Assembly (NCBI RefSeq): GCF_016127315.1
Contig: NZ_CP065997.1
Location: 4,650,001-4,714,000, forward strand
Direction of reading: 5' to 3'
DNA from: Achromobacter deleyi
GTDB taxonomy: Bacteria; Pseudomonadota; Gammaproteobacteria; Burkholderiales; Burkholderiaceae_B
Length of the DNA stretch: 64,000 bases
Each line of letters starts with the position of its first letter. Within the stretch, counting starts at the first letter, position 1. Below are positions 1 to 64,000 of the stretch, in pieces. Below the pieces are notes generated by a model that saw nothing but the letters and a program-made list of their open reading frames with translations, was not told where the DNA came from and made no database searches. The position numbers were made by a program, and so were the translations under genes.

Positions 1-492
1 CTGCCTGGTGATCACGCCATCGAGGGTGGCGGCGATGTCCCATGAGCGATCGCGCGTCAGGTTTCTGGAGAGAATGAGCAGACGCAGGCGGGCGGGGTCT
101 TCGGGCTGCAACGGCGTGAAGCGCAGCGCCCACATCTTGGGGTGGAAGGCCCCGCCTTGAGGGGCGGCGACCTCGACGATGATGCGTTCGAGCAGCGAGC
201 AAAGGCGGGAATGTGGCCGGGCGCTCGCCTGGATATGGCCGGCGTCGGTGAAGACGACGAGGCGGCCGGCGATGCGCTCGGCGCCTTCCAGCAGCGCCAG
301 AGGATGAGAGAGAATGTCGTCGCGGTTCTCGGAGGCGAAGAGCGCCAGACTGACCGGCACGGCGAGCGCGGTCTCGAAGTCGAGCGAGAAGGTCGCGGCG
401 ACCGCCGAGTCGAAGACATAGCCCGCCGGCGGCTGAAGATTGGCGCCGTAGAGCATTCGCTGTTCGGGATCTAGGCTGCGGCTATTCAGCAT
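1..492 (-). CDS. Phospholipase D-fold family protein, 5' part only (cut by window edge)
   Basis: The reading frame stays open from an ATG at 492 to the window edge, giving 164 codons of the N-terminal part. The ATG overlaps the stop of the upstream DUF6361 gene by 11 bp, so the two are probably translationally coupled. Two pieces match the PLD catalytic pattern: an HxK motif in GGAFHPKMWALRF (about residues 114-126), followed by LILSRNLTRDRSWD, where the Asn of SRNLT sits where PLD enzymes carry their conserved Asn. In other bacteria DUF6361 and PLD-type genes occur together near DNA helicases. The catalytic C-terminal half is outside the window, so it could be a nuclease or a catalytically dead homologue. 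Confidence 0.72.
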   Translation of the reverse strand, partial: MLNSRSLDPEQRMLYGANLQPPAGYVFDSAVAATFSLDFETALAVPVSLALFASENRDDILSHPLALLEGAERIAGRLVVFTDAGHIQASARPHSRLCSLLERIIVEVAAPQGGAFHPKMWALRFTPLQPEDPARLRLLILSRNLTRDRSWDIAATLDGVITRQ

Positions 493-1660
493 GGGCGAGA
501 TCCCGCAGGTGGGATTTGGCCTGCGCCCAGCGGAAGCTGAGGCGATCTGCGCCCGATGCGCCGGTCCAGCGGTCACGGACAGCGTGATTAGCGTAGCGGG
601 ACTGGCTGGTCTTGAGCCGGCGTTCGCGCTCCTCGACGAGCCGCCGCGCCGCGGGCGCCGAGATTACCTGCTCCGTCCCGGCCAGAACCAGATCGCGCCA
701 CTCATTCACGAACTGCTTGGCGGCTGGTCGGACGGCGTGCGCTGGGTGCTCCACGACATTCCAGAAATCATCGAGCGACCACGCGCGGACTGCGCCGGTA
801 TCGAGTTCGTCGCTCCAGGCTTCAAGCCGAGCGCGATAGTCCTCTATCCAGTCGTCGCGCTGGCGCAGCTCGCTGAGCGCGAGGTTATAGAGCAGCGCGG
901 CGCCGTGCATCACATGGGAGAAGATTTCCCCATGCTGGACGAGGCGGCGCGCTGCGGATGGAAACGCCGACAGATGGGGGTGCGTCCAGATGTAGTCGCA
1001 GCCCGCGTCGATGCCTTCGCGCGCCAGCATCGTGAGCAGTGCGGTGGGCTGGCTGGCGATCAGGCGGTCGATGAGGAATTGCGCCTCGTCGGTGGTCAGG
1101 CGGAAGACGGCGTGCTCAAGCAGGTCGCCGGGCATCTGAGGCAAGGCTGGATTCCAGAAGGCGGGCGTCTGGGCGCCGGCCAGAGCGTCTTCGCCGCTGG
1201 ATGCGCCGCGCGACCGGCCACGGCCCCGCAAGGCGACGAACAGACTGTCGAGCGAGCCCGGAAAGACCCGGATGCCCCACGCGCCCAGGCCAGCCCAATA
1301 GACGGAACTCGGCAACCGCTGGAGCCGTGGTCCTGCATCCCGGCCGATGATGCCGTTGAACTCACCGCCGGCTTTCAGGGCGTCAGCAAGCCGGATTTCG
1401 GTGTCGCGCGCCTCGGTGCGGAGCTGCGCTTCAGGGACTTCGCGCTTTTCCAGCGCCCGATAGAGCCAGGGAATGAACAACATGTATCGCAGGCGCGTCT
1501 GGATCGTGCTCGTGCCCGGAAAGAGGTGATCGGCGATGGAATCCCGGATCGCCCCCAGCCCCAGCTCGTCGCGGGTCTCGCGCTCCTGAAAGAGCGCCAT
1601 GATGCGCTGCGCGCGCTCCCGCTCGGCTTCATCGAAATCGATCCAGGCAAGAGACGACAT
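482..1660 (-). CDS. DUF6361 family protein
   Basis: This 392-residue protein opens with MSSLAWIDFDEAERERAQRI and then DELGLGAIRDSIADHLFPG and STIQTRLRYMLFIPWLY, the conserved N-terminal block of DUF6361 proteins. It has no signal peptide or membrane segment and no catalytic motif that I recognise. It starts 4 bp after the stop of the UvrD-like helicase gene, and its end overlaps the PLD-like gene, so it sits in the middle of a single leftward operon. Its biochemical role is unknown. Its position between a helicase-nuclease and a PLD protein suggests a partner in DNA processing or defence, which is inference from context. Confidence 0.8.
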   Translation of the reverse strand: MSSLAWIDFDEAERERAQRIMALFQERETRDELGLGAIRDSIADHLFPGTSTIQTRLRYMLFIPWLYRALEKREVPEAQLRTEARDTEIRLADALKAGGEFNGIIGRDAGPRLQRLPSSVYWAGLGAWGIRVFPGSLDSLFVALRGRGRSRGASSGEDALAGAQTPAFWNPALPQMPGDLLEHAVFRLTTDEAQFLIDRLIASQPTALLTMLAREGIDAGCDYIWTHPHLSAFPSAARRLVQHGEIFSHVMHGAALLYNLALSELRQRDDWIEDYRARLEAWSDELDTGAVRAWSLDDFWNVVEHPAHAVRPAAKQFVNEWRDLVLAGTEQVISAPAARRLVEERERRLKTSQSRYANHAVRDRWTGASGADRLSFRWAQAKSHLRDLAHAE

Positions 1661-1664
1661 GGGC

Positions 1665-4600
1665 TCAGGCCGCCTCGCTCTCGGTCGGCTTCGTCGGCAG
1701 GACGGGAATGACGGTGCCGGAGGTCATCAGCACGATCAGGCCGCGGTCGGCGCCGGTCATGTCGAGATAGGCCCGCACCTGCGCGCGATAATGATCGAGC
1801 GTTCCCGGCGTCGGCGTCACATCGCTTTTCCAGTCCACGACGACGGCGGGGCGGCCCTCGGCCGTCAGGGTCAGGGCATCGGCGATCCCGGCCGTTGCGG
1901 TTTCCACGCCGTCGGCCGCCTGTGCGGAATAGACGGGAAATTCGGCGAGAAGACCCGGCCGCAGGGCCGCGATGTCAGGCAGAGCCAGGGCGCGGGCCAC
2001 GCAGGCCGCCAATTCCTGCGCCGACAGCCCCGTCGCCGGGTTGGCGACAGGACACTGGCCGAGGGCGCGGATGAGGTGGCCAGCTCGTTCGGTCAGGGCG
2101 GCTTCCTCCTCCTGGGTTTCGCCGGTCAGCACCTCTTCCATGAGCTTGTGGAGGATCAGCCCGCGCTCGCGGCCGCCCTGCACCGGGGCGACGGCATCCA
2201 GCTCGGGAGGCTGGTCGTCGCCTGACCCTGTCCAGAGGGCCGCCTCTTCTTCCCGCATCACGGTCCCGGCGGCGTTTTCGTCACGGCTGGGCGCGAGCCA
2301 GGTCAACCGCGTCTGCGCGGCCGCGATGGCTTCGGCTTCGGCGGCGAAGCTCGCGCGCGTCTGGGTGTTGCCCGCGCCCGCGCCTGCGGCCGCGAGACCG
2401 ATAGGTAGGTGAGAGACGTCCAGGCCGGGCAGGTCGGCGAGCGACAGATCGACGAGACCGATCCAGGCCGATTTCGACGGCGTGGCGTTGAGCCGGGGCA
2501 AGACGAGGAGTTCGCGGGCGCGGGTGGCCGCGACATACCAGAGCCGGATGCGTTCGCGGTCCAGCTCCTCCTTCTCCGCCTGGCGCGCGGTTTCGTAGCC
2601 CTCGGGCACGACTCCCAGGACCGGGCAGTAGAAGGTCTCGGTCTGGCGGTCGATCACGGCGCTCTCGGGCGCCATGACGCCGGTCATGGTGTTGACCGGA
2701 ATGACGATCGGCCATTCCAGCCCCTTGGCCGCGTGCATGGTGAAGAGCGCGACCGCTTCCTCCTGGGCGTCGGGCCTTCCCTCGACGGCGCGTGCCTCGT
2801 CGGACCACGCCGCTGTCATCGCCTCGGCGAAGGCGCGCAAACCGCGCACGGCGTAGCCGGTCGACAGGCTGAGATAGAGATCGACATTGGCGAGCGCACG
2901 CTCGGCCTGGCCGCGATGGCGCTCGAGGAGGAGCGGACGGACGCGCAACACATCCACGGCCTGCGAGAGCAACTCGTGCGGGGTCGTGCTGTTGCCGCGC
3001 CGGGAGAGCGATTGCAGCCGCTCGATGACGTCGCGCGCGAGCGGGTGCGCGATGATGGCGGGATCGATGCTGAGATCCAGACGCGGAATCCGATCCGGCT
3101 GTTCCTCCGAGCGCGGAAGCCCCCAGATGATGTCCAGCAGGTCTTCTTCGGTGAGTCCGACAAGAGGCCCGCGCAGCAGCGCGCCGAGCGCCAGCGTGTC
3201 GCGGCGGTCGGCCAGAACGCGGGTCAGCGCGATCAGATCCTGCACCTCCTGGCGGCGGAACAGCCCCTTGCCGGCTTGTGTCGCCACGGGGACGCCGCGG
3301 CGTTCCAGGGCCTCCTCATAGCGCCACAGCTCCGCGCCGGTTGGCGCCAGCAAGGCGATGTCGCCCGGCTGGCAGGGGCGCTCGGCGCCGCTACGACGGT
3401 CGATGATGGGGTGGCTTTCGATCAGCCGGGCGCACAGCTCGGCGATGGCGTCGGCTTCAGCATCGCGCTGCTGTTCGGCGCTGGCCTTGCCGTTTTCGTC
3501 GGCCACGGCGATGTCGAGAGCCGCCAGGCACAGGCCGCCCCGATCGTCATGGAATGGGTCGAGCGCGGTGAAGCCCGGCTGGCCATCGGCCGAGAGAACG
3601 GCCTCGAAGCGCTCGTTGACGAAGGTGAGGATCGAGGCGCAGGAGCGGAAGTTGGTGGAGATCGACAGAAGGCTGTCGGGGTCCTGGGCGCGGAAGGCGT
3701 CGCGCGCCTGCACATAGGCGCCGACGTCGGCGCCCCGGAAGCGATAGATCGCCTGCTTCGGGTCGCCGACCAGGAAGAGCGCGCCCGGCCGGATTTGGAA
3801 GCGGGTCCAATCGTCATCGCCATCGACCGGCTCGCCACACAGCCGCCAGAAGATTTCGGTTTGCAGGGGATCGGTGTCCTGAAACTCGTCGACGAGGACA
3901 TGGGCGAAACGCTGTCCCAGCGCCTCGCGCACGGCGTCGTGGTCGCGCAGCAAGTCGCGCGCGGCGAAAATCAGATCGTCGAAATCGAGCTGGGCGCTGG
4001 CGCGCTTGTGGTCGCGATAGCGTTGCAGGATCGGACGCGCTTCGCCGATCAGCGCGGCCAGGGCATGGCCGGCGACGGCCTGCGCCAACGCGACCCAAGC
4101 GTCGCAACAGGCGGTGTAGTGGGTCTCGGCGGCGTCGTTCAGCCGGTCGCCATCGGCCTTGGAGAGACCGGCCTGTTTGGCCGTGGCGGCCCATTTGCCC
4201 TTCTTGCGGTAGGAGGCGAAAGCGCCGGTCTTGGTGCAAAGATCCGGGTGGGGCCGCGCGGTCAGGAGCCGAACGAGGCCCGCGGGCGTCGCGGGATCGG
4301 AACCGTTCGCCACGGCGGTCGCCATTTCAGCCAGCCGCTCGACGATCGTTACCGTTTCCGGCTCGGCCGCCGCCGTGCCATCCATGAAGTTCGCGAAATC
4401 CGCCGTGGCCTGCCGGAACGCCGTGAGGTGGCCGCCAAGTGGAGAGACGGGCGGGGCCGTGAGTGTGGGGCGACGGCGTATACTCTCGGCGATCTTATGG
4501 ATGAGCGCCACGGTCTCGCCGGGGCTGTGCAGCACCAGCTCGGCCAGGATACCGCCCTGACCGCCGGACAGGCGTTCGCGCAGCCAGCCATCGACAATCT

Positions 4601-5066
4601 CAAGGAAGGTGAGGTCGGCCTGGTTGCGATCCGTAACGCCGGCGCCGGGATCGATGTCGGCCTCCGCCGGATAGGGCTTGATCAGGCGCTGGCAGAAGCC
4701 GTGGATGGTCGAGCAGGTGATTTCGTCGATCGCGGCGCTGGCGGCGGCGAGATTGTCGCGATGGGTCTGGGATAGCCCATCGGGCAGCGCCACACGCAGC
4801 TCGGTCGCGATCGTGCCGGCCGAGAGATCGGCAACGAACTCGCGGACACGTGATAGCAGCTCGCTCGCGGCGAGTTCGGTGAAGGTGACGGCGGCGATGG
4901 AGCGCGGCGCGACGCCTTCGGCCAGCATGGCGGCGATGCGGCCGGCCATGACGGCGGTCTTGCCTGAGCCCGCGCCGGCCTCGACCAGGATCGAGCGATC
5001 ATGGAGGCTGATCGCATCGCGGCGCGCGCCGTCGTCCTTCAACACTTTGGACACGCTGCTCATCAT
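1665..5066 (-). CDS. AddA-like UvrD/Rep helicase with C-terminal PD-(D/E)XK nuclease
   Basis: This is a superfamily 1A helicase of about 1133 residues. Visible motifs in order are Walker A GAGSGKT (31-37), the Walker B-type LVDEFQDTDPLQ, GDPKQAIYRFRGAD, TMHAAKGLEWPIV and the motif VI region YVAATRARELL. Near the C-terminus VVDWKSD and YRAQVRAYL match the RecB/AddA nuclease motifs, with D and K in DWK and Q and Y in the QVxxY helix. I chose the ATG at 5066 because it forms a 4-bp ATGA overlap with the upstream AddB-like gene; a longer frame to 5132 only reads that gene's end out of frame. It probably forms a heterodimer with the AddB-like protein, but the genomic setting is not a housekeeping addAB locus. 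Confidence 0.88.
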   Translation of the reverse strand: MMSSVSKVLKDDGARRDAISLHDRSILVEAGAGSGKTAVMAGRIAAMLAEGVAPRSIAAVTFTELAASELLSRVREFVADLSAGTIATELRVALPDGLSQTHRDNLAAASAAIDEITCSTIHGFCQRLIKPYPAEADIDPGAGVTDRNQADLTFLEIVDGWLRERLSGGQGGILAELVLHSPGETVALIHKIAESIRRRPTLTAPPVSPLGGHLTAFRQATADFANFMDGTAAAEPETVTIVERLAEMATAVANGSDPATPAGLVRLLTARPHPDLCTKTGAFASYRKKGKWAATAKQAGLSKADGDRLNDAAETHYTACCDAWVALAQAVAGHALAALIGEARPILQRYRDHKRASAQLDFDDLIFAARDLLRDHDAVREALGQRFAHVLVDEFQDTDPLQTEIFWRLCGEPVDGDDDWTRFQIRPGALFLVGDPKQAIYRFRGADVGAYVQARDAFRAQDPDSLLSISTNFRSCASILTFVNERFEAVLSADGQPGFTALDPFHDDRGGLCLAALDIAVADENGKASAEQQRDAEADAIAELCARLIESHPIIDRRSGAERPCQPGDIALLAPTGAELWRYEEALERRGVPVATQAGKGLFRRQEVQDLIALTRVLADRRDTLALGALLRGPLVGLTEEDLLDIIWGLPRSEEQPDRIPRLDLSIDPAIIAHPLARDVIERLQSLSRRGNSTTPHELLSQAVDVLRVRPLLLERHRGQAERALANVDLYLSLSTGYAVRGLRAFAEAMTAAWSDEARAVEGRPDAQEEAVALFTMHAAKGLEWPIVIPVNTMTGVMAPESAVIDRQTETFYCPVLGVVPEGYETARQAEKEELDRERIRLWYVAATRARELLVLPRLNATPSKSAWIGLVDLSLADLPGLDVSHLPIGLAAAGAGAGNTQTRASFAAEAEAIAAAQTRLTWLAPSRDENAAGTVMREEEAALWTGSGDDQPPELDAVAPVQGGRERGLILHKLMEEVLTGETQEEEAALTERAGHLIRALGQCPVANPATGLSAQELAACVARALALPDIAALRPGLLAEFPVYSAQAADGVETATAGIADALTLTAEGRPAVVVDWKSDVTPTPGTLDHYRAQVRAYLDMTGADRGLIVLMTSGTVIPVLPTKPTESEAA

Positions 5067-7717
5067 TCCGCCTCCCAGACCTGAGCGACTTCGCCAAGCC
5101 GCTCCGTGGCGGCCGGCATTTTGCGTTTGCAATAGGTGGCGCTAGCGTTGGCCGGCAGGGCGAAAGCGAGGTCGTCATAGTCGCCGCCGGTATCCGGGCC
5201 AGGCAGGGCCGCGCCTCCGGCGAGACTCGACCGTGCCGCGCGCAGATAGCCCGTGATCTCCTCGAGCACGGCCTCGGGATCGTCGAGCTGGAGATTGACG
5301 GGCTCGCGCGGATAGAGCAGCGAGGCGCTGATGGCGACATCGTCGCCGAGGAGCGCCTTCACCGCGAAGGCATAGAGACAGCGCTGAAGCTCTCGTCCGC
5401 CATTGAGGCGGATGTCGCCGCGCGGCGGCCGTCCGGTCTTATAGTCCCGCACGAGGGCGCGCTTGCCGTCGCCCGAGATGTCGAGCCGGTCGATATAGCC
5501 GGCGATGTTGAAGCCCGTGTCGGGAATCGCGACCGGCTCGCTCGCATCCCAGGGCGTTTCCGCGTCGGATTTCGGCTCCAAGCCGCCGAAGGGCACCTCT
5601 CCGTAGGAGCGTGCGCCCGGCAGGACATCATCACCATAGGACAAGGCGCGGCCCGCCATCACGCGGGCGTCGTCGAGCGTGCGGCTCCAGATGACGGCCG
5701 GCGGAACCGGGCGCTCGCTTTCCCAATCGGCGGCGACGGCTTGTGCGGCCCGCGCCACCGCTGCTTCGATGGCCTCGGCGTCGGCGGAGGCAAGACCGTC
5801 TCCGGTTTCGAGGTCGCGCAAGGCGCGGTCGAGAACCAAGTGAACGAGATCGCCGATCCCGAGCGCGTCGAGCACGAGCGGTTCGGTGCTGCTCTGCGGT
5901 TCATGCCATCCGAACGCGTAGACCCACACGAAACTCAGCGGATTGCGCAGCAGGCGGCGCAGCGAGCTGGCCGACTGGGTGCGGCCGAGGATGGCGAGAA
6001 CGAGCGGATGATCTGCCCGCACGAGCCCGTCATGGGGAGTAATCTCGGCCTGCCCCCAGTCGCGCCAGCAGCCCTGCGCACCGACCGCTTGCGGATCGGC
6101 TGCGAACTCTTGGGGCCGGGCCATGAGGCGGTCTGTTTCGCTGAAGGCGTGCGCCGGTGTCGCGTTGCGGCGCAGATAGGTTTCGTCGCCACGCCCGGCG
6201 AGCAGAGGGCTGCGACCCAGGAGACGCCCGTCGTTGTCGCGCCGGGCGCGCGACAGAACGACGGTGTCGGCCGTCGTGGCAAGGATCGTCTCGAAGTCGC
6301 GGCGGTCGGCGAGGTTGACCGGCAGCGGGTCGAGCACCTGGGTCGGGATGATATGGCCCGGGATCAGCCGGTCCTCGGCGATCCCGCGCGGCCAGCGCGA
6401 GGAATTAAGCCCGATGAGCCGCACGAAGCGGCGGGGCGATGCCGCGAGCGCGCTGGCCGGCATCCAGGCGACGCAGACGCACGCTTCCAGTCCGTCGTCC
6501 TGCTTCAGGGTCTCCAGCGTGGCGTCGATCGAGGCGGCGGGGCCGGCGAGCAGAGCCTTGCGCCAGATCGCTAGCGCGCGGCCCTTGAGGAAGGCTTCTC
6601 CGATCTCGCTGGCGGCCGCCGATCCTTTCACAAGGGTCTCGACCGCCGTGCGCAGCGCAGCAACGTGGTCGGCGCCGTCGGGCCAGTCTTCTGGCGTCAG
6701 CCGGGCCAGCAGGCGGTTCCAGGCGCCTAGCGTCGAGAGCGGCGCATCGGTCGGCAGCACCCGCAGCCAGCCTTCGGGCAGGGTCTCGAAAGGCCCGCTG
6801 TCCCGGCAGAGCGCCGCGAGGCGGCGCAGCCGCGACTGCGACAGGCCGCGAACTACGATGTCGGCCAGCGCCGCAGCCGCCTGGCCCTCGCGGGTGGCGA
6901 CGGTGCGGATGCCATGGATGAAGTGAAGGTCGATGTTGGCGTCGGCACGCAGGGCCAGGAAATGATCGTCATAGTCGGCGGGCGAAGCGGTCGCGATGGC
7001 GATGTCCGAAGCCGGGATGCCCGAGGCAAGCAGGCTGCGCGCCCAGCGCATCGCCTCAATGGCCTCGTGATAGGCCGTCGCCGCGCTGGCGGCACTGATT
7101 CCCGGCGCATGCGCCGGTGCGCGCGAGACCGTGACGCCGGTGCCGTCCAGCCATGCGGGAACGCTCCTCGGGCCGGCCGTCCATCGCACGGGGATATGGG
7201 CGGTGAGCGCCTGGAGCAGCGGCCGCCAACAGGGCGAGAGTTCGGTAAGGCCGACGATCTCCAATGGGCCGAGGACCGCCGTGGCATGACAGATACGGGC
7301 GGTTGCGGCGGTGACGATGTCGCGAGGCCGCATCATGCCGGACGGAAGCTGGTCGAGGACGGCCGCTTCCAGACGCGCGATGGCGGCGAGACGCGGGTGA
7401 TCGGCCGCGCGTGCGGCAAGATCGATGCCCGCGCGCCAGGCTTTGTGGAGCGTGTCGGCCGCGGCGTCGATCATGCCGGGAAGAGCCTTGATGCTCTCCA
7501 ACTCCCCCATCGGCGTGGCAGGCAAGGCCGCCTGGATGGCCGCGCGCAGGCTCTCGTCGTCGATAGGGCGGGCGAAGCCGCCCGCCAGCCGGACGGCGGC
7601 CTGCTCGAAGGACATGATCTGGAGACCGTGCCGACCACCAAGGCTCGCCGCCAGGCGACTCACCCGCATGGCGAGGCGACCGTGAATGATCAGGGTAGAT
7701 CGGTGAGTAATGCTCAT
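5063..7717 (-). CDS. AddB-like PD-(D/E)XK nuclease family protein
   Basis: This 884-residue protein has a degenerate helicase-like N-terminal half without a clear Walker A motif. Its C-terminal PD-(D/E)XK domain shows SASSLRRLLRNPLSFVW, GDLVHLVLDRAL (the conserved His of RecB-type nucleases), LVRDYKTGRPP (catalytic D and K) and ELQRCLYAFA (Q and Y). The start at 7717 (MSITHRSTLIIHG) overlaps the stop of a small upstream gene by 4 bp; extending to 7909 would read that gene in another frame. Together with the AddA-like partner it should unwind and degrade DNA ends. Four-cysteine Fe-S ligands typical of some AddB proteins are not obvious. Confidence 0.85.
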   Translation of the reverse strand: MSITHRSTLIIHGRLAMRVSRLAASLGGRHGLQIMSFEQAAVRLAGGFARPIDDESLRAAIQAALPATPMGELESIKALPGMIDAAADTLHKAWRAGIDLAARAADHPRLAAIARLEAAVLDQLPSGMMRPRDIVTAATARICHATAVLGPLEIVGLTELSPCWRPLLQALTAHIPVRWTAGPRSVPAWLDGTGVTVSRAPAHAPGISAASAATAYHEAIEAMRWARSLLASGIPASDIAIATASPADYDDHFLALRADANIDLHFIHGIRTVATREGQAAAALADIVVRGLSQSRLRRLAALCRDSGPFETLPEGWLRVLPTDAPLSTLGAWNRLLARLTPEDWPDGADHVAALRTAVETLVKGSAAASEIGEAFLKGRALAIWRKALLAGPAASIDATLETLKQDDGLEACVCVAWMPASALAASPRRFVRLIGLNSSRWPRGIAEDRLIPGHIIPTQVLDPLPVNLADRRDFETILATTADTVVLSRARRDNDGRLLGRSPLLAGRGDETYLRRNATPAHAFSETDRLMARPQEFAADPQAVGAQGCWRDWGQAEITPHDGLVRADHPLVLAILGRTQSASSLRRLLRNPLSFVWVYAFGWHEPQSSTEPLVLDALGIGDLVHLVLDRALRDLETGDGLASADAEAIEAAVARAAQAVAADWESERPVPPAVIWSRTLDDARVMAGRALSYGDDVLPGARSYGEVPFGGLEPKSDAETPWDASEPVAIPDTGFNIAGYIDRLDISGDGKRALVRDYKTGRPPRGDIRLNGGRELQRCLYAFAVKALLGDDVAISASLLYPREPVNLQLDDPEAVLEEITGYLRAARSSLAGGAALPGPDTGGDYDDLAFALPANASATYCKRKMPAATERLGEVAQVWEAE

Positions 7718-7875
7718 AGCAGCACGCCCACTTGTTCGCTGCTGAGTTTGGTGGCCGGCCAGAGCCCCCCTTCCACCGGGTCGCATTTTGTAAAGTCTGC
7801 CAATTTGGCGAAGAGAACTACGTCGATCTTCAGCTCGGCAGCGACGGCCGGACCTTGCGGTTGTGTCTCGTCCAT
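7714..7875 (-). CDS. Small protein (53 residues), first gene of the helicase-nuclease operon
   Basis: This short frame begins MDETQPQGPAVAAELKIDVV and ends SSEQVGVLL, and its TGA overlaps the ATG of the AddB-like gene by 4 bp. The start is preceded by a purine-rich GGGGA about 5-6 bp upstream, a plausible ribosome binding site. It has no recognised domain, no signal peptide and no cysteine pair. The coupling and spacing argue for a real leader gene rather than noise, but I cannot assign a function. It could be a small accessory subunit, a translational leader or the vestige of a longer gene. Confidence 0.5.
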   Translation of the reverse strand: MDETQPQGPAVAAELKIDVVLFAKLADFTKCDPVEGGLWPATKLSSEQVGVLL

Positions 7876-7898
7876 GGAATCCCCTGTGGCGCCCCTCC

Positions 7899-7922
7899 GT
7901 AACAGGCATTACGCCCTGTTAC
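7899..7922. promoter_or_regulatory. 24-bp inverted repeat upstream of the helicase-nuclease operon (putative operator)
   Basis: GTAACAGG and CCTGTTAC form perfect 8-bp arms separated by 8 bp. The centre lies about 35 bp upstream of the small-protein start at 7875, where a repressor could block transcription or initiation. The arms differ from the palindrome beside the XRE gene, so the two are probably bound by different proteins. Confidence 0.4.
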
Positions 7923-8040
7923 GCTCTGCCAAGATATTAGCGCTAGTTGCCAGACATTTCGGCAGGCAAGAGCCAGCGCAGCGCGGGAGGTAGATCGGGG
8001 CCGGCGGATCCGGTTCTTGCAGGTCACGGCAGGCAGGGGT

Positions 8041-8066
8041 AATATGTCAAAAATATAAGACATTTT
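8041..8066. promoter_or_regulatory. Palindrome upstream of the XRE gene (putative autoregulatory operator)
   Basis: ATGTC (8044-8048) and GACAT (8059-8063) are perfect arms around an AT-rich spacer, with partial pairing continuing to 8041 and 8066. It ends about 20 bp before the ATG at 8085, a usual place for autoregulation by XRE-type antitoxins. The AT-rich spacer may also carry promoter elements. Confidence 0.4.
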
Positions 8067-8084
8067 AATCGCTTGCTATTTGCC

Positions 8085-8576
8085 ATGAATCTCATCGATA
8101 TCGGCCATTCCGTGCGGGTCCGGCGCTCTGAACTGGGCTTGTCCCAAGCGCAGTTGGCTCACCTCAGCGGCCTGTCTCGTCAGACGCTGGTCGGCCTGGA
8201 GAACGGCACCCTGAGCGATCTGGGCGTCAACCGGGTGGGAGAGGTCATGGCGGTGCTGGGTCTGGACAGTCCGAAGCCGGATACGCAGGCGCGGCGCAAG
8301 AAGCGCGGGCTCTGGATGGCCGCCAAGACGGCGAGTGTCAGCTATGCGCAGGAACTGGCGCCCGAGACGCTGGAGCAAGCCTTGGCGAGTGGGGAAGTAC
8401 CTGCTTCATTTGCTCCGCACCTGACGCATTTGCTGGATGAGGCGCCCGTGCCTGTCGTCGTGATGGCTGTTGAGGAGGCTGCCTCGCATACACACCAGCC
8501 GCCAAAGCAGGTCTGGCGCAACGTGGCGAAGCTGGCCGGATCGTTGTCCGTGCATCGTCGCGAACTGTGGGCATGA
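8085..8576 (+). CDS. XRE-family helix-turn-helix regulator, antitoxin-like
   Basis: The 163-residue protein has an N-terminal XRE helix-turn-helix at about residues 5-55 (SELGLSQAQLAHLSGLSRQT then LENGT). A C-terminal part of about 100 residues, containing KQVWRNVAKLAGSL, is not one I recognise. It is followed directly by an AbiEii-type nucleotidyltransferase gene with a 4-bp ATGA overlap, the usual arrangement of a regulator or antitoxin with its toxin. I chose the ATG at 8085; a TTG 12 bp upstream in frame is possible. It probably binds the palindrome just upstream. Confidence 0.75.
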   Translation: MNLIDIGHSVRVRRSELGLSQAQLAHLSGLSRQTLVGLENGTLSDLGVNRVGEVMAVLGLDSPKPDTQARRKKRGLWMAAKTASVSYAQELAPETLEQALASGEVPASFAPHLTHLLDEAPVPVVVMAVEEAASHTHQPPKQVWRNVAKLAGSLSVHRRELWA

Positions 8577-9229
8577 AGTCCGGAGCATTGCCCAGCGGTC
8601 CCTGGGAAAAGCTGTTCCCGCGGGCGCTGGCGCTGATTGACGAGATCAGTCGATATGGCGGCATTACGGACCCATTCTGGACGTTGGGTGGTGGAACGGT
8701 GCTGATGTTTCGGTACAGCCATCGGCTGAGCAAAGACATCGACATCTTCGTGCCTGACCCCCAGTACCTCGGCTTTGTGTCGCCGCGATTGAGCGACACC
8801 GCTGCGGATTTGACGCAGGACTACACCGAGCAATTAGGTACCTTCGTCAAACTGCAGTTCGAGGAGGGCGAGGTCGATTTCGTCGCTGCTCCCAATTTGC
8901 TGGAAGATGCCTGGGACACATGGGATATCGGCGGTCGCGCAGTCAAAGTAGAGACTGCCGCTGAAATCATTGCCAAGAAGATGGACCACCGCGGTGATCG
9001 GGTCACGGCGCGGGATCTTTTCGACTTTGCGCTCGTGATCGAGCGCGAGCCTCGGCAGCTTCTGGCAGCGACGCCATTCCTTCTACGCCATCGGGAGGCA
9101 TTCCTGTCCCAGATCCGAGCGCCGCATGCCAGCTTGCGCGCTGCGTTCGAGGCCATCGCTACGTTGGAGTACACGCCCAGCTTCGATCATTGCGTAGCCG
9201 TGGTCGGGGATTTTCTGGGTGAACTGTAG
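8573..9229 (+). CDS. Nucleotidyltransferase AbiEii/AbiGii toxin family protein
   Basis: The 218-residue protein shows the minimal nucleotidyltransferase signature: LGGGTVLMFRYSHR followed by LSKDIDIFV, with GG and the DxD metal-binding aspartates, and a third acidic site in VDFVAAP. The segment ETAAEIIAKKMDHRGDRVTARDLFDFAL is the conserved helical region of AbiEii-like proteins. AbiEii enzymes transfer nucleotides to RNA substrates and act as toxins in abortive-infection or toxin-antitoxin modules. The ATG at 8573 overlaps the stop of the XRE gene. No typical AbiEi partner is present; the XRE protein takes that place. Confidence 0.82.
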   Translation: MKSGALPSGPWEKLFPRALALIDEISRYGGITDPFWTLGGGTVLMFRYSHRLSKDIDIFVPDPQYLGFVSPRLSDTAADLTQDYTEQLGTFVKLQFEEGEVDFVAAPNLLEDAWDTWDIGGRAVKVETAAEIIAKKMDHRGDRVTARDLFDFALVIEREPRQLLAATPFLLRHREAFLSQIRAPHASLRAAFEAIATLEYTPSFDHCVAVVGDFLGEL

Positions 9230-9482
9230 CCTCTTCGCATGTGGTCATTCCCCGTCGTATTGGAGCGCGCTAAGATGCATCCTGATCGACAATAAGTTCG
9301 AAAATGTCGACGCCGCGCAAATCGCTCCATAATCCGCGCCAACCTTAAACGCACGATTTTGACGGTAGACGGCGACGGTATGGAATTTGTCGATCACAGA
9401 AAATCCCTTAAATCATAGGGACTTACGAGGCCCGTTGATGACAGAGTGGGAGTGATTCCGCTTCGCTTTGCGAACAGTAAAT
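9230..9482. other. Intergenic stretch left of the insertion sequence; no gene seen
   Basis: This interval holds no supported coding frame. A short inverted repeat (TCCCT and AGGGA with an 8-bp loop, around 9404-9422) lies within it. I considered an attachment site or tRNA remnant here but could not recognise one. Confidence 0.4.
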
Positions 9483-10852
9483 GAGCCTGTCCGTATTTTT
9501 GTGGGCGAGGCGTTTTAAAAGTTGTTATCCCCGCACCGCGGTAAAGCGCTCGCCGAACAGGATAGCAAACTGGTTCATGGCGACTTTCCAGTCGAAGGTC
9601 GCCCTGACAGACTTGGCCAGCACGTTGCGTAGCGCCAGCCATAGAAGCTTGATGGCGGCCTCATCCGTTGGGAAGTGGCCTCGCGTCTTGATGATCTTGC
9701 GCAACTGCATGTTCAAACTTTCTATGGCGTTTGTGGTGTAAATCACGCGCCTGATGTCCGGCGGGAAGACGAAGAACGGGGTGACGTTCTCCCACGCCCG
9801 CTGCCAGGCCGCGACGATCGTTGGGTACTTGATCCCCCAGGGCCCGTGGGCGAACGCCTGGAGCGCCTGCTCGGCCGCTTGTGCGCTGGCGGCAGCGTAG
9901 ATCGGGCGCAAGGCGGCGGCCACGGCCTTGCGATCCTTCCAGCCGGCGTAATCCAGGCTGTTGCGGATCAGATGCACGATGCAGGTCTGCACCGTCGTGC
10001 GCGGGAAGGCCGTGCCGATGGCGTCGGCCAGGCCCTTCAAGCCGTCGACCACGGCGATCAGGATGTCCTGGCACCCTCGGGTCTTCAGTTCATTGAAGAC
10101 CTTGAGCCAGAACTTGGCCCCCTCGGTCTGCTCGACCCACAGGCCCAGCACGTCGCGCTGGCCGTCGGCCTGCACGCCCAGCGCCAGGTACACCGCCTTG
10201 TTGCTGACCCCGCCGTCGTCGCGGATCTTGACCCGCAGCGCGTCAAAGAACACCACCGGGTACATCGCCTCCAAGGGCCGGTTCTGCCAGGCGATGGTCT
10301 CGGCCATGACTTCGTCGGTGACCGAGCTGATGAAGTCCGGTGAGACCTCGGTGCCGTAGCTCTCAGCCAGGAACGCCTGGATCTCGCGCACGCTCATGCC
10401 TCGGGCGTACATGGCGATGATCCGGTCATCGAACCCGGTGAAGCGCCGCTCGTGCTTGGGGATCAGGATCGGGGCAAAGGAGCCGTCCCGCTCGCGGGGC
10501 AGCTCCACGCGCACCGGACCATGATCGGTCAGCACCGTCTTGCCGCTGGCGCCGTTGCGCTCGTTGGCCTGGCCTTCGGGCTTGTCTTGGCCGGGTCGAT
10601 ATCCCAGATGCAAGTTCATCTCCGCGGCCATCGTACGCTCGATCACCGCCTTCTGGAACGACAGGAACAGGTCTTGAACCTCGCTGGGCGTCATCGGTCC
10701 CTTGACCAGATGATCCAGCAACTCGGCCGGCACTTCAGGCAGCGGCCCACGGGCCGCTGCCTGAGCGGCTGCTGTGCGTTTCTTCTTCATCGGCATATCC
10801 ATGATCTTTAGTCCTCATGATATGCCCCGCACACAAAATTGCGGATAGGCCC
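9483..10852 (-). mobile_element. IS256-family insertion sequence, about 1.37 kb
   Basis: The element contains one full-length transposase gene bracketed by imperfect terminal inverted repeats. The left end GAGCCTGTCCG (from 9483) and the reverse complement of the right end GGGCCTATCCG (from 10852) agree at about 23 of 30 positions. The GGGCCTNTCCG type of end is usual in this family. The 8 bp on each side are CAGTAAAT and AGATTAAT, so I see no clean target duplication. The element appears structurally complete and could still be active. Confidence 0.85.
9525..10802 (-). CDS. IS256-family transposase
   Basis: The 425-residue protein has the mutator/IS256 layout. The DDE residues are visible as D in YPVVFFDALRVKI, D in ILIAVVDGLKG and E in YTTNAIESLNMQLRK. 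C/H residues in TVQTCIVHLIRNS are the usual family motif between the second D and the E. There is no frameshift or internal stop. The start at 10802 (MDMPMKKK) follows the right terminal repeat closely, with MPMKKK three codons in as an alternative. Confidence 0.95.
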   Translation of the reverse strand: MDMPMKKKRTAAAQAAARGPLPEVPAELLDHLVKGPMTPSEVQDLFLSFQKAVIERTMAAEMNLHLGYRPGQDKPEGQANERNGASGKTVLTDHGPVRVELPRERDGSFAPILIPKHERRFTGFDDRIIAMYARGMSVREIQAFLAESYGTEVSPDFISSVTDEVMAETIAWQNRPLEAMYPVVFFDALRVKIRDDGGVSNKAVYLALGVQADGQRDVLGLWVEQTEGAKFWLKVFNELKTRGCQDILIAVVDGLKGLADAIGTAFPRTTVQTCIVHLIRNSLDYAGWKDRKAVAAALRPIYAAASAQAAEQALQAFAHGPWGIKYPTIVAAWQRAWENVTPFFVFPPDIRRVIYTTNAIESLNMQLRKIIKTRGHFPTDEAAIKLLWLALRNVLAKSVRATFDWKVAMNQFAILFGERFTAVRG

Positions 10853-10855
10853 AGA

Positions 10856-12052
10856 TTAATCGGTTGTCTCCGGCGTGCCTTTATCTTCATTGAAGCTTAG
10901 ATTCAACTCGGACTCCCAAGCTCCGCCATGTTCGACGACCGCCAGTTTTCGTGCAAAGGTTCCAATGACAGTCGCTCTGCGTGATTCGTCTTCTCCCGCA
11001 GCCAGAAGCTCTGTCTCCATTTCTTCGACAATCTGCTGTACGCGAGTGTCATGTGCTTCGGTACTCCATTGGCTAAGTGCGCTATTAAATGCTTGGCTGA
11101 CACTTTGCGTAATTTTTGTATGCTCAGACGAAAAAGAGCTAGGCGATTTTGCGTTATAAGTCTGTGGAGCACTAAAATTCACGATGAAGCGAGAGAGCGT
11201 TGTGCTGCGCGGATTTACTGCCAGACCCCGGGCGGGCAGTCCGGTTCTTGATCCGAGCACTACGGAAAATTTCCAGTAGCCAAATATGGTCACATACGCT
11301 ACGGATACGTCTCCTACATCGGCGACACTTAATGAGTGCTCGAATCCAGACGGCTGTGCATCTGGTGTCTTGAGATGTGGCTCAAGCTTGAGAATGCTGG
11401 GCCATTCGTTCGTAAAATCCCATCCAGCGAAATTGTTGATTGGTGGAGTCCCCGTGCGGATAGCACTGCGAAGATCACTCGAAATGAATGCTCTGGCCTG
11501 CTCGTTTCCGTAAAGAACAACAAATCCAACTACGGCCGTTTTTGCTACGCATCGCCATACCTTTGGTCCATCAAATGATGGACGGAAATGCACTTGTGGA
11601 ACTTTCTGCTGCACTCGTGTCGCAGCACCAACTTTGGCGGAAAGCCCTCGCTTGGAAAGAATATCGAGCATCCGCTTTGCGTCGGCCTCATCGCGTGCGG
11701 AGAGTTGATGCTCAGAGTTCAGGGTGATCTGCCCTGGTATCCGGCCAGGTCGCATTATCGGGACGAACCCGGGCGCCAAATCGAATTCTGCGCCGTTCTG
11801 CATCGTGCCTGCTTTGAGGAGCGTTGGTGGAGGTGCTTTTCTTCCAGACCAAATCTTCAAGCCGTTTCGGATTTCTTTAAAGCTTTCGGCTAGTGCATCG
11901 TCGATCTTGCCCGTTTCATCTGAAGCAAACGCGTTGTTGCACGCTTGGCATGTTGCTCGATATGTGCTGATTCGTCCGCCAAGTGCAGAAAGAAATACGT
12001 GTTCTTCACTACCTGGGGCCAGCTCCGTATCGCAAAACAAACATTTTTCCAT
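10856..12052 (-). CDS. HNH endonuclease family protein
   Basis: This protein has 398 residues. Its N-terminus MEKCLFCDTEL, then SEEHVFLSALGGR and CQACNNAF, is a treble-clef HNH fold with paired CxxC zinc ligands and the EH-type active-site segment. The long C-terminal part has no domain I recognise. I chose the ATG at 12052 because CGGAG lies about 7 bp upstream; the frame continues to 12157 but that extension looks non-coding. The gene is visibly AT-richer than its neighbours, and its TAA (10856-10858) begins 4 bp from the end of the IS. Both point to horizontal origin. It may be a stand-alone nuclease of a defence island. Confidence 0.75.
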   Translation of the reverse strand: MEKCLFCDTELAPGSEEHVFLSALGGRISTYRATCQACNNAFASDETGKIDDALAESFKEIRNGLKIWSGRKAPPPTLLKAGTMQNGAEFDLAPGFVPIMRPGRIPGQITLNSEHQLSARDEADAKRMLDILSKRGLSAKVGAATRVQQKVPQVHFRPSFDGPKVWRCVAKTAVVGFVVLYGNEQARAFISSDLRSAIRTGTPPINNFAGWDFTNEWPSILKLEPHLKTPDAQPSGFEHSLSVADVGDVSVAYVTIFGYWKFSVVLGSRTGLPARGLAVNPRSTTLSRFIVNFSAPQTYNAKSPSSFSSEHTKITQSVSQAFNSALSQWSTEAHDTRVQQIVEEMETELLAAGEDESRRATVIGTFARKLAVVEHGGAWESELNLSFNEDKGTPETTD

Positions 12053-12372
12053 CGCCGCTCCGTTGTGACGCGGCTTTCTCCATTTCCGAAGAGATGTGCA
12101 AGCCGCCTTGATTATTGAGATAAGGCTTTTGGGGAATATTAGGCTGAAAACAATCATTTATGGGCCCGTCGCTCCGTTTGCCTGTCCGTGCCTTCGTTGA
12201 AAGAGCAGGGCTGGTCTTGCCGTTTCCTTCACCGTACCACGGCGTTCTCGCCGTCAAGGGCTACGCGTGCTCGCACGCTTGCGGCCGTAGCCGGCTACGC
12301 CCCCCGACGGCTTGCGCTGCGCCGTGCTGGCGACGGTTCCGGGCAATTCCGCCCGTGCAACCGGAGATCGCC
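12053..12372. other. Non-coding leader with a strong hairpin upstream of the DUF2958 gene
   Basis: No gene is supported here. Between 12259 and 12292 there is a nested hairpin: GGCTACG pairs with CGTAGCC, and GCGTGC (12265-12270) pairs with GCACGC (12273-12278) inside it. Such GC-rich repeat leaders are common in front of maintenance genes of integrative elements and broad-host plasmids. The region just after the HNH start is AT-rich and may hold that gene's promoter. Confidence 0.4.
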
Positions 12373-12720
12373 ATGAGCGCACTCATCACCGACGAACAAC
12401 GCTACCTGCTGCTGGCCAACGGCCGCGAATCACTCCAGAACCCGGACTTTGATCCGGCACCCGTGGTCAAGCTGTTCACGCCGGACGCCGGCGCGACCTG
12501 GCTGCTGACCGAGATCGACCCGGACGATCACGACCACGCTTTCGGCTTGTGTGACCTGGGCCAGGGAGAACCCGAACTCGGCTGGGTCAGTTTGCAGGAG
12601 TTGGCGACTGTCCGGGGAAAGCTCGGCCTGCCGATCGAGCGCGACTTGCACTTCCGCGCGGAGAAACGCTTGAGTGCCTACGCGCGTGATGCGCGGCGGG
12701 CTGGGCAAATCGTCGTCTGA
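12373..12720 (+). CDS. DUF2958 domain-containing protein
   Basis: This 115-residue protein reads MSALITDEQRYLLLANGRES, then FDPAPVVKLFTPDAGATWLL, EIDPDDHDHAFGLCDLGQGEPE and LGWVSLQEL, which is the whole of the DUF2958 domain. These proteins are carried by integrative and conjugative elements and plasmids of Proteobacteria, usually near replication or partition genes; their function is unknown. GGAG lies 6 bp before the ATG. A strong terminator follows. None of its usual element neighbours is present here, so it looks like a leftover of a larger mobile element. Confidence 0.88.
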   Translation: MSALITDEQRYLLLANGRESLQNPDFDPAPVVKLFTPDAGATWLLTEIDPDDHDHAFGLCDLGQGEPELGWVSLQELATVRGKLGLPIERDLHFRAEKRLSAYARDARRAGQIVV

Positions 12721-12726
12721 CTTCGC

Positions 12727-12759
12727 AAGCGCGTCGTCCTTCGGGCGACGCGCTTTTTT
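12727..12759 (+). terminator. Rho-independent terminator after the DUF2958 gene
   Basis: AAGCGCGTCG (12727-12736) pairs with CGACGCGCTT (12746-12755) around a short loop and is followed by a run of six T (12754-12759). Confidence 0.85.
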
Positions 12760-13433
12760 CTGCTGCGCCGGCATGGCATCCCGAAACCGCAAAGGCTGCT
12801 TGCTCACCATCGAAGACCACGGGGCAACTTCATAACTGCATGGGCGTCCCCGGCCAAGCAGCATGGCCGGTCGCGCTGTCGTGCTTCGCATCGAGCCTCG
12901 CTGCACGAGTCTCGCTCCTGACGGGCTTCCATCGTTCCCTCGCTCCGCTCGGCTGACGTCTCCGGCCCGGATTCCTCGATCCCGGCCTGCGCGCTTCGCT
13001 TGCGTGCGGTCGGCGCACGGGGATGTCCGGCACTAGCTGTATTCGCCTAGCAACTAGGCGTCCTGCTATTTGAACTGGATACCTTTGATAGCCAGCATGG
13101 GTGAAAGCAGGCACGTGAACGTGACTGCGGCAAGGTCCGGTCCTGACGATTTGTAGAAAGTCGTGCACTCTACCGCGATGTCGTACCGTTTCGCGGCATT
13201 TACATCAGTTAATGACTCGGTACAGAACGCAAGAGTCATCGGTCGGAACGGCCCGCCCCTTGCGGTACGATCTCCGCTCCTACCGCGTCCCCCTTTTGCG
13301 ACACTACCTTTCGAGCGATCACGGGCGCTGCCAAAAGCAGCTGTCGTTCCTTCGAAGGCCAACGCTTTGTCGTTCAACAGCAAGCCTGGTATCCATCCCC
13401 ACGCTGAACAAATCACGAAAACGGAGAAACCGA
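12760..13433. other. Gene-poor junction between island and chromosome; decayed element DNA
   Basis: I see no convincing gene in this stretch of about 670 bp. A leftward frame of 57 codons (13066-13239, MTLAFCTES to KGIQFK) could be a protein remnant but lacks support. A perfect 17-bp hairpin sits at 13044-13060. The right part should carry the promoter of the secreted-protein gene that starts at 13434, whose ATG has CGGAG about 8 bp upstream. The character of the DNA changes to dense, regular chromosomal genes after this point. Confidence 0.4.
13044..13060. repeat. Perfect 17-bp hairpin (7-bp arms, 3-bp loop)
   Basis: CGCCTAG, loop CAA, then CTAGGCG. It has no T run on either side, so it is unlikely to be a terminator. 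It lies at the apparent edge of the accessory island and could mark an old recombination or cruciform site. Confidence 0.45.
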
Positions 13434-14570
13434 ATGCACGTAAAGGCTCTTGCACTGTGTTTGATGGCAGGCTTCGCCACTTCCGCCGCAGCCCAAGACA
13501 GCACCCAAACCCTGCAACAAGCCTTGAAGCAGATTCCCCAGGTCGTCCTCTCCGCGCCGGCGGCGATGCAGGTGTTTTTCCTGGACGTGCAAGCCTGGCG
13601 ATCGCTGGAAAAAGCCGGCCCTTCCGCGGACGGCATGCGCCGCCTGTCCATTGCGCAACCGATCCGTCCGCTCGAATCCATCGGGTTTGGCCTGGAGCAG
13701 TGGTCGGCCAACGCCAGGGTCCCGTTCGACGAGGTCTCCTATTTCGCCGGATTTGGCCAGGCGCCCTCGAACATCAGCTATTGGGGATTGAAGGACAAGA
13801 AGGCCGTCGGGACATTGGTTGCCAGCCTGAAGCAGGGCGATTTCGCCGCGGTCGACGGCGATGCGCCGGGCCTCATCGCCAATGATGGCGAAGGCAAGAT
13901 GAACATGCAGAAGGCCAATCAGAAGGATCCCTGGCGCGGCATGATGGGCAAGGCCAGCTTTGTGCTGCCGCTCGATACCGCGTTGATCCAGGCGTCTTCG
14001 GCAACGGGCATGAAGATACTGGCCCAGCCTGCGCCGTCGGTGGCGGATAGCGAAGTCGTGGCCGCCTCGCTTGCCGGCCTGAAGGAGGGCGTGCCCGCGG
14101 ACCGAGGGCGGATCGTGCAGGCCGCGGTCATCTCTCCTGTCATGGGTCTGGCCGCCGTGGATCCCGCGAAGGTGCTGTTGTCGACCAATGGCGATATGGA
14201 TATCGCGAAGCAGAATCTCAAGGCCGCCGTCGAGGCGAATGGCCGGGGTATTCCGCCGTATTTCTCGGGGATCCTGGCCGATGCCCAGATCAATAACCTG
14301 CCCGCGGTCGTGATTTCCCTGGCGTATGCCGATTGCGCCACGGCCAAGCAGGCCGTCGACGGGATCCGCGCCGCGTGGAAGGAAAGCATGACTGGCGTGA
14401 AGGATGCCAAGGTCGCCGGCACGACGGCCCAGGCCGGCAAGCTGTGCGCCGCAGTGGTGAGAGTGACTGCGCCGACGGCGGAGAATGCTGGCAATCCGGT
14501 GCTGGCCGAGGTGATGAATCGCTATATGCGGCGCGAGTTCACCGTGCTGCAGATTGGCACGGCGCGCTGA
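13434..14570 (+). CDS. Secreted protein of unknown function
   Basis: The 378-residue protein has a clear Sec signal peptide (MHVKALALCLMAGF, with cleavage likely after ATSAAA near residue 20). The mature part is soluble-looking with no cysteine clusters or membrane segments, and I recognise no domain. It is probably periplasmic. CGGAG upstream of the ATG fixes the start. It is flanked by non-coding island DNA on the left and a convergent quinone-oxidoreductase gene on the right, so it appears to be monocistronic. Confidence 0.65.
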   Translation: MHVKALALCLMAGFATSAAAQDSTQTLQQALKQIPQVVLSAPAAMQVFFLDVQAWRSLEKAGPSADGMRRLSIAQPIRPLESIGFGLEQWSANARVPFDEVSYFAGFGQAPSNISYWGLKDKKAVGTLVASLKQGDFAAVDGDAPGLIANDGEGKMNMQKANQKDPWRGMMGKASFVLPLDTALIQASSATGMKILAQPAPSVADSEVVAASLAGLKEGVPADRGRIVQAAVISPVMGLAAVDPAKVLLSTNGDMDIAKQNLKAAVEANGRGIPPYFSGILADAQINNLPAVVISLAYADCATAKQAVDGIRAAWKESMTGVKDAKVAGTTAQAGKLCAAVVRVTAPTAENAGNPVLAEVMNRYMRREFTVLQIGTAR

Positions 14571-14607
14571 TCGGACCCCGCATGGGGGAGCGCGCCGTTC
14601 GTCGCGA

Positions 14608-15591
14608 TCAGGAGGTCGCGGCGTTCGCCAATTCCCCCACCGCAATCGCGATCTTCCCCCGCAGCCCATTGTTCGCGCTCTCCAGCCGCGCATGCGCCGC
14701 CGGAATATCGGCAAGCGAATACACCGCGCCCACATGCGGCCGCAGTTGACCGCGCTCCACCAACGCGCTCAGCTCATCCAGCTTGCCGCGATTCTGCCGC
14801 GTGAACACGAAGTGGAAGCTGGCGTTCTTGCCCCACGCCTGGATCAGGTTCTGCGGCTGGGCGATATCGACAATCGAGACCACGCGTCCCAGTTGCGCCA
14901 GCACGTCGGGGCTGCGCGACAGCGTGTTGCCGCCGATGGTGTCGAACACCACGTCGACGCCGCGCCCGCCAGTCTCGCGCAGGATCGCGTCGACGTAGTC
15001 TTCCTTTTCGTAGTCGATGGTGACGTCGGCGCCCAGGTCGCGCACGAATTCGGCATTGTCGTCGCGCACGGTCGTGAAGACCCGGGCGCCGATGGCCTTG
15101 GCGAGCTGGATCGCCACATGGCCGACGCCGCCGGCGCCGCCATGCACCAGGATGCTTTCGCCGACGCGCAGTCCGGCGCGCACGACCAGGGCTTCCCAGG
15201 CGGTGCCGCCGACCAGCGTCAGGCTGGCCGCTTCCAGATGGCTCAGCGAGGCGGGCTTCTTGCCGACGATGCTTTCGGCGGCGACGTGGTATTCGGCGTA
15301 GCTGCCGGGGCCGTCGAAGATCTGCGGGGTGTACCAGACCTCATCGCCGGGGGCGAAGGCGGTCACGCCCGGCCCGACGGCTTCGACCACGCCGGAGACG
15401 TCGTGGCCGGTGATGGCGGGCAGGGGCGCCAGGTCGGGGTAGTCGCCGCGGCGGACCTGGTAGTCGAGCGGGTTGATGGAGGTGGCGTGGACGCGGACCA
15501 GGACCTGGCCCGGTTGCGGCACGGGCTTGGGCACGTCGCGCAGTTCAAAGGATTCAGGGCCGCCGAAGGCGGTGAGTACGATGGCTTTCAT
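14608..15591 (-). CDS. NAD(P)H quinone oxidoreductase-type medium-chain dehydrogenase
   Basis: The 327-residue MDR-superfamily enzyme starts [15 protein letters not shown]. It has the GroES-like half ([19 protein letters not shown]) and the nucleotide-binding loop [18 protein letters not shown], typical of zinc-free quinone oxidoreductases that use NADPH. The zinc-binding cysteines of alcohol dehydrogenases are absent. It is co-directional with and 93 bp downstream of an ArsR-type repressor gene and has the same palindrome in front, so it is the likely target of that repressor. It may detoxify quinones or reactive carbonyls. Confidence 0.85.
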
Positions 15592-15619
15592 GGGAGGATT
15601 CCTCATTTCGATAAAACGG

Positions 15620-15641
15620 GATATCGGGAAATTTCGATATC
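15620..15641 (-). promoter_or_regulatory. ArsR-type operator candidate in front of the quinone oxidoreductase
   Basis: GATATCG (15620-15626) and CGATATC (15635-15641) are perfect 7-bp arms 8 bp apart, ending about 29 bp before the start codon. The same arrangement occurs at 15998-16019 in front of the arsR-type gene. Confidence 0.6.
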
Positions 15642-15684
15642 AAGGGGCAAAAAAAATGGAGCGGCAGGGCAAAGCCACAACACC

Positions 15685-15987
15685 CTACAGCTCTTTCCCG
15701 ATGATCTCGGCCAGGGCGCTGATGGTGGCTTCGTTGCGCTTGTAATACGTCCACGAGCCGATGCGCGTGGCTTCGACCAGGCCGGCGCGTTGCAGCGTGG
15801 CGAGGTAGTCGGACACCGTGGACTGCGACAGCCCGACGCCTTCCTGGATGCTGCTGACGCAGACGCCGACCGTATTCACATCCCCCTCGTCCTGCGGCGG
15901 GAAGCTGTTGGCGGGGGCCTTCAAACCCTTCAGGATTTCAAGGCGCGTGCGATTCGAGAGGGCTTTGAAGACGTCGAGCAGGTCCAT
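15685..15987 (-). CDS. ArsR-family transcriptional repressor
   Basis: The 100-residue winged-helix protein begins MDLLDVFKALSNRTRLEILKGLK, the classic ArsR N-terminus, and continues with the recognition region VGLSQSTVSDYLATLQRAGLV and the wing TRIGSWTYYKRNE. A CVSS segment (about residue 42) holds the only cysteine, so metal binding of the ArsR or SmtB kind is unlikely. The protein probably senses a redox or organic signal. It lies upstream of the quinone oxidoreductase gene in the same direction and has an operator-like palindrome 11 bp before its start. Confidence 0.85.
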   Translation of the reverse strand: MDLLDVFKALSNRTRLEILKGLKAPANSFPPQDEGDVNTVGVCVSSIQEGVGLSQSTVSDYLATLQRAGLVEATRIGSWTYYKRNEATISALAEIIGKEL

Positions 15988-15997
15988 GGGAAGGTAT

Positions 15998-16019
15998 GAT
16001 ATCGGAAATTCGCGATATG
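15998..16019 (-). promoter_or_regulatory. ArsR-type operator candidate in front of the repressor gene
   Basis: GATATCG (15998-16004), 8-bp spacer, CGATATG (16013-16019). One mismatch at the outer base distinguishes it from the site at 15620-15641. It lies 11 bp upstream of the ATG at 15987 and fits negative autoregulation. Confidence 0.6.
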
Positions 16020-16035
16020 TCAATGCCTCGCTTTT

Positions 16036-16932
16036 TCAAGACCCGGGCGCGCTCACCGGAAGGTGCCGCCCCTCGAAACACTCGATCAGCAATTCGGTCA
16101 GCGCCCGCACTTTGCGCGGCGGATGCTGGCCCGGCGGGCGGATGACGTAGATCCCCGCGGGCGGGGGCGGGTGGCGCGTCATCACCGCCACCAGCGCGCC
16201 GGAGGCGATGTAGTCATCGACCAGGTAGTCGGGCAGCACCGCGACGCCCAGCCCGGCGGCCGCGGCGACGGCGAGGGCGACGCCGCTGTCGGCCTTGAAG
16301 CGGCCCTGCGGGCGGACGCTGATGACCTTGTCGCCATCCTGCAGCTGCCAGGCTTCCGTGCCTTGCATGACGGCCTGGTGGGCGGCCAGTTCCTCGGGCG
16401 TCTGCGGAGCGCCGTGCGTTTTGATGTAGTCCGGGCTGGCCACGAACTTGCCCAGCAGCGGGCCCACCCGCCGGGCGATCAGGTTCGAGTCCTGCAGGTT
16501 GCCGACCCGGATCGCGCAGTCGAAGCCCTCGGCGATGAGGTCGACGAAACGATCGCTGTAGGCAGTGTGGATCTGCAGTTGCGGATGGCGCCGCGCCAGT
16601 TCGGCGAGCACCGGCGCGACGTGGGCCGGGCCGAAGGACAAGGGCGCGGCCACGCGCAGGCGGCCGCAGAGTTCGCCGGTGGGCAGGATCGTTTCGCGGG
16701 CGGTCTCGATTTCGGCGCAGGCTCTGGCGGCATGGTCGCGGAACGTGGCGCCGGCCTCGGTGAGCGCCGCGCCGCGGGTGTTGCGCGCGAGCAGCTGGAC
16801 GCCCAGTTCGGCTTCGAGCCGGGCGAGCCGGCGGCTGACGATCGACTTGGACACGCCCAGCCGCAGCGCGGCCGGCGAGATGCCGCCGGTATCGGCCACT
16901 TCCACGAAGGTCTGTAGGTCCTGGATGTCCAT
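16036..16932 (-). CDS. LysR-family transcriptional regulator
   Basis: This 298-residue LTTR has its N-terminal helix-turn-helix (MDIQDLQTFVEVADTGGISPAALRLGVSKSIVSRRLARLE) and a substrate-binding domain (GRLRVAAPLSFG, FDCAIRVGNLQDSNLIARRVG) of the CrgA-like subgroup. It is divergent from an isochorismatase-fold hydrolase gene at 17136 with about 200 bp between them, so that gene is its likely target. The frame extends further upstream, but the ATG at 16932 is the family start. Confidence 0.88.
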   Translation of the reverse strand: MDIQDLQTFVEVADTGGISPAALRLGVSKSIVSRRLARLEAELGVQLLARNTRGAALTEAGATFRDHAARACAEIETARETILPTGELCGRLRVAAPLSFGPAHVAPVLAELARRHPQLQIHTAYSDRFVDLIAEGFDCAIRVGNLQDSNLIARRVGPLLGKFVASPDYIKTHGAPQTPEELAAHQAVMQGTEAWQLQDGDKVISVRPQGRFKADSGVALAVAAAAGLGVAVLPDYLVDDYIASGALVAVMTRHPPPPAGIYVIRPPGQHPPRKVRALTELLIECFEGRHLPVSAPGS

Positions 16933-17135
16933 TGCGCGTTCCCTGTTGCCCGGCTGCCGAGCCTTGAATGGTACCCGGCGCCGGTGTTGCGGATTACGCG
17001 ACACAGCTCGTCGCGGGACGGCACTACCGCGCGGGATGCCCGGCCAAGACAATGAAAGCCCGGGGAATCGTCGCCGCGGGCGCCGGCTTCCCTGAAACCC
17101 CCATCCCGTTCGCAACGGCAACAGAGGAAATGTGC

Positions 17136-17783
17136 ATGACTTTTCGCAATGGCCTTGATTCGCTTCTCCGTCCCGAAGATTCCGTGCTCGTGCTGATCGA
17201 TCATCAGCCGTACCAGCTCACCAATCTGAACAGCCACGATCCGCAGACGGTCGTCAACAATTCCACGGCGTTGGCCAAGTCCGCCAAGGCCTTCGGCGTT
17301 CCCACCATCCTGACCAGCGTGATCGCGGATCGTGGCGGCTTCATCTTTCCGCAGATCACCGACGTGTTCCCCGGCCAGGAGGTGATCGACCGGACCTTCA
17401 TCAACACCTGGGAGGACCGCAAGGTGGTCGACGCGGTCAAGGCCACGGGCCGCAAGCAGTTGATCATCGCGGGGCTGTGGACCGAGATCTGCGTGGCGAT
17501 GCCGGTGATCCAGGCCCTGGGCGAGGGCTGGGACGTGACGGTCGTGACCGACGCCTGCGGCGGGGTCTCGGTCGAGGCGCACGAGGTGGCGATCCAGCGC
17601 ATGATCGCCGCCGGCGCCAACATGATGACGTGGCTGGCCGTGGCGGCCGAATGGCAACGCGACTGGGCGCGGACCGAGCATGCCGGGGAATTGACCGACA
17701 TCCTGAAGCAGCATGCCGCGGGCAGCGGTATCGCGTATCTGTGGGAGCAGCAGCTGCTGAACACGCCCGCGCCGGGTCGCTGA
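17136..17783 (+). CDS. Isochorismatase-fold cysteine hydrolase (YcaC-like)
   Basis: The 215-residue protein has the catalytic Asp in VLVLIDHQPYQL (D22) and the nucleophile Cys in LWTEICVAMPVIQAL (C119). VIDRTFINTWED occupies the position of the third active-site segment seen in YcaC, and the C-terminal MMTWLAVAAEWQRDW block is also YcaC-like. Enzymes of this branch hydrolyse small amides or related compounds; the substrate is unknown. AGAGGA 7 bp before 17136 supports this ATG over one 6 bp upstream. The divergent LysR gene probably controls it. Confidence 0.85.
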   Translation: MTFRNGLDSLLRPEDSVLVLIDHQPYQLTNLNSHDPQTVVNNSTALAKSAKAFGVPTILTSVIADRGGFIFPQITDVFPGQEVIDRTFINTWEDRKVVDAVKATGRKQLIIAGLWTEICVAMPVIQALGEGWDVTVVTDACGGVSVEAHEVAIQRMIAAGANMMTWLAVAAEWQRDWARTEHAGELTDILKQHAAGSGIAYLWEQQLLNTPAPGR

Positions 17784-17946
17784 CAGCGGCCGGGGCATTC
17801 CATGCCTGCGGGGGCGGCGGCGCTTGCGCCGCGCGGCCCCCGGGCGAAGGGATATGCTGGCATCATCCGGGAAGAGTTGAACTAGACTACGTCGGCGTCC
17901 ACCGACGCCGCGATGACTCCCGTTGATCCCATAACCGCCCTTTGAG

Positions 17947-18540
17947 ATGCCCCATTCCTTCTCCCGAGTCGCCCTTCTCGCCGCCGGCCTGCTCCTGACC
18001 GCCGTCAGCCACGCCCAATCGCCGCAGGTCGGCGCCTGGCGCAAGGTCTCCGATTCCCAGCTCGATAAGCAATTCCATTTCTCGATGCTGCCCGCCGCGG
18101 CGCCGGTGGCGAGCAAGTGGGCGGCCTTCGACGTCAAGGCCGGCAAGGTGGTGTGCTGCCTGGTGGTGCAGGGCGAAGCGGTCACCGAGGCCGAGCTGGA
18201 AAGCGCCTACGACATTCCCGGCCCGTGGATCACCGACCTGACCAACGGCTGGAACCTCGACGCCGCGCCGTACCGGCCGCGCGTGCAGCTGCTGCGCGTC
18301 GAAGGGGCGCTGGCCGGGCACGAATTCGGCGGCGGCGCGGATGCGCGGGGCGGCTTGCTGGTCCCGGCCGATACGCGCGCGGTGGCGCGGGATGCGCTGG
18401 AGATTGGCGGCCAGCGCTACAGCGTGACGCGCCAGGACGCCTCGCTGGCCGATGACGATGGCGGCCTGACCACCTATAGCCTGCGCCCGGCCGCGGGCGG
18501 CGCGGCATTGAAGGTGGAAGTGCCGTTCGCGACGTATTGA
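17947..18540 (+). CDS. Secreted protein of unknown function
   Basis: The protein has 197 residues with a Sec signal peptide (VALLAAGLLLTAVSHA, cleaved before QSPQ near residue 24). I recognise no domain. The mature protein is small and soluble, with a CC pair (VVCCLVVQG) that could form a disulfide. Its stop codon lies 2 bp from the start of the following membrane-protein gene, so both are probably in one operon with the gene at 19611. Confidence 0.6.
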   Translation: MPHSFSRVALLAAGLLLTAVSHAQSPQVGAWRKVSDSQLDKQFHFSMLPAAAPVASKWAAFDVKAGKVVCCLVVQGEAVTEAELESAYDIPGPWITDLTNGWNLDAAPYRPRVQLLRVEGALAGHEFGGGADARGGLLVPADTRAVARDALEIGGQRYSVTRQDASLADDDGGLTTYSLRPAAGGAALKVEVPFATY

Positions 18541-18542
18541 GC

Positions 18543-19556
18543 ATGGGCGAGACCCTGCGGATCGAAGAGGCCCCGCTGACCGGCGACGACATCGCGCTGC
18601 TGCGCCGATGCAGCCGCGGCAAGACCTTGGCGCTGATAGCCTGCCTGTTCATCTTTCTGCTGCTGGTCAGCATGACGCTGCTGGTCGCCGTGCTGGCCGT
18701 GTCCGAATGGCGCTCGCTGCGCGGCGCCGATGGCGTGATGCTGCTGCTGGTGGTCGTCGGCGCGGGGGTGGGCGTGGCGTTCTTCGGGCGGCGGCTGCTG
18801 CGGGTGCCGCGCGCCTGGCGCAGCGTCGCGCGCGCGCTCAAGGGGCGCGCGCCCAAGCAGATCGTGTCGGGTCACCTGACCGGTTTCGGGCCGGGCGAGC
18901 GGCCGGGCATCACTTATGTGTTCGGCGACCAGCGCGTGGATGTGGCGCTGCCGTTCTGGAACGAGGTCACCAGCGATACCCGCAGCGGCGCCCGGCCGGC
19001 CGACGCCGTGGCGTTGACGGATCTGCCGGTGCGGCTGCACGTGTTGCCGTTGTTGCCGGATGCGCCGGGCCTGTTGCTGCGGGTGGATTACCCGATGAGC
19101 GGGCAGGCCTGGACGTCGCTCGAGGAGATCAGCGACGCCGATCGCGAGAGCGTGAGACGCGAAGAGCGGGGCGTGCGCAAGTTCTTCCTGCTGGCGGCGC
19201 TGGCGCCGCTGGCGGTCAGCCTGTTCGTGCCGCCGGTGATCCTGCTGGCGGCGGTCCTGGCGCTGATGGGGCTGGTGCTGGGCATGCGCAGTCCGCGCCT
19301 GAAGCGCGCGCGTCACAAGCAGGGCGTGCGCGGGGTGGTGGAAGAGGTCGTGACGTATCGCCTGCGCACGCCGAACTCGCTCACGGTATCGCTGGCCCAC
19401 AATTACCGCGTGGGCGGCGTGATGTATCGGGTCGACCATCTCGGGCCCGCCGCGCTGCCGGGGCAGCGCGTGGAATTCGAATACGTGGACGCTGGCGCGC
19501 TGGGGCAACGGGAGCTGTCCTTCCGGATCGAAGACCAGCCCGCCATGACGTTGTGA
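18543..19556 (+). CDS. Membrane protein of unknown function
   Basis: The 337-residue protein has hydrophobic segments at about residues 27-52, 62-80 and a double one near 215-245. Between and after these lie soluble beta-rich regions; the last (GVRGVVEEVVTYRLRTPNS to YRVDHLGPAALPGQRVEFEY) looks like a small beta-barrel fold. It has no signal peptidase site. The ATG at 18543 lies 2 bp after the preceding stop. Function is not recognisable; the gene seems co-transcribed with its two hypothetical neighbours. Confidence 0.6.
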   Translation: MGETLRIEEAPLTGDDIALLRRCSRGKTLALIACLFIFLLLVSMTLLVAVLAVSEWRSLRGADGVMLLLVVVGAGVGVAFFGRRLLRVPRAWRSVARALKGRAPKQIVSGHLTGFGPGERPGITYVFGDQRVDVALPFWNEVTSDTRSGARPADAVALTDLPVRLHVLPLLPDAPGLLLRVDYPMSGQAWTSLEEISDADRESVRREERGVRKFFLLAALAPLAVSLFVPPVILLAAVLALMGLVLGMRSPRLKRARHKQGVRGVVEEVVTYRLRTPNSLTVSLAHNYRVGGVMYRVDHLGPAALPGQRVEFEYVDAGALGQRELSFRIEDQPAMTL

Positions 19557-19610
19557 CCGCGCGCCTGGCCGGCAGGCGCGATGAATCTTGATGACGACAG
19601 GGAGTGAGGC

Positions 19611-20819
19611 GTGTCCGAACCAATCGATGTGTCCGGCGAACCCGCGGGCTCGGTGAGCCGCGATGGCCGTTTCCGGCTGGGCCTGACCGGGCCGGACAGC
19701 CACGTGCTGGTCAGGGAGGCCGGGCGCGGGGACGTGATCCTCGGGCCTGCCGGCATGGACCGGAAGGCGGATCTGCGCGTGGCGCCTGATGACGCGATTC
19801 ATTGGCCGGCGTTCGATCCGTTCGCCACGCCGGCCGGCTCGCCCTGGCCGCGCCACCTCTACTATCACGGCAATGACAGCGGCTTTCTGGGCTGGTCCGA
19901 ACGACGCCGCATCGAACAGTTCACCTGGGCGCCGGCGTTTGCCGATGCGCGCCGCATCGACGCCCGCGCGGCCGATATCCAGACGCTGCAGATCCGGCTC
20001 GATGCGGTGGCGGGGCCTCTGGACATCACGGTGCCCGGCGGCATGCGCCTGGGCCTGCTGGGCGATCTTTCCCGGATCGCCGTGACGGGGGCGGCGCCGG
20101 ACATGCTGTCGCTGCATCCCGCGTTGGGCCGGCGCGCCAGCCAGGCGCCCTATGTGGTGCCCGACCTGGGCATGCTGCGCACGGTGACGACGCTGGCGCT
20201 GTACGGCGAGCCGTTGGCGCAGCCGATATCGTTGCAGGGGATCGAGCGCTTTGCCGTGTTGGAACAGCTGTCGCTGTGGGGCGGCTTTGCCGACTGGGAC
20301 GCGCTGGCCCGCCTGCCGCGCCTGAAGAGCCTGGAGATCCGCTTCGCGCCGGATCTGGCGGGCCTGCCGGCGCTGGATAGCTGGCCGTTGCTGGAGCGCT
20401 TCATCGGCTTCAACGTCGAGGACGGCGCGGGCAAGCGGCTGAAGGCGCAACTGAAGGCGCGGGAAAAGGTCCGCGCGTGGGCGGACTACACCTCGGTCAG
20501 CAAGCTGCGCAAGCCGGAGTGGTGGCAAAGCGAATATGGGCGGCCGTTTTCGGGGTGGAGCGGCCGCATGGCGAAGTCGGCCAACGCGGCTTATGACATC
20601 GCCCTCGATGCCTTGCAAGGGGCCCGCGACGCGGATGCGGCGCAGTCGGCCATCCAGGCGTTCGCCGGTCATTTCAACGACATGAAGGGCATTGAGACCG
20701 CCGAGCGCGAAGACATCGGCGAGGCCGTGTGGCAATTCAGCCAGCTCGCGCGGGTGGTCGAGCTGGGCGTGACGGAGGCGCAGGCGTTGCGTTGGTTCGA
20801 TGCGGTTCGGGACTATTGA
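19611..20819 (+). CDS. Hypothetical protein with a leucine-rich-repeat-like segment
   Basis: The 402-residue cytoplasmic protein starts with GTG at 19611. AGGGAGTG lies 8 bp upstream. The middle (about residues 185-265) shows loosely periodic leucines such as LRTVTTLALYGEP, LEQLSLWGGFADWDAL and LPRLKSLEIRFAPDLAGLP, which resembles bacterial leucine-rich repeats. No catalytic motif is evident. It is the third gene of a set of three hypothetical genes and is convergent with an AraC regulator. Confidence 0.55.
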   Translation: MSEPIDVSGEPAGSVSRDGRFRLGLTGPDSHVLVREAGRGDVILGPAGMDRKADLRVAPDDAIHWPAFDPFATPAGSPWPRHLYYHGNDSGFLGWSERRRIEQFTWAPAFADARRIDARAADIQTLQIRLDAVAGPLDITVPGGMRLGLLGDLSRIAVTGAAPDMLSLHPALGRRASQAPYVVPDLGMLRTVTTLALYGEPLAQPISLQGIERFAVLEQLSLWGGFADWDALARLPRLKSLEIRFAPDLAGLPALDSWPLLERFIGFNVEDGAGKRLKAQLKAREKVRAWADYTSVSKLRKPEWWQSEYGRPFSGWSGRMAKSANAAYDIALDALQGARDADAAQSAIQAFAGHFNDMKGIETAEREDIGEAVWQFSQLARVVELGVTEAQALRWFDAVRDY

Positions 20820-20824
20820 CGGCG

Positions 20825-21763
20825 TCAATGCGTGGCCGCCAGCCCCTCCAGCCGCGCGGCCGGCAATAGCGAAAACACGGTCTTCATCTCGCGCGCTTCC
20901 TCGCCGGGGCTGCGTCCGAACAGGCGCTTGAACTCGCGGTTGAACTGCGACGCGCTTTCATAGCCGACGCGCCCGGCGGCCGCGGCGGCGGTGAGGTTGT
21001 CGCGGATCATCAGCAGGCGGGCCTGGTGCAGCCGGATGGACTTGATGTACTGGATCGGCGAGGTGCCCGCCACGGTCTTGAAGTGGGCGTGGAAGGCGGG
21101 GGCGCTCAGGCCCGCTTCGCGCGCCAGGGTGGCGACCTCCATGGGCTGCGCATAGTCGTCGTGGATGCGTTGCAGCACCCGCGAGATGCGGCCGAAATTG
21201 CCCTGGCTGGCCAGCGCCGCGCGGATCGCGCCGCCCTGTTCGCCAACCAGCACGCGAAAGCACAATTCCCGCACGATGCCCGGGCCGATGATGCGGGCCT
21301 CGACGGGCGAGGCCAGCGCCCGCAGCAGCCGCAGTGTGGTGTCCGCCAGCGTGTCATCCAGCGGCGTGGAGGTGATGCCTTCCGGCGCCGGCGGCGCCTG
21401 CCCGTCGCGGCCGTCCAGCGAGAGGACCAGGTCGGCGATCGTGGTCGGGTCGAGCCGGATCTGTATGGCCAGCAGCGGCTCCTCGGGCGAGGCGTCGGTT
21501 TCGGTGGAGAACGGCAGCGGCACCGACAGCACCAGGTAATGGCGGGCGTCGTAGCGGTACACCTTGTCGCCCAGGTAGCCGCGCTTGCTGCCCTGGCAGA
21601 CGATGACGATGCAGGGTTCGTACAGCACCGGGGTGCGTCCCAGCGGATGGTCGGCGCGCATGAAGCGCACGCCGTCGAGTTGGGAGCGGGTGTAGCCCTG
21701 GTGCGGCGCGAGCTGGTCGAGCAGGGCGGACATCGTGTCTCGGGCGGGCAGCGGCGCCGTCAT
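20825..21763 (-). CDS. AraC-family regulator with AraC_N sensor domain
   Basis: This 312-residue regulator has the N-terminal domain of the YqhC type (PVLYEPCIVIVCQGSKRGYLGD, YDARHYLVLSVPLPF) and two C-terminal helix-turn-helices (MEVATLAREAGLSAPAFHAHFK; AAGRVGYESASQFNREFKRL). YqhC-like proteins activate aldehyde or alcohol reductase genes. A short-chain dehydrogenase gene is divergent at 21933, which fits such a role. I chose MTAPLPARDTM at 21763; MSALLDQL ten codons later is an alternative. Confidence 0.85.
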   Translation of the reverse strand: MTAPLPARDTMSALLDQLAPHQGYTRSQLDGVRFMRADHPLGRTPVLYEPCIVIVCQGSKRGYLGDKVYRYDARHYLVLSVPLPFSTETDASPEEPLLAIQIRLDPTTIADLVLSLDGRDGQAPPAPEGITSTPLDDTLADTTLRLLRALASPVEARIIGPGIVRELCFRVLVGEQGGAIRAALASQGNFGRISRVLQRIHDDYAQPMEVATLAREAGLSAPAFHAHFKTVAGTSPIQYIKSIRLHQARLLMIRDNLTAAAAAGRVGYESASQFNREFKRLFGRSPGEEAREMKTVFSLLPAARLEGLAATH

Positions 21764-21932
21764 GGTGGAATGCCTCGGGTAAGAGTCTTGGGCATCATTT
21801 TGCACCGAATCCGCGATAAATAAAGGGTGGGGAATAGGAATGGGCAATCATCCCATAGCCCTGTGCCTATCCTGCCGGGGCCGCCGCGCCTAGCATTTGA
21901 TCCTGTAATCCAACCCCTCAGGAGAGCAGGAA

Positions 21933-22787
21933 ATGCAAACGATCCAAACCAACAAGACCTGGTTCATCACCGGCGCGGCGCGCGGCATCGGGCTGTCGCT
22001 GGCCCGCCAGTTGCTGGCCCGTGGCGACTACGTGGCCGCCACCTCGCGCACGCTGGCCAGCCTGCACCAGGCGCTGGGCGAAGACCATCCGCGCCTCTTG
22101 GCGCTGGAAGTGGACCTGGTGTCCGAGGCCAGCGTCCAGGCCGCCATCGGCAAGACCCTCGCCGCCTTCGGCCGCATCGACTACGTGGTCAACAATGCCG
22201 GCTACGGCCAGCAGGGCCCGATGGAGGCGCTGGACGACGACGAGGTGCGCCGCAACTTCGATGTCAACGTGTTCGCGCCGCTGCATGTGCTGCGCCATGC
22301 GCTGCCGCATCTGCGCAGGCAGGGCAGCGGCCATGTCTTCAACGTCGCCTCGATCGCCGGCTTCACCGGCGGCTACGCGGGCTGGGGCTGCTACGTGGCG
22401 ACCAAGTTCGCGCTGGCCGGGCTGACCGAGACCCTGGCGGCGGAGACCGCCGAATTCGGCATCAAGGCCACCGCGGTGTACCCGGGACCGGTGCGCACGG
22501 ATTTCCTGAACGACAACAGCCTGGTCATCGCGCGCCGCAAGATCGCCGACTACACCGCGGCCCAGGCCTCGCTGGACCTGCACCGCGAAGGCATGAACGG
22601 CCGGCAGGACGGCGATCCCGAGAAGCTGGCCCTGCTGATCCAGGAGGTCGCGGCCCTGGACGCGCCGCCGCTGCATCTGTTCGTGGGCAAGATCGCCAAT
22701 GACCTGGCCGAGCAGAAGCTGGAGACGGTGCGGGGGGATTTCGATGCGTGGCGTCAGCGGGCGGGGGTGGGAACGGACTTTGCCTGA
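21933..22787 (+). CDS. Short-chain dehydrogenase/reductase
   Basis: This 284-residue classical SDR has the nucleotide-binding TGAARGIG (13-20), NNAG (in VVNNAGYGQQG), the catalytic Ser region NVASIAGFTGG and YVATK (Y154, K158). The Arg-rich ATSRTLAS after beta-2 suggests NADPH preference. The substrate is unknown. AGGAGAG lies about 12 bp upstream of the start. It is divergent from the AraC gene ending at 20825, which probably activates it. Confidence 0.88.
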   Translation: MQTIQTNKTWFITGAARGIGLSLARQLLARGDYVAATSRTLASLHQALGEDHPRLLALEVDLVSEASVQAAIGKTLAAFGRIDYVVNNAGYGQQGPMEALDDDEVRRNFDVNVFAPLHVLRHALPHLRRQGSGHVFNVASIAGFTGGYAGWGCYVATKFALAGLTETLAAETAEFGIKATAVYPGPVRTDFLNDNSLVIARRKIADYTAAQASLDLHREGMNGRQDGDPEKLALLIQEVAALDAPPLHLFVGKIANDLAEQKLETVRGDFDAWRQRAGVGTDFA

Positions 22788-22808
22788 ACGGCGACGCGCC
22801 TGCCAACG

Positions 22809-23645
22809 TCAGCGCGCCGGCCGGTGTTGCAGGCGGAACATTGACTGCATGCCGGCCAGGAATTCGGCGTCGCTACTGTGCCAGCGCGCGTTCGCCAGAT
22901 GCTCGCTGTCGGGACCGGCCGGAAACCGCAGTTGTTCGCTCTCGTCCGTTGCCGCGGCGTGGATGGCCGCGGCAACCTGTTCGGGCGTCGTCACGGCAAC
23001 GCCGGGCGCGCCCAGTTGCGCGAACAGTTGGGCGGCATACGCCTCATAAGGGGCGGTCACCAGCCCGTTCATGCGCGGCATGCCGTTCGCCGTGAACGCG
23101 GTACCGGGGCCGTAGCCGGGTTCGACCAGGCGCACGCGCACCCCTACGGCATGCAGTTCGTAGTACAGCGCCTCGGTGAAGCCTTCGATGGCCCACTTGC
23201 TGGCTGCGTAGGGGGCCACCAGTGGCATGCCTGCGAAACAGACGCTGGACGTGACATTGATGATCGTGCCCTGGCCTCGTTCGCGCATCAGCGGGATGAC
23301 GGCCTGGCTCGTACGCATGACGCCGAAGGTATTGGTTTCGAAGACCTCGCGTATGGTCGCCAGGGGCGTGGTTTCCAGCGGCGAGAGCAAACCGATGCCC
23401 GCGTTGTTGACCAGGACGTCGATCTGGCCGAATGCCTCCAGCCCCTGGGTGATGGCCTGGTCGATGCTGTCCGCGTCGGTGACGTCCATGCGCACGACGC
23501 GCACGGCCCCCGGTCCGGCGGAACGGAACAGGTCCGGATCCGGGCGGCGCATGGTCGCGATGACGTTCCATCCCTGCGCGGCGAAATAGTCGGCGGTGGC
23601 TTTGCCGTAGCCCGACGAGCAGCCGGTGATCAATGCGGTTTTCAT
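22809..23645 (-). CDS. Short-chain dehydrogenase/reductase
   Basis: The 278-residue SDR has TGCSSGYG (7-14), NNAG (80-83), NVTSS (catalytic S about 133) and YAASK (Y146, K150). It belongs to the classical SDR branch with retinol- or steroid-dehydrogenase-like C-terminal extensions. GGAG precedes the ATG at 23645. It is divergent from an AraC regulator at 23719 with only 73 bp between, so it is probably that regulator's target, and it converges with the SDR at 21933. Confidence 0.87.
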   Translation of the reverse strand: MKTALITGCSSGYGKATADYFAAQGWNVIATMRRPDPDLFRSAGPGAVRVVRMDVTDADSIDQAITQGLEAFGQIDVLVNNAGIGLLSPLETTPLATIREVFETNTFGVMRTSQAVIPLMRERGQGTIINVTSSVCFAGMPLVAPYAASKWAIEGFTEALYYELHAVGVRVRLVEPGYGPGTAFTANGMPRMNGLVTAPYEAYAAQLFAQLGAPGVAVTTPEQVAAAIHAAATDESEQLRFPAGPDSEHLANARWHSSDAEFLAGMQSMFRLQHRPAR

Positions 23646-23718
23646 AGTCGCTCCTTGTTCGATAGGGGCATCGTAGAGCGGTTGACCAAGACGATAAATA
23701 GCGAATAGTCTATGACTC

Positions 23719-24738
23719 ATGCGAGATCGTCTTGATTCAGACCCGCTGGGCGCCGTCGTGGCCTTGCTGCGTCCGCGAACCGTTCTGTCCAAGTTCGTTA
23801 GTGGCGCGGGGCGATGGGCCGTGCAATATCCCGACTTCGGGCATCCCAGTTTTGGCTTGATGCTGACCGGCGCGTGCTGGCTGCACGTCGACGGCGGCGA
23901 GCCATTCCTGTTCGAGGCGGGAGACTATCTGCTGTTGCCTTCCACCCCGGGCTTCCGGATGGGCAGTGACCCGGAGGCGTTGGAGACGCCGACGATACGC
24001 GTGGCCACGACCGAGCCCGTGGCGGCGGTGCGTCACGGCGAGCCGCGCGACGAGGCTGCCGTCAGGATGTTGGGCGGTTTCTTCATGTTCGATGCCGCGA
24101 ATGCGCCGCTGCTGTTGGAACGGTTGCCGAGGGTGGTGCATATCAAATCGGGCGATCGCGGCGCGGAGCGGTTGCGCTGGATGGCGGGCGTGATTGGCGA
24201 GGAAAGCGCCAACCCGCGGCCTGGCGGCGATGCGATCCTCACCCGCCTTGCCGAAATCATGCTGATCGAGGCGTTGCGCTGGCATCCGTCGCCAGCGGAC
24301 GGCGGGGCGACGCCTGGCGGCCTGTTGGCCGGGCTGGCGAATCCGCGCATGGCAGCCGCGCTGCGCCTGATCCATGGCGATGTCGCGCACCGCTGGACCA
24401 TCGAGGAACTGGCGGGCCGGATCGGCATGTCGCGCGCGGCATTCGCGGCCCGTTTCATGCAAGTCCTGGGCGTTCCGCCAATGGAGTATGTGCTGCGCTG
24501 GCGCATGGCGCTGGCCAAGGACATGTTGCGCCATGACGGCTTGTCCCTGGGAGAGGTCGCGCATGCAATCGGCTATCAGTCCGCGAGCGCCTTCAGTGCG
24601 GCGTTCAGCCGCTCGGTGGGGCTATCGCCGAGCGTGTTTGCAAGAATGGATGCGGCCGGGGACGAGCCGTCGTCTCGCCCCGTGTCACCGCGGTCGCCCG
24701 CGCGTCGCCGGCGCCCTGATTTCCCCCGCGATCTCTGA
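23719..24738 (+). CDS. AraC-family regulator with cupin-type sensor domain
   Basis: The 339-residue protein carries an N-terminal cupin_6-type domain (PDFGHPSFGLMLTGACWLHVDG, FEAGDYLLLPSTPGF) and C-terminal AraC helix-turn-helices (TIEELAGRIGMSRAAFAARFM; GEVAHAIGYQSASAFSAAFSR). A basic, proline-rich tail of about 35 residues overlaps the end of the convergent Rrf2-type gene by 54 bp. It is divergent from an SDR gene, its most likely target. Confidence 0.85.
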   Translation: MRDRLDSDPLGAVVALLRPRTVLSKFVSGAGRWAVQYPDFGHPSFGLMLTGACWLHVDGGEPFLFEAGDYLLLPSTPGFRMGSDPEALETPTIRVATTEPVAAVRHGEPRDEAAVRMLGGFFMFDAANAPLLLERLPRVVHIKSGDRGAERLRWMAGVIGEESANPRPGGDAILTRLAEIMLIEALRWHPSPADGGATPGGLLAGLANPRMAAALRLIHGDVAHRWTIEELAGRIGMSRAAFAARFMQVLGVPPMEYVLRWRMALAKDMLRHDGLSLGEVAHAIGYQSASAFSAAFSRSVGLSPSVFARMDAAGDEPSSRPVSPRSPARRRRPDFPRDL

Positions 24739-25122
24739 CAGCGGAACCTCCCCGAACGCCGTCATCAGCGCCGCCTCCGCCGTCGCCAGCGCGGCGTTGA
24801 TGCGCCGGTTCACCGCCGCCTCCACTGGGCAGGCGTCATTGTCCTGCGCGGGGCCGACGGCGAACAGGGACGTGTGCGCGATGGCTTCGCACACGTCCCG
24901 CACCGTCAGGGTCTCCAGGTCGCGGGCCAGCGCCCACCCGCCGCCCGGGCCGCCGGTGGAGGTGACGAAGCCCGCGTCGCGCAGCGCGCCCATGGTGCGG
25001 CGCACGACCACGGGATTGGTGTGCAGCATCAGCGCGATGGTCTGCGACGTGGTCGTGCCGCCGCGCAGGTGCATGTGGATCAGGACGTGCAGCAGGCGGG
25101 CGAGGCGGGTGTCTCGTTGCAT
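24685..25122 (-). CDS. Rrf2-family transcriptional regulator
   Basis: The 145-residue protein has the Rrf2 winged helix: TRLARLLHVLIHMHL, TTTSQTIALMLHTNPVVVRRTMGALRDAGFV, then GGPGGGWALARDLETLTVRDVCEAI. Only two cysteines are present (CEAI and DACPV), so the three-cysteine Fe-S cluster of IscR/NsrR is not conserved and this is closer to the YwnA type. I chose the ATG at 25122 over one 63 bp further upstream because the homologous fold begins here. It is divergent from the epoxide-hydrolase-like gene at 25210. Confidence 0.85.
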   Translation of the reverse strand: MQRDTRLARLLHVLIHMHLRGGTTTSQTIALMLHTNPVVVRRTMGALRDAGFVTSTGGPGGGWALARDLETLTVRDVCEAIAHTSLFAVGPAQDNDACPVEAAVNRRINAALATAEAALMTAFGEVPLSEIAGEIRAPATRGRPR

Positions 25123-25209
25123 GGATTCGGGGCCGTGGAAATGTGCAACTTTTAATGTTACTCTTTTGGCGAACATTTGTGCCATTCCACGCCTTTATCG
25201 AGAGCCGAC

Positions 25210-26184
25210 ATGCCCGCAGCCCGCCAACGCTTCATCGAGACCAACGGTATCCGCCTCCAGGTGAGGGAACAGGGCGAGGGGCCGTTGGTCATCCTCTGCC
25301 ACGGCTTTCCCGAGACTTCGCATGCCTGGCGTCATCAGCTCGATGCGCTGGGACAGGCGGGGTTTCACGCGGTCGCGCCGGATCTGCGCGGCTACGGCGA
25401 CAGCGACTGTCCGCCGGACATCGCGCACTATTCGGCGCTCGACGTGATCGGCGACCTGGTCGGGCTGGCGGACGCGCTGGGCCAGCGCCAGGCGGTGCTG
25501 GTCGGCAACGACTGGGGCGCGTCGATCGCCTGGCAGGCGGCGCAACTGCGGCCGGATCGGTTCCGGGCCGTGGCGGCGTTCGGCTTGCCGATGATGGGAC
25601 GCGCGCCGATGGCGCCGAGCCGGCTGTTCCCGCAGAACGAACAGGCGTGGTTCTACACGCATTACTTCTGCGAGCCGGGTTTGGCCGAACAGGAATTCGA
25701 GCGGGACATCGCGCTGACGCTGCGCAAGATCTACTACGGCGCCTCGGGCGCCCTGGGCCCGCGCGAGGCCGCGACGCCCAATCCCTTCGGCATGGTGCCG
25801 CGGGCGGGCGGGCTGCTGGATGCGTTGCCCGATCCGGCCGTGTTGCCGGCGTGGCTGGCCGCCGCGGACCTGGCGCAATTCGCGCGCGCCTTCGGCGTAT
25901 CGGGTTTTCGTGGCGGCTTGAACTACTACCGCAACCTGGATCGCAATTGGCGGGACCAGGCCGCCTTCGCCGGCCTGCGCGTCGAGGTGCCGGCGTTGTA
26001 TCTGGCGGGCGAATACGACACGGGACTGGCCATGCCCGGCATGCGCCAGATCATCGAGGCCATGCCGGCCATCATGCCCGGCCTGCGCGGTTCGCAGGTG
26101 ATCGCCGGCGCGGGGCACTGGTTGCCGCAAGAGGCGCCGGACGCGGTCAACGCGGCCTTGATCGGCTTTCTTCGGGCGCTGTGA
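25210..26184 (+). CDS. Alpha/beta hydrolase, epoxide hydrolase-like
   Basis: The 324-residue protein has the oxyanion-hole HGFPE (31-35), the nucleophile Asp in GNDWGASIAW (D101) and the catalytic His in GAGHWLPQEAPD (H303), in the order of epoxide hydrolases and haloalkane dehalogenases. HGFPE favours epoxide hydrolase. It has no signal peptide, so it should be cytoplasmic. An Rrf2-type regulator lies divergently 87 bp away and is the likely controller. Confidence 0.87.
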   Translation: MPAARQRFIETNGIRLQVREQGEGPLVILCHGFPETSHAWRHQLDALGQAGFHAVAPDLRGYGDSDCPPDIAHYSALDVIGDLVGLADALGQRQAVLVGNDWGASIAWQAAQLRPDRFRAVAAFGLPMMGRAPMAPSRLFPQNEQAWFYTHYFCEPGLAEQEFERDIALTLRKIYYGASGALGPREAATPNPFGMVPRAGGLLDALPDPAVLPAWLAAADLAQFARAFGVSGFRGGLNYYRNLDRNWRDQAAFAGLRVEVPALYLAGEYDTGLAMPGMRQIIEAMPAIMPGLRGSQVIAGAGHWLPQEAPDAVNAALIGFLRAL

Positions 26185-26251
26185 GGGACGGGGGAACGTC
26201 TTTCGGCAAGGATGAGGCCGTGCGGCCAAGGAAGGCCGCGCGGATTCGGAC

Positions 26252-27085
26252 TCAGCCGGCTGCCTGCCGTTCCGTCATGTAGCGCCCCGGCGACGTCCCC
26301 AGCGCCTTGCGAAACATGGTGACGAAGCCGCCGGCGCTTTCATAGCCCAGTTCATCGGCCACCTGCTGCACCGAGGCGCCGGTGCCGAGCCACTTCACCG
26401 CCAGCATCAGGTGCAGTTGCTGGCGCCAGCGGCCGAAGCTCATGCCGGTCTGCTGCGTCAGCAGGCGCGCCAGGGTGCGTTCGCTCAGGCCCACGCGCCG
26501 CGCCCAGCTCTGCATGGTGCCGCGGTCGGCGGGATGGTCCATGATGGCCTGCGCGATCTTGCGCAGGCGGGGATCGGACGGCATGGGCAGGTGCAGGGTG
26601 CCAAGCGGCGCCGACGCCAGTTCGTGCAGCAGCAGCGAGACCAGGTGCATGGCGGGGCCGTCTTCGGGATACAGCAGCGGCAGCTGGGCCGAGCGGATCA
26701 CCAGTTCGCGCAGCAGCGCGGTGGTCGACACCGCGCAGCAGGTGGCGGGCAGGTCGGTCGCGACCGCGGGATCGACGAAGGCGACGTAGACCTCGATGGT
26801 GCCGGCGGCGGTGATCTTGTGCAGCACGTCGCCGGGGACCCACAGCGCGCTCTGCGGCGGCACCAGCCACAGGGCGCCTTCGAGCTCGCAGGTGAGCACG
26901 CCGCGCAGCAGCAGCATCAGTTGCGCCTTGCGATGGCGGTGGAAGTCCTTTTCGAGCCGGTCCAGTCCGTGCAGGTCCAGGCTGGCCACGTCGATGCCGG
27001 TGGTGCCCATGGTGACGACGGGGCGCGGCACCAGGTCGGGCTCGATCCATTCCGGGGGGTCGGCGAGGTCAGTGAGGACGGGCAT
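26252..27085 (-). CDS. AraC-family regulator with N-terminal cupin
   Basis: This 277-residue protein has the cupin sensor half (FHRHRKAQLMLLLRGVLTCEL, LWVPGDVLHKI) and the C-terminal helix-turn-helix pair (MQSWARRVGLSERTLARLLTQQTG; QQVADELGYESAGGFVTMFRKALG). This is the NimR/YeaM-like branch. The divergent gene at 27219 encodes an O-methyltransferase, 133 bp away, and is its likely target. Confidence 0.87.
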   Translation of the reverse strand: MPVLTDLADPPEWIEPDLVPRPVVTMGTTGIDVASLDLHGLDRLEKDFHRHRKAQLMLLLRGVLTCELEGALWLVPPQSALWVPGDVLHKITAAGTIEVYVAFVDPAVATDLPATCCAVSTTALLRELVIRSAQLPLLYPEDGPAMHLVSLLLHELASAPLGTLHLPMPSDPRLRKIAQAIMDHPADRGTMQSWARRVGLSERTLARLLTQQTGMSFGRWRQQLHLMLAVKWLGTGASVQQVADELGYESAGGFVTMFRKALGTSPGRYMTERQAAG

Positions 27086-27218
27086 GGCGGTGATCGCGCG
27101 GATTGGCAGGAATTCGGAATTTGTTGGCGTAGTTTACCAATGCTGCCAGATCCAAGGCTTCCTACCATGGCGGCACGGCGGCGCGATTTGCCACCGTTCA
27201 TTGCCAAAGGAAGCAATC

Positions 27219-27923
27219 ATGGATTCACTGAGCAGCGGGCGCGTCGCCCAAACCCTGCAACGCCTGTTGGCCGAGGCGGAGATCGCCGACAAGGGCCTGA
27301 TGGACCAGTTCGAAGGCGGCATTGCCGCCATTTCCGAGCAGGCCTATGCCGACATCATCGCCGACATGGTGGCCGAGGAAAGGCGCGATCTGCGTGGGGT
27401 GTATCGCGGCTATGTCGGCAATTTCCTCAACGTCGCGCCGCGATACGGCCGCTTCCTCTACCAGTGCGCGCGGGCGCGGCGGGCCACGCGCATCGTCGAG
27501 TTCGGCACGTCGATGGGCATCTCCACGATCTACCTGGCCGCGGCGTTGCGCGACATGGGCGGCGGGCAGGTGATCGGCACCGAACTGGAGCCGGAAAAAG
27601 CGGCACGGGCCCGCGCCAACCTGGAGGCCGCCGGCCTGGCGGACCTGGTGGATATCCGCGTTGGCGATGCCCGCGAGACGCTGGCGCACCTGGATGGCGA
27701 GATCGACCTGGTGCTGCTGGACGGCGCCTTCAGCCTCTACCTGCCAGTGCTCAAGCTGCTCGAGCCGCACTTGCGCGGCGGCACGCCGATCCTGGCGGAG
27801 AATGCCTGGGAACACGGCAACGACTACCTCGATTACGTGCGCGATCCGGCCAACGGTTATCTGTCCCAGCCGCTGCCGGTCACCGAGGGCCGCGGCAACG
27901 AATTCACGATCGCGACGCGATGA
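27219..27923 (+). CDS. Class I SAM-dependent O-methyltransferase
   Basis: This 234-residue protein has the SAM-binding loop IVEFGTSMGISTIYLA, the acidic GTELEP after beta-2 and VRVGDARETL-like motif DIRVGDARETL. The later IDLVLLDGAFSLYLPVL is the family's metal or substrate region, where many catechol O-methyltransferases have a DxDK. AAAGGAAG precedes the ATG. It overlaps the siderophore-interacting-protein gene by 4 bp, so both form an operon under the divergent AraC regulator. Confidence 0.85.
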   Translation: MDSLSSGRVAQTLQRLLAEAEIADKGLMDQFEGGIAAISEQAYADIIADMVAEERRDLRGVYRGYVGNFLNVAPRYGRFLYQCARARRATRIVEFGTSMGISTIYLAAALRDMGGGQVIGTELEPEKAARARANLEAAGLADLVDIRVGDARETLAHLDGEIDLVLLDGAFSLYLPVLKLLEPHLRGGTPILAENAWEHGNDYLDYVRDPANGYLSQPLPVTEGRGNEFTIATR

Positions 27924-28657
27924 ACGGGGAGCGCACGCAGATGATGAATCCCCCCCAAGGCCGGATGAGCCGCGCCTTCACCCGGCTGTTCATGAAGCCG
28001 ACGCGCATCATGGCGGCCGAAACCCTGGCGGGCGGCATGCGCCTGCTGACGCTGCAAAGCCCGGCGTTCCGCGAGGCGCGCTGGGTGCCGGGGCAGAAAG
28101 TGCAGATCGCGATGGGATCGGCCTTTGTGGCCAGGACCTATACGCCGATCGACTGGGACGCGGCGCGGGGGCGCACCCGCATCGTGACGTATTCGCATGG
28201 CGGCGGCCCGGGCAGCGCCTGGGCCGAACGCGCCGAGCCGGGAGAGGAATGCGATGTGCTCGGTCCGCGCGCATCGCTCAACCTCGGACGCATCGAGGGG
28301 GGCTGCGTGTTGCTGGGCGACGAGACCTCGGTGGGCGTGGCCTGCGCCCTTGGCCATGGCGCCAGCGATGGCATGCATTGCCTGCTCGAGGTCCATGCGG
28401 TGGCCGCGGTCCGTGATGTGCTGGCGCGGCTCGGGCGGGATGACGTCGAGCTGTTCGGCCGCCAGGCCGGCGACGCGCATCTCGACGAGATCGAGCGGCG
28501 CCTGCCGACGCTGGCGGCGGCGGGCGCGACCTTCATCCTGACGGGCCGGGCCTCGACCATCCAGCGCCAGCGGCGGGCGTTGAAGGCGCTGGGCGTGGCC
28601 TCGGGACGCATCATGGCCAAGGCTTACTGGGCGCCGGGCAAGACGGGGCTGGACTGA
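27920..28657 (+). CDS. Siderophore-interacting protein (FAD-dependent ferric reductase family)
   Basis: The protein has 245 residues. VPGQKVQIAM and ARTYTPIDWD form the FAD-binding RxYT-type motif of ViuB/YqjH-like proteins, and VLLGDETSVGVACAL is the SIP C-terminal nucleotide-binding region. Relatives reduce Fe(III)-siderophores with NAD(P)H in the cytoplasm. The start is ambiguous: ATG at 27920 overlaps the previous stop (ATGA), while ATG at 27941 has GGGGAG about 10 bp upstream. Pairing with an O-methyltransferase is unusual for this family. Confidence 0.83.
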   Translation: MNGERTQMMNPPQGRMSRAFTRLFMKPTRIMAAETLAGGMRLLTLQSPAFREARWVPGQKVQIAMGSAFVARTYTPIDWDAARGRTRIVTYSHGGGPGSAWAERAEPGEECDVLGPRASLNLGRIEGGCVLLGDETSVGVACALGHGASDGMHCLLEVHAVAAVRDVLARLGRDDVELFGRQAGDAHLDEIERRLPTLAAAGATFILTGRASTIQRQRRALKALGVASGRIMAKAYWAPGKTGLD

Positions 28658-28707
28658 CGCGGCGGCGTCACCGGACTTGCCTATACTTTGCTTTTTGGCG
28701 GTTCGAT

Positions 28708-29454
28708 ATGGCGTTGTTGCGTTTCCTGCTGCTGACCTTGGCGCTGTCGTTGGCCGCGCCCGCCGCGGCGCTTGCCGGCACGGCGGACAAGCCCGTGCGC
28801 GTCGCCGTGTATCGCGGGCCGGCCTCCTGCGACCACTGCGCGACGGCGGCGCGGCGCGCGATCGAGAAGACCGACGCGCGTTATCAGGTCGACTTTGTCG
28901 GCCCCGATGAGCCGATCGACATCTCCGACGCCAGCCTGGCGCGCTACGACGTGTATGTGCAGCCGGGCGGCGGGCAGGACATCCCGGCGGCGCTGGACAG
29001 CCTGGGCCAGGCGCGGGTGGACGCGATCCGGCGCTTTGTCGCGCGCGGCGGGCGCTATCTCGGGTTGTGCATGGGCGCCTATCTGGCCGACGCGTCCAAC
29101 CTGGGCCTGATCGCGCAGGACCTGGATTCGGAAGTTGGACGTCCCGGCTTTCCGGTCAAGACCATCGAGGACGCGGCCGTCGCCGTGCGCTGGGCGGGGA
29201 CGCCAGACAGTGTCTTCTTCCAGGATGGCCCCTATCTGCGGCCGCAACCCGGCGATGCGCGCTTTCACGCCATCGCCAGCTACGAGAACGGCGACCTGGC
29301 CGCGGCCCGTTATTCGTTCGAGCGTGGTCTGGTAGTGCTGAGCGGCCCGCATCCGGAAGCCGCGAAATCCTGGTTCGTGGACGCGGGCATCCCGTTGGAC
29401 GAGATGCCCGAGCGCGACCTGTTCAAGGACCTGCTGGACCAGCTCGACCTGTAG
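28708..29454 (+). CDS. Exported protein with biotin-protein-ligase-N-like (class I amidotransferase-fold) domain
   Basis: The 248-residue protein has a signal peptide (LLLTLALSLAAPAAALA, cleaved near residue 23). It then has VRVAVYRGPASCDHCATA, QPGGGQDIP and the nucleophile-elbow LGLCMGAYLA, which match the BPL_N family fold. ENGDLAAARYSFERGLVVLSGPHPE supplies the C-terminal conserved part with the H of GPHPE. The fold resembles class I glutamine amidotransferases, but the biological role of the exported members is not known to me. Confidence 0.75.
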   Translation: MALLRFLLLTLALSLAAPAAALAGTADKPVRVAVYRGPASCDHCATAARRAIEKTDARYQVDFVGPDEPIDISDASLARYDVYVQPGGGQDIPAALDSLGQARVDAIRRFVARGGRYLGLCMGAYLADASNLGLIAQDLDSEVGRPGFPVKTIEDAAVAVRWAGTPDSVFFQDGPYLRPQPGDARFHAIASYENGDLAAARYSFERGLVVLSGPHPEAAKSWFVDAGIPLDEMPERDLFKDLLDQLDL

Positions 29455-29466
29455 GGCCGCTGCGTG

Positions 29467-31005
29467 TCAGGCGCCGTCATCCGAGCGGCGCAGCACGAAG
29501 CCGTCGGGGCGCACCAGCACCGTACCGGTGTCCGCCAGGCCCGTCAGGCCACGCCAATCGTCATCGACGAACACGAAGTCGCGGCCCGCGGCCAGCACGC
29601 GGGGCGTGGCCGGATCGAGGCTGGCGCCGTTCGAAGCCGCCACCGGGGCCGCCGGACCCGCCAGCAGGACGAAGCTGTCGCCGAACAGGTCGAGCGTGGA
29701 GAGCCGTTCGGCGCCGCGCAGGATCCAGGCGTGCGGGAAACGCGTCCCGGTCTGGGCCCGCAGCATATCGACAGCGGCCGGCGGTTCCGCATGCGCCGGT
29801 GCGCCGGCTTGCGGATAGCGGTGCCGCAGGATCAGGGCGGCCGGGTCGATCAGGTCGGGGAAGAGGTCTCGATTGCGATCGGTCTGGATGCCGAAGCGGG
29901 CGTCGAAATCGGTGCGCAGCAGCGCCTGGCGGCCATTGCGCAACGCCAGCGGACGCCGCTCGGCGTCATAGCTGTCCAGCAGCGTCGGCGCGGCTTCGCC
30001 GCGGGCGACGGCGGCGAGTTTCCAGGCCAGGTTGTGGGCGTCGGCAATGCCGGTGGTGGCGTTGAAGCCGCCCCAGGGCGGCATCAGGTGGGCCGCATCG
30101 CCGCACAGGAAGGCGCGTCCCGAGCGGTAGGCGTTGGCGACGGATACGCCGGTGTTCCAGGCGCCATGCTGCAGGATCCGGACCTCGAGATCGTCCAGCC
30201 CGATCGCCGCGCGCACCAATCCCGGCAGGGCGCCGTCGGCGGGTGGGCCCCGGGCCGGATCGTATTCCAGGTGGAACGACCATCTGTCGGTGTTGTTCAT
30301 CGCCAGGAACAGGCCGCGCACCGTGTCGTTGGCGATTTCGCATTGGCTGAAGGTGCGGCCTTCGACGACGCGGGCCAGGTCGGCCGCGAAGAAGATGTTG
30401 ACCAGATGCTGGGGCGCGGGCGTTTCGGTCCGGCCGATGCCCAGTTGCCGGCGGATGGCGCTGCGGCCGCCGTCGGCGCCGATCAGCCAGTTCGCCTCGA
30501 TCGCCGATTCATGGCCGTCCGGGCCGCGCACGCGGGCGCCGACGCTGGCGCCAGAAGCGTCGAACGCCACCAGTTCATGGCCAAAGCGCACGTCGCCGCC
30601 ACGCGCTTGCAGGGCCTGGCGCAGCACGGGTTCGATCCAGGTCTGCGGGCAGGCGACGAAGCCGGTGGGCGAGGCGCCGGCCGCGGCCATTTTCGCGCGC
30701 ATGGCTGGGATGTCGATGATGGCCTGCGCATCCACCAGGGTGGCGCCGCGGCGCGCGCCGCCGAACGCGCCTTGCTTCCAGGCGCCGTCGGCCGCCGCGC
30801 GCACGGCGTCCTCCAGGCCGACCTGGCGGAACAGTTCCATGGTGCGGGTGTGGATGCCGCGGGCGCGGGGCAGGGGCGAGACGCCCTGTTGCTTTTCGAC
30901 GAGGATGAACGGCACGCCCAGCCGTTGCAGGAACAGGCCGGCGCTGAGGCCGACCAGCCCGCCGCCCACGATCAGGACGGCGGTGCGCGAGGGGGAAGCA
31001 CGCAT
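29467..31005 (-). CDS. FAD-dependent aromatic-type monooxygenase
   Basis: This 512-residue flavoprotein monooxygenase has the N-terminal GXGXXG motif (VLIVGGGLVGLSAGLFL), the DG motif WLIGADGGRSAIRRQLG and the GD motif FLCGDAAHLMPPWGGFNAT. These place it in group A (PheA/TfdB-like). A C-terminal thioredoxin-like extension begins near residue 400. It probably hydroxylates a phenolic or polyketide-like compound with NAD(P)H. It is divergent from a TetR-family gene with tetO-like sites in the 66-bp gap, so it should be TetR-controlled. Confidence 0.86.
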   Translation of the reverse strand: MRASPSRTAVLIVGGGLVGLSAGLFLQRLGVPFILVEKQQGVSPLPRARGIHTRTMELFRQVGLEDAVRAAADGAWKQGAFGGARRGATLVDAQAIIDIPAMRAKMAAAGASPTGFVACPQTWIEPVLRQALQARGGDVRFGHELVAFDASGASVGARVRGPDGHESAIEANWLIGADGGRSAIRRQLGIGRTETPAPQHLVNIFFAADLARVVEGRTFSQCEIANDTVRGLFLAMNNTDRWSFHLEYDPARGPPADGALPGLVRAAIGLDDLEVRILQHGAWNTGVSVANAYRSGRAFLCGDAAHLMPPWGGFNATTGIADAHNLAWKLAAVARGEAAPTLLDSYDAERRPLALRNGRQALLRTDFDARFGIQTDRNRDLFPDLIDPAALILRHRYPQAGAPAHAEPPAAVDMLRAQTGTRFPHAWILRGAERLSTLDLFGDSFVLLAGPAAPVAASNGASLDPATPRVLAAGRDFVFVDDDWRGLTGLADTGTVLVRPDGFVLRRSDDGA

Positions 31006-31026
31006 GGAACACCTTTCTTGGGTAAA

Positions 31027-31062
31027 ATCTATCACTGATAATTTAATCTATCACTGCTAGAT
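31027..31062. promoter_or_regulatory. Pair of tetO-like operators between the monooxygenase and tetR-type genes
   Basis: ATCTATCACTG occurs twice, at 31027-31037 and 31046-31056, 19 bp apart. The first is part of TATCA-C-TGATA (31030-31040), which matches the core of classical tet operators. The second lies in ATCTA-N7-TAGAT (31046-31062). The position between divergent start codons fits repression of both genes. Confidence 0.65.
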
Positions 31063-31071
31063 AAATCAACC

Positions 31072-31662
31072 ATGGCGAAAATCCGCAGGGAACAGGTGGT
31101 GGAGGTGGCGCTAGATCTGCTGGACGAGGTGGGCCTGGATGGCCTCTCGACCCGGCGGCTGGCGCAGCAGCTGGGGGTCGAGTCGGCGACGCTCTACTGG
31201 CACTTCCGCGACAAGTCGGTGCTGCTGGGCGAGATGGCGTCGGCCGTGCTGGCGCGGCATCACACGCTGGCGGTGCCTGCCGACGCACTGCAGTGGCCCG
31301 CCTGGTTCGCCGACAACATGCGCAGCTTGCGCCGCGCCTTGCTGGCCTATCGGGATGGCGCGCGCCTGCACGCTGGCACGGTGCCGGGGCCGGGCGATCG
31401 GGCGGGCATCGAGCGCAAGGTCGCCTACCTGGTCGGCGCCGGCTTCACCCGGGAGCAGGCGGGCATGGCCTTGTTCGCCGCCGGGCAGTACACGCTGGGC
31501 TGCGTGCTCGAGGAACAGGCGCGCAGCGTGGTCACGGCGGGCGAGGGCGAGGTGACCGATGCGGGCGCGCCGGCCGGCGCCCTGGATGCCGAGGCGGCCT
31601 TCGAATTCGGACTCGGCGTGATCGTCGACGGCCTGCGCGGCCGGTTGGGCGCTGCCGGCTAA
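31072..31662 (+). CDS. TetR-family repressor with TetR_C (tetracycline-repressor-type) domain
   Basis: The 196-residue protein has the helix-turn-helix RREQVVEVALDLLDEVGLDGLSTRRLAQQLGVESATLYWHF, nearly the TetR class consensus, followed by DKSVLLGEMASAVLARHH and a C-terminal domain like that of tetracycline repressors (RDGARLHAGTVPG, GFTREQAGMALFAAGQYTLGCVLEEQA). It lies between two FAD monooxygenase genes and has two tetO-like sites upstream, so an aromatic or polyketide ligand is likely. Its stop codon lies in a short tandem repeat. Confidence 0.9.
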   Translation: MAKIRREQVVEVALDLLDEVGLDGLSTRRLAQQLGVESATLYWHFRDKSVLLGEMASAVLARHHTLAVPADALQWPAWFADNMRSLRRALLAYRDGARLHAGTVPGPGDRAGIERKVAYLVGAGFTREQAGMALFAAGQYTLGCVLEEQARSVVTAGEGEVTDAGAPAGALDAEAAFEFGLGVIVDGLRGRLGAAG

Positions 31663-31701
31663 GGCGCGGCCGGCTAAGGCGCTGCCGGCTAAGGCACGGC
31701 C
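31657..31701. repeat. Three tandem copies of a 15-bp repeat across the tetR stop codon
   Basis: GGCTAAGGCGCGGCC, GGCTAAGGCGCTGCC and GGCTAAGGCACGGCC follow each other from 31657 with 15-bp period. The first copy contains the TAA that ends the tetR-type gene. A more degenerate copy may precede it. Confidence 0.75.
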
Positions 31702-31924
31702 GGCCCGGTCGCGTTTGTGCGACCCCCGCCGTCAGTGCTACATTCGCCCCGTCGAAAAAGGCAGGCTTGGTTCGGGTAGGCCCAAGCCCTTCCGCTTGCG
31801 GAAGTTCTTATCCTTGCTTCTTTGCAATGAGATACCTCGACGTTCCCGGCGCTTTGGCGTCTCGGGTTCGTCCGAGTGTGTTCGTTGTTCGACGGCTCCG
31901 GCGAATCCTGTTCGGAGCAATCCC

Positions 31925-33439
31925 ATGATTCATGATGTGTTGATCGCTGGCGCCGGTCCGGTGGGCCTGTGGCTTGCCTGCGAGCTGCGCCTGGCGGGCG
32001 TCGGCGTGCTTGTGCTGGAGCAGGCGCAGGACCCGGATTCGCCGTTGAAGCACGCGCCGTTCGGCCTGCGCGGGCTGTCGGTGCCCACGGTGGAAGCGCT
32101 GTACCGGCGCGGCCTGCTGGACGCCGTCGCGCAGGCGGCGGGGCCAGGCCCCGCGCCGGGTCGGCAGGGCGGTCATTTCGCTGGCATCGCCTTCGATCCC
32201 GCCGACGTCGATCGCGCGCGCTGGCCCTATCGGCTGCCCAACCCGGCCGATGCCACGTTGCCGGTCACCATGGCCTCGCTGGAAACCGTGTTGGCGGCGC
32301 GCGCCCGCAGCCTCGGCGCGGGGATCCTGCGCGGCCGGCGGGTCCATGACCTGGTGCAATCGGACGAAGGCGTCAGCGTGCAAGCGGGCGGCGAGACGTT
32401 CCGCGGCCGCTGGCTGGTCGGCTGCGACGGCGGCCGCAGCCAGGTGCGCAAGCTCGCGGGCATGGCGTTCGAGGGCACCGAGCCCGAGTTCACCGGTTAT
32501 TCGATCCAGGTCGACATCGCCGAGGCGGACGGGCTGGGCCCCGGCCGTCACTACACGCCCGCGGGGATGTATTTCCAATCCCGGCCCGGCACCATCGCGA
32601 TGGCCTGGTTCGATGGCGGCGCCAGCCATCGGACGCGGCCGCTCACGCTCGAGCACGTGCAGGCGGTGCTGCGCCAGGTCTCCGGCACCGGCGTGACGTT
32701 GCGGGCGCTGCATCAGGTCGCGACCTGGACGGATCGCGCGCGCCAGGCGCCGTCCTACCGGCAGGGTCGCGTACTGTTGGCCGGAGACGCCGCGCACGTG
32801 CATTCGCCGCTGGGCGGCCAGGGCCTCAATCTGGGCCTGGGCGACGCGATGAACCTGGGCTGGAAACTGGCCGCCACGATTCGCGGCGATGCGCCGGCTG
32901 GGTTGCTCGACAGCTATACGATCGAACGGCATCCGCTGGGCGCGCAGGGGCTGGCGTGGTCGCGCGCGCAGGTCGCCTTGATGCGGCCGGAGCCGGCGTC
33001 GCGCGCGCTCGCGGCGATCATGCGCGACCTGCTCGCCACCCGCGATGGCGCGACCCATTTCGCCGAACGCCTGTGGGGCGTGACGCAACGCTGCGCGCTC
33101 GACGGGCATCCGCTGGCCGGCCGCAGCGCGCCGGACTTCTCCTGGCCCGACGGCACGCGGCTCGGCGCGCGCATGCATGACGGCGCGGGATGGCTGCTGG
33201 ATTTCACGGCAAGCGCAACGTTGCGGGCGACGGCCGCGCGCTGGCGCGGCCGGATTCGCTATGTGGCGGGCGCACCCACGGAATCGCTGGGCTTGCGCGC
33301 GGTGCTGGTGCGGCCCGATGGCGTGGTGGCCTGGGCGGCAGAAGATGAGTCCGATTTCGTCGAGCTGGCCGCGTGCGCTGGACGATGGTTCGGCAGGCCC
33401 GACGACGCATCATCGCGCGGTGACGACGATACGCAGTGA
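31925..33439 (+). CDS. FAD-dependent monooxygenase, rifampicin-monooxygenase (Rox)-like group
   Basis: This 504-residue flavoprotein opens MIHDVLIAGAGPVGLWLACELRLAGV, then has the DG motif WLVGCDGGRSQVRKLAGMAF and the GD motif VLLAGDAAHVHSPLGGQGLNLGLGDAMNLGWKLAA. It ends with AVLVRPDGVVAWAAEDE. The pattern resembles the Rox-type antibiotic-inactivating and aromatic polyketide hydroxylases. It follows the TetR gene in the same direction after about 260 bp. A role in modifying aromatic antibiotics or natural products is inference; a catabolic role is equally possible. Confidence 0.85.
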   Translation: MIHDVLIAGAGPVGLWLACELRLAGVGVLVLEQAQDPDSPLKHAPFGLRGLSVPTVEALYRRGLLDAVAQAAGPGPAPGRQGGHFAGIAFDPADVDRARWPYRLPNPADATLPVTMASLETVLAARARSLGAGILRGRRVHDLVQSDEGVSVQAGGETFRGRWLVGCDGGRSQVRKLAGMAFEGTEPEFTGYSIQVDIAEADGLGPGRHYTPAGMYFQSRPGTIAMAWFDGGASHRTRPLTLEHVQAVLRQVSGTGVTLRALHQVATWTDRARQAPSYRQGRVLLAGDAAHVHSPLGGQGLNLGLGDAMNLGWKLAATIRGDAPAGLLDSYTIERHPLGAQGLAWSRAQVALMRPEPASRALAAIMRDLLATRDGATHFAERLWGVTQRCALDGHPLAGRSAPDFSWPDGTRLGARMHDGAGWLLDFTASATLRATAARWRGRIRYVAGAPTESLGLRAVLVRPDGVVAWAAEDESDFVELAACAGRWFGRPDDASSRGDDDTQ

Positions 33440-33683
33440 TGCAACGCGGGGCGCGTGGGCCCTGCGCCGCGGCCTGGCGGCCTGGTTGACAACGCTCGGC
33501 GAGGCCAGATAATCGAGACCGGTTTTCATTATTCGTTGTAGGTTGTCTTCGCATGCATGCATTCGTGGCCGTGATCGGGCAAGGGTCTTCAATCATCGAG
33601 ACGCGGTCCGCCGATGCGCCGCGCAAGTCCGGCAAGGCCGCGCGCGCGGGCTGTTTCCCGCGTTTCCTTTTCTGGAGCATGCA

Positions 33684-34499
33684 ATGAAGAAGACCCTATC
33701 CCTCGCGATCGCGGCGCTGTCCCTGACCGCCACCGCGCAAGCCCACCAGGTCTGGATCGAACAGCCGGCCGGCAAGCCTCCCGTCATCCGCTTCGGCGAA
33801 TTCGCCGAGAACCTGCGCGAGGCGTCGCCGGGCTACCTGGACAGCTTCGGCAAGATGTCGGCGACCTTGATCACCGCCAAGGGCGAGGCGCCGTTGACGG
33901 TGACCAAGGCGGCCGATGGTTTCACGCTGTCGGGCAAGGTGGACAAGAAGGACGGCCTGGTGGCCGAAAGCCCCATGAGCGCGCTGCGCAAGTTCAAGCA
34001 GGGCGGCGGCGAAGCCCTCGAGACCTGGTTCCAGATGAGCGCGCGTTATGTGCCCACCACCGCCGCCGCGGTGGCGCCCAAGCTGGTCATGGATATCGTG
34101 CCGACCGGTCAGGCGGGTGAATTCCAGGTGGTGCTCAAGGGCCAGCCGCTGCCCAAGGCCAAGCTGGTCGCGATGGTGGACTCCGGCTGGGAACAGACCG
34201 CCTACACCGATGCGCAGGGCAAGGCCCGCTTCGTCCTGCCCTGGAAAACGCAATACGTGCTGCGCGCCATGCATATCGACCGCACGCCGGGCGAGCGCCC
34301 GGCCGCCAATGGCCCCGAGCACTACGACGCCATCGGCTACGTGTCGACCTTGACCTTCGTGAAGCCGGATGGCGTCGCGCCGCTGCCGGCCGCGCCGGTG
34401 CGCCCGCCCAACAAGCTGCCTGCCGCCGCGCCCTCTGCTCCCGCCGCGCCCTCTGCTCCCGCCGCGACCGCTCCGGCCGCGACCGCGCCGGCCAAGTAA
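33684..34499 (+). CDS. Exported DUF4198-type protein
   Basis: The 271-residue protein has a signal peptide (MKKTLSLAIAALSLTATAQA) and the mature start HQVWIEQPAGKPPVIRFGEF, typical of DUF4198/NikM-like periplasmic proteins. The mature N-terminal His is a possible metal ligand. The sequence EFQVVLKGQPLPKAKLVAMVD to YTDAQGKARFVLPWKTQYVLRAMH is the Ig-like core. The C-terminal 35 residues are Ala/Pro-rich and include a duplicated 18-bp unit (34425-34460, AAPSAP twice). Metal transport or sensing is suggested by the family, not shown. Confidence 0.8.
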   Translation: MKKTLSLAIAALSLTATAQAHQVWIEQPAGKPPVIRFGEFAENLREASPGYLDSFGKMSATLITAKGEAPLTVTKAADGFTLSGKVDKKDGLVAESPMSALRKFKQGGGEALETWFQMSARYVPTTAAAVAPKLVMDIVPTGQAGEFQVVLKGQPLPKAKLVAMVDSGWEQTAYTDAQGKARFVLPWKTQYVLRAMHIDRTPGERPAANGPEHYDAIGYVSTLTFVKPDGVAPLPAAPVRPPNKLPAAAPSAPAAPSAPAATAPAATAPAK

Positions 34500-34505
34500 G
34501 CCCGC

Positions 34506-34554
34506 CCGTTCGGCCGCCCGGCGGCGTCGCTCGCCCCGGCGGGCGGCCGAACGG
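34506..34554. repeat. Inverted repeat with 15-bp perfect arms after the DUF4198 gene
   Basis: CCGTTCGGCCGCCCG (34506-34520) is exactly complementary to CGGGCGGCCGAACGG (34540-34554) around a 19-bp loop. No T run follows, so a second hairpin just downstream is the actual terminator. Confidence 0.7.
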
Positions 34555-34569
34555 AACGGGGGATGTGAC

Positions 34570-34594
34570 AGCCGGCATCTCGCCGGCTTTTTTT
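34570..34594 (+). terminator. Rho-independent terminator between DUF4198 and merR-type genes
   Basis: AGCCGGC (34570-34576) pairs with GCCGGCT (34582-34588) and is followed by seven T (34588-34594). The next gene starts at 34607, so its promoter must overlap this region or it depends on read-through. Confidence 0.85.
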
Positions 34595-34606
34595 GACAGG
34601 ACAGGA

Positions 34607-35017
34607 ATGAATATCGGGGAATTGGCCAAACGCACCGGACTGACCCCGTCGCGGATCCGCTTCTACGAAAGCGCCGGCCTGCTCAAGGCGGCGGCGCGTT
34701 GGCTCGATGGCCATTGCACGTATGCGCCCGAGGCGCTGCTGGCGGTGGCGCTCATCACCTCGGCGCAGCAGGTCGGCTTCAGCCTTGACGAAATCCGGCC
34801 GCTGCTGCCATCGGGGCAGGAGACCTGGGATCACGCCAGGCTGTTGGCGGGGCTGCGGCACAAAGTGGCCGAGATCGAGTCGCTGGAGGCGCGGCTGGCC
34901 CACAGCAAGGTGCAACTGATGGCGTTGATGCGGGACGCGGGCACGCGTCCCGATGGCACCGGCCGCGAAGTCAGCGCGCAGCGCGTGCTGGCGCGCGTGA
35001 TGGGCCGGCGCGCGTAG
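34607..35017 (+). CDS. MerR-family transcriptional regulator
   Basis: The 136-residue protein has the MerR winged helix (MNIGELAKRTGLTPSRIRFYESAGLLK, then ALLAVALITSAQQVGFSLDEIRPLL) and a C-terminal coiled coil (KVAEIESLEARLAHSKVQLMALM). The CxC metal-binding cysteines of MerR/CueR are missing, so an organic or redox signal is more likely. The ATG follows CAGGACAGG-type purine sequence and lies only 13 bp after a terminator T run. Confidence 0.87.
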   Translation: MNIGELAKRTGLTPSRIRFYESAGLLKAAARWLDGHCTYAPEALLAVALITSAQQVGFSLDEIRPLLPSGQETWDHARLLAGLRHKVAEIESLEARLAHSKVQLMALMRDAGTRPDGTGREVSAQRVLARVMGRRA

Positions 35018-35031
35018 CATTCGCGCGGCGC

Positions 35032-35973
35032 TCAAGCGTCCGCGGGCCCGCCGTGGCGCGATAATCCCGCGGTGGCCTGGGCGAAGCGCGCCACCAGGAA
35101 ATCCAGCAGCCGCCGCACCCGCGGCGCCATGTAGCGGGTGCCGTGGAAGACGGCATGCACGCCGGCCTCGTCCACGCGGTACTCGGGCAGCACGGCAACC
35201 AGGCGTCCCGCTTGCAGGTCGTCGATGGCATCCCAGATGGTCTTGCGGGCGATGCCGCGGCCGGCCAGCGCCCAGCGGCGCGCCAAGGCGCCGTCGTTGG
35301 TCTCCCAGGCTTGCTCCAATGGCACCGTGTAGCTTTCCGGATGGCCGTCCCGGGCGAAATGGAAGGTGTTCAACGGGCCGGCCGTGGTGACCAGCACGAT
35401 GAAGGCGTGCCGCGCCAGATCGGCGGGCGTGCGCGGCACGCCGTGTCGCGCCAGATAGTCGGGCGCGGCGCACAGCACGCGCCAGTTGGGCGCCAGTTGG
35501 CGGGCGACGAGCGTGCCGTCCTGCGGGCGGCCAAAGCGGATCGCCAGGTCGATGTCGTCCTGCAGCAGGTTCGACAGCGAGTCCGAGAGCGTCAGCGCGA
35601 TTTTCAGGTCGGGATGCGCGGCGCTGAATTCGTCCAGCCATTGGCTCAGCAGGTTGCGGCCGAAGTCGGCCGAGGCCGATATCCGCAGTTTGCCGCGCAC
35701 GGCGTTCTGACCGGCCAGCAGGGCAGCCTCGGCATCGTCCACGGCGCGCAGCGCGATCTCGCAATGCGCCAGGTACAGGCGGCCTTCCTCGGTCAGCTGC
35801 AGATGGCGGGTGCTGCGATGGAACAGGCGCGTGTGCAACGCGGCCTCCAGCTTGAGCAGCCGCGCGCTGGCGGCGGCTGCCGAGAGGCCCAGCTTGCGGC
35901 CGGCCGCGGACAGGCTGCCGAGCGCCGCCGCTTCCGCGAATAAGCGCATGTCGCCCAGTTTGTCGGTTGCCAT
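35032..35973 (-). CDS. LysR-family transcriptional regulator
   Basis: The 313-residue LTTR has its N-terminal helix-turn-helix (MRLFAEAAALGSLSAAGRKLGLSAAAASARLLKLE) and an effector domain (GKLRISASADFGRNLLSQWL, DIDLAIRFGRPQDGTLVARQL) of the CrgA/DsdC-like group. It is divergent from an MFS transporter gene at 36087. A perfect 20-bp inverted repeat begins on its own start codon, which suggests strong autoregulation and control of the transporter. Confidence 0.88.
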   Translation of the reverse strand: MATDKLGDMRLFAEAAALGSLSAAGRKLGLSAAAASARLLKLEAALHTRLFHRSTRHLQLTEEGRLYLAHCEIALRAVDDAEAALLAGQNAVRGKLRISASADFGRNLLSQWLDEFSAAHPDLKIALTLSDSLSNLLQDDIDLAIRFGRPQDGTLVARQLAPNWRVLCAAPDYLARHGVPRTPADLARHAFIVLVTTAGPLNTFHFARDGHPESYTVPLEQAWETNDGALARRWALAGRGIARKTIWDAIDDLQAGRLVAVLPEYRVDEAGVHAVFHGTRYMAPRVRRLLDFLVARFAQATAGLSRHGGPADA

Positions 35974-36004
35974 TTCAAATCCAGATTTGAAAGTAATTCA
36001 AATT
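35973..36004. promoter_or_regulatory. LysR operator candidate: 20-bp perfect inverted repeat plus a third half-site
   Basis: TTTCAAATC (35973-35981), CA, GATTTGAAA (35984-35992), followed by another TTCAAATT at 35997-36004. The first arm includes the first base of the LysR start codon. The site lies about 85-115 bp upstream of the divergent MFS start. Confidence 0.6.
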
Positions 36005-36086
36005 CGTCGCCAATTATCAAACAAAACCGTAAGACGCACACTGGCGCTTCTTCAATCGGGCTGGGCCCATGCAAGGAGTGCGAAAG

Positions 36087-37307
36087 ATGAGCGGGATTTC
36101 CGGGATGGCGGCGGACGGCGGCGGGGCGAGCGCAGCGCCGCGCGCGTTGCCAGTGGCCGCATTGCTGGCGCTGACGATGTGCAGCTTCATCGCCACCGCC
36201 AATGAAACCGTGGCCGCCGGCCTGTTGCCGCAGATCGCGAGTGAATTCGGCGTGTCGCAAGGGTGGGCGGGGCAATGGGTGACCGCGTGCGCGTTGGGAT
36301 CGGGGCTGGCGGCCATGCCCTTGACCATCGCGTTGCGCGGCTGGCGGCGGCGCGCCGCGCTGTTGCTGGCGGTGGCGGGGTTCTGTGGCGGCAACGCGGT
36401 CACCGCGCTGTCGCCGTACTTTGGCCTGACGCTGGCGGCGCGGCTGCTGGCGGGCATCGCCACCGGGCTGGCCTGGAGCCTGCTGGCTGGCTATGCGCGG
36501 CGCATGGTGGCGACGACCTCGCAGGGGCGCGCGGTGGCCGTGGCGATGATGGGCATTCCGCTGGCGCTGGCGTTCGGCGTGCCGTTGGGCGCGTGGCTGG
36601 GCGAGCTGGCGGGGTGGCGCGCGGTGTTCGGCGGGCTGTCCGGGTTGAGCCTGGCGCTGGCCGCGTGGGTAGTGCGCCGGGTGCCCGATTATCCGGGCCA
36701 GGCCGCCGGCCATCGCGTGCCGTTGCGGCAGGTCTGGGCGACGCCCGGCGTGCGGCCGGTGCTGGGCGTGATCCTGCTGTGGATCCTGGCGCACTACACC
36801 TTGTACACCTACATCGCGCCGTTCATGGCCTCGCTGGGACGAGCCGCGCATGTCGACGCGGCGCTGCTGGTGTTTGGCGTGGCCGCGCTGTGCGGCATCT
36901 GGATCACCGGCGCGCTGGTGGATCGCGGCCTGCGGGCCCTGGTGCTGGCCAGCCTGGGCGCGTTTGCGCTGGTGGCGTTGGCATTGGGCTGGGGTGTGGT
37001 GCACGTGGCGGCCATCTACGTTCCCATCGCGGTGTGGGGCCTGAGTTTCGGCGGAGCGCCGACACTGCTGCAGACGGCGCTGGCCGATGCCGCGGGCGAA
37101 GGCGCCGACGTGGCGCAGTCGATGCTGGTGACGGTGTTCAACCTGGCCTTCGCCGCGGGCGGGGCCCTGGGCGGCGTGCTGCTGGAAACGGCGGGCGCGG
37201 CGGCGTTGCCGCGCGGCATCCTGGGGCTGTTGTTGCTCGCCATGGGCATCGCCTGGCAGGCCCGCGGCCATGGATTTCGGGCCGGCCGGCGATTGGCGGG
37301 GGCATGA
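36087..37307 (+). CDS. MFS transporter (DHA1-like, 12 membrane segments)
   Basis: The 406-residue protein has about 12 hydrophobic helices. LALTMCSFIATANETVAAGLLPQIASEF is the first helix and loop of the AraJ/YdhP sugar-efflux or arabinose-efflux type, and LAARLLAGIATGLAWSLLAGYARRM is the motif C-like region. The ATG at 36087 has AAGGAG 9 bp upstream; an ATG at 36069 would include that site in the coding region. The divergent LysR probably controls it. Substrate unknown, efflux likely. Confidence 0.86.
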   Translation: MSGISGMAADGGGASAAPRALPVAALLALTMCSFIATANETVAAGLLPQIASEFGVSQGWAGQWVTACALGSGLAAMPLTIALRGWRRRAALLLAVAGFCGGNAVTALSPYFGLTLAARLLAGIATGLAWSLLAGYARRMVATTSQGRAVAVAMMGIPLALAFGVPLGAWLGELAGWRAVFGGLSGLSLALAAWVVRRVPDYPGQAAGHRVPLRQVWATPGVRPVLGVILLWILAHYTLYTYIAPFMASLGRAAHVDAALLVFGVAALCGIWITGALVDRGLRALVLASLGAFALVALALGWGVVHVAAIYVPIAVWGLSFGGAPTLLQTALADAAGEGADVAQSMLVTVFNLAFAAGGALGGVLLETAGAAALPRGILGLLLLAMGIAWQARGHGFRAGRRLAGA

Positions 37308-37337
37308 GCCAGGCCGCGCGCGGCGACAGCCGCCGGG

Positions 37338-38228
37338 TCAGTCCGCGGGCGTCAGCGCGGCGAAGGTCTCGCGCACGCAATCGGCCATGCGCCGTGCCAG
37401 CGTGTTGACCGGGTAATGCTCGGACGTGACGGCGTAGCTGTGGAACTCCACGTTTTCCGAGAACGGGATTTCGCATAGCTCGGCGACGCCGAGCGCGCGC
37501 GGCACCACCGGGTTGACGATGGACACGCCCAGCCCCTTGCCGACCATGCTGCAGATGGTGGTGGCGTAGGGCGTTTCGATCGACAGCACGCGGGTGTCGT
37601 CGGGGAAGTGGCGGTCGATGGCGGCGCGGTTGAAGCTGCCGGCCGGCAGCGAGATGAAGTCCTGGTCGCGGAAGTCGGCGGGCGTCAGCGCGGCCTTGGC
37701 CGCCAGCGGATGCGCGCGCGGCACGATGCCGACGCCCTGGGCGGTGTTGATGCGTTCGTAGCGCAGCCCCGGCAGGTCGGTGTGCAGCGAGCAGAAGCCG
37801 ATGTCGCACACGCCCGTGGTCAGCCACTTGGCGACCACGTCGGAGCCGCCCGTGTTGACCACCACCGGGATGTCCGAGTGCTTCTGGCGGAACAGCAGGA
37901 TCGCGTCCGGCAGGACGCATTGGGTGATCGAGCCGACCGCGCCGACCCGCAGCAGGCCGGTGCCGCGCCGGCGGATCGAGCTGGCGCTGTCGTTGAGCGA
38001 CTCCAGGCCGATGAAGGCGCGTTCGACGTCGGCGTAGAAGGCCTCGGCCTCGGGGGTGGGAATGATGCGGGTGCCGACGCGCTGGAACAGCACGAATCCC
38101 AGCGCCTTCTCCAGTAACGCGATCCAGCGGCTGACGTTGGGCTGCGAGGTATGCAGCAGGCCGGCCGCGGTGGTCATGGAGCGCGTCATCATGACGGCGC
38201 GGAAGGCCTCGACTTGTTTGAAGTTCAT
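37338..38228 (-). CDS. LysR-family transcriptional regulator
   Basis: The 296-residue LTTR opens MNFKQVEAFRAVMMTRSMTTAAGLLHTSQPNVSRWIALLE, and its effector domain (LLRVGAVGSITQCVLPDAILLF, CDIGFCSLHTDLPGLRYERI) is like that of regulators of amino-acid catabolism such as NocR/OccR. It is divergent from a lyase plus Bug-receptor gene pair, its likely targets. A dyad with a 9-bp spacer lies between. Confidence 0.88.
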   Translation of the reverse strand: MNFKQVEAFRAVMMTRSMTTAAGLLHTSQPNVSRWIALLEKALGFVLFQRVGTRIIPTPEAEAFYADVERAFIGLESLNDSASSIRRRGTGLLRVGAVGSITQCVLPDAILLFRQKHSDIPVVVNTGGSDVVAKWLTTGVCDIGFCSLHTDLPGLRYERINTAQGVGIVPRAHPLAAKAALTPADFRDQDFISLPAGSFNRAAIDRHFPDDTRVLSIETPYATTICSMVGKGLGVSIVNPVVPRALGVAELCEIPFSENVEFHSYAVTSEHYPVNTLARRMADCVRETFAALTPAD

Positions 38229-38261
38229 GCGTGGGACGGTCTGGAGACGAGCGGATAAATC

Positions 38262-38278
38262 ATATCATTTCTGTATGA
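38262..38278. promoter_or_regulatory. LysR-box candidate between the LysR and lyase genes
   Basis: CATA (38262-38265) and TATG (38275-38278) flank a 9-bp spacer, giving a T-N11-A type dyad in an AT-rich patch 34 bp upstream of the LysR start and about 80 bp upstream of the lyase start. Confidence 0.4.
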
Positions 38279-38357
38279 GAAGTCGTAAGAATCTGATTTG
38301 ACGTATGAATCGGCCCAGCGGGAGACTACGGTTTTCCTTGTTTCCTTCCGGACCGAT

Positions 38358-39881
38358 ATGGAATCCAAAGTCAGTGCCCGTCTCAAGCAACCCCTGGCCA
38401 AGGAGGTGCTCGAGCATCTTTTCCTGCCGCGCCTGAACCGCGAGTTCTTCGCCAATTTCGACATGCTCACGCAGATCAACCTGGCGCATCTGCTGATGCT
38501 GCGCGAGCGCGGCATCCTCGATCACGACGCCGCGCGGCGGCTGGCGCGGGCGTTGCTGCAAATGCAGGCCGATGGCCCGCACGCGGTGGAACTGGACCCG
38601 GCGCGCGAAGAGGCCTATTTCAACTACGAGGCCCACCTGATCAAGGCGGTGGGGCAGGAGCTGGGCGGCCGCCTGCATACCGCCCGCAGCCGCAACGACA
38701 TCGGCGCGACCATCGACCGCATGCGGGCGCGCGATTTCACGGCGCGCATCGGCAGCGCGCTGATCGGCGTGTCGCGCGCCGCGCTGGCGCAGGCCGAGCG
38801 CTATGCCGATTGCGTGATGCCGGGCTACACCCACATGCAGGCGGCGCAGCCGATCACCTACGGCTATTACCTGTCGGCGCTGGTGGATGCGTGGTCGCGC
38901 GACATCGGCCGGCTGGCGCACGTGCTGGAGACGGCGGACGCCTCGCCGCTGGGCGCCTGCGCACTGGCCGGCACCTCGTTCCCGATCGATCGCGACAGCA
39001 CCAGCGCCATGCTGGGCTTCAGCGGCCCGCTGGCCAATGCGCTGGACAGCGTGGCGTCGCGCGATTTCGCGCTGGAACTGAGCGCGACGCTGTCGATCAT
39101 GATGGTCACCTGCAGCCGCATGGTGCAGGACTTCTACATCTGGTCGACGCCGGAGTTCGGCTATCTGTCGTTCCCGGACAGCATCGCCAGCACCTCCAGC
39201 ATCATGCCGCAGAAGAAGAATCCGGCGGTGCTGGAATACCTGCGCGGCAAGACCGGCCACCTGATCGGCCTGACCAGCGCGGCGCTGTCGACGGTGAAGT
39301 CGACCCACTTCACCCACTCGGGCGACAGCAGCCGCGAAAGCACCCGAACCTGCTGGGAAGCCTGCGAGGAAGCGCTGAAGGCACTGGAGCTGGTGCAACT
39401 GCTGGTGGAGCAGGTCGCGCCGAACCGCGAACGCATGGCGGCGCGCGCGGCGGATGATTTCTCGACCGTGACCGACCTGGCGGACCTGCTGGTGCGCAAG
39501 GCCGACGCCTCGTTCCGCGACGCGCACCACATCATCGGCGCGGTGGTGCGGCAGGCGCTGGAGCAGGGCTTGCCGGCGCGCGCGATCCCGCCGGCGATGA
39601 TCGCGGCGGCGGCCGAGCAACAGCTGGGCCGGCCGGTGGCGCTGGCGGCCGATGACATCGCCGCCTGCCTCGACCCGGTGCGCAACGTGGCCGCGCGGCT
39701 GTCGCCGGGCGGCCCGGCGCCGCAATCGGTGCGGGCGCACCTGTGCGAACAGCATGCGGTCCTCGACGCGCGCCAGGCGTCCATCGATGCCGCCCGGCAA
39801 CGCGTCGCCGACGCCCGCGAGACGCTGCAACGGCGCGCCCACGCGCTGGTTCATCAGGAAAACGGCATGGCCGCCGCCTGA
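38358..39881 (+). CDS. Argininosuccinate lyase-like enzyme (aspartase/fumarase superfamily)
   Basis: This is a 507-residue lyase. The superfamily signature SSIMPQKKNPAVLEYLRGK is intact (flexible loop with catalytic Ser), as are GGRLHTARSRNDIGAT and MPGYTHMQAAQPITYGYY. Such enzymes reversibly eliminate fumarate from argininosuccinate or related N-substituted aspartates. The context is not arginine biosynthesis: it sits with a Bug-type uptake receptor under a LysR regulator, like the EDDS lyase-type catabolic paralogues. I chose the ATG at 38358; TTG at 38298 is possible. Confidence 0.82.
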   Translation: MESKVSARLKQPLAKEVLEHLFLPRLNREFFANFDMLTQINLAHLLMLRERGILDHDAARRLARALLQMQADGPHAVELDPAREEAYFNYEAHLIKAVGQELGGRLHTARSRNDIGATIDRMRARDFTARIGSALIGVSRAALAQAERYADCVMPGYTHMQAAQPITYGYYLSALVDAWSRDIGRLAHVLETADASPLGACALAGTSFPIDRDSTSAMLGFSGPLANALDSVASRDFALELSATLSIMMVTCSRMVQDFYIWSTPEFGYLSFPDSIASTSSIMPQKKNPAVLEYLRGKTGHLIGLTSAALSTVKSTHFTHSGDSSRESTRTCWEACEEALKALELVQLLVEQVAPNRERMAARAADDFSTVTDLADLLVRKADASFRDAHHIIGAVVRQALEQGLPARAIPPAMIAAAAEQQLGRPVALAADDIAACLDPVRNVAARLSPGGPAPQSVRAHLCEQHAVLDARQASIDAARQRVADARETLQRRAHALVHQENGMAAA

Positions 39882-39919
39882 GGCGCCGCCGTATAAATCA
39901 AACCAAGGGGAATTCCATC

Positions 39920-40897
39920 ATGTTCAAAGCACTACCCAAACTCGCCGTGGCGCTGGCCGCGGCCCTGAGCATCATTCCGGCGACCCAGGCGGCGTCGGCC
40001 TATCCCAACAAGCCGATCACGCTGGTGGTGCCGTTCGCGCCGGGCGGCACCGTCAATCTGATGGGACGCCTGCTGGCCAACCGCATGTCCGAGGCTTTGG
40101 GACAGACGGTGATCGTCGAGAACAAGCCGGGCGGCGGCGGCAGCATCGGCGCCAACTTCGTGGCCAAGGCGGCGCCGGACGGCTACACACTGCTGCTGGC
40201 GACGATGGGGCAGCAGTCGATCCTGCCCCTGATATCGAAAAACCTGCCCTACAACGCCGACAAGGACTTCGCCCCGGTGGCGCTGTTCTCGACGGTGCCG
40301 AACGTGCTGGCGGTGTCCAGGGACGCGCCGGCCAAGACGGTGGGCGAGCTGGTGGCGTACGGCAAGGCCAATCCGGGCAAGCTGAACATGGCCTCGGCGG
40401 GCATCGGCTCGGTGAACCACCTGACCGGCGAACTGTTCATGTTCCGTTCGGGCGCCCGCTTCGAGCACGTGCCATACCGGGGCGCGGGGCCGGCCACGTC
40501 GGACCTGCTGTCGGGCCAGGTGCAGGTGCTGTTCGCCAACCTGCCGAACGTGCTGGCGTACGTCAAATCGGGGCAGGTGCGGGTGCTGGCGGTGGCCAGC
40601 GACAAACGCAGCGAGTCGATCCCCGACATCCCGACGCTGGCCGAGGCCGGCGTCAAGGATGCGGTCGTCGAATCCTGGTACGGCGTGATGGCGCCGAGCG
40701 GCACGGACCCGCAGGTCATCCGCAAGCTGCAGGACACGGTGATCGCCATCGCCAACGACAAGGCGCTGGTGGGGCAACTGGCGGAGCAGGGCGCGGTGCC
40801 GTTCCCCGGCGGCAGCGAAGACCTGGCCAAGCTGTCGGCCGAGGAAACGCGGCGCTGGAAGCAGATCATCGATAGCGCCAGGATCCAGCTGGATTGA
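39920..40897 (+). CDS. Bug-family (TctC-type) periplasmic solute-binding protein
   Basis: The 325-residue protein has a Sec signal peptide (LAVALAAALSIIPATQAASA). It then has the Bug consensus YPNKPITLVVPFAPGGTVNLMGRLLA, VIVENKPGGGGSIGANFVAKAAPDGYTLL and LNMASAGIGSVNHLTGELF. These receptors bind carboxylates or amino acids and usually serve a TctAB transporter encoded elsewhere. It is 38 bp after the lyase gene, so it should capture that enzyme's substrate. AAGGGGAA precedes the ATG; a strong terminator follows. Confidence 0.9.
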   Translation: MFKALPKLAVALAAALSIIPATQAASAYPNKPITLVVPFAPGGTVNLMGRLLANRMSEALGQTVIVENKPGGGGSIGANFVAKAAPDGYTLLLATMGQQSILPLISKNLPYNADKDFAPVALFSTVPNVLAVSRDAPAKTVGELVAYGKANPGKLNMASAGIGSVNHLTGELFMFRSGARFEHVPYRGAGPATSDLLSGQVQVLFANLPNVLAYVKSGQVRVLAVASDKRSESIPDIPTLAEAGVKDAVVESWYGVMAPSGTDPQVIRKLQDTVIAIANDKALVGQLAEQGAVPFPGGSEDLAKLSAEETRRWKQIIDSARIQLD

Positions 40898-40923
40898 GGC
40901 GGGGCGCCTGGGCGCCGCGTGGC

Positions 40924-40952
40924 ACGGCCGGTTGCGCGCAACCGGCCGTTTT
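40924..40952 (+). terminator. Rho-independent terminator: perfect 26-bp palindrome with T run
   Basis: ACGGCCGGTTGCG (40924-40936) directly abuts its exact complement CGCAACCGGCCGT (40937-40949), followed by TTTT. It separates the Bug-receptor gene from the convergent GNAT gene. Confidence 0.85.
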
Positions 40953-40957
40953 GCTGT

Positions 40958-41449
40958 CTACAGCGCCATCACCATTTCATGCCAGGCCATGCCGCCATGG
41001 TCGGAGGGCGACGGCCGCACGTACTGGTAGCCGAGCTTGCGGTACAGCGCGACGTGGCGCTCCTTGCACATCAGGTGGATGGTCTGCTTGCCGAGTCCGC
41101 GGGCCTGCTCGACGAAGGCATTCATCAGCCGCGTGGAATATCCCTTGCCCTGGTGGGCGGGATCCACCACCACCGACATGATCACCACGTTGGGGGCGTC
41201 CGGATCGTGGCCGACCAGTTCCTTGAAGGCCTCGTCGGCCATCACCACCTCGTGGGCGCAGCCGCTGTTGATGAAGCCGACGATGACGCCGTCCTCCTCC
41301 AGCAGCAGGAAGCCCTGCGGATATTGGGCGATGCGGGTGGCGATCTTGGCGTGGGTGGCGGCTTCGTCGCCTTCGTAGGCGGTGCTTTCGATCTCGAAGC
41401 AGCGGTCGGTGTCGGCGGGGGTGGGGGCGCGGAAAGTCAGGGAAGGCAT
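40958..41449 (-). CDS. GNAT-family N-acetyltransferase (arylalkylamine-type)
   Basis: The 163-residue protein starts MPSLTFRAPTPADTDRCFEIES and has the acetyl-CoA loop VVDPAHQGKGYSTRLMNAFVEQ (Q-x-x-G-x-G/S type) and the C-terminal KERHVALYRKLGYQYV. This resembles the AANAT/serotonin N-acetyltransferase-like bacterial branch. The substrate is unknown. It is divergent from a LysR gene at 41554, which may control it. Confidence 0.85.
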   Translation of the reverse strand: MPSLTFRAPTPADTDRCFEIESTAYEGDEAATHAKIATRIAQYPQGFLLLEEDGVIVGFINSGCAHEVVMADEAFKELVGHDPDAPNVVIMSVVVDPAHQGKGYSTRLMNAFVEQARGLGKQTIHLMCKERHVALYRKLGYQYVRPSPSDHGGMAWHEMVMAL

Positions 41450-41514
41450 GGGCGTGGCAGGAAGGCGGACCGCTCGGGATGACGGCAAAGCGGGTATGGT
41501 AGCGGCTCTATAAA

Positions 41515-41558
41515 ATGCATGTACTGCATTGCTTTCAATATGGAGTGCATGACATGCA
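41515..41558. promoter_or_regulatory. Two ATGCA-type palindromes in front of the LysR gene
   Basis: ATGCA-TGTAC-TGCAT (41515-41529) and the perfect 13-bp TGCATG-A-CATGCA (41546-41558), which overlaps the ATG at 41554. Both share TGCAT arms and fit LysR autoregulation and control of the divergent GNAT gene. Confidence 0.5.
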
Positions 41559-42480
41559 TGAAGCGCTGCGCCGCCTCGATATGAATCTGCTGCTGGTGTT
41601 CGACGCGCTGGTGCGGCTGGGCAGCGTGGCCGCCGCCGCCGAGGAACTGGCCATGAGCCCGTCCGCCTGTAGCCACGCGCTGACGCGGCTGCGCGGCGCG
41701 CTGTCGGATCCGCTGTTCGTGCGCTACGGCAGCGGCATGCAGCCCACGGCGCGCGCCCAGGCGATGGCGCCCGTCATCGGCCAGGCGTTGCAGGCGCTGG
41801 GCGGCAGCCTGGAAGGCGCGCGGCCGTTCGCGCCGGGCGACAGCACCCAGGCCTTTGTGTTCGCGGCCACCGACTACACCGCCTACGCGGTGCTGCCGGC
41901 GCTGGCGGCGCGGCTGCGGACCCTGGCGCCGCGGTTGCGTGTGCGGGCCGTGTATTCGACGCGCCAGGATTCCTTCGACGACCTCGCCGCCGGACGCGCG
42001 CATTTCGCGCTGGGGTTCGACGAGGGGCAGGCGGCGTTGCCGGAGGGCGTGCAGGCGCGCGACGGGTTCACCGATGACTACGTGGTGGTGGCCCGGCGCG
42101 ATCATCCCGAGATTCGCGGCAGCCTGTCGCTGGCGCAATACCTGGCGGCCAGCCATCTGGCGGTCAGGCCCTGGCGCGATGCGCGCGGCGTGATCGACGG
42201 CGCGCTGGAACGGCAGGGGCTGCGCCGGCAGGTGACGATGGAGCTGCCCAGCCTGCTGGCGGCGCCTTTCATCGTGGCCGGTTCCGACCTGCTGGCGACG
42301 TTGCCGCAACGGGTGGCGCGGCGCCTGGGGCCGGCGGCGCACCTGGCGGTCTATCCCGCGCCGTTCGCGGCGCCGGCCTATACGCTGAAGGTGTTGTTCC
42401 ATGCGCGCCACGCGGGTATTCCCGGGCATGAGTGGATGCTGGAGCAGGTGCTGGCGGCGGCGCGCGAGACGGAGGAATGA
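41554..42480 (+). CDS. LysR-family transcriptional regulator
   Basis: The 308-residue LTTR of the NodD/SyrM-like group begins MHEALRRLDMNLLLVFDALVRLGSVAAAAEELAMSPSACSHALTRL. Its effector domain has FVFAATDYTAYAVLPALAARL and PRLRVRAVYSTRQDSFDDLAAGRAHFALGF. I chose the ATG at 41554 within the palindrome region; 41515 is another possibility that would place both dyads in the coding sequence. GNAT is the divergent neighbour. Confidence 0.87.
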   Translation: MHEALRRLDMNLLLVFDALVRLGSVAAAAEELAMSPSACSHALTRLRGALSDPLFVRYGSGMQPTARAQAMAPVIGQALQALGGSLEGARPFAPGDSTQAFVFAATDYTAYAVLPALAARLRTLAPRLRVRAVYSTRQDSFDDLAAGRAHFALGFDEGQAALPEGVQARDGFTDDYVVVARRDHPEIRGSLSLAQYLAASHLAVRPWRDARGVIDGALERQGLRRQVTMELPSLLAAPFIVAGSDLLATLPQRVARRLGPAAHLAVYPAPFAAPAYTLKVLFHARHAGIPGHEWMLEQVLAAARETEE

Positions 42481-42515
42481 AAAAAAGCGCGCATTCCCCG
42501 GGAGGGGAATGCGCG
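42481..42515 (-). terminator. Strong hairpin preceded by an A run: terminator for leftward transcripts
   Basis: CGCGCATTCCCC (42488-42499) and GGGGAATGCGCG (42504-42515) are 12-bp perfect arms around GGGA. The A run (42481-42486) makes a T run only on the minus strand, although the gene it follows (ends 42480) is on the plus strand. Confidence 0.7.
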
Positions 42516-42744
42516 AAATTGCTTTGCGGCGCGTGCCGGGAAATCCCGGCGCGACGCCCCGCTGGCTTGCGGTACTTCGGCCCGAGTCCGCGTACGTCTT
42601 GCGGAATCTCCTGGCAAGCTTAGATACTGTTAGTCTCGTGGCTATACCGTGCGTCTCAGTTTTTGGCGGGAGACGCCGGATTTACTTTTTGTCATATTCG
42701 ACATCCAGCCCAAGTCCGCGCCATCCGCGCGGCAACCCGCAAGC

Positions 42745-43779
42745 ATGAACCCGAGTGCTTACCCCGCCGGCCAACCGCCGCGCATGCCACCCATGATCGC
42801 CCGTCATCATTTCGACGTGGCGGCGCAGGCGCCTGAACGCCGCCTGCTGGCCTGGCGCGACCAGGTCGGGCACGTGGTCGACGTGCTGCCCAGCCGCGAC
42901 GCGCTGCGCCAGCCCTTCAACGCATCCATCGACCGCTACCGCGCCGGCCGGCTGATGTTCACCGATTGCCGTTCCGACGCCATGCAGCTGGAACGCTCGC
43001 TGGTGCGCATCTCGCGCGACAACATCCGCGATTTCGCCCTGCACGTGTTCCTGGAAGGCGGCGTCGACGCCATGACGGTGCGCAATGGCCCGCGGCCCGC
43101 CGCCGATGGCGCAGCGGCGCGGGTGGTGGCGGTGGACCTGGGCCAGCCGATGCGCATGCGGCGCCAGGCCTGCCGCATGCTGACGCTGTTCGTGCCGGCG
43201 GAACTGGTGCTGGAAGTATTCCCGGATCCCCAGGCGATCCACGGCCGCATGCTGCGGGACGCGACGCCGCTGGCGCGGCTGGCGATCCGGCAGGCCGCGG
43301 CGCTGGGGCAATCGGTGCGCGGCCTGGACCTGGCGCAGGCCGAGGCCGACATTACCGCCTGCGCGCGCCTGTTGCTGGCGGCCTTTGGCAAGGACGCGCG
43401 GCTGTCGGGCAATGCGCGCGCCGCCGGCCGGGCGGCGATGTTCGGGCAGGTGCGGCGCCACATCCAGGCCAATCTGCACCAGGTCGGCCTGACGCCGGAG
43501 TCGGTGATCCAGGCGTTGCGCCTGCCGCGGCCGACGGTGTACCGCCTGTTCCAGCACGAAGGCGGGCTGGGCGCCTACATCCGCCACCTGCGGCTGCGGC
43601 TGGCGGCCGAGGAACTGGTGCGCTATCCGCACCTGGGCGTCATGGAAATCGCCTATGGGCTGGGGTTCGGCAGCGCGTCGGACTTCGCCCGCGCGTTCCG
43701 CCGCGCCTACGACATGCCGCCGCAGGAATTCCGCGAGCAATCCTGGCGCTGGCCGGAGCGGGTCACGCTGCGGGCCTGA
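42745..43779 (+). CDS. AraC-family transcriptional regulator
   Basis: The 344-residue protein has an N-terminal AraC-binding-like domain (RDALRQPFNASIDRYRAGRLMFTD, RISRDNIRDFALHVFLEGG) and the C-terminal helix-turn-helix pair (SVIQALRLPRPTVYRLFQHEGG; MEIAYGLGFGSASDFARAFRRAYDM). I chose MNPSAYPAGQPPR at 42745; a GTG at 42649 would add 32 residues. No clear target is adjacent, as the next gene is a convergent LysR. Confidence 0.83.
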   Translation: MNPSAYPAGQPPRMPPMIARHHFDVAAQAPERRLLAWRDQVGHVVDVLPSRDALRQPFNASIDRYRAGRLMFTDCRSDAMQLERSLVRISRDNIRDFALHVFLEGGVDAMTVRNGPRPAADGAAARVVAVDLGQPMRMRRQACRMLTLFVPAELVLEVFPDPQAIHGRMLRDATPLARLAIRQAAALGQSVRGLDLAQAEADITACARLLLAAFGKDARLSGNARAAGRAAMFGQVRRHIQANLHQVGLTPESVIQALRLPRPTVYRLFQHEGGLGAYIRHLRLRLAAEELVRYPHLGVMEIAYGLGFGSASDFARAFRRAYDMPPQEFREQSWRWPERVTLRA

Positions 43780-43795
43780 CCGGCGGCGCGCGGCC

Positions 43796-44686
43796 TCACG
43801 CCGCGCACACCTGCCGCACGCACTCGCGCAGCCAGCGGTGCCCGGGGTCGGCGTCCATGCGCGGATGCCACAGCATCGAGACCGTCAGGCCGGGCACTTC
43901 CACGGGCAGCGCGAAGCTGTGCATGCCGGCGCGCAGGTTGGTGGTGTGGCGCTCGGGCACGCTGGCGATCAGGTCGGAGGCGCGCGCCAGGGCCAGCGCG
44001 TCGGAAAAACCGGCGACGATGACGGTGATCTCGCGCGCCAGGCCGAGCGTGTGCAGCGCGTCGTCGACCGGCCCCTTGTCCAGACCGCGGCGCGAGACCA
44101 GCACATGCTGGCCGGCGGCGTAGCGCGCCGCCGTGACCTTGCCTTTGGCCAGCGGATGGCCGGCCCGCACCACCCCGATGAAGCGGTCGCGGAACAGCGC
44201 CCGCGTGCGGATCTCGGGGCTGCTGGCGGCGCCGATCACGCCGGTTTCCAGGTCGGCGCTGCCGTCGCGCAGCGGGGTGCTGTCCTTGTCGGGCTTTTGC
44301 ACGAAGCGCAGCCGCACGCCGGGCGCCTCGCGTTGGGCCAGGGCGATCAGCGACGGACCGAAATATTCGACGAAGCCGTCGCTCACGCGCAGCGTGAAGC
44401 CGCGCGAGAGCTTCGACGGGTCGAGCAGTTCGGCGGGGCGCAGCACGGCTTGCGCCTCCTGCACCAGGCGGCTCACCTGTTCGCGCAGTTCCTGGGCGCG
44501 TGGCGTCGGCACCAGGCCGCGGCCGGCCCGCACCAGCAACGGATCGCCGGTGGTTTCGCGCAGCCGCGCCAGCGCCCGGCTCATCGCCGAGGGGCTCAGG
44601 TGCAGGCGGCGCGCGGCGCGCGCGACGTTGCCTTCGGTCAGCAGGACGTCGAGCGTGAGCAGCAGGTTGAGGTCGGGGCGGGACAT
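43796..44686 (-). CDS. LysR-family transcriptional regulator
   Basis: The 296-residue LTTR of the NodD-like group has MSRPDLNLLLTLDVLLTEGNVARAARRLHLSPSAMSRALARLRE at its start and RGFTLRVSDGFVEYFGPSLIAL in the effector domain. It is divergent from an MFS efflux gene at 44843, a common pairing for inducible drug efflux, with an ATCACG dyad between. Confidence 0.88.
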   Translation of the reverse strand: MSRPDLNLLLTLDVLLTEGNVARAARRLHLSPSAMSRALARLRETTGDPLLVRAGRGLVPTPRAQELREQVSRLVQEAQAVLRPAELLDPSKLSRGFTLRVSDGFVEYFGPSLIALAQREAPGVRLRFVQKPDKDSTPLRDGSADLETGVIGAASSPEIRTRALFRDRFIGVVRAGHPLAKGKVTAARYAAGQHVLVSRRGLDKGPVDDALHTLGLAREITVIVAGFSDALALARASDLIASVPERHTTNLRAGMHSFALPVEVPGLTVSMLWHPRMDADPGHRWLRECVRQVCAA

Positions 44687-44697
44687 GGCGCGACGGT

Positions 44698-44716
44698 ATC
44701 ACGGCGCCGTCGTGAT
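44698..44716. promoter_or_regulatory. LysR-box candidate in front of the LysR gene and MFS gene
   Basis: ATCACG (44698-44703), 7-bp spacer, CGTGAT (44711-44716). It starts 12 bp upstream of the LysR start and lies about 130 bp from the MFS start. Confidence 0.45.
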
Positions 44717-44842
44717 GTGGCGTCAAACGCACGAATAAAGTGCAAATGCTGCGTCTTCCGCCATGAGCCTGGCGGTCCTACGCTGGCGGTTGGGCTGTTC
44801 CGGCGCGTGCCGGAAGGCCGTTTCCAACCGCTACGGATCTTC

Positions 44843-46249
44843 ATGTCGCAATCCCTTCCACAATCCGCCCCGGCCGCCCGCGCCGGTGGCGCCGTCGCCT
44901 GGCCGCTCGCGAGTCTGGCCCTGTCCCTGTTGCTGGCGTCGCTGGGCACCAGCAGCGCCAACGTCGGCCTGCCGACCCTGGCGCGGGTGTTCGACGCGCC
45001 GTTTTCCCTGGTGCAGTGGATCGTGCTGGCCTATCTGCTGGCGATCACGCTGTGCGTTGTCGGCGCGGGCCGCCTGGGCGACCTGATCGGCCGGCGGCGC
45101 CTGCTGCTGGCGGGGATCGCCGTGTTCACGGCGGCCTCGGCGCTGTGCGGACTGGCGTCCTCGCTGTGGCTGCTGCTGGCGGCGCGCGCGCTGCAGGGCG
45201 CGGGCGCCGCCGTGATGATGGCGTTGACGATGGCGTTCGTCGGCGACCTGCTGCCGCGGGAGCGCACCGGCAGCGCCATGGGGCTGCTGGGCACGATGTC
45301 GGCGGTGGGCACGGCGCTGGGGCCGACCCTGGGCGGCGCGCTGATCGCCGCGCTCGGCTGGCGCTGGATCTTCCTGGCGAACCTGCCGCTGGGCCTCCTG
45401 GCGATGGCGCTGGCCGGCCGCTATCTGCCCGCCGACCGGCCGCGGGCGGCGGCCGGCGCGCGGTTCGATGCCGCGGGCACGCTGCTGCTGGCGGCGGCGC
45501 TGGCGGCCTATGCGCTGGCGATGACGCTGGGACGCGGCCATTTCAGCGGGCTCAACGCCGGCCTGCTGCTGGCCGCGGTCGCGGGCGGTTGGCTGTTCCT
45601 GCGGGTCGAGGCGCGCACGGCGTCGCCGCTGCTGGATCCGGCGCTGCTGCGTCAACCGCGCCTGGGCGCCGGACTGGCGATGAACGCGCTGGTGTCCACG
45701 GTGATGATGGCGACGTTGGTCGTCGGCCCGTTCTACCTGACCCAGGCGCTGGGACTGAGCGCGGCGCAGGCCGGGCTGGCGATGTCGGCGGGGCCGGTGG
45801 TCAGCGCGCTGTGCGGAGTGCCGGCGGGACGCCTGGTGGACCGCTACGGCGCCGGACGGATCATGCGCGCGGCGCTGGCCGCGCTCGCCGTCGGCACGGC
45901 CCTGCTGGCGGCCGCGCCGGCGACGCTGGGCGTGGCGGGCTACATCGGGCCGATCGGGGTGCTGACCGTGGGCTACGCGGTATTCCAGGCCGCCAACAAT
46001 ACCGGCGTCATGGCGGCCATCGGCGCGCACCAGCGCGGCCTGGTGTCGGGCATGCTGAACCTGTCGCGCAACCTGGGGCTGGTGACCGGAGCGTCGGTCA
46101 TGGGCGCGGTGTTCGCGTCGGGGGCGGGCGCGGCCGACCTGGCGGGCGCCTCCGCGGCGGCGGTGGCGCGCGGCATGGCGCTGACGTTCGGCGTGGCGGC
46201 GGCGCTGGGCGCGACGGCGCTGGTCATTGCCTGGCGCGGCCGGGGCTGA
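44843..46249 (+). CDS. MFS drug-efflux transporter (DHA2-like, 14 membrane segments)
   Basis: The 468-residue protein has about 14 hydrophobic helices. Motif A is GRLGDLIGRRRLLLAG, the helix-5 motif C is GLLGTMSAVGTALGPTLGG, and SSANVGLPTLARVF corresponds to motif D1 of the DHA2 group. Such transporters export drugs with proton exchange. The divergent LysR is the probable regulator. No partner periplasmic adaptor gene is present, so it acts in the inner membrane alone or with unlinked partners. Confidence 0.88.
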   Translation: MSQSLPQSAPAARAGGAVAWPLASLALSLLLASLGTSSANVGLPTLARVFDAPFSLVQWIVLAYLLAITLCVVGAGRLGDLIGRRRLLLAGIAVFTAASALCGLASSLWLLLAARALQGAGAAVMMALTMAFVGDLLPRERTGSAMGLLGTMSAVGTALGPTLGGALIAALGWRWIFLANLPLGLLAMALAGRYLPADRPRAAAGARFDAAGTLLLAAALAAYALAMTLGRGHFSGLNAGLLLAAVAGGWLFLRVEARTASPLLDPALLRQPRLGAGLAMNALVSTVMMATLVVGPFYLTQALGLSAAQAGLAMSAGPVVSALCGVPAGRLVDRYGAGRIMRAALAALAVGTALLAAAPATLGVAGYIGPIGVLTVGYAVFQAANNTGVMAAIGAHQRGLVSGMLNLSRNLGLVTGASVMGAVFASGAGAADLAGASAAAVARGMALTFGVAAALGATALVIAWRGRG

Positions 46250-46284
46250 GCGCGCCGGCCCGGGCCATTGAATGCCGCGACGCC

Positions 46285-48381
46285 CTAGTCGCGCGCCTGC
46301 TCGGGCAAGGTCAGCAGCCGTTCGATGGCGGCGTCGTCGACGGCTTCAGAGGCCGCGTCATGGGTGTCGGCGTCGCGCAGCGCCTGCGGGAACGCCAGGC
46401 CGGTGGCCCCCTCGATCCACGCCAGCGGCTTTTGCTGCATCTTGAACAGCTTGTCGAAATGCAGCACCTCGAAGTCGATGCCGTCGACCAGCTTTTCCTG
46501 CGATAGCCGGAAGCCGGTGGCGCGCAGCGCGCCGCGGGCGTCGAACCAGGCCACCACCTTGAAGCAGCTCAGCGCGACCTGCACCGAGGCGTAGACCGGA
46601 TCGTCGTTCAGGAAGATCGGGCCGCTGTAGACGCAGATGCGGGCGCTCTTGCCGGACTCGCCTTCCACGCCCTGTTCTAGCAGCATCTGTTCGAGCCGGC
46701 CCCACTGGCCGTGATAGCCCATGATCGCGCGGTTGAACGCCGGCACCTGCGGCACCGCGTTGGCGTACGAGCAGGTCATGTCGGCGGCGGTCTTGGCGGC
46801 GGCCAGGGTCGGGCCCCATTCGGCGTCCTCGCGGCGCGACAGGTGGCCGCGATCGAAGCCGCTCTTGGCATACCAGGCGTCGTCGAGCTGGGCGTCGTAG
46901 TCGATGCGGTTGTCGCGCAGCCAGCGGTCCTTGCGGGTGCTGTCGTCCAGTTCGGCGTAGCGCTGCTTGCCGTAGACGTTGATGGCGCTGAGCACGGGCA
47001 CGCGCCGCACGGCGTGCTGCAGGGCGCTGAAGTGGTGGTACTTCAGCACGAAGTCGGCGGGCGCGTCGCCGCGCCGCGCGAGCTTCTTGCGCAGGGCCGC
47101 GTTGGGCGCGGGCAGCGGCAGGCGGATGCCCATGAACTGGTCGTCGTAGCCCAGGCAGGCGGCGTAGTCCTGCGCGTCCTCGCCTTTCTTCTCGAAGGCC
47201 AGCGGTTGCGGCGGGGCGCCGTCAGTCAGCGCCTGGATGGCGACGGGCTGGTCGGCGCTGATGCGGATGCGGATCTCGATCGGCGCCGGGGCGGCCGTCG
47301 CGGCCGGCGCGGCGGCCCGTGTCAGTTCCTGCGCCGGCAACACCGGCAGCGCGGCCGCGGTGAAGGGGCGGGCGTTGGTGTAGGCGGGGCTGCGCAGGGT
47401 CTGGATCAGCGGATGCTGGTCCACCTGGCTGGCGGGCGACAGCAGGTAGGCGACGATGGCGCTGACGCGGATGCCGCGGTTGCTCAGCCACACCAGCCGC
47501 GACTCGTCGACGCGGCCGTTCTCGACCGGGATGATCTGGCCGTCGCGGTCCAGGTAGTTGCCCGATGCGTCCTGCCTGGCCACGCCGGCGCTATGCAGGG
47601 CGATGACCTGCCATTCGTTGTTGAAGACCGCCGCGCCGCTGCTGCCGGGCGCGGTGTCGCTCTGGTAGATCAGGACGTCGGCCAGGCTGTTGTCGACGAT
47701 CTCGTTGTTGCGCAGCGCCACCTGTTTCTCGCGGCCGTCGGGGTGCTGCACGATGGTGGCGTAGTCGCCCGCGCCGGCCTTGCCGAGCGAGCCGTCCAGC
47801 ACCAGGTAGCCCTGGTCGGCCAGCGCGCGCCGGCCGCCGACGTCGAGCGGCCGCACCGCCACCAGCGCCAGGTCCAGCGCGGCGTGGGTGTGCAGGAAGG
47901 TCTCCGGATCGAGGGCGTGGGCCACCGGCTCCTGGAGCCGGCCGAGCACGTCGTATTCGTAGCCGAATTCGATCACCGCGCCGTCGGCGAAGGCGGCGAA
48001 TTCGGCGGCCGTGGCCACCGGGAAGACGTGATGGTTGGTGATCATCAGCTCGGGCGTGACCATGAAGCCGGTGGCGTAGGCCGTGCGCCGCGTGGTCCGG
48101 TCCAGGTAGCGGATGCGGCCGACCGAGAGCGCGTGCAGATAGCCCGACAGCAGGTAGTTGCTGGGCAGCAGGTCGTTGGTGCCGATGTAGCGCTCGAATG
48201 CCAGGTCGGCGCTTTCGCGGGCGCTGGCCGCGATCATGGCGCGGCGGCGGGCGAAGTGCTCGGCGCCATCGAGCTGGCGGGCGGACTCGGCCGCATTGCG
48301 CTGGCGCAGCGCGGCGACCTCGTCGGCGCGCTTGGGGTAGGCGGCCAGGGCCTGGGCTAGCAAATCGACCGGCAACTTCAT
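46285..48381 (-). CDS. Trypsin-like serine protease fused to DNA/RNA non-specific (EndoG/NucA-type) endonuclease
   Basis: The 698-residue protein has no signal peptide or membrane segment, so it should be cytoplasmic. The N-terminal half is a V8/trypsin-fold protease with ITNHHVF (H118), AALDLALV (D170) and APGSSGAAVF (S248). A linker rich in Ala and Pro (about 345-368) leads to a ββα-metal nuclease with FDRGHLSRR (DRGH, H513) and SYANAVPQVPAFNRA (N541 and N550, with E564 in WGRLEQ) as metal-site residues. Both active sites appear intact. Cytoplasmic protease-nuclease fusions are more likely toxic effectors or stress enzymes than digestive enzymes; no cognate sensor gene is adjacent. Confidence 0.85.
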   Translation of the reverse strand: MKLPVDLLAQALAAYPKRADEVAALRQRNAAESARQLDGAEHFARRRAMIAASARESADLAFERYIGTNDLLPSNYLLSGYLHALSVGRIRYLDRTTRRTAYATGFMVTPELMITNHHVFPVATAAEFAAFADGAVIEFGYEYDVLGRLQEPVAHALDPETFLHTHAALDLALVAVRPLDVGGRRALADQGYLVLDGSLGKAGAGDYATIVQHPDGREKQVALRNNEIVDNSLADVLIYQSDTAPGSSGAAVFNNEWQVIALHSAGVARQDASGNYLDRDGQIIPVENGRVDESRLVWLSNRGIRVSAIVAYLLSPASQVDQHPLIQTLRSPAYTNARPFTAAALPVLPAQELTRAAAPAATAAPAPIEIRIRISADQPVAIQALTDGAPPQPLAFEKKGEDAQDYAACLGYDDQFMGIRLPLPAPNAALRKKLARRGDAPADFVLKYHHFSALQHAVRRVPVLSAINVYGKQRYAELDDSTRKDRWLRDNRIDYDAQLDDAWYAKSGFDRGHLSRREDAEWGPTLAAAKTAADMTCSYANAVPQVPAFNRAIMGYHGQWGRLEQMLLEQGVEGESGKSARICVYSGPIFLNDDPVYASVQVALSCFKVVAWFDARGALRATGFRLSQEKLVDGIDFEVLHFDKLFKMQQKPLAWIEGATGLAFPQALRDADTHDAASEAVDDAAIERLLTLPEQARD

Positions 48382-48503
48382 GGGCACCTCCGCGTGGGGT
48401 GCGAAAAGCGTAGCGCGCGGCCGATGACAGGATTGTTGCGGAAGGGGCGGAGCTTCGATGGACCGGCGGCGGTCCGCGACGACGCAGCCGCCGCCGGCCC
48501 GCC

Positions 48504-49355
48504 TCAGCGCGCGGTGCCCGCCTGGTAGATGTCCCAGGCGCGGGCGGCGTCGGCGTTGTCGTGGATCATGGCCATCAGCGCCCGCACCACCGCCGAGGGA
48601 TCGGCGTGCTGGTATACGTTGCGGCCGTACACCAGCCCCACGGCGCCCTGGTCCAGCAGTTCGCGCGAGCGGCCGAACACCTGGCGCAGGTCCTCGCGGC
48701 CGCCGCCGCGCACCAGCACCGGGCAGCGCGCCGCCTGCACCACGCGGTGGAAGTCGGCGGTGTGGGTGGTGGGGTCGGCCTTGACGATGTCGGCGCCCAT
48801 CTCGCGCGCCAGCCGCACCAGCGTCACGATCTTGTCGGCGTCGCCGTCGACCATGTAGCCGCCGCGCTCGGAATGCGGCGCCATCACCAGCGGCTCGATC
48901 ATCAGCGGCATGCCGTAGCGCTCGCAGTCGGCGCGCACGCGGGCGATGTTGGCGACGCACTGGCGGAACAGGTCGGGCTCGCCGGGCAGCATGAACAGGT
49001 TGACGACCACGCAGGCCGCGTCCATTCGCACCGCGGGCAGCACCGGGTCGTGCTCGTTCTGCAGCACCGCCCACATGACGCGATGGATCATGGCGTTGTA
49101 GGGGTTGCCCATGTCCAGCCGCATCACCAGCGCGGGCTTGGCGCGGGCGGGGTGGTGCTGCAGCAGGTCGGCCTGGCCGTAGTTGAGCTGGATGGCGTCG
49201 GGGCCGGCGGCCAGCAGCTGCGCCATGACGGCGGGCATGTCCTCCAGGCCATCGAGGAAGCTGGGTTCGTTGCAGACGCCATGGTCGACGGCGATGTCCA
49301 GGCAACGGCCGGCGGTGAAAAGGCGGTTCAGGCGGGCTTGCTTGAGGTGGGGCAT
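48504..49355 (-). CDS. LsrF/class I fructose-bisphosphate aldolase-like protein (DeoC/FbaB fold)
   Basis: The 283-residue TIM-barrel aldolase has AVDHGVCNEP near the N-terminus, the Schiff-base Lys in GADIVKADPTTHTADF (K192), and PVLVRGGGRED and VGLVYGRNVYQH as phosphate-binding ends. This is the LsrF/FbaB pattern; LsrF acts on a phosphorylated autoinducer-2 product. It is the last gene of a leftward transport and catabolic operon (13-bp gap after the aldo/keto reductase), so it probably cleaves or transfers a phosphorylated sugar intermediate. Confidence 0.82.
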   Translation of the reverse strand: MPHLKQARLNRLFTAGRCLDIAVDHGVCNEPSFLDGLEDMPAVMAQLLAAGPDAIQLNYGQADLLQHHPARAKPALVMRLDMGNPYNAMIHRVMWAVLQNEHDPVLPAVRMDAACVVVNLFMLPGEPDLFRQCVANIARVRADCERYGMPLMIEPLVMAPHSERGGYMVDGDADKIVTLVRLAREMGADIVKADPTTHTADFHRVVQAARCPVLVRGGGREDLRQVFGRSRELLDQGAVGLVYGRNVYQHADPSAVVRALMAMIHDNADAARAWDIYQAGTAR

Positions 49356-49368
49356 GCGGGTTCCTGGT

Positions 49369-50349
49369 TCAGTCCAGCGCTTGCAGGTGGCGCCGGGCCG
49401 CCGCGTCGATGGCGGCGATGTGGGAGGGGGAGAGGCGCAGCAGGGCCGCGCGGGCGTTCTGGGTGGCCTGGCGCGCGTCGCGGGCGCCGCACAGCGCCAC
49501 GCTGACGCCGCCGGGGCGCGTGGTCCAGGCGATCATCAGTTGCGAGAACGGGCAGTCCAGTTGCCGGCGCAGCGGCTCCAGTTCGTCGAAGAACGCCGCC
49601 AGCCGGGCGCGGTTGGCGGCGCCGAAGCGCGGGTTGCCGGCGCGCTGGTCGTCGCCGGTGAATTGCCGCGCCGGGTCGATCGGGCCGGCCAGCAGGCCCA
49701 GCGCCAGCGACGAATAGCCGAGGATGCCGACGCCGTGATCGCGGCACAGCGGCATCAGGGTCGATTCGATCTCGCGGTCGATCAGGCTGTAGCGCTCCTG
49801 GATGGCGTCGACCGGGCCGTGGCGCAGATACTCGGCCAGCGTGGCGGCGTCGACGTTGCTGACGCCGATGGCGCGGATCCTGCCCTGGCGCTTCAGGTCG
49901 AGCAGCGCGGCCATGGTCTCGGCCACTGGCGTGGTCTCGTCCTGCCAATGGGTGATGTACAGGTCGATGTAGTCGGTGCGCAGGCGCGCCAGGCTCTGTT
50001 CGACCTCGTGGAAGATGGAGTCGCGGCCCAGGTGGCGGTGCACCGCCTGGCCGGCCTCGTCGAAGAAATGCCGGCCCTGGCGGGTGTGCCACACCAGTCC
50101 GCACTTGGTGGCGATGATGGCCTGGTCGCGGCGGCCCGCCAGCGCGCGGCCGACCAGCGTTTCGGCATGGCCCAGGCCGTAGGCCGGCGCGGTGTCGATC
50201 AGCTGCACGCCCGCGTCGAGCGAGGCGCGGATGGCGTCGATGGCGGCCGCGTCGTCGTTGCCGCCCCACATCCAGCCGCCCATGGCCCAGGTGCCCAGGC
50301 CCACGGACTGGCAGCGGATGCCGGAAGTGCCCAGCGTGATGGTGTTCAT
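49369..50349 (-). CDS. Aldo/keto reductase
   Basis: The 326-residue enzyme has the AKR signature MNTITLGTSGIRCQSVGLGTWAMGG, LIDTAPAYGLGHAETLVGRAL (catalytic D and Y), IIATKCG (K) and ITHWQDE (H). GVSNVDAATLAEYL and the C-terminal SLALGLLAGPID belong to the same family. It resembles the YajO/YghZ-type and sugar-dehydrogenase AKRs. It overlaps the permease gene by 4 bp, so it is co-translated with the ABC transporter, which suggests it reduces or oxidises the imported sugar or polyol. Confidence 0.88.
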   Translation of the reverse strand: MNTITLGTSGIRCQSVGLGTWAMGGWMWGGNDDAAAIDAIRASLDAGVQLIDTAPAYGLGHAETLVGRALAGRRDQAIIATKCGLVWHTRQGRHFFDEAGQAVHRHLGRDSIFHEVEQSLARLRTDYIDLYITHWQDETTPVAETMAALLDLKRQGRIRAIGVSNVDAATLAEYLRHGPVDAIQERYSLIDREIESTLMPLCRDHGVGILGYSSLALGLLAGPIDPARQFTGDDQRAGNPRFGAANRARLAAFFDELEPLRRQLDCPFSQLMIAWTTRPGGVSVALCGARDARQATQNARAALLRLSPSHIAAIDAAARRHLQALD

Positions 50350-51377
50350 CGGTGTCCCTTCTTGACGTTCATGAGATGGTCGACGGTCACCGCGCCCAGC
50401 AGGATCAGGCCCTTGACCACGTCCTGCCAGTACGGCGACACGTCCAGCAGGATCAGCGAGCTGGTCACCACCGACAGCAGCGCCAGCCCCAGCACCGCGC
50501 CCAGCACGGTGCCCGAGCCGCCCTTGAGGCTGGCCCCGCCGATCACCACCGCGGCGATCACGTTCAGCTCCATGCCGACGCCGAAGGTCGGGGTGGCGGC
50601 GCCGAAGCGCGCGGTGTAGACCACGCCGGCCAGGCCGGCCAGCGCCGAGCACAGCACGGTGACCCAGAACTTGACGCGGCCGGTGCGGATGCCGGCGTAC
50701 AGCGCGGCCTTCTCGTTGCTGCCGGTGTAGAACACCTTGCGCAGCAGCGCCGAGCGGCGCAGCGCGAAGTCGCTGGCGATGACGATGGCGCCGAAGATCA
50801 GGATCACCGCGGGGATGCCGGCGACGTTGCCCTGGCCGATGAACTTGAACGATGGCGGCAGCGAGAACAGCGATTGCGGCGTGCCCTGGGTGATGGCCAG
50901 GCACAGCCCGCGCACGATGACCATGAAGGCCAGCGAGGCGATGAAGTGGCTCAGCCCGATGCGCGTGACGCAGCCGCCGATCATGGCGCCGATGGCGGCG
51001 CTGGCCGCGATCGCCGCGAGACCCGCGGTCCACGGGTCCAGTCCCATCAGGAACAGCTTGCCGGTGACCACCATGGCCAGGCACACCACCGAGCCCACCG
51101 ACAGGTCGATGCCGCCGACGATCACCAGGAAGGTCATGCCGACCACCACGATGCCCTCGATGGAGAACGACAACAGCATCGCGCGCACGTTCTCCCAGGT
51201 CAGGAAGTGGGGCGAGGCGAAGCTCATGACCACGCACAGCGCGGCGATGATCAGCAGCAGGCCGGCTTCGCGCAGGCTGGCCAGCCGGTGGCGCAGGCGC
51301 GGCGGCGCGTCGGCCGCGGTCGCGCCCGGCGACAGCATCGCGCCGGCCGAAGGCGGGGAGGGGGGAAGGGTCATCAT
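50346..51377 (-). CDS. ABC transporter permease, ribose (RbsC)-type
   Basis: The 343-residue protein has about 8-10 hydrophobic helices. The family motifs VVGMTFLVIVGGIDLSVGSVV and VFYTGSNEKAALYAGIRTGRVKFW (the AXXXXGI-type EAA-like region) are present, and LNVIAAVVIGGASLKGGSGTVLGAVLG is the conserved C-terminal block. It overlaps the ATPase gene start and the AKR gene by 4 bp each. It should form the inner-membrane channel for the substrate bound by the protein encoded at 52894. Confidence 0.9.
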   Translation of the reverse strand: MMTLPPSPPSAGAMLSPGATAADAPPRLRHRLASLREAGLLLIIAALCVVMSFASPHFLTWENVRAMLLSFSIEGIVVVGMTFLVIVGGIDLSVGSVVCLAMVVTGKLFLMGLDPWTAGLAAIAASAAIGAMIGGCVTRIGLSHFIASLAFMVIVRGLCLAITQGTPQSLFSLPPSFKFIGQGNVAGIPAVILIFGAIVIASDFALRRSALLRKVFYTGSNEKAALYAGIRTGRVKFWVTVLCSALAGLAGVVYTARFGAATPTFGVGMELNVIAAVVIGGASLKGGSGTVLGAVLGLALLSVVTSSLILLDVSPYWQDVVKGLILLGAVTVDHLMNVKKGHR

Positions 51378-52897
51378 GGCGTCTCCTGTGCGCCCAGGCC
51401 GGAGGCCAGCCTCAGCAGCTTTTCTTCAGTCATGTCGGCCGCGGCCAGTTCGCCGGCCAGGGTGCCGTTGCGGATCACCAGCGCGCGGTCGCACAGGCCG
51501 ATGATCTCGGGCAGTTCGGATGAGATCACCACCACGCCCACGCCCTGGTCGGCCAGCTCGCGCAGCAGATGGTGGATTTCGGACTTGGCGCCCACGTCCA
51601 CGCCGCGCGTCGGCTCATCCATCAGCAGCACGGCGGGGCGGGTGGCCAGCAGCTTGGCGATGGCGACCTTCTGCTGGTTGCCGCCCGACAGGCAGCTGGC
51701 GTCCTGGTCGACGCCGGCGGCCTTGAGCTTGAGCCGCGCGCCCAGCTCGGCGGCCAGCCGCCGCTCGGCCGCGCGCCGCAACAGGCCGAAGCGGCCGCTG
51801 ACGCGGGCCAGCGCCATCGACGACACGTTGCGCTCGATCGGCATGTCCAGGAACAGGCCGGCGGCCTTGCGGTCTTCGCTCAGGTAGGCGATGCCATGGC
51901 GCAGGGCGTCGGCATAGCGCCGCAGCCGCAGGGGCTGGCCGCGCAGGCTGACCGAGCCGCGGCGCGCGCGCCGCAGGCCGCAGACGGTTTCGGCCAGCTC
52001 GCTGCGGCCGGCGCCCATCAGCCCCGAAATGCCGAGGATCTCGCCACGCCGCAGCGTGAACGAGATGCCGTGCACGCGCGCGCCATCGTCCAGGTCCGTG
52101 ACTTGCAGCACGGTCTCGGGCGGCTGGCCGCCGTCGGCGGCGCGCGGCGGGTAGTAGTTGCCCAGGTCGCGCCCGACCATGCGGCGCACCAGCGCGTCGG
52201 GCGTGAGCTCGGACAGCGCGCCGCAGTGCACGTCGCGGCCATCGCGCAGCACGGTGACGCGGTCGCAGTGCGAGAAGATCTCGGCCATGCGGTGGCTGAT
52301 GTAGATGATGCCGATGCCCTGGGCCTTCAGGCCGTGCAGCACGCGGAACAGCGCGGCCGATTCGACCTCGGTCAGCGCCGCCGTCGGCTCGTCCAGGATC
52401 AGCACCTTGCAGTCCAGCGTCAGGGCACGCGCGATCTCCACCAGTTGCTGGCTGGAGATGCCCAGCTGGTCCACCCGCAGGCCCGGGTCGATGTCCTGGC
52501 CCAGCCGCCCCAGCACTTCGCGGGCGCGCCGGTTCAGGCCGGCGTAGTCCATCCAGGCTCCGCGCTGGGTGTTGATGTGGGGCATGAACAGGTTCTCGGC
52601 CACCGTGGCGTCGCCGCACAGCGCGATTTCCTGGTGCACCAGGCCGATGCCCAGCCGCATGGCGTGGGCCGGGCCGTCGATCACCACGCGCCGGCCTTCC
52701 AGCAGGATGGCGCCCGCGTCGGGCTGGTGGATGCCGTCGATGATCTTCATCAGCGTCGACTTGCCGGCGCCGTTCTCGCCGCACAGGGCGTGGATTTCGC
52801 CCCGTTGCAGCGAGAAGCGCACGCCGGCCAGCGCCTGCGACGCGCCGAAGTGCTTGCTGATGCCCTGCAGTTCCAGCAGGGGCGCGGTCGCCGTCAT
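51374..52897 (-). CDS. Sugar ABC transporter ATP-binding protein, RbsA-type (two ATPase domains)
   Basis: The 507-residue tandem ATPase has a first domain with Walker A GENGAGKST (40-48), signature SSQQLVEIARAL and Walker B LILDEPTAAL. The second domain has the degenerate P-loop GLMGAGRSEL (typical of RbsA), signature LSGGNQQKVAIAKLL and Walker B LLMDEPTRGVD. The start at 52897 overlaps the binding-protein stop by 4 bp. It energises uptake with the RbsC-type permease. Confidence 0.92.
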   Translation of the reverse strand: MTATAPLLELQGISKHFGASQALAGVRFSLQRGEIHALCGENGAGKSTLMKIIDGIHQPDAGAILLEGRRVVIDGPAHAMRLGIGLVHQEIALCGDATVAENLFMPHINTQRGAWMDYAGLNRRAREVLGRLGQDIDPGLRVDQLGISSQQLVEIARALTLDCKVLILDEPTAALTEVESAALFRVLHGLKAQGIGIIYISHRMAEIFSHCDRVTVLRDGRDVHCGALSELTPDALVRRMVGRDLGNYYPPRAADGGQPPETVLQVTDLDDGARVHGISFTLRRGEILGISGLMGAGRSELAETVCGLRRARRGSVSLRGQPLRLRRYADALRHGIAYLSEDRKAAGLFLDMPIERNVSSMALARVSGRFGLLRRAAERRLAAELGARLKLKAAGVDQDASCLSGGNQQKVAIAKLLATRPAVLLMDEPTRGVDVGAKSEIHHLLRELADQGVGVVVISSELPEIIGLCDRALVIRNGTLAGELAAADMTEEKLLRLASGLGAQETP

Positions 52898-53928
52898 TCG
52901 TTGATGCCCTTGGTGCCGCGCCGCGCCAGGTACTTGTCCCAGTAGAAGTCGTCGGCGTTGGCCTTGCTGACGATCGACAGGCCGTTGTCCAGGAACGGCA
53001 CCGCCATCGGGTTGGTGCCGTTGCGCCTGGCGTCGTTCATCGGGTCGATCAGTTGCTGGTTGCGCGCCAGGAACAGCAGCATCATGCCCATGTAGCCCTG
53101 CACGCCCTGGTTCGGGTTGACCGAGCCGTAGACCTCGCCCGACTTGATCATGTCCAGGATCTTGGCGTTGACGTCGCAGCACAGCACCTTGATGTTCTTC
53201 TTGGTCTCGATGCTGGCCTGCGCCGCGCCCAGCGCCGAGTTGGCCTCGGGCATGAACAGCGCGCCCAGGCCGGGGTTGCCCTGCGCCAGGCTCAGCGTGG
53301 CCTGGTAGGCCTTGTTCGGGTCCTGGTTGCTGGCCGCGCGGCCCACCAGTTTCATGCCGGGGTGCTGGGTCTTCATGCGGTTGATGAAGGCGGCGATGCG
53401 GCGGTCGTGGTTGTCCTGGCCGGGGTTCTCCAGCACCGCGTATTCGCCCTTGCCGCCGAGCGCGGCGGCGATGGCGTCGGCGGCCTGCGCGCCTTCGCGG
53501 TCGTTGTCGGAGGTGACGAACGAGACCCGCCTGGAATTGGGCGAATCGGCGGCGAAGGTCACCACCGGGATGCCCATGGCGGCGGCGCGATTGATGGGCT
53601 CGATGAACGGATCGGGGTTCATCGGGTGCAGCAGGATGCCGGCCGGCTTGCGCGCCAGCTCCTGCTCGAACGAGGCCAGCTGCTTGTTGACGTCGTATTC
53701 CGGCGTGCCGGAATAGCGCGTGCGCACGCCGAGCGACTGGCCCAGCTGCTTCATCATTTCGTACACCGGGAACCAGTACTCCACGCCCGACACCATCACG
53801 TTCATCACGTAGACGTCATTGGCGTTGCCGCGCAGCCCGGGGGCTTGCGGCGCGGACTGCGCAAAGGCATTGGCGCTGGCCAGGCCCGCGCCCGCCGCCG
53901 CCACGGTCTTCAGGAAATCTCGTCTCAT
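52894..53928 (-). CDS. Sugar-type periplasmic substrate-binding protein (Peripla_BP_4)
   Basis: The 344-residue protein has an RRDFLKTVAAAGAGLASANAFA leader whose RRxFLK and hydrophobic stretch resemble a Tat signal. The mature protein has the ribose-binding fold: MNVMVSGVEYWFPVYEMMKQLG, GTPEYDVNKQLASFEQEL, GILLHPMNPDPFIEPINRAA, and SVNPNQGVQGYMGMM near the hinge. I chose MRRDFLK at 53928, eight codons inside the longer frame. It is the first gene of the leftward operon and faces the kinase operon across about 190 bp. Confidence 0.88.
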   Translation of the reverse strand: MRRDFLKTVAAAGAGLASANAFAQSAPQAPGLRGNANDVYVMNVMVSGVEYWFPVYEMMKQLGQSLGVRTRYSGTPEYDVNKQLASFEQELARKPAGILLHPMNPDPFIEPINRAAAMGIPVVTFAADSPNSRRVSFVTSDNDREGAQAADAIAAALGGKGEYAVLENPGQDNHDRRIAAFINRMKTQHPGMKLVGRAASNQDPNKAYQATLSLAQGNPGLGALFMPEANSALGAAQASIETKKNIKVLCCDVNAKILDMIKSGEVYGSVNPNQGVQGYMGMMLLFLARNQQLIDPMNDARRNGTNPMAVPFLDNGLSIVSKANADDFYWDKYLARRGTKGINE

Positions 53929-54011
53929 GTTCTTCGCTCCTCGTCCTTGCATTGATCCAACGGCCTCGCGGCCCGGGAACCTGCTGATGATGCGTCTTGG
54001 GGCGATTTAGT

Positions 54012-54123
54012 TGTTATGACATCGTTGCCCTGGTCGCTGCACTATATGGCAGCCGAAATTTTTAGATTACTAGGGGAAACACTGCTATTCTCAAAAAAAA
54101 TTCCGTAGACAATGTTATGACAT
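54012..54123. promoter_or_regulatory. Two copies of TGTTATGACAT in the divergent promoter region (GntR/HutC-type sites)
   Basis: TGTTATGACAT occurs exactly at 54012-54022 and 54113-54123, 101 bp apart. ATGTTATGACAT is nearly palindromic and has the GT-N4-AC form usual for HutC-type GntR proteins. The second copy overlaps the kinase start codon (54122). They probably mediate repression of both divergent operons by the GntR protein encoded at 57326. Confidence 0.55.
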
Positions 54124-55611
54124 GAGAACAGACATCTACCTCGGGATCGACATGGGCTCCACGGGCCTGAAGGCGGTTGCCTTCGCGGCCGGGAGCGGGG
54201 CCACGCTGGCGGCCGCGGGCGGCGCGCTGCCTTACCGGCAGTTGCCGCAGGGGGGCTGCGAGCTGGCCGCCGACGCCATCGCGGCGGCGCTGGCGCGGGC
54301 CCTGCGCGGCGTGGCCGGCCAGCTCGGCGAGCGGACGCGGGACATCCGCGCCTTGAGCTGCACGGGCCATGGCGCGGGGCTGTACCTGCTGGACCCGCGC
54401 GGCCAGCTGCTGGGCGCGCGCGCCGTGGCCTCGACCGACCAGCGCGCTGCGGCCCGGGCCCGCGCGCTGGGCGAACGCGCCGGCGATGCGCTGTATGACG
54501 AGGTCGGTTGCCGGCCGTGGTCGGGCCAGTCGTCGCTGATCGCGGCCGAGTTGCTGGGCGCCGATCCCGCGCTGCGCGACCGCGCGCGCCATCTGCTGTT
54601 CGCCAAGGACTATCTGACCTTCCTTCTGACCGGCGAGATCGCCACGGACGCCAGCGACGCCAGCACCGCGGGCCTGCTGGCGCTGCGCGAGGGCGGCTGG
54701 TCGTCGCTGGCGTTCGAGGCCGCCGGCCTGGCCGACCTGGGCGCGCGGGCGCCAGCGCCGATCGTGGCGGCCGGCAGCGTGGTCGGGGGGTGTCGGCCGC
54801 GGCCGCCTCGGCCTTCGGCTTGCCGCCGGACATCCCGGTGGCGATGGGCGCGATCGACCTGTTGGCCTCGCTGCGGGCGGTGGGCGCCGAGCGCCAGGGC
54901 CACGCGGTGGCCGTGTTGGGCACCTGGTGTGTCAACGCGGTGGTGGCGCCCGCCCGCGAACCCAAGCCCGAGGTCGGCGCCATCGTCAGCTTCGGCGACC
55001 CGGCGCGGCGGCTGTACCTGGAGAACAGCCCGTCGTCGATGGCCAATGTGGCCTGGGCGGCGCGCGCGTTGCAGTTCGCCGACGCGGCCGCCGTGGTCGA
55101 ATGCGCCATGTCCGTGCCGCTGGGCGCCGAGGGCCTGCGCTTCCTGCCGTTCATCAATGGCGGCAACAGGCCCGCGGGCGCCAGCGCCGGCTTCGTCGGG
55201 CTGCAGGCGCAGCACACGCGCGCCCACATGGCGCGGGCCGTGATCGATGGCGTGGCGGCCTGGCATGCCTGGCACCTGAAGCGGCTGGCGGCGCTGGGCC
55301 TGGGCGCACCGGGTCGGGTGGCGGCGCTGGGCGGCGGCGCGCGCGACCGGCGCATGGCGCGCTTGCTGGCGGGCTTTCTCGGCCACGCGGTCGAACGCTG
55401 CGGCGACGACGAGACCGGCGCCCGCGGCGCGGCCGGCTATGCGGCCCTGTCGCAAGGGCAGGACGCCGCCGATTGCCTGCCGGCGCCGTGCGAGCAGGTG
55501 GCGCCGGACGCGCGGGAACAGGCGGCCCATACCGATTTCTACGGACAGTTCCACCGCGTGGTGGACAGCCTGGCGCCGGCCTTCGGCCAACTCTCGGGAG
55601 CGGCGCGATGA
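54122..55611 (+). pseudogene. FGGY-family carbohydrate kinase, interrupted by a frameshift
   Basis: The N-terminal frame (54122 onward: DIYLGIDMGSTGLKAVAFA, LSCTGHGAGLYLLD, KDYLTFLLTGEIATDASDAS) is a normal FGGY kinase start. The C-terminal half continues in another frame (GLPPDIPVAMGAIDLLASLRA, LGTWCVNAVVAPARE, VAALGGGARDRRMARLLAGFLG) to a stop at 55611. The switch falls at six G (54785-54790); one extra G would restore a protein of about 496 residues. This is a -1 indel: a true mutation, an unstable G run or a sequencing error. The gene overlaps the GlpD-like gene by 4 bp, as an intact operon member would. Confidence 0.85.
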
Positions 55612-57329
55612 CGCCCGCGACGTCGCCCTACACGCGTCCGGCAGCGTTGGCGGGCCGCCATTTCTCGACCGTGATCGTCGGCGCCGGCGTCAATGGCGCC
55701 GGCGTGTTCCGCGACCTGTCGCTGCAAGGCGTGGATTGCCTGATCGTCGACAAGGCCGACATCGCCGCCGGTGCCAGCAGCGCGCCGTCGCGCATGATCC
55801 ATGGCGGCCTGCGCTATCTGGAGAGCGGCGCGTTCTCGCTGGTGGCCGAGGCCACGCGCGAGCGCAACCTGTTGCTGCGCAACGCCGCGCACCTGGTGCG
55901 GCCGCTGGAAACCGTGGTGCCGCTGTCGAGCCGCTTCGGTGGCTTGGCGGGCAGCGTGCTGCGCTTTGCGGGATTTCGCGCCTCGCCCGGCGCCCGCGGC
56001 CTGTGCGTGGTGGGGCTGGGCCTGCGGCTGTACGACCGGCTGGGCCGGCGCCAGCGCGTCATGCCGGAGCACCGTATCGCGCGCGTGCCGGCCGCCGATG
56101 GCGCGCTGTTCGGCGCCGCCGTGCGCTGGACCGCGACCTACTACGACGCCTGGATCCGCCATCCCGAATGGCTGGTGCTGGAACTGATCCACGACGGCCA
56201 CCGCGACCAGCCGGCCTCGGCCGCCGCCAACTATTGCAGCGTCACTGCCTGCCAGGGGCGCAGCGTGACGCTGCGCGACGAGCTCACCGGCGAATCGGTG
56301 CAGGTCACCGCCGACACCGTGGTCAACGCCACCGGCGCCTGGCTCGACCGCTCGGCCAGCGCGCTGCAAGGGGCCGGTTCGCGCGTCATGGGCACCAAGG
56401 GCTCGCACCTGATCCTGGACCATCCCGCGCTGCGCGAGGCCCTGCAGGGCCGCATGGCGTATTTCGAGGCCTCGGACGGCCGCGTCTGCATCGTCTATCC
56501 GTTCCTGGACCGGGTGCTGGTCGGCTCCACCGATATTCCGGTCGACGATCCCGACCTGGCCGCCACCGAGCCGGCCGAGGTCGACTACCTGCTGGACGTG
56601 CTGCGCGAGGTCTTTCCGCGGCTGGATTTCGGTCCCGCCGACGTGGTCTACACTTACGTCGGCGTGCGGCCGCTGGCGCAGTCAGGCGCCGACAGGCCGG
56701 GCCAGATCTCGCGCGACCACGCGGTGGCGATCGACCCGCCCAACGCCATCCGCGAGGTGCCGCTGGTGTGCCTGGTGGGCGGCAAATGGACCACCTTCCG
56801 CTCGCTGGCGCAGTCGGCGGCCGACGCGGTGCTGCGGCAACTGGGCCGTCCGCGCGCGCAGTCCACCGAAAGTCTTGCCATCGGCGGCGGCGCGGATATG
56901 CCCGCCGACGCGCCGGGCCGGGAACGCCTGGTCGATGGCATCGTGCGGGCCAGCGGATTGGGCCGCGCGCGCGTGGCCGAACTGGTCAACCGCTATGGTT
57001 CCCGCGCGCAGGCGCTGGCGCCGCGTTTCGCCGCCGAAGGCGACGCGCCGCTGCGGCACGCGCCGGACCATTCGGCGGCCGAGGTCCGCTTCCTGTGCCG
57101 CGAGACGGCCGTGCAGCACCTGGCCGACCTGGTGATCCGCCGCACGCTGCTGGCCATCCGTGGCCGCGTCACCGCCGCGTTGGCGGCCGAGCTTGCCGCC
57201 ATCGCCGCGGCCGAGCTGGGCTGGAACGCCGCGCGGCGCGAGCAAGAATTGCAGGCCTGCATCGATACGCTGCGGGACCGGCACCGTGTTCAATTTTCCG
57301 CTTCGATTCCAAGTCCGATCACGCTATGA
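55608..57329 (+). CDS. GlpD-like FAD-dependent glycerol-3-phosphate or polyol-phosphate dehydrogenase
   Basis: The 573-residue flavoprotein has the N-terminal FAD site STVIVGAGVNGAGVFRDLSLQG and the GlpD motif SSAPSRMIHGGLRYLESGAFSLV. Then come VMGTKGSHLILDH, VYPFLDRVLVGSTDIPVDDPD and a C-terminal DAO-like part (VGGKWTTFRSLAQSAADAVL). It is co-translated with the upstream FGGY kinase, as in EryA-EryB where the GlpD-like enzyme oxidises a polyol phosphate. Glycerol-3-phosphate is possible, but the neighbours (ABC sugar transporter, aldolase) favour another polyol. Confidence 0.88.
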   Translation: MTPATSPYTRPAALAGRHFSTVIVGAGVNGAGVFRDLSLQGVDCLIVDKADIAAGASSAPSRMIHGGLRYLESGAFSLVAEATRERNLLLRNAAHLVRPLETVVPLSSRFGGLAGSVLRFAGFRASPGARGLCVVGLGLRLYDRLGRRQRVMPEHRIARVPAADGALFGAAVRWTATYYDAWIRHPEWLVLELIHDGHRDQPASAAANYCSVTACQGRSVTLRDELTGESVQVTADTVVNATGAWLDRSASALQGAGSRVMGTKGSHLILDHPALREALQGRMAYFEASDGRVCIVYPFLDRVLVGSTDIPVDDPDLAATEPAEVDYLLDVLREVFPRLDFGPADVVYTYVGVRPLAQSGADRPGQISRDHAVAIDPPNAIREVPLVCLVGGKWTTFRSLAQSAADAVLRQLGRPRAQSTESLAIGGGADMPADAPGRERLVDGIVRASGLGRARVAELVNRYGSRAQALAPRFAAEGDAPLRHAPDHSAAEVRFLCRETAVQHLADLVIRRTLLAIRGRVTAALAAELAAIAAAELGWNAARREQELQACIDTLRDRHRVQFSASIPSPITL

Positions 57330-58084
57330 ACAGCTTCACCCCGACCGAAGACACCGTGCTGGACCGCAGCGCCAGCGCCCCGCTCTGGACCCAGTTCCGC
57401 GACGTGGTGCGCGGCAAGATCCTGCAGGGCGAACTGGCGGTCGGCGCCAAGCTGCCGACCGAGGCCGAGTTCGGCGAGCAGTACGGCATCTCGCGCATCG
57501 TGGTGCGCGAGGCGCTAGCTGACCTGGTGCGCAATGGCCTGATCTACAAGATCCGCGGGCAGGGCGCCTTCGTCTCGGCGCGCGAACGCGACGAGGACTT
57601 CGTCTCGACCGTGCTGGGGTTTTCCGATGAGATGGAGCGCAAGGGCCGCACCGTGCGCACTCAGGTGCTGCAGCAGGAATTGCGCGCGCCAAGCGAACGC
57701 GAGATGACTTCGCTCGGCCTGGCCGGCGACGCGCAGGTGGTGGCGCTCAAGCGCCTGCGCAGCGTCGATGGTGAATTGCAGCTGCTGGTGGAAACCGCCG
57801 TGCCCGCCGACCTGGCGCCGGGATTGAACCGAACCCGGCTGGAAAACCGTTCGCTCTACGACGTGCTGCGGCGCCAGTACGGCCTGCGCATCGTGCGCGC
57901 CGAACGCTGGATCGACGCGGTGCTGCCGGACGCCGAGACCTGCGCCTTGCTCGGCATGACCGAGCCCGAACCGCTGCTGCGCATCGAGTCCATCGCCTAC
58001 GGCGCCAACGGCCGCCCGCTGGAACACTACCGCGCGCTGCACCGCTGCAAGTCGAGCCGCCTGCACGTGCAGACCACCACCTGA
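57326..58084 (+). CDS. GntR-family repressor, HutC subfamily (UTRA domain)
   Basis: The 252-residue protein has the GntR winged helix (LWTQFRDVVRGKILQGELAVGAKLPTEAEFGEQYGISRIVVREALADLV) and the UTRA effector domain (QVVALKRLRSVDGELQLLVETAVPADL, LYDVLRRQYGLRIVRAERWIDAV, EPLLRIESIAYGANGRPLEHYRALHRC). It overlaps the GlpD-like gene by 4 bp and is the last gene of the operon. It probably binds the duplicated TGTTATGACAT sites and responds to a phosphorylated intermediate. Confidence 0.9.
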   Translation: MNSFTPTEDTVLDRSASAPLWTQFRDVVRGKILQGELAVGAKLPTEAEFGEQYGISRIVVREALADLVRNGLIYKIRGQGAFVSARERDEDFVSTVLGFSDEMERKGRTVRTQVLQQELRAPSEREMTSLGLAGDAQVVALKRLRSVDGELQLLVETAVPADLAPGLNRTRLENRSLYDVLRRQYGLRIVRAERWIDAVLPDAETCALLGMTEPEPLLRIESIAYGANGRPLEHYRALHRCKSSRLHVQTTT

Positions 58085-58169
58085 AGCCGGCCGGCCCGCG
58101 GGGCGCGGCCTGCCCATGGCGCGGGTGGACAGTCCCTGATGGCCGATCCTGCGGGGAAGGGGCCGCGCT

Positions 58170-58748
58170 TCAGGCCGCGCCGGTCGCGCGCAGCACCCAC
58201 CACGCCAGTCCCGCCACCACGGCCACCAGCACGATGCGGCGCAGGCCGCTGCCGCCGCGCGGCACCGCGCCCGGCGCGGATGCGTCGACGCCGGATATCG
58301 CCGCCGAGGCGCCGGCGGGCGCCGCGTCGCGCACGTCGGGGATATCCGTTTCCATGATGAATTCGGGCTTGGCCTGGCTGGTCGGCGCGTCCGCGCCCAT
58401 CAGGCCGCCAATATCCAGGCCGGCCTCGCGCAGCGTGTCCCACAAGCCGTCGTGGGCCAGGCCGTTGCGCAGCGCTTCGATGCGTTCGCGTTCCTCGCGC
58501 GGCACCTCGTCCAGGCTGTCGTAGCGGCGGCCATTCACCGTGACCGCGCCATCCTTGATCTCGACATTGAACGGCCCGTCGCCATCGTCGCCGGCGTAAC
58601 GCCATTGTTCGCTGACGCGGACCCCGTCGCCCAGGCCCGCGCCGCGCAGCGCCTCGATGGCGTCGCGCTGTTCGCTCGACAGGCCGCTGGACATCGTCCA
58701 ACTGCGGGTGGTGGTCGTGCTGCGCCAGGTCTTGTTCTTTTCCGTCAT
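58170..58748 (-). CDS. Small protein with C-terminal membrane anchor, unknown function
   Basis: The 192-residue protein is acidic and soluble for about 165 residues, with two short repeats of an EQRDAIEALRGAGL / EERERIEALRNGL kind (about residues 27-40 and 86-98). It ends in one hydrophobic helix (IVLVAVVAGLAWWVLRATGAA), so it is probably tail-anchored. No domain is recognised. It is flanked by the GntR operon (convergent) and a gene-free stretch. Confidence 0.6.
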   Translation of the reverse strand: MTEKNKTWRSTTTTRSWTMSSGLSSEQRDAIEALRGAGLGDGVRVSEQWRYAGDDGDGPFNVEIKDGAVTVNGRRYDSLDEVPREERERIEALRNGLAHDGLWDTLREAGLDIGGLMGADAPTSQAKPEFIMETDIPDVRDAAPAGASAAISGVDASAPGAVPRGGSGLRRIVLVAVVAGLAWWVLRATGAA

Positions 58749-59108
58749 CGAATGGTTTCCGTGAGTAACGTTTGTTATCCGGCGGCAGGCGGGCCGGCGC
58801 GGGCCGCGCGCGCACTCGCGCACTATACAGAGCAGGGGCGGTTTTGCATTCTTCTGACAGTGTCCTTAATGCAAAAGTAAATCCCAAGTCAAGAAAATCG
58901 ATCTGATCCGGTCTGTGGAGCAGATCAGTTGGTCTGAAAAGCGCATAATGAGGGCCACCTTTCCTTGCGTCCCTTTTCAAGGATCGGTCTGCTTTTCGGT
59001 AACGAAGAAGAGCGTGTTGTCACCAGGGCGCCGCCCGGCAGTTCGTGTTTCCAGGAGTGCATGTTCGGCTGTGCGCCAGGACGACTTGGAATTTTCACGG
59101 AGATGTCT
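58749..59108. other. Gene-free stretch carrying upstream region of the dehydrogenase operon
   Basis: No gene is supported here. AT-rich DNA around 58855-58895 and TAAT-type hexamers near 58945 suggest promoters for the rightward dehydrogenase operon and the leftward tail-anchored protein gene. CTGATC (58903-58908) and GATCAG (58923-58928) form a weak inverted repeat. GGAG at 59099-59102 serves the start at 59109. Confidence 0.4.
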
Positions 59109-59822
59109 ATGACAGAAGACGCAAAGCCGCGCAGGCGGTTTCTGCAGGCGTTGGCCATCGTGCCGGCCTCGACGCTGGCGGTGGGCGTGGTCGCCACGGG
59201 CTGTACCAACGCCGCTGACAGCGGCGCGGCGCGAGCGGCCAAGGCCTACGAGCCCACTTACTTCACCAAGCCCGAATGGAACTTCATCGTGGCCGCGGTC
59301 GATCACCTGATCCCCGCGGACCAGTACGGCCCCGGCGCCATCGAGGCCGGCGTGCCGGAGTTCATCGACCGCCAGATGGAAACGCCGTACGGCCACGGCA
59401 AGCTCTGGTACATGCAGGGGCCGTTCCATCCCGACGTGGCGCCGGAACTGGGCTACCAGCTCAACCAGAACCCGCGCGAGGTCTACCGCCACGGCATCGC
59501 GGCCTGTGACGCCTGGTGCCAGAAGACCCACGGCAAGCTCTACGCCGAACTGGACAAGCCGTTGCAGGAACAGATCCTGAAGGACCTGCAGGCCGGCAAG
59601 ATCGAATTCGACGCCGTGCCCGCCAAGACGTTCTTCAGCTTCCTGCTCGGCAATACCAAGGAAGGCTTCTTCGCCGACCCGATGTACGGCGGCAACAAGA
59701 ACATGGTGGGGTGGAAGATGGTGGGCTTTCCGGGCGCGCGCGGCGACTACATGGACTGGGTCGACCAGCCCAACGCCAAGTACCCCTACGGGCCCGTGTC
59801 GATCTCCGGGGAAAAGGGGTAA
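59109..59822 (+). CDS. Gluconate 2-dehydrogenase-type subunit 3 (small subunit of GMC dehydrogenase)
   Basis: The 237-residue protein has a Tat signal with RRRFLQALAIVPASTLAVG and a following C in ATGCTNAAD that could be a lipidation site. The mature part (FTKPEWNFIVAAVDHLIPADQYGPGAIEAGVPEFIDRQM) is the subunit-3 fold. This subunit carries the folded flavin subunit across the membrane by hitchhiking on Tat. The ATG at 59109 is 6 bp after GGAG. The flavin subunit gene begins 3 bp after its stop. Confidence 0.88.
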   Translation: MTEDAKPRRRFLQALAIVPASTLAVGVVATGCTNAADSGAARAAKAYEPTYFTKPEWNFIVAAVDHLIPADQYGPGAIEAGVPEFIDRQMETPYGHGKLWYMQGPFHPDVAPELGYQLNQNPREVYRHGIAACDAWCQKTHGKLYAELDKPLQEQILKDLQAGKIEFDAVPAKTFFSFLLGNTKEGFFADPMYGGNKNMVGWKMVGFPGARGDYMDWVDQPNAKYPYGPVSISGEKG

Positions 59823-59825
59823 GCC

Positions 59826-61601
59826 ATGGCGATCAAGAAAGACAAAGTGGACGCGGTGCTGGTCGGGTTCGGCTGGACCGGCGCGATCCTGGGCCAGGAG
59901 CTGACCGAGGCCGGCCTGCACGTGCTGGCGCTGGAACGCGGCGCCATGCAGGACACCCCCAAGGACGCGGAATATCCCAAGGTGCTGGACGAGCTGGCGT
60001 ACTCCGTGCGCGGCAAGCTGTTCCAGGACCTGTCCAAGGAGACCGTGACGATACGGCATGGCGTCGACGACGTAGCCGTGCCGTATCGCCAGAATGGCTC
60101 CTTCCTGCTCGGCACCGGCGTCGGCGGCGCGGGCTTCCACTGGAACGGCATGCACTACCGCACGCTGCCCGAGGAACTGGAACTGCGCACCCGCTACGAA
60201 ACGCGCTACGGCAAGAGCTTCATTCCCGAAGGCATGACCATCCAGGACTTCGGCGTCACCTACGACGAGCTGGAACCGTACTTCTCCAAGTTCGAATACG
60301 TCTGCGGCACCTCGGGCAAGGCCGGCAACCTCAACGGCCAGATCGTCGAGGGCGGCAACCCGCTGGAAGGCAAGCGCAGCAAGGAATTCCCGCTGCCGCC
60401 GCTGGCCACCACCTACGGCGCCCAGCTGTTCGACAAGGCGGCGCGCGAAGTGGGCTTCCATCCGTATCCGGCGCCCGCGGCCAACGCCTCCGGCCCGTAC
60501 ACCAACCCGTACGGCGTGCGCCTGGGCCCCTGTAATTTCTGCGGGTTCTGCGAGAACTACGGCTGCTACATGTATTCGAAGGCCTCGCCGCAGACCACCA
60601 TCCTGCCGGTGCTGCTGAAAAAGCCCAACTTCGAACTGCGCACCCACTCGCACGTCATCAAGGTCAACCTCGATTCGACCGGCAAGAAGGCCGTCGGCGT
60701 GACCTACATCGACGCCCAGGGCCGCGAGATCGAGCAGCCGGCCGACCTGGTGATCCTGTCGGCCTACCAGATGCACAACGTGCGCCTGCTGCTGCTGTCG
60801 GGCATCGGCAAGCCCTACGATCCCAAGACCAACGAAGGCGTGGTCGGCAAGAACTACGCCTACCAGATGAACGGCGCGGTCAACGTGCTGCTGCCCAAGG
60901 GCACCCAGCTCAACCCGTTCGTTGGCACCGGCGCCGGCGGCGTCGGCATGGATGACCTGAACGGCGACCAGTTCGACCACGGCCCGCTCGGCTTCGTCGG
61001 CGGCGCCAGCATCCGCCACGTGCGCTACGGCGGCCGTCCCATCAAGATGACGCCCACCACGCCCGGCACTCCCAGCTGGGGCACCGCCTGGAAGGCCGGC
61101 GTGCAGGACGCCTACCAGCGCTACATGACCATCGGCATCTCCGGCTCGGTGATGTCGTACCGCGACGCCTACCTGTCGCTGGACCCGACCTACAAGGACA
61201 GCTTCGGCCAGCCGCTGCTGCGCATGACGTTCGATTGGCACGACAACGAATTCGACATGCTGGGCTACATGGGCAAGCGCATGGAGGACGTGGCCAAGGC
61301 CATGAAGCCCGAGAAGCACTTCGTCGCCGTGCGCAAGAAGGGCGCGCGCTACGACACCCGGGTCTACCAGAGCACGCACAACACGGGCGGCGCCATCATG
61401 GGCGCCAACCCCAAGGAAAGCGTGGTCAACAAGTACCTGCAGAGCTGGGACGTGTCCAACGTGTTCGTGATGGGCGCCTGCGTGTTCCCGCAGAACATGG
61501 GCTACAACCCGACCGGCCTGGTGGGCGCCCTGGCGTACTGGGCCGCGCAAGCGATCCGCGACCAGTACCTCAAGAACCCCGGCCCGCTGGTCCAGGCATA
61601 A
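59826..61601 (+). CDS. GMC-family FAD-dependent dehydrogenase, large subunit with cysteine cluster
   Basis: The 591-residue flavoprotein has the FAD loop AVLVGFGWTGAILGQELTEAG, the GMC segment GTGVGGAGFHWNG and a C-terminal active-site pair, H518 in QSTHNTGGAIMG and N561 in MGYNPTGLVGAL. CNFCGFCENYGC (C236, C239, C242, C247) matches the Fe-S-binding cysteines described in the catalytic subunit of the Burkholderia FAD-glucose dehydrogenase. It probably oxidises a sugar, sugar acid or alcohol and passes electrons to the cytochrome subunit. It lacks its own signal peptide and depends on the Tat-bearing small subunit. Confidence 0.9.
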   Translation: MAIKKDKVDAVLVGFGWTGAILGQELTEAGLHVLALERGAMQDTPKDAEYPKVLDELAYSVRGKLFQDLSKETVTIRHGVDDVAVPYRQNGSFLLGTGVGGAGFHWNGMHYRTLPEELELRTRYETRYGKSFIPEGMTIQDFGVTYDELEPYFSKFEYVCGTSGKAGNLNGQIVEGGNPLEGKRSKEFPLPPLATTYGAQLFDKAAREVGFHPYPAPAANASGPYTNPYGVRLGPCNFCGFCENYGCYMYSKASPQTTILPVLLKKPNFELRTHSHVIKVNLDSTGKKAVGVTYIDAQGREIEQPADLVILSAYQMHNVRLLLLSGIGKPYDPKTNEGVVGKNYAYQMNGAVNVLLPKGTQLNPFVGTGAGGVGMDDLNGDQFDHGPLGFVGGASIRHVRYGGRPIKMTPTTPGTPSWGTAWKAGVQDAYQRYMTIGISGSVMSYRDAYLSLDPTYKDSFGQPLLRMTFDWHDNEFDMLGYMGKRMEDVAKAMKPEKHFVAVRKKGARYDTRVYQSTHNTGGAIMGANPKESVVNKYLQSWDVSNVFVMGACVFPQNMGYNPTGLVGALAYWAAQAIRDQYLKNPGPLVQA

Positions 61602-61611
61602 GGAGCCGACA

Positions 61612-62919
61612 ATGATGAAGAAAGCCATTGTCGCCGCGCTCTCGGTCCTGGCCTGTGGCAGCGCCTGGGCCGCCGACGGCGCCCCGGCCGACGCCCAGAT
61701 GATCAAGCAGGGCGAGTACCTGTCGCGCGCCGGCGACTGTATCGCCTGCCACACCGCCAAGGATGGCAAGCCCTTCGCCGGCGGCCTGGGCATCGAGTCG
61801 CCGCTGGGCGCCATCTATTCCACCAACATCACGCCCGACAAGGACACGGGCATCGGCAACTACACGCTGGAGGACTTCGACCGCGCCGTGCGCCATGGCG
61901 TGGCCAGGGACGGCCATTCGCTGTACCCGGCGATGCCGTACACCGCCTACGCCAAGGTCACGCCGGATGACGTCAAGGCCCTGTACGCCTACTTCATGCA
62001 CGGCGTCGAGCCGGTCAAGCAGGCCAACAAGGACACCGACATCACCTGGCCGCTGTCGATGCGCTGGCCGCTGGGCGTGTGGCGCTGGATGTTCGCGCCC
62101 GACGTCGTCACCGCGCCGGTCACCGCCCCGGCCAGCGAGGCCGACAAGGTGGCGCTGCTGCGCGGCCAGTACCTGGTCGAAGGCCTGGGCCATTGCAGCA
62201 CCTGCCATACCCCGCGCGGTTTCGCCTTGCAGGAAAAGGCGCTGACCGACGCCGACGGCTCGGCCTTCCTGTCCGGCGGCGTGGTCGAAGGCTGGCTCGC
62301 CAAGAACCTGCGCGGCGACATGACCGACGGCCTGGGCAGCTGGAGCAAGGAAGACATCGCCGCCTTCCTGAAGTCCGGCCGCAACGGCCATTCGGCCGCG
62401 TTCGGCGGCATGGCGCAGGTGGTGCAGGACAGCACCCAGCACCTGACCGACGCCGACGTCAACGCCATCGCGGTGTACCTGAAGAGCCTGCCGCCGGTGA
62501 ACAAGAACGCCACCAAGCCGCTCGCCTACAACGACACCGTGGCGCAGGCCCTGCGCACCGGCAAGGATACGAGCGACGGCGCCATGACGTTCCTGAACAA
62601 CTGCGCGGCCTGCCACCGCAGCACCGGCAAGGGCTATGCGGAAACGTTCCCGCAGCTGGCCTTGAGCTCGACCGTGAACTCGGCCGACCCCGCGTCGCTG
62701 ATCCACATCGTGCTCAAGGGCGCGCAGATGCCGGGCACCTCGGCCGCGCCGACGGCTTACGCCATGCCGGGCTTCGACTGGCGCCTGACCGACAAGGAGG
62801 TCGCCGACGTGGTGACCTTCGTGCGCTCCAGCTGGGGCAACGAAGGCGCCGCGGTGAGCGCGTCGGATGTGGCCAAGGTGCGCAAGGAAGTGGGCGCGGC
62901 CAAGGCGCCGGCGCGGTAA
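61612..62919 (+). CDS. Tri-haem cytochrome c subunit of the GMC dehydrogenase
   Basis: The 435-residue protein has a Sec signal peptide (AIVAALSVLACGSAWA) and three haem-binding CxxCH motifs: CIACH (C43-H47), CSTCH (C195-H199) and CAACH (C331-H335). Methionines in GHSLYPAMPY, FGGMAQ and YAMPGF could be distal ligands. It takes electrons from the flavin subunit and hands them to ubiquinone in the membrane. AAGGAG precedes the ATG, and a strong terminator follows. Confidence 0.92.
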   Translation: MMKKAIVAALSVLACGSAWAADGAPADAQMIKQGEYLSRAGDCIACHTAKDGKPFAGGLGIESPLGAIYSTNITPDKDTGIGNYTLEDFDRAVRHGVARDGHSLYPAMPYTAYAKVTPDDVKALYAYFMHGVEPVKQANKDTDITWPLSMRWPLGVWRWMFAPDVVTAPVTAPASEADKVALLRGQYLVEGLGHCSTCHTPRGFALQEKALTDADGSAFLSGGVVEGWLAKNLRGDMTDGLGSWSKEDIAAFLKSGRNGHSAAFGGMAQVVQDSTQHLTDADVNAIAVYLKSLPPVNKNATKPLAYNDTVAQALRTGKDTSDGAMTFLNNCAACHRSTGKGYAETFPQLALSSTVNSADPASLIHIVLKGAQMPGTSAAPTAYAMPGFDWRLTDKEVADVVTFVRSSWGNEGAAVSASDVAKVRKEVGAAKAPAR

Positions 62920-62960
62920 TCGCCCGGCCGCGGGCCGGCTGGCCCGCGTCGCCCCATTTG

Positions 62961-62992
62961 AATTCGCCCGATTCGTCGGGCGAATTTTTTTT
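62961..62992 (+). terminator. Rho-independent terminator of the dehydrogenase operon
   Basis: AATTCGCCCGA (62961-62971) pairs with TCGGGCGAATT (62976-62986) around a TTCG loop and is followed by a run of eight T (62985-62992). Confidence 0.9.
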
Positions 62993-63162
62993 GGGGTTCG
63001 AGGCGCGGACCCGCGCACGACGGACGGTCCGTGGCGCACTCGCCGCCCATTGGCGTTATCGCGTAGACTTCAAGCCGCACCGTCCGCAATGCCCGGGCCG
63101 AGGCTCCTTTCCCGCGTCGCCGGGCACGGCGAACCCGTACATCACCTGGAGAACTTCCCAAC

Positions 63163-63834
63163 ATGATGCGTCCTCTGCTCTTGGCGGCATCGCTGGCCGT
63201 GGCCGGCAGCGCCACGGCGGCACCTTCCTTCAACTGCGCCAAGGCCGGCACGCCGGTCGAGAAAGCGATTTGCGCCAACTCGGCGCTGGCGGATCAGGAT
63301 GCGGCGATCGCGCGGCAATACAAGGATGTGCGGGAAAAACTGGATGCCGAGGCGGCCAAGTCGCTGACCGCCGATCAGCGCTATTTCCTGGGCATGCGGG
63401 ACAGGGTCTATGAGGCGCCTTTCTCGCAGAGCACGCCCGTCAAGGAAATGGCCACCTTCATGCGTTCGCGCCTGGCTTTGCTGAAGGCCATCAATCCGCG
63501 TCCGGCCGCCGGCTTCGTCGGCAAGTGGCGCAACATCGAGGGCGAGATCGAGATCACGCAAGGCGCCAACGGCCAGTTGGCCGTGGCGGTCAGTTCGTGG
63601 ATGCCTTACTACGGCAACTGGGTGTGCGACCTGAGCGGCAACGCGGTGGTCGATGGCGACAGCCTGAAAGTGACCTACAAGGACGGTCCCCCCTGGGTCC
63701 TGACGCTGACGCGGCGTGGCGCCGTGCTGGTGGCGCGGGAAACGGCGCCCCCCGGCAGCCCCGACGACGGCTCCGGCCCGCCTTACTGCGGCCACAAGGG
63801 CAGCGTGGCCGGCGACTGGTTCGCGGCGCGCTGA
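63163..63834 (+). CDS. Exported LprI-like (DUF1311-type) protein
   Basis: The 223-residue protein has a signal peptide (LLLAASLAVAGSATA). It then has FNCAKAGTPVEKAICANSALADQDAAIARQYKDV, which has the paired cysteines and LAxxDxxL pattern of the lysozyme-inhibitor LprI N-terminal family. A second domain (AGFVGKWRNIEGEIEITQ to LTLTRRGAVLVARE) looks like a small beta-barrel, with cysteines in NWVCDLSG and PPYCGHKG that could pair. Periplasmic or surface; actual inhibitor function is not shown. Confidence 0.75.
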   Translation: MMRPLLLAASLAVAGSATAAPSFNCAKAGTPVEKAICANSALADQDAAIARQYKDVREKLDAEAAKSLTADQRYFLGMRDRVYEAPFSQSTPVKEMATFMRSRLALLKAINPRPAAGFVGKWRNIEGEIEITQGANGQLAVAVSSWMPYYGNWVCDLSGNAVVDGDSLKVTYKDGPPWVLTLTRRGAVLVARETAPPGSPDDGSGPPYCGHKGSVAGDWFAAR

Positions 63835-63849
63835 CGCGCCTCGCCAGGC

Positions 63850-64000
63850 TCACTGGCGATTGATCAGGTTCTGCGTGTCCTGGATGAACCAGGGCAGGTT
63901 CAGGCGTTCTCCCTCGCCGGTCTGGATGTTCAGGCGTTGGTCCGGGGCGCTGGTCGTGCCCTGCGTGGCCGCGGGAGGGCGGCTGCGATAGTCCAGATCC
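63850..64000 (-). CDS. 3' end of an unidentified gene (cut by window edge)
   Basis: An open frame from the right edge ends at TGA 63850-63852, with about 50 codons visible. It ends LNLPWFIQDTQNLINRQ, with a proline-rich RSRPPAATQGTT before. The stop lies 16 bp from the convergent LprI-like gene. Nothing identifies the function. Confidence 0.5.
   Translation of the reverse strand, partial: DLDYRSRPPAATQGTTSAPDQRLNIQTGEGERLNLPWFIQDTQNLINRQ

Follow-up and report, generated by a model that had tools for sequence, protein, structure and literature searches.

The Azaca system (ZacABC) was reportedly described by Millman et al. in 2022. One published account lists it with ZacC among the SF1/SF2 helicases (PMC12278908). 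RecBCD, in another article, is presented as an immunity hub that is inhibited by phages, and the same source reports that gp5.9 of T7 blocks RecBCD of E. coli but not AddAB of B. subtilis (PMC9836394). According to a 2026 preprint, the synergy between Druantia III and Zorya II needs RecBCD to be intact, as the DNA-processing hub that both systems share, and it is abolished by Gam or gp5.9 (PMC13192584). In the open-licence literature that we searched, as judged from titles, the opening of abstracts, and counts of terms, we found no description of a mobile AddAB pair common to defence systems, and no mention of DUF6361. The locus analysed here places an AddAB-like pair and Azaca in one operon. 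We are close to certain of its anatomy, i.e., Azaca together with an additional AddAB-like pair, the latter being exchanged between systems. Whether this mobile pair acts as a portable end-processing hub for exchangeable defence systems is a question on which we judge the chances to be even.

The window, i.e., the whole stretch of 64,000 nucleotides that was analysed, spans positions 4650001-4714000 of a single-contig genome of 6.99 Mb. A minus-strand operon encodes, in this order, an AddB-like protein, an AddA-like protein, a DUF6361 protein (ZacA), a PLD protein (ZacB), and a helicase (ZacC) (Table 1). It runs leftward past the edge of the window and was completed with the adjoining DNA of the genome. 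As the earlier note had it, the PLD gene runs out of the window; it ends at genome position 4648636 and is then overlapped by ZacC. With gene starts taken from our own script, and hence approximate, the AddB-like and AddA-like genes overlap by 4 bp (5063-5066), a gap of 4 bp separates the latter from DUF6361, and the DUF6361/PLD and PLD/ZacC junctions are overlaps of 11 bp each.

PADLOC profiles name the last three genes ZacA, ZacB, and ZacC, i.e., Azaca (PDLC03828-03830), with near full-length matches to genes that are adjacent in this order. Because of this match the core of the operon is, as judged from its sequence, the known Azaca system. We therefore rejected the idea of an unknown five-gene system. 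The claim that the genes match no named system was wrong for the core; for the five-gene set as a whole, no named system was found. The operon-like linkage of the AddAB-like pair to DUF6361 and PLD genes, which had also been proposed, is borne out by the Pfam domains, the PADLOC names of ZacA and ZacB, and the tight junctions. The motifs of the core are intact. At least 93% of 31 ZacB proteins share those of the PLD nuclease (H117-P-K119 and H307-A-K309), and at least 93% of 27 ZacC proteins share those of the SF2 helicase (GLGKT at 47, DEFQ at 259). The PLD gene had zero Pfam matches at an E-value of 0.01. ZacA is predicted to be mainly helical (AF2 model, pLDDT 69.6, pTM 0.70), and a Foldseek search of the PDB with this model gave nothing at an E-value of 0.001 or better.

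Table 1. Features of the operon and of its divergent upstream region. Positions refer to the window unless given as genome positions.
Feature	Position	Strand	Evidence or remark
AddB-like, 884 aa; helicase-like N-terminal fold, C-terminal PD-(D/E)XK nuclease	5063..7717	-	PDDEXK_1 E 2.2e-17; Foldseek AddB 4ceh_B (low-confidence model)
AddA-like, 1133 aa; SF1 UvrD helicase and PD-(D/E)XK nuclease	1665..5066	-	UvrD-helicase E 1.1e-53, UvrD_C 2.8e-22, PDDEXK_1 5.8e-7
ZacA (DUF6361), 392 aa, first Azaca gene	482..1660	-	PADLOC ZacA E 6.4e-136; DUF6361 E 3.5e-91
ZacB (PLD nuclease fold), N-terminal part in the window	1..492; genome 4648636-4650492, 618 aa from ATG at 492	-	PADLOC ZacB E 3.5e-172 (whole gene)
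ZacC helicase, 1057-1066 aa, beyond the window	genome 4645473-4648646	-	PADLOC ZacC E 0, 1148.8 bits
53-aa ORF, ATGA overlap with AddB	7714..7875	-	single meaningful relative among the loci searched is L032, 100% identical
Inverted repeat, perfect 9-nt arms	7898..7923	.	divergent upstream region
Second inverted repeat, 9 nt, 89% complementary	7966-8020	.	divergent upstream region
XRE-type regulator and AbiEii-type nucleotidyltransferase, divergent	8073..9229	+	HTH_3 E 5.9e-8; AbiEii E 1.1e-16

Five tightly linked leftward genes had been proposed to make up the operon. The four long ones stand, with their tight junctions. The 53-aa small protein was rejected as a part of the operon, as the loci searched yielded no relative with a meaningful E-value apart from the identical copy of L032; from this comparison, the ORF is probably not a conserved gene. 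The two inverted repeats reported upstream do exist, both of them short, and the DNA around them matches solely L032 among the upstream regions compared. The neighbours listed earlier, an AbiEii-type module, an HNH nuclease, and an IS, were also recovered, as XRE and AbiEii genes, HNH_5, and a Mutator-family transposase. In the place of the XRE/AbiEii genes, many relatives carry a regulator of the WYL type together with another defence system, and neither a WYL gene nor a left system of the kinds found in these relatives was seen in the window copy.

To the left of the operon, an integrase lies directly after guaA (guaB and guaA were recognised by eye) and is followed by genes for a DUF3363 relaxase, a TraG-type protein, T2SSE (TrbB-like), TrbE, TrbL, and TrbI. 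Beyond the transfer genes lie a methylase gene and matches to mad6, mad7, and mad8; read from the 3' end of ZacC, beyond the window, these convergent genes come as mad8, mad7, and mad6. This gene content suggests that Azaca and a MADS-like system are carried on an ICE-like element, as in an integrative conjugative element, and is in line with the earlier proposal of a candidate defence module on mobile DNA. The longest exact word common to the sequences searched for an attachment repeat after guaA has 14 bp and is unconvincing, so that the right end of the element is unplaced. Among the best 80 of 184 relatives (see below), the sole AddB match at 100% comes from Pigmentiphaga sp. NML030171. 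Over the 12.1 kb of the AddBA-ZacABC block, the identity with the alphaproteobacterium Novosphingobium aquimarinum (L033) is 96.9%, which points to a recent transfer across classes.

Both proteins of the pair have the architecture of the broad AddAB-type family, i.e., an SF1 helicase with a C-terminal PD-(D/E)XK domain in the AddA-like protein and a helicase-like N-terminal fold with a PD-(D/E)XK domain in the AddB-like one. The family profile of the AddA-like protein finds AddA in the PDB (3u44_A, E-value 6.5e-60). Its scores are below the equivalog cut-offs of both addA_alphas (294.9 bits, cut-off 860.75) and addA_Gpos (219.3 bits, cut-off 707.65). The Walker A motif and DEFQD are invariant across 12 AddA-like proteins, and D1064, D1079, and K1081 are kept in 11 of them, the exception being the copy of L021, which is cut short beside an IS. 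In four other loci (L015, L060, L061, and L099) AddA is read as two pieces. Six nuclease-type residues of the AddB-like protein (H627, D744, D759, K761, Q779, and Y783) do not vary among 20 homologues. A Walker A motif was not found in it by eye. AddB of the B. subtilis type carries a four-cysteine iron-sulphur cluster; no cysteine is invariant across the 20 AddB homologues, and the four cysteines of such a cluster are missing. The best PDB match of the AddB-like model in Foldseek was AddB (4ceh_B, E-value 4e-9), with AdnA next, from a poor model (pTM 0.33). VIA-align 2 returned UvrD and AddB in a tie with this model, which is usable for domain-level matches only. A sequence search of the PDB with the AddB-like profile gave no credible relative. 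The AddB-like protein is far from known AddB.

The pair is an extra copy in its hosts. Twenty genomes of relatives, hand-picked from the 80 loci kept, all hold a canonical AddA that scores above the cut-off (972-1579 bits) in addition to the mobile copy (262-309 bits). The genome of the window itself holds a second match (E-value 5.0e-45) at 3205679, in a 1186-aa frame that appears to encode a RecB-like or, more broadly, RecB/AddA-type protein. These two results rule out the pair as the sole end-processing enzyme of the host. Over the best segment, the AddA-like protein of the window is 25.8-36.6% identical to the canonical AddA of the 20 host genomes. A phage-borne origin of the pair was rejected as well, as no AddB-like match was found among 50,697 phage records at an E-value of 1e-5.

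A scan of 84,980 species genomes returned 184 relatives of AddB, of which the best 80 were kept; these 80 loci are hence close relatives. Among plasmid records, 64 had an AddB-like match, 40 of them typed as conjugative, and 19, chosen for variety, were opened. The common layout comprises a left module, AddB-AddA, and a right module, and in many loci the pair sits between two modules. We gave the modules of the 80 loci loose labels, which in several cases (e.g., L067, L077, L083, L086, L105, and L110) depend on matches that are weak or small in number. On the left, we found Hma (24 loci), ubiquitin-like/UvrD (13), BREX-1 (11), type III RM with an HKD-Snf2 helicase (5), Shango (4), and other RM (1), with 14 unrecognised and 8 too short. 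On the right, there were Azaca type a (15) and type b (4), Hel3, a helicase of 1113 aa (14), Hel3 with ZacA/ZacB (8), SIR2-HerA (4), hyp16, a gene of unrecognised kind (4), and inverted Shango (2), with 17 unrecognised and 12 too short. L082, which is without gene calls, was counted as unrecognised. PADLOC was run on representatives and gave matches for Shango (SngA 4.3e-103, SngC 1.9e-273), Hma (HmaA and HmaB with an E-value of 0, HmaC 3.5e-283), the type III restriction enzyme (REase_III, E-value 0), SIR2 (6.4e-156), and HerA (9.7e-153); the BREX names were taken from the annotation of the records. Many of the partner modules carry the names of helicases, methylases, or nucleases.

Both flanks are readable in 65 of the 80 loci. 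The loose labels gave a module in 58 of these and none in 7; in 6 of the 58, the sole module is the ubiquitin-like one (Ub-UvrD), which is not named by PADLOC. In a strict recount, in which matches had to reach 50% identity and to span 40% of the reference, 47 of the 65 have a named system, 4 have ubiquitin-like genes only, and 14 have neither, the ubiquitin-like genes being counted apart. When the three loci that had given some of the references (L033, L097, and L102) are left aside, 44 of 62 keep a named system. The strict totals over the 80 loci are 22 for Hma, 19 for Azaca, 10 for BREX, 6 for Shango, 5 for type III RM, and 4 for SIR2-HerA, with two systems in 12 loci. At least one module was found by the loose labels in 14 of the 19 plasmid loci. 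These counts, together with the conjugative plasmids, run opposite to the alternative outcome named beforehand, namely that such gene sets would be found chiefly at core positions, with neither defence genes nor mobile DNA nearby. As a control, we searched the surroundings of the canonical AddA (17.5-20 kb each) in the 20 genomes mentioned above, with references that left out AddA/AddB, AbiE, WYL, and response-regulator proteins. No reference protein matched in any of the 20, whereas modules were found around the mobile AddA in all 20, if weakly in L090 (SIR2 34%, HerA 31%); the contrast somewhat favours the mobile side because the references were drawn from mobile loci, some of them from L033, L097, and L102.

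The flanks of the pair have been exchanged repeatedly. A quickly built tree of 98 AddB proteins, with 22 of its 95 inner branches unsupported and some branches long, requires at least 21 changes of the left module (70 labelled loci) and at least 24 of the right one (61 loci), the latter falling to 21 if both Hel3 types are merged. Shuffled labels need more changes (means of 38.8 on the left and 35.9 on the right in 40 shuffles). Hence, the modules are inherited for a time and then swapped, and their association with the pair is partly inherited. DNA comparisons of 13 hand-chosen pairs of loci locate the seams. Against the differently equipped L097 and L039, the homology of the window stops within 60 bp of the edges of the pair; with L097, which has Hma and SIR2-HerA, 91.2% identity extends over 6004 bp, beginning 15 bp past the start of AddB and stopping 34 bp short of the end of AddA. 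The pair is shared by L036 and L035, as are 4.9 kb on its left side; these two loci diverge 11 bp past AddA, with Azaca in one and SIR2-HerA in the other. L069 and L074 have in common the pair and the right side, with Hma versus BREX-1 on the left; their seam falls within or beside the WYL gene, some 1.2 kb upstream of AddB. L075 and L073 have in common the pair and Hel3, with Shango versus BREX-1 and a seam at the AddB start. Ranks of identity can also be reversed between genes, AddB being at 67% and ZacA at 77% in Bradyrhizobium (L020), and at 84% and 42% in Mesorhizobium (L014). This exchange of flanks would fit plain co-residence in a recombination-prone defence island as well.

The free-standing alternative to a hub is that AddBA is a two-gene defence system of its own, which would degrade phage DNA as RecBCD does and be co-located with other systems through exchange-prone islands. 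We regard this as unlikely, though it is the best placed of the alternatives. It is consistent with the readable loci that hold no recognised system by either count, and with the most distant plasmid relatives (L029-L031), near which the annotation of the records shows nothing beyond genes of the AbiE or HipA type. The spacing of some junctions points the same way, as AddA is separated from SIR2 by 111-291 bp and from hyp16 by 222-294 bp. Other junctions look like those of an integrated operon, and so does the position of the pair between two modules. The 4-bp overlap of AddB and AddA is the median of 97. Past AddA, ZacA follows at 4 bp in 10 of 16 and Hel3 at a median of 14 bp (n=25); these junctions are short and constant, against a free-standing pair. 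The end of SngC is 2 bp from AddB by annotation in L018, L019, and L023; by our own gene calls, in which AddB starts later, this distance is 50 bp in 7 of 8. In 53 loci, the gene immediately upstream of AddB is a divergent WYL regulator, which lies at least 121 bp away (median 236). BrxR, a WYL protein, is described as a regulator of a BREX system (PMC9122589), and from this the left and right operons may be under common control.

The presence of Azaca does not depend on the pair everywhere. Searches for DUF6361 in 399, 385, and 398 genomes gave 13 places, or 11 once the window and the genome of L033 were set aside, and 8 of these have readable upstream DNA. AddB and AddA were both found in two (L139 and L141). 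In L148, Hel3 and AddA face Azaca and the stretch ends before AddB; in L145, there is only a distant AddA-like gene (28%). AddB and AddA are both absent from L142, L144, L146, and L147. Azaca thus occurs without an AddAB-like pair.

If the pair does act as a portable hub, it would load on free double-stranded ends of phage DNA that is invading the cell or has been damaged before, AddA would unwind them, and the two nuclease domains would degrade or resect the DNA. The products of AddBA would then feed the linked defence systems. In the operon of the window, this same DNA might be the target of the helicase ZacC and the PLD nuclease ZacB, which would have ZacA as their partner. Since the hosts already own RecBCD or AddAB, the added value of the pair would probably lie in an enzyme that is unrecognised by the phage inhibitors of the host enzyme and co-expressed with defence. 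The activity of the enzymes, their coupling to Azaca, and the protection against phages are here deduced from genes and motifs. A bolder version, which we put forward tentatively, sees the mobile AddAB-like enzyme as a swappable immunity engine on which Azaca, Hma, BREX-1, type III RM, Shango, SIR2-HerA, and ubiquitin-like modules would be docked, and which would replace RecBCD or AddAB of the host as the processing hub of these systems and escape the phage inhibitors of the host enzyme.

Two other explanations seem less probable still. The pair might serve the mobile element, in recombination, in the repair of transfer intermediates, or in the exchange of cassettes, with the defence genes as cargo. 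The frequency of conjugative plasmids among the matching records, the ICE-like element of the window, and the conserved pair of 6 kb, which could supply homology for exchange, are in line with this service role. We consider it improbable, because defence modules are the immediate neighbours of the pair in most readable loci, transfer genes were seen near it in some plasmid loci only (e.g., L018 and L021), and a housekeeping enzyme is already present in all 20 hosts tested. The pair might also be a guarded bait, bound by anti-RecBCD/AddAB proteins of phages, the right-hand effector (Azaca, SIR2-HerA, or Shango) then sensing the inhibition and stopping the cell; the effectors are indeed swapped while the pair stays, and SIR2-type proteins are typical abortive effectors. 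Phages encode inhibitors of this class of enzymes, as reported for RecBCD (PMC9836394), but the invariant catalytic residues in the 20 AddB and their retention in nearly all AddA exceed the need of a pure bait, and inhibitors of the host enzyme may not bind a pair whose AddA is so distant from the canonical one, so that we find a bait the least credible of these explanations.

If the pair is a portable hub, such a travelling copy, which stays in place while its neighbours are swapped, would explain how a processing hub remains available to the systems under a block of the host enzyme, and the idea of a hub would become directly testable. The recurrence of the pair also suggests that a partner from the same operon may be overlooked by catalogues that list Azaca, Shango, Hma, or BREX as closed sets.

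From AddAB, AdnAB, and RecBCD, the pair of the window differs in being an extra mobile paralogue, with an AddA far under the orthologue cut-off; its AddB-like protein is without a Walker A motif (by eye) and without invariant cysteines. With Gabija it has in common a UvrD-type helicase in a defence operon, and GajB profiles match the AddA-like protein with E-values down to 8.9e-37, but the latter has a nuclease domain of its own and an AddB partner. Identity with Gabija was rejected, as none of the 7 proteins scanned with PADLOC, from the operon and its neighbourhood, matched GajA (for the AddA-like protein, among the best 25 of 49 matching families). Azaca itself differs here by lying in one operon with an upstream AddAB-like pair, which was not seen in half of the eight readable loci of a small, unselected sample of DUF6361 loci. 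A likeness in function would be to Druantia III-Zorya II, where a RecBCD-type enzyme is also the hub common to defence systems; the hub there is the chromosomal enzyme of the host, whereas here a dedicated copy travels with the systems.

Closely related AddBA pairs carry either of two main Azaca types docked beside them, whose ZacA proteins are about 42% identical to each other (L013, L014), and more distant Azaca forms were found in L144 and L148. The right side of AddA can also be occupied by an SF2 helicase, Hel3, at a spacing of about 14 bp (median, n=25). Its only matches in PADLOC are weak ones of the PbeA/Cas3 type, and in some loci it is followed by distant ZacA/ZacB or faced by a distant ZacC. 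On the other side of the pair, 53 loci, L033 among them, have a divergent WYL regulator upstream of AddB, which separates AddBA from the left system. Comparing the DNA of a locus with an Hma left module (L069) and one with BREX-1 (L074) placed one module seam within or adjoining the WYL gene, about 1.2 kb upstream of AddB. The long open frame antisense to AddA was read as a shadow ORF of GC-rich DNA rather than as a real gene.

Features of the window, its genome and the loci of AddBA relatives (L, own coordinates)
Feature	Location	Remark
Hel3, SF2 helicase, 1113 aa	L017:20062-23403; L042:16065-19406	3' of AddA
1409-aa protein, Sacsin/TmtA-type matches	L033:577-4806; L013:6669-10898	near HmaA
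Nucleotidyltransferase, ThiF, Mov34 genes directly before AddBA; metallophosphoesterase after	L028:9525-20084 (Desulfosarcina plasmid)	annotation
788-aa open frame antisense to AddA	window 2409-4775	+
ICE-like element	genome 4595569-4645106 (L135, L134, L002)	
Response regulator, unknown gene, second UvrD helicase, multiubiquitin, ThiF, DUF6527	L014:6528-13782	left of AddBA

The window operon is carried by an ICE-like element, in which an integrase directly follows guaA, and a relaxase, Trb genes and a MADS-like cluster come next. This cluster, in which mad6-mad8 were matched, is convergent with the Azaca operon. The right end of the element was not found when an attachment repeat was sought after guaA.

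Among the other neighbours of AddBA, the cluster of the Sacsin/TmtA-type protein is present in 13 loci. The six-gene run of L014 is conserved beside AddBA in L016, L022, L055, L059, L070, L072 and L095. PADLOC assigned the run to no named system, with a weak E1-E2 match for ThiF and none for multiubiquitin and DUF6527; the run is possibly an unnamed ubiquitin-like defence system. The nucleotidyltransferase/ThiF/Mov34 set on the Desulfosarcina plasmid is, judging from its annotation, presumably CBASS type II-like.
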